Assembly (NCBI GenBank): GCA_025774865.1
Contig: JALGZO010000489.1
Location: forward strand, 1-7,168
Direction of reading: 5' to 3'
Source: a bacterium
GTDB lineage: Bacteria > ARS69
DNA length: 7,168 nucleotides
The notes under the pieces are model-generated. The model saw nothing but the letters and a program-made list of their open reading frames with translations, was not told the DNA's origin and searched no databases. The position numbers were made by a program, and so were the translations under genes. Below, one piece after another: positions 1-7,168 of this stretch (positions are counted from its first letter, which is position 1; each line of letters opens with the position of its first letter).

Positions 1-1
1 C

Positions 2-70
2 GGCCCGGTGTCCCTGGAGCCCGCGACCTGGGGCGCGATCAAGGCGAAGTACCGGGGAGGCGATCGCTGA
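2..70 (+). CDS. C-terminal tail of an upstream protein (partial, unidentified)
   Basis: Reading from base 2 gives 22 codons and a TGA at 68-70. The tail contains SLEPATWGAIKAKYR. The third codon position is G or C in about 20 of 22 codons, as in the confirmed genes here, whereas the neighbouring frame starting at base 1, which also stops within a few bases, has a much less biased third position. That makes this frame the likely end of a real gene entering from the left. The fragment is too short to assign a family or function, and the tail could still be chance. Confidence 0.42.
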   Translation, partial: GPVSLEPATWGAIKAKYRGGDR

Positions 71-178
71 GCTGACGCGCTGATCGGTCACGACCCGATT
101 GGTCTCCTCGGAACTGCCTCAAGATCACACCGCCGTCGGCGCTGTTGACCCTCCTCACGCTCCTTTCCCACTGGGTCC

Positions 179-207
179 CTGACGCCGCCCGTCGCGAGAG
201 GTAGAAT
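179..207 (+). promoter_or_regulatory. Possible sigma-70-like promoter for the metallopeptidase gene
   Basis: CTGACG (179-184) and TAGAAT (202-207) are separated by 17 bases and match the -35 and -10 consensus at four and five of six positions. The predicted transcription start would fall at about 213-215, which puts the Shine-Dalgarno at the very 5' end of the message; this weakens the call. A second -35-like TTGACC at 145-150 has no convincing -10 partner at normal spacing. If the organism belongs to the FCB group its promoter consensus may differ, so this is only a candidate. Confidence 0.22.
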
Positions 208-213
208 GGTCGC

Positions 214-219
214 AGGAGG
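214..219 (+). promoter_or_regulatory. Shine-Dalgarno AGGAGG that selects ATG 226
   Basis: A perfect AGGAGG sits six bases upstream of the ATG at 226-228, an ideal spacing. It overlaps the GTG at 219-221, which is the first available start of the long metallopeptidase frame, so the ribosome cannot use that GTG with this site. The site therefore argues that translation begins at 226, in a different frame from the protease body. Confidence 0.72.
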
Positions 220-2246
220 TGAAGCATGCGCTGCCTGCCCCGTGTCCCCGACGAACTCGCTGCCGCCGCGGCCGCCGCCGCCATTCTCACGCTCGCCACC
301 CTCGCCCCGGGCACGGCCGTCCGGGCCGCGTGTCGCCCGAGGAGATGCGGGCCCGGATCGCGCGGGCGCGGGCGAAGATGAAGCCGCCCGTCTCCATTCC
401 TCCGTCTCCGGAGGGTCTGCGCCTCCGTGGCGGCGCTCCCTCCGACACGGGGGTCGCTCTCGTCTTGCTCTGCCAGTGGGCCGACGACCCGGCCGATACC
501 GTGGCGCACACCCCGGCGGCCTACGAGACGCTCCTCTTCTCCCAGGGGCAGGTCTCCACGGGGAGCATGCGCGAGTATTTCCTGGAGTCGTCGTACGGGT
601 CGTACTGGGTCGAAGGGCAGATCCACGGGTGGTACACGCAGCCGACCTACGACCACGGCAACTACTTCCGGGACTTCTTCGAGGCCGCCGACCCCTTCAT
701 CGACTACTCGGACTTCGACCGGGACAACGACGGCTACACGGACGCCGTGTGGATCTTCCACGCGGGACCCGGCCAGGAGGAGACCCACGATCCGAACGAC
801 ATCTGGTCCTTCGCCGTCTGGGGCCTGAATTACATGACCGACGACGGCATCATCATCGACCGATTCGCGTGCAATCCCGAGATGCACGCCGACGGTTCGA
901 TCATCACGATCCGCGTGGGGGCGCACGAGGCCACGCACGTCCTGGGGCTGCCGGACCTCTACGACTACGACGACAAGCTCGTCACGAGCACGTACTACAC
1001 GCCGAACGACTCGAACGATCATCCGCTCGTCGACTGGTGCGTGATGGGTTACTACGGCTACAACATCTGGTCGTACGGGACGCGTCAGGATCCGTCGCAC
1101 CATTGTGCGTGGGCGAAGAAGGAGCTGGGGTTCGTCGCCCCGATCACGATCGCCACCTCGCAGAAGGACGTGGAGGCGCCCGAGGTGCAGCTGAACCCGG
1201 TGGTGTACAAGGTCCGGCGCGGGGGCTCGCAGGAGTTCTTCCTGATCGAGAATCGAAACACGGAGTCCACCGCGATCTTCGATCACCTGGACTCGGACTT
1301 CTCGGCGTTCTACACGTGGTTCGAGTTCGGACAGAACCCGAAGGATCAGGGTCTTCTCATCAGCCACATCGACGACGCGGTGGGCAACAACACGGACGGA
1401 CCGAACGGTCCGCACTACATGGTGATCGTGGAGGACGCCGGCTACGACCCGGCGAATCCGTGGGACGGGGTGGACGAGTTCTCCGCCTGGTGGTATCCGC
1501 AGGAGACCCGGTTGAGTGCGACCTTCGCGACCGACGATGCGGGCCAGACCTCATTCACGCCGAACACGACGCCGAACTCGGACTGGTACAACAGCTCGAG
1601 CGGCATCTGGATCACGAACATCAGCGCGCCGGGTCCCGTCATGACGTTCGACATCGGATTCGGGAACGCGTGGCCGGCGATCACGAGCTGGTCCCCCGCC
1701 GAGCTCGACACGACCGTGGAGCTCCCGTCGATCGTGTCGCTGTCGGTCGTGGTGTTGGACGAAGACGGCGATCCCACTACGTATGAATGGTACGAGAACG
1801 GAGGGCTGGTCCAGTCCGGACCCGCGGCGAGCTACGACTTCACGGCGGATACGGGCGGCGCGGTGGATCAAGTGCTGGTCGTCGCCACCGACGGGTCGCT
1901 CGCAGACTCGCTGGAGTGGACGATCCGGACGGGCACGGCGACCGGCGTCGTCGCGGACGTGGGTGCCCAGGGGCGGCCGATCCTCACGGCGTCCCCGACA
2001 CCGTTCGATCGCTCCGTCACCGTGGAGTGGGCGCTCGCCCGGGGTGGAGACGCGAGGGTGAGCGTGCATGACCTTTCCGGGCGCCAGGTCGCGGTGCTCT
2101 TCGCGGGGCGGCAGAACGGAGCCGCGATGAGCCGCGTCTGGAGTGGGCGCGACGAGCTGGGGCGCGATCTGGCGTCGGGGGTCTATTTCGTCCGACTCGT
2201 GGCGGAGGGAGTGGTCGAGACACGGAAAGTGGTCAAGCTCAGATAG
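219..2246 (+). CDS. Secreted M6-family (immune inhibitor A-like) zinc metallopeptidase with Ig-like and FlgD-like C-terminal domains; N-terminus frameshifted
   Basis: This is an extracellular zinc endopeptidase of the M6 (InhA-like) family. Numbering from GTG 219, the catalytic domain spans roughly residues 60-480. It has the zinc-binding helix HEATHVLGLPD (236-246, the HExxHxxGxxD pattern; H236 and H240 are ligands, E237 the catalytic glutamate, D246 a possible third ligand). A Met-turn-like CVMGYYG follows (M276). DFDRDNDGYTD (165-175) looks like a calcium-binding loop. Residues 485-571 form a PKD/Ig-like module (TYEWYENG, ending LEWTIRT). Residues 590-675 are a FlgD-like Ig domain (SPTPF at 592-596, VSVHDLSGRQVAVL, LASGVYFVRL) of the kind found at C-termini of exported proteins in FCB bacteria. 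The first ~37 residues of this frame are arginine-rich and unlike a signal peptide. The real start is probably ATG 226 in the +1 frame, with a one-base frameshift near 310-335 (assembly error or true lesion). A conservative start within this frame would be GTG 330 or ATG 345. Substrates are unknown. Confidence 0.9.
   Translation: MKHALPAPCPRRTRCRRGRRRHSHARHPRPGHGRPGRVSPEEMRARIARARAKMKPPVSIPPSPEGLRLRGGAPSDTGVALVLLCQWADDPADTVAHTPAAYETLLFSQGQVSTGSMREYFLESSYGSYWVEGQIHGWYTQPTYDHGNYFRDFFEAADPFIDYSDFDRDNDGYTDAVWIFHAGPGQEETHDPNDIWSFAVWGLNYMTDDGIIIDRFACNPEMHADGSIITIRVGAHEATHVLGLPDLYDYDDKLVTSTYYTPNDSNDHPLVDWCVMGYYGYNIWSYGTRQDPSHHCAWAKKELGFVAPITIATSQKDVEAPEVQLNPVVYKVRRGGSQEFFLIENRNTESTAIFDHLDSDFSAFYTWFEFGQNPKDQGLLISHIDDAVGNNTDGPNGPHYMVIVEDAGYDPANPWDGVDEFSAWWYPQETRLSATFATDDAGQTSFTPNTTPNSDWYNSSSGIWITNISAPGPVMTFDIGFGNAWPAITSWSPAELDTTVELPSIVSLSVVVLDEDGDPTTYEWYENGGLVQSGPAASYDFTADTGGAVDQVLVVATDGSLADSLEWTIRTGTATGVVADVGAQGRPILTASPTPFDRSVTVEWALARGGDARVSVHDLSGRQVAVLFAGRQNGAAMSRVWSGRDELGRDLASGVYFVRLVAEGVVETRKVVKLR
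226..381 (+). other. Out-of-frame signal-peptide segment of the M6 metallopeptidase
   Basis: From ATG 226 the frame encodes a textbook Sec signal peptide. The n-region has two arginines (MRCLPRVPDE). The hydrophobic core is LAAAAAAAAILTLATLA at residues 11-27, including eight consecutive alanines from a GCC/GCG tract at 259-282. The c-region PGTAVRA allows cleavage after Ala34. The frame then runs into a TGA at 379-381. The metallopeptidase body continues in the frame one base earlier, where VSPEEMRARI begins at 330. One base missing between about 310 and 335 would join the two. The signal peptide is seen directly; that the parts belong to one gene is inferred from the Shine-Dalgarno, the adjacency and the absence of any signal sequence in the body frame. 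Confidence 0.7.
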
Positions 2247-2255
2247 TGGGCGGTG

Positions 2256-2282
2256 GACGGCTCCAGCATGCTTGGGGCCGTC
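2256..2282 (+). terminator. GC-rich stem-loop after the metallopeptidase gene, without a U-tract
   Basis: GACGGCTCC (2256-2264) pairs with GGGGCCGTC (2274-2282) over nine positions with one G-T wobble; an extra A-T pair at 2265/2273 is possible. The loop contains the perfect palindrome AGCATGCT (2265-2272). The hairpin starts ten bases after the metallopeptidase stop and ends 11 bases before the chosen start of the next gene. No run of T follows, so it may act as a weak terminator, an mRNA 3'-end stabiliser or an attenuator between the two genes. The structure is seen in the sequence; the function is inferred. Confidence 0.4.
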
Positions 2283-2293
2283 ACGCTCCCCGA

Positions 2294-3697
2294 ATGAGCC
2301 TGCCCATGCGCCGCGTTCAGCTGCTTTCTCTTATTTGCTTGTCGCTCGCTTGCGGCGAGGATTCCGAGCTCGCCTTCGGTGAACGCGCTCGCCCCGATCA
2401 CGCTCCGGTCCTGATTCTCGCAGTGGACGGGCTCGAGTGGGACGAAGCGCTGCCGCTCCTGCGCGAGGACGAGCTTCCGACGCTCGCGAAGCTCATGGCC
2501 GCCGGTCGCTTCGGCCGCCTGCGCAGCATGAAGCCGACGCTCTCTCCCATCATCTGGACGACGGTCGCGACCGGCAAGTCACCGCCGAAGCACGGAATCC
2601 TCGGATTCGGCAAGACCGACGGGCCGGGAGGGCCCGTCGTGTCCGTATTCAACAATCTCGACCGGCGCACCAAGGCGTTCTGGGAGATTCTCTCCGACCG
2701 GCGGCTTCGCGTCGCAGTGATTGGCTGGTGGTTGACCTATCCAGCCGATCCGGTGAACGGACTCATGGTGGCTCAAGTGAACACGCTCGAGCAGGCAGAG
2801 GCTGGGGGAACGAATCGAATCAAGGGAGGAGTCGTCGCCGGCCTCTCGAACCAGGTTCATCCGCCGGATCGGGAACCGGAGATTCTCTCTATCCACGACC
2901 GCGTGTCGGAGTCCCTATCGCTCCGACTTCGAGAAATCCTCGGGCAGTCCACGGCCGCCGAGTCGAAGCTCGAACGGAAACTGTGGAGCGACAGTCGCTG
3001 GGCGATCCGGGCGGACGCGACGTACCTCGAGATCGCCCGGGCATGTGATCCGCGCTCTTTCGACGTGGTCGCCCTCTACCTCGGCGGCACCGACGTCGTT
3101 GGTCATCGGTTCTGGAGGTACACGCATCCGAATGCCTTTGTCGATCCGCCGGACGCGGAAGCGATCCAGTCCTTCGGCGACCTGGTCCCCGATTACTACC
3201 GGTACGTCGACCGGGAGCTGGGGCGACTGATCGAGGCCTACGGCGAGCCGGTGACCGTGATGGTCGTATCCGATCACGGGATGCGCGCTACGAACACGCA
3301 GTTGATCTGGGATCCGAACGGTGAGAGCGCTCCAGTCTCCGGCGGACACGTCGACGCCCCTCCCGGCCTGGTGATCGTATCCGGACCGGGGATTCGCAGG
3401 CCGCAGACGCCGGTTCCTTTGGAAGAGCTGGAGGCGTCGAGCCTGCCGTTCGTGGGCTCCGTAGCTGATGTGACGCCGACGCTACTCGCGCATCTCGGCG
3501 TCCCCGTGGGGCGCGACATGGAGGGAGAGGTCTGGTGGTCGGTGATCGAGCGATCCGCGGACGAGGCGGCGGTCGTACCGACCCATGACGACCGGGCCTG
3601 GAAACGTAATCGTGAGCAACGGCGAGCCGAAGGCATCATCATTCCGGCCCAGGACGGTCGCCTCGAGCAGCTACGCGCGCTCGGTTACATCGAGTAG
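2294..3697 (+). CDS. Type I phosphodiesterase / alkaline phosphatase-superfamily lipoprotein
   Basis: This is a metal-dependent phosphoesterase of the nucleotide pyrophosphatase/phosphodiesterase (PF01663-like) type, probably anchored by lipid outside the cytoplasm. From ATG 2294 (467 residues), the two-metal site is complete. It has D45 in ILAVDGLEW and the nucleophile S84 in the TLSPIIWTTVATG segment, aligned with the Thr/Ser of the family's TFPNHYSIVTG. It also has D267 and H271 in GGTDVVGHRFW, D327 and H328 in VVSDHGM, and H352 in GGHVD. The N-terminus MRRVQLLSLICLSLAC has a short basic region, a hydrophobic core and a PROSITE-compatible lipobox ending at Cys20 (-3 is Ser rather than the usual Leu). 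The frame is open back to GTG 2246, which overlaps the preceding TAG, but that start would bury the signal sequence behind about 20 extra residues. ATG 2306 is an equally good start; neither has a clear Shine-Dalgarno. The C-terminal LRALGYIE resembles the tails of sulfatase-like proteins. The substrate cannot be told from sequence. Confidence 0.9.
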   Translation: MSLPMRRVQLLSLICLSLACGEDSELAFGERARPDHAPVLILAVDGLEWDEALPLLREDELPTLAKLMAAGRFGRLRSMKPTLSPIIWTTVATGKSPPKHGILGFGKTDGPGGPVVSVFNNLDRRTKAFWEILSDRRLRVAVIGWWLTYPADPVNGLMVAQVNTLEQAEAGGTNRIKGGVVAGLSNQVHPPDREPEILSIHDRVSESLSLRLREILGQSTAAESKLERKLWSDSRWAIRADATYLEIARACDPRSFDVVALYLGGTDVVGHRFWRYTHPNAFVDPPDAEAIQSFGDLVPDYYRYVDRELGRLIEAYGEPVTVMVVSDHGMRATNTQLIWDPNGESAPVSGGHVDAPPGLVIVSGPGIRRPQTPVPLEELEASSLPFVGSVADVTPTLLAHLGVPVGRDMEGEVWWSVIERSADEAAVVPTHDDRAWKRNREQRRAEGIIIPAQDGRLEQLRALGYIE

Positions 3698-3698
3698 T

Positions 3699-3731
3699 GG
3701 GGGTCGCTCGAGCCCCGACCCTACGGGTCGG
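3699..3731. terminator. Overlapping hairpins at the convergent gene junction
   Basis: The two converging genes end 23 bases apart, at 3697 on the plus strand and 3721 on the minus strand. GGGTCG (3701-3706) can pair with CGACCC (3716-3721). Alternatively CCGACCC (3715-3721) pairs perfectly with GGGTCGG (3725-3731) around a three-base TAC loop. The CGACCC arm is shared, so the two stems exclude each other. The second stem contains the TAG stop of the minus-strand gene. There is no T-run on either side, so classical intrinsic termination is not shown; a bidirectional terminator or 3'-end block is the likely role. Confidence 0.4.
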
Positions 3732-6700
3732 ACCCCGTTCTCGTCCCGGCGCCCAATAGCTCCCGGGCGCGCGCCGCCGCCGTCGATTCCGGAGCCAGGT
3801 CGACGACCGCGAGCAGATGCTCGCGTCCCTCCTCCAGCGCCCCACGATCCGTGAGGATCCGACCGAGCAGAAGCTCCGCCCACGGCAGGGCGGCCCCCGC
3901 CTCACTCGCCTTTCTCAGATCTGCCTCTGCCTCCGCGAGATTGCCTTCGGCCGCGGCGATGCTTCCCCGGACGGCCCACGCCGCGGCCATGCGGGGGTCG
4001 AGAGCGATCACTCGATCGATCGCTTGGCGCGCCGGTGCGAGCCGCTCGAGATCACGAAGGACGATCGCGAGCTCCAACTGCGCGCGCACGTGCTCCGGCC
4101 GGATCTCCACCGCTTGGGTGAACAGCTCCGCCGCGTCCTCCAACCGCCCCTCCTCGCGCCGCTGCCGGCCGAGCAGATACCAATGGCCCGCGTCCTCGGA
4201 GCCCGCAGCGATTTGTGTCTCGAGCGCAGTCTCCAGCCGCGCTGCTTGCGCTACGAGGAAGCCCGCAATCGGGTCGCGAGGCAGGATCGAGAGCGCCTCT
4301 TCGTATGCGCGGTGAGCGAGCTGGCCCCGACCGGCCAGCTCGTGGGTCAGCCCCTCGAGAACGTGCGCCGAAGCGGCGCGTCGCTTTGCCAGGCGCTCTC
4401 GCACGCGACGTTCCCCCTCGGGATCGGGCGCGAGATTGATGAGGTACGGAAGGATCGATTGCCGCCGCTTCACGATCGTCTCGAAGTTCCGCGCCCAGAG
4501 CAGACGATCCCCGCGGGCGAGCACTCGCGGCGCCGAGAACTCCAGATGGGGTCGGTCGTAGGTGTTGATGCGCGCGTCGCCGGTGAGCTCTTCGAGAGCG
4601 GCGGCGTCGAGCATGAAGCTGTCGAGCAGAAGGAACGGCGTGAAGAGCTGCACCTCGGCCAGGTCGTTCTGGATCGCCGGCGTCCCTCGGATGCGTGCGG
4701 TCACGCGGGAGAAGTCGATCGTGAGCGGTTCGTCGTCCTTCCATCCGAGAAGGAGAGCGTTGCGCGTGATGCCGTTCGTGGCGATCCAGACCGACGAAGT
4801 GGGGAACACTTCGTGAAACGTCCGTAGCAACATCCGCAGATCGTCTTCGGAAAGCAGCGCGATCGGAAACCACGAGGACATCATGCCGTGTTCGTTCAGG
4901 CGGGTGCGACAGAGCTCGAAGTAGTCGCGCGCGTAGAGATCCGAGCTTCCCCGGAAGATGGGATGCACCGAGTCGTTGAGGATCAGGTCGAAGCTTCGGT
5001 CCGTGTGCTTCGCGTAATTCTTCGCGTCTTCGATCACGATTTCGAGTCGCGGATTCGCGTACACCTCCTCGTTGATCGCTCGGAAATGGGCCCCGGCCTC
5101 GATCACCTCCGGAGAGATGTCGCATCCCACGAGGCGCCTCACTTCCGGATGGAGGAGAATCGAGTGCGCGGTCTCGCCACTTCCGAGTCCCACTTGGAGG
5201 ACTTCGCGAGGATCGGGATGCAGCAGGAGTGGGATGTGGGCTTGGAGCTTCTGCGTGGTTCGGAGCATGAAGCTCGTTCCCGCGACGTCAGCCCCGTTGA
5301 TCGACAGGATCCGCGAGCCGGGAGAGTCGTGGATCGTCACGGTGCCGGTGACCCCCTCCCGGTAGTACGAGATCTTCCCTCCCCGAAGATTGATACCGAA
5401 GATGGGAAGGAATGCCCGCTCCGGCAACAGGAACGAGACCCCGAGGATCACGGCGGCGGGGATCAACGCGAACACCGAACGGATCGGCGAGGGCCGCGTC
5501 CTGCAGGACGCCAGAAGCAGAACCCCACCGAGAAGCGCGCTCGCGATCGCGAGAGCGGTGATCGTCAGCTGCGTGCCAAGGTACGGGATCAACACGAACC
5601 CGGCGGCGAAGGATCCGAGAACCGCGCCGGCCGTGTTCACCGCGAGCATCGTCCCCACGCTTCGGCCCACGTGTTCGAGGTCGCGCGTGACGAGCCGGGA
5701 CACGATGGGAAACGTGGCTCCCATCAGGAGCGTGGGAACGAGAATGACGAGCGCGGCCTCTACGAGCTTCACGAGCGCCAGCGCGTTCCAGCTCTCGACC
5801 CGCAACAGGATGATCAAGCTGTCGTGAATGTCGGGGAAGCGATACAGAAGCGCGATCGTGCTCAGAGCTGCGGCGCCGATTCCGATCTCGAGGAGTCCGA
5901 AGATCCGGAACCCCTTCGCCGGATCACGAACCTCCCGGGCGAAGAGGAGGCTGCCGACGCCGAGGCCGCCCAGGAATACCGTCAGCATGATCGTGAACGC
6001 GTGAACGGAAGCCGAGAGCACGTAAAGAAGAACGCGCGTCCACGCCACCTCGTACGCGAGGGCCAGGAACCCCGACGCGCTGATCGCGGCGAGGGCGAGC
6101 CTCGTCTGGAATCGACCGCGGACGGGAGTGAGCCCTTCCGACCCGGAAGCGTCCGCAACCACGGCGGTGACCTCCGCTTCGGCCCGGAGTGACCTTCGCC
6201 CGAGGGCGAGCGCCGCGATTCCGATCGCGATGTTCCCCGCGGCCGCCAGATAGACGGTGCCGCGGACGCCCAGCGTCGCGATGAGAAAGAAGCCGGCGGC
6301 GAAGCACCCGATCATGGCGCCGAGCGTGTTGACGGCGTAGAGGTGTCCCAGCGAGCGGCCCACGCCGGCGCGCGTCCTGGTCCAGTACCGGACGAGTATG
6401 GGAAGGGTGCCCCCCATGAACGCCGTCGGGACGAGCAACAGCCCGAACGAGAGGCCGAACCGGACGAGGCTCATCGTCGTGAACGACGGCTGCCACTGGC
6501 GGTGGATCCCCGTGACGAGATACCCGAGCACCTCGAGAGCGGGAAGAATCAGAACCGCGGTGACTCCGACCCCGATCTCGAGGAATCCGTACAGGCGAAG
6601 CTCGTCGCTGCGGCGATCGGCGCGCGCGCCGAGGATCCGGGCCCCGATCGCCAGCCCCGCCATGAACGCGGCGAGCACGGAGCTCACGGCGAGCGCCGTG

Positions 6701-6846
6701 GATCCGAAGACGAGCGTGAAGAGGCGCGTCCAGGCGACCTCGTGAACGAGACCGGTTCCGCCCGAGAGCAGAAACAGGAGAAGGAGGATGGAACGGGGCG
6801 GTGCCCGCGGTTCGGGTCGGATCACGGCCTCCCCAATGAGGACCAC
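3721..6846 (-). CDS. Fused MFS-like membrane protein / spermidine synthase-like domain / TPR protein
   Basis: This 1041-residue polytopic membrane protein has three parts. Residues 18-447 are two homologous MFS-like halves with about six membrane segments each, plus another segment at about 456-474. Residues 492-710 are a spermidine-synthase-like, SAM-binding-fold domain with the glycine loop VGLGSG (552-557), acidic D576 in CDISPE, the DAKNY segment (607-611) and LNDSVHP (623-629). The family tail NTYDRPHLEFSAPR follows at 761-774. Residues 828-1031 form about five TPR-like repeats. In authentic spermidine synthases the active site reads DSxDP; here the first Asp (D625) is kept and the second is His (H628), so aminopropyl transfer to putrescine is doubtful. 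The layout matches the 'fused MFS/spermidine synthase' proteins known from genomes, whose reaction is not established. The start is uncertain: GTG 6846 has no Shine-Dalgarno, and GTG 6825 has GGGGAGG only two bases ahead. Either keeps the N-terminus cytoplasmic. It may follow the minus-strand gene ending at 6905 in one transcript. Confidence 0.9.
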   Translation of the reverse strand: MVLIGEAVIRPEPRAPPRSILLLLFLLSGGTGLVHEVAWTRLFTLVFGSTALAVSSVLAAFMAGLAIGARILGARADRRSDELRLYGFLEIGVGVTAVLILPALEVLGYLVTGIHRQWQPSFTTMSLVRFGLSFGLLLVPTAFMGGTLPILVRYWTRTRAGVGRSLGHLYAVNTLGAMIGCFAAGFFLIATLGVRGTVYLAAAGNIAIGIAALALGRRSLRAEAEVTAVVADASGSEGLTPVRGRFQTRLALAAISASGFLALAYEVAWTRVLLYVLSASVHAFTIMLTVFLGGLGVGSLLFAREVRDPAKGFRIFGLLEIGIGAAALSTIALLYRFPDIHDSLIILLRVESWNALALVKLVEAALVILVPTLLMGATFPIVSRLVTRDLEHVGRSVGTMLAVNTAGAVLGSFAAGFVLIPYLGTQLTITALAIASALLGGVLLLASCRTRPSPIRSVFALIPAAVILGVSFLLPERAFLPIFGINLRGGKISYYREGVTGTVTIHDSPGSRILSINGADVAGTSFMLRTTQKLQAHIPLLLHPDPREVLQVGLGSGETAHSILLHPEVRRLVGCDISPEVIEAGAHFRAINEEVYANPRLEIVIEDAKNYAKHTDRSFDLILNDSVHPIFRGSSDLYARDYFELCRTRLNEHGMMSSWFPIALLSEDDLRMLLRTFHEVFPTSSVWIATNGITRNALLLGWKDDEPLTIDFSRVTARIRGTPAIQNDLAEVQLFTPFLLLDSFMLDAAALEELTGDARINTYDRPHLEFSAPRVLARGDRLLWARNFETIVKRRQSILPYLINLAPDPEGERRVRERLAKRRAASAHVLEGLTHELAGRGQLAHRAYEEALSILPRDPIAGFLVAQAARLETALETQIAAGSEDAGHWYLLGRQRREEGRLEDAAELFTQAVEIRPEHVRAQLELAIVLRDLERLAPARQAIDRVIALDPRMAAAWAVRGSIAAAEGNLAEAEADLRKASEAGAALPWAELLLGRILTDRGALEEGREHLLAVVDLAPESTAAARARELLGAGTRTGSDP
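5506..6768 (-). repeat. Internal duplication: two homologous MFS-like halves within the fusion protein
   Basis: Residues 27-215 and 257-447 of the 1041-residue protein are tandem copies offset by 230-231 residues. Matching blocks are LVHEVAWTR (33-41) and LAYEVAWTR (263-271), then YGFLEIGVG (86-94) and FGLLEIGIG (316-324). Further along, MGGTLPI (144-150) matches MGATFPI (375-381), and AVNTLGAMIGCFAAGF (171-186) matches AVNTAGAVLGSFAAGF (402-417). The copies share motifs rather than DNA identity, so the duplication is old. It reflects the two-fold pseudo-symmetry expected of MFS folds, but is unusually easy to see here. Confidence 0.85.
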
Positions 6847-6863
6847 AGAGTCAAGAATATCTC

Positions 6864-6901
6864 GAGGAGGCGGATCAGAGGAGGCGCATTTCGGCCTCCT
6901 C
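6864..6901. repeat. Direct and inverted GAGGAGGC repeats between two minus-strand genes
   Basis: GAGGAGGCG occurs twice as a direct repeat (6864-6872 and 6878-6886), and the reverse complement GCCTCCTC lies at 6894-6901. The inner copy and the inverted copy form a perfect eight-base-pair stem around an eight-base loop, just beyond the TGA of the minus-strand gene ending at 6905. The outer copy could pair with the same arm instead, so two structures are mutually exclusive. This may be a terminator or switch-like element in the 58-base gap ahead of the fusion gene, but no T-run follows the stem directly. Confidence 0.45.
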
Positions 6902-6904
6902 GCC

Positions 6905-7168
6905 TCAGCGGATGTGCACGACTCGCTTCGTGATCACCTCGCCGGCGCCTTCCAGCCGGGCGAAGTACGCTCCCGCGGCGACCCTGTCGCCGCCGTGATC
7001 GCGCCCGTCCCAGACTCGCGCGACGCGCCCGGCTGGCAGAGGCTCGTCGGCCACGACCGCGACGAGTCGGCCCTGGACGTCGTGGATGCTGAGCCGAACG
7101 TGCCCCGCGCGGGGCAAGGTCGGCGTGAGCTCGATATGCCCGCGGAAAGGATTCGGTCCCGCGTCCAG
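6905..7168 (-). CDS. 3' end of an exported protein with a FlgD-like C-terminal Ig domain (partial)
   Basis: The minus strand is open from the window edge to a TGA at 6907-6905, giving 87 residues without a start. A TTG at 7117 is internal, because the upstream codons continue the domain. The fragment begins at the family's usual entry motif GPNPFRG and continues through VRLSIHDVQGRLVAVV, VARVWDGRD and VAAGAYFARL to a short basic end (ITKRVVHIR). This is the FlgD-like Ig fold used as a C-terminal domain on secreted proteins of FCB-type bacteria. It is clearly related to the last ~85 residues of the M6 metallopeptidase in this window (VSVHDLSGRQVAVL, SRVWSGRDELG, LASGVYFVRL). The main domain lies outside the window, so the function of the whole protein is unknown. 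Confidence 0.8.
   Translation of the reverse strand: MDAGPNPFRGHIELTPTLPRAGHVRLSIHDVQGRLVAVVADEPLPAGRVARVWDGRDHGGDRVAAGAYFARLEGAGEVITKRVVHIR

Follow-up and report, generated by a model that had tools for sequence, protein, structure and literature searches.

Apparent loss of about 82 nucleotides between the signal peptide and the propeptide of an M6-family metalloprotease gene in a bacterium related to Candidatus Eisenbacteria

A gene for an M6-family metalloprotease appears to have lost approximately 82 nt between its signal peptide and its propeptide (estimated probability about 93%), judging from the comparison with its orthologues. The gene lies near the start of the window, i.e. the whole stretch of 7168 bp analysed here, which is the entire contig C493 in a draft genome from an uncultivated relative of Candidatus Eisenbacteria. 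The locus looks like that of an ordinary secreted metalloprotease whose prepro region is broken or mis-assembled, and not like a new mechanism. The features concerned are the following.

214–219, + strand: Shine–Dalgarno sequence AGGAGG, by direct reading, with a six-base spacer to ATG 226.
226–327, + strand: segment coding for a Sec-type signal peptide, MRCLPRVPDELAAAAAAAAILTLATLAPGTAVRA, the true start of the protease gene, by homology to MRSLPRVSIDLVAVAAAAILAIAVLSPGRTARA of the orthologue.
219–329, + strand: spurious arginine-rich N-terminal extension from GTG 219, which is signal-peptide DNA in the alternative frame and is absent from five of five orthologues.
About 326–333, + strand: deletion junction, at which 82 nt are absent relative to the nearest orthologue; the best-scoring breakpoint in the alignment is 328–330.
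330–2246, + strand: M6-family metalloprotease body, out of frame with the signal peptide, with the motif HEATHVLGLPDLYD and matches to TIGR03296 and TIGR04183.
379–381, + strand: stop codon closing the signal-peptide frame beyond the junction, by frame reading.

The whole window was scanned for AGGAGG located 5–9 nt before an ATG, and only one such site was detected on the + strand. The translation from ATG 226 begins with MRCLPRVPDELAAAAAAAAILTLATLAPGTAVRAACRPRR and stops at 379–381; as the sequence is written, this start would yield only a truncated 51-residue peptide. The 219 frame is open through 2246, and its opening residues are VKHALPAPCPRRTRCRRGRRRH. The first 37 residues of this frame are rich in arginine and lack hydrophobicity. 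The best 15-residue hydropathy is +2.05 at the N-terminus from ATG 226 and −0.63 at the one that the 219 frame gives. Window positions 213–328 are 77% identical (E = 5e-19) to the DNA upstream of the orthologous gene body. This match indicates that the signal-peptide DNA is homologous and is not a chance open frame. The original prediction had described AGGAGG, six bases and ATG 226 leading into a signal peptide with the stop at 379–381, and a protease lying in another frame with an arginine-rich, non-hydrophobic N-terminus. Every coordinate examined agrees with the former, and the latter is seen in the 219 frame.

In the profile search, the body scores 119.3 bits against TIGR03296 (M6 metalloprotease domain), for which the curated cut-off is 110.8. 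The zinc-binding HExxH followed by GxPDLYD is present in the translation, and the H, E, H and PDLYD residues are invariant across the six aligned sequences. At the C-terminus, TIGR04183 (T9SS type A sorting domain) scores 30.3 bits against a cut-off of 23. The window protein is under the cut-off of PF18962, the Pfam counterpart of TIGR04183, and under that of PF05547, of which the nearest orthologue is above the cut-off. An in-frame signal peptide, a usual though not strictly defining M6 trait, is absent from the window copy, where the peptide is out of frame. The body is still homologous to the M6 family, and the copy as written is broken.

The window resembles the M6 metalloproteases (TIGR03296; immune inhibitor A type, PF05547) in its domain score, the HExxHxxGxPDLYD motif and the secreted architecture of its orthologues, and differs from them in that the frame is broken ahead of the propeptide. 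It is also similar to T9SS type A cargo (TIGR04183) in the C-terminal domain and in the presence of a PorU-like sortase in the genome, whereas the gene as written has no in-frame Sec signal. T9SS cargo without a Sec signal is unable to reach the periplasm. The sortase, the one component for which the genome was searched, was detected at C615 (NF033707, 515.4 bits against a cut-off of 420). An intact copy would encode a secreted metalloprotease of the M6 family that ends in a T9SS-type sorting domain; as its families suggest, the signal peptide would direct it through Sec, and the type IX system would then sort it. In the contig as written, about 82 nt are absent, so that the export signal and the enzyme no longer share a frame and part of the propeptide is gone. 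The search for solved structures by sequence gave zero matches, and the literature search returned no paper mentioning Eisenbacteria together with metalloproteases.

Five orthologues, all from other draft genomes, were compared with the window, and their identities are 79% (L033), 63–64% (L034 and L035) and 41–44% (L036 and L037). The nearest one, L033, is JALGZR010000069.1, evidently identical with contig G002:C280, and the genome G002 belongs to the same family as the window's genome. L033 is one frame of 701 aa, and its body shows 79% amino-acid identity to that of the window. A relative closer than L033 was not found in the collection, because the phylum is represented there by five genomes. 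In five of five orthologues the signal peptide and the body are located in a single frame. The alignment proposed with the original prediction thus bears out its view of the signal peptide as part of the protease. Arginine-rich orthologue starts, or starts equivalent to 330 or 345, had been named as evidence that would speak against this view; both were looked for, and each was found in zero of the five. Before the body, every orthologue has a segment with the core F-D-V-P, F-D-L-P, Y-D-L-P, L-D-I-P or F-D-M-S, and a Gly is present some ten residues further on.

The distance from the start codon to VSPEEM is 183 nt in L033 and 104 nt in the window. According to the DNA alignment, the difference is composed of an 82-nt gap in the window and one extra codon (3 nt) in the window's signal peptide. 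Local alignment to the orthologue gives the same two blocks, 213–328 and 330–2230. The absent stretch codes for 27 residues around GFLVPPAENPDLVLFDVPAEEVERQLG in the orthologue. These residues are located between the signal peptide and the catalytic domain, and by position they belong to the propeptide. The F/Y/L-D-x-P/S core of the absent piece recurs in the other four orthologues.

The original prediction was right about the observation and about the disruption of the frame, and the orthologue comparison overturns what it said of the nature and size of the disruption. It had proposed that a single base missing within about 310–335 reconciles the two frames; instead, 82 nt are gone at about 326–333. 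As 82 = 3 × 27 + 1, the effect on the frame is equal to that of one absent base, and the single-base reading was reached because frames alone cannot separate the two cases. A one-base error of sequencing or assembly within the C/G runs at 305–311 or 323–325, one of the candidates it had listed, has this identical frame effect on its side. Nevertheless, it is very unlikely. Both runs align with the nearest orthologue without indels, after which 82 nt drop out at once, and the propeptide segment of all five orthologues is absent from the window. A phase-variation site had also been put forward as a candidate. We reject a homopolymer site of this kind: neither a repeat tract as in phase variation (homopolymer or tandem) nor an evident repeat at the junction ends was found, and the two runs are free of indels as described above.

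Another explanation accepts the two frames as functional, either by programmed frameshifting or by an intended leaderless start at GTG 219, GTG 330 or ATG 345. The body frame is indeed open upstream as far as GTG 219. On the other hand, neither arrangement is used by any of the five orthologues, all of which have one continuous frame. The first base of GTG 219 is also the last of AGGAGG, which cannot serve it. ATG 345 is preceded by GAGGAG without a spacer, and this GAGGAG corresponds to conserved Glu-Glu codons in the nearest orthologue. A slip at the junction could join the signal peptide to the body and still could not supply the absent segment. We therefore give this explanation almost no weight. 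Programmed frameshifting, which had been ranked the least likely candidate from the beginning, is excluded for practical purposes, as the frame split is conserved in none of the five orthologues.

The body was compared with that of L033, resulting in dN of 0.155, dS of 0.677 and dN/dS of about 0.23, with no stops. The substitutions at the three codon positions are 107/79/221 and are thus concentrated at the third position. The low dN/dS and the third-position excess indicate that purifying selection has acted on the body during most of the period since the two copies diverged, the constraint having lasted until recently or lasting still. The constraint is equally compatible with an assembly error and with a recent loss. 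A real reversible deletion or population variant that switches secretion of the protease off while the body stays under selection is highly improbable.

With regard to the cause of the gap, an error in assembly or consensus, close to where a short contig ends, is somewhat likelier than a real mutation. The genome containing C493 is a 4.7-Mb draft of 785 contigs (completeness 92.65%, contamination 8.3%), and the lesion is located 328 nt from a contig end. Contig ends are the weakest parts of assemblies. A survey of frame breaks was performed with 82 contigs of the window's genome against 61 stretches of G002. By count, about 20 of the listed pairs are true gene pairs, and many others are antisense or off-frame shadows; the sample was small and non-random, having been selected in part for resemblance to the tail of the protease described here. 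Besides the window, one more break was detected in the genome, a one-base loss relative to the G002 orthologue at about 274–276 of L052 (G000:C510). This break is 276 nt from the contig start, and the protein is metalloprotease-like (reprolysin-type by eye) with a sorting tail. Because both breaks lie less than 330 nt from a contig end, we lean to assembly error, although so small a sample cannot decide the matter. Many purported bacterial pseudogenes stem from errors of assembly, the more so when coverage is low (PMC11017572). The window is similar to these spurious pseudogenes in that a conserved gene has a frame disruption in a fragmented assembly; it differs in having an 82-nt gap rather than a small indel or an internal stop, and a technical origin is here a candidate.

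Several features count against an assembly error. Short-read errors do not usually take the form of an 82-nt gap that lacks an evident repeat on either side, and the contig's two remaining complete genes are open in frame. Relative to the orthologue, the 33 codons of the signal-peptide segment have changed evenly over the codon positions (8/7/6), as would also be expected under relaxed constraint following a true loss. Signal peptides evolve fast in any case. A genuine recent 82-nt deletion, which would have inactivated the gene in the strain or in part of the population, is a serious possibility, though at rather less than even odds. The cell would then produce just the short peptide that starts at ATG 226; an internal start could at most give a cytosolic protease. 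The contig reads in this way, the junction offers no evident repeat for an assembler to collapse, and the frames of the neighbouring genes are open. A recent loss would leave the dN/dS of the body just as low, and the same genome has two more M6 genes, which could act as backup. The position near a contig end, the fragmented genome and the second frame break by another contig end are unfavourable to a genuine deletion.

The importance of an assembly error or a deletion here is limited to annotation. A gene caller would give the protease a false arginine-rich N-terminus that lacks an export signal, and in a protein catalogue it would be classed as cytosolic. A one-base explanation drawn from frames alone can conceal a loss of 82 bases, and only orthologues reveal such a loss.

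The other genes of the window were also inspected. The gene at 2294–3697 (+ strand) belongs to the type I phosphodiesterase/nucleotide pyrophosphatase family (Pfam PF01663). Its product is probably a lipoprotein, as suggested by LSLAC after ATG 2294, and GTG 2246, the start listed for it, probably lies too far upstream. The gene at 3721–6846 (− strand) is one open frame of 1041 aa; judged by eye, its product resembles a membrane-bound, spermidine-synthase-like protein that has a TPR-like region at its C-terminus. At 6905–7168 (− strand), the T9SS-type/FlgD-like C-terminal tail of another gene is cut by the contig end; this tail shows 41% identity to the tail of the window protease.

The end of yet another gene is present at 2–70 (+ strand), ...VSLEPATWGAIKAKYRGGDR. 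Its motif, in the form VExxSWGxIKxLYR (core SWGxIKxLYR), recurs at protein C-termini in the window's bacterial family. The DNA pattern for the motif gave 13, 10, 22, 3 and 29 matches in the family genomes G000 to G004, respectively, at most one match in each of 16 other genomes, and zero matches in the reversed control. Pfam and NCBIfam did not recognize the three motif proteins examined. Six of the eight matches in fetched loci end exactly at a stop codon, e.g. VESGSWGSIKSLYR and VDSESWGGIKSLYR, and several of the motif-bearing proteins open with a signal peptide by eye. The motif may be a lineage-specific, perhaps undescribed, C-terminal sorting or anchoring signal of exported proteins.
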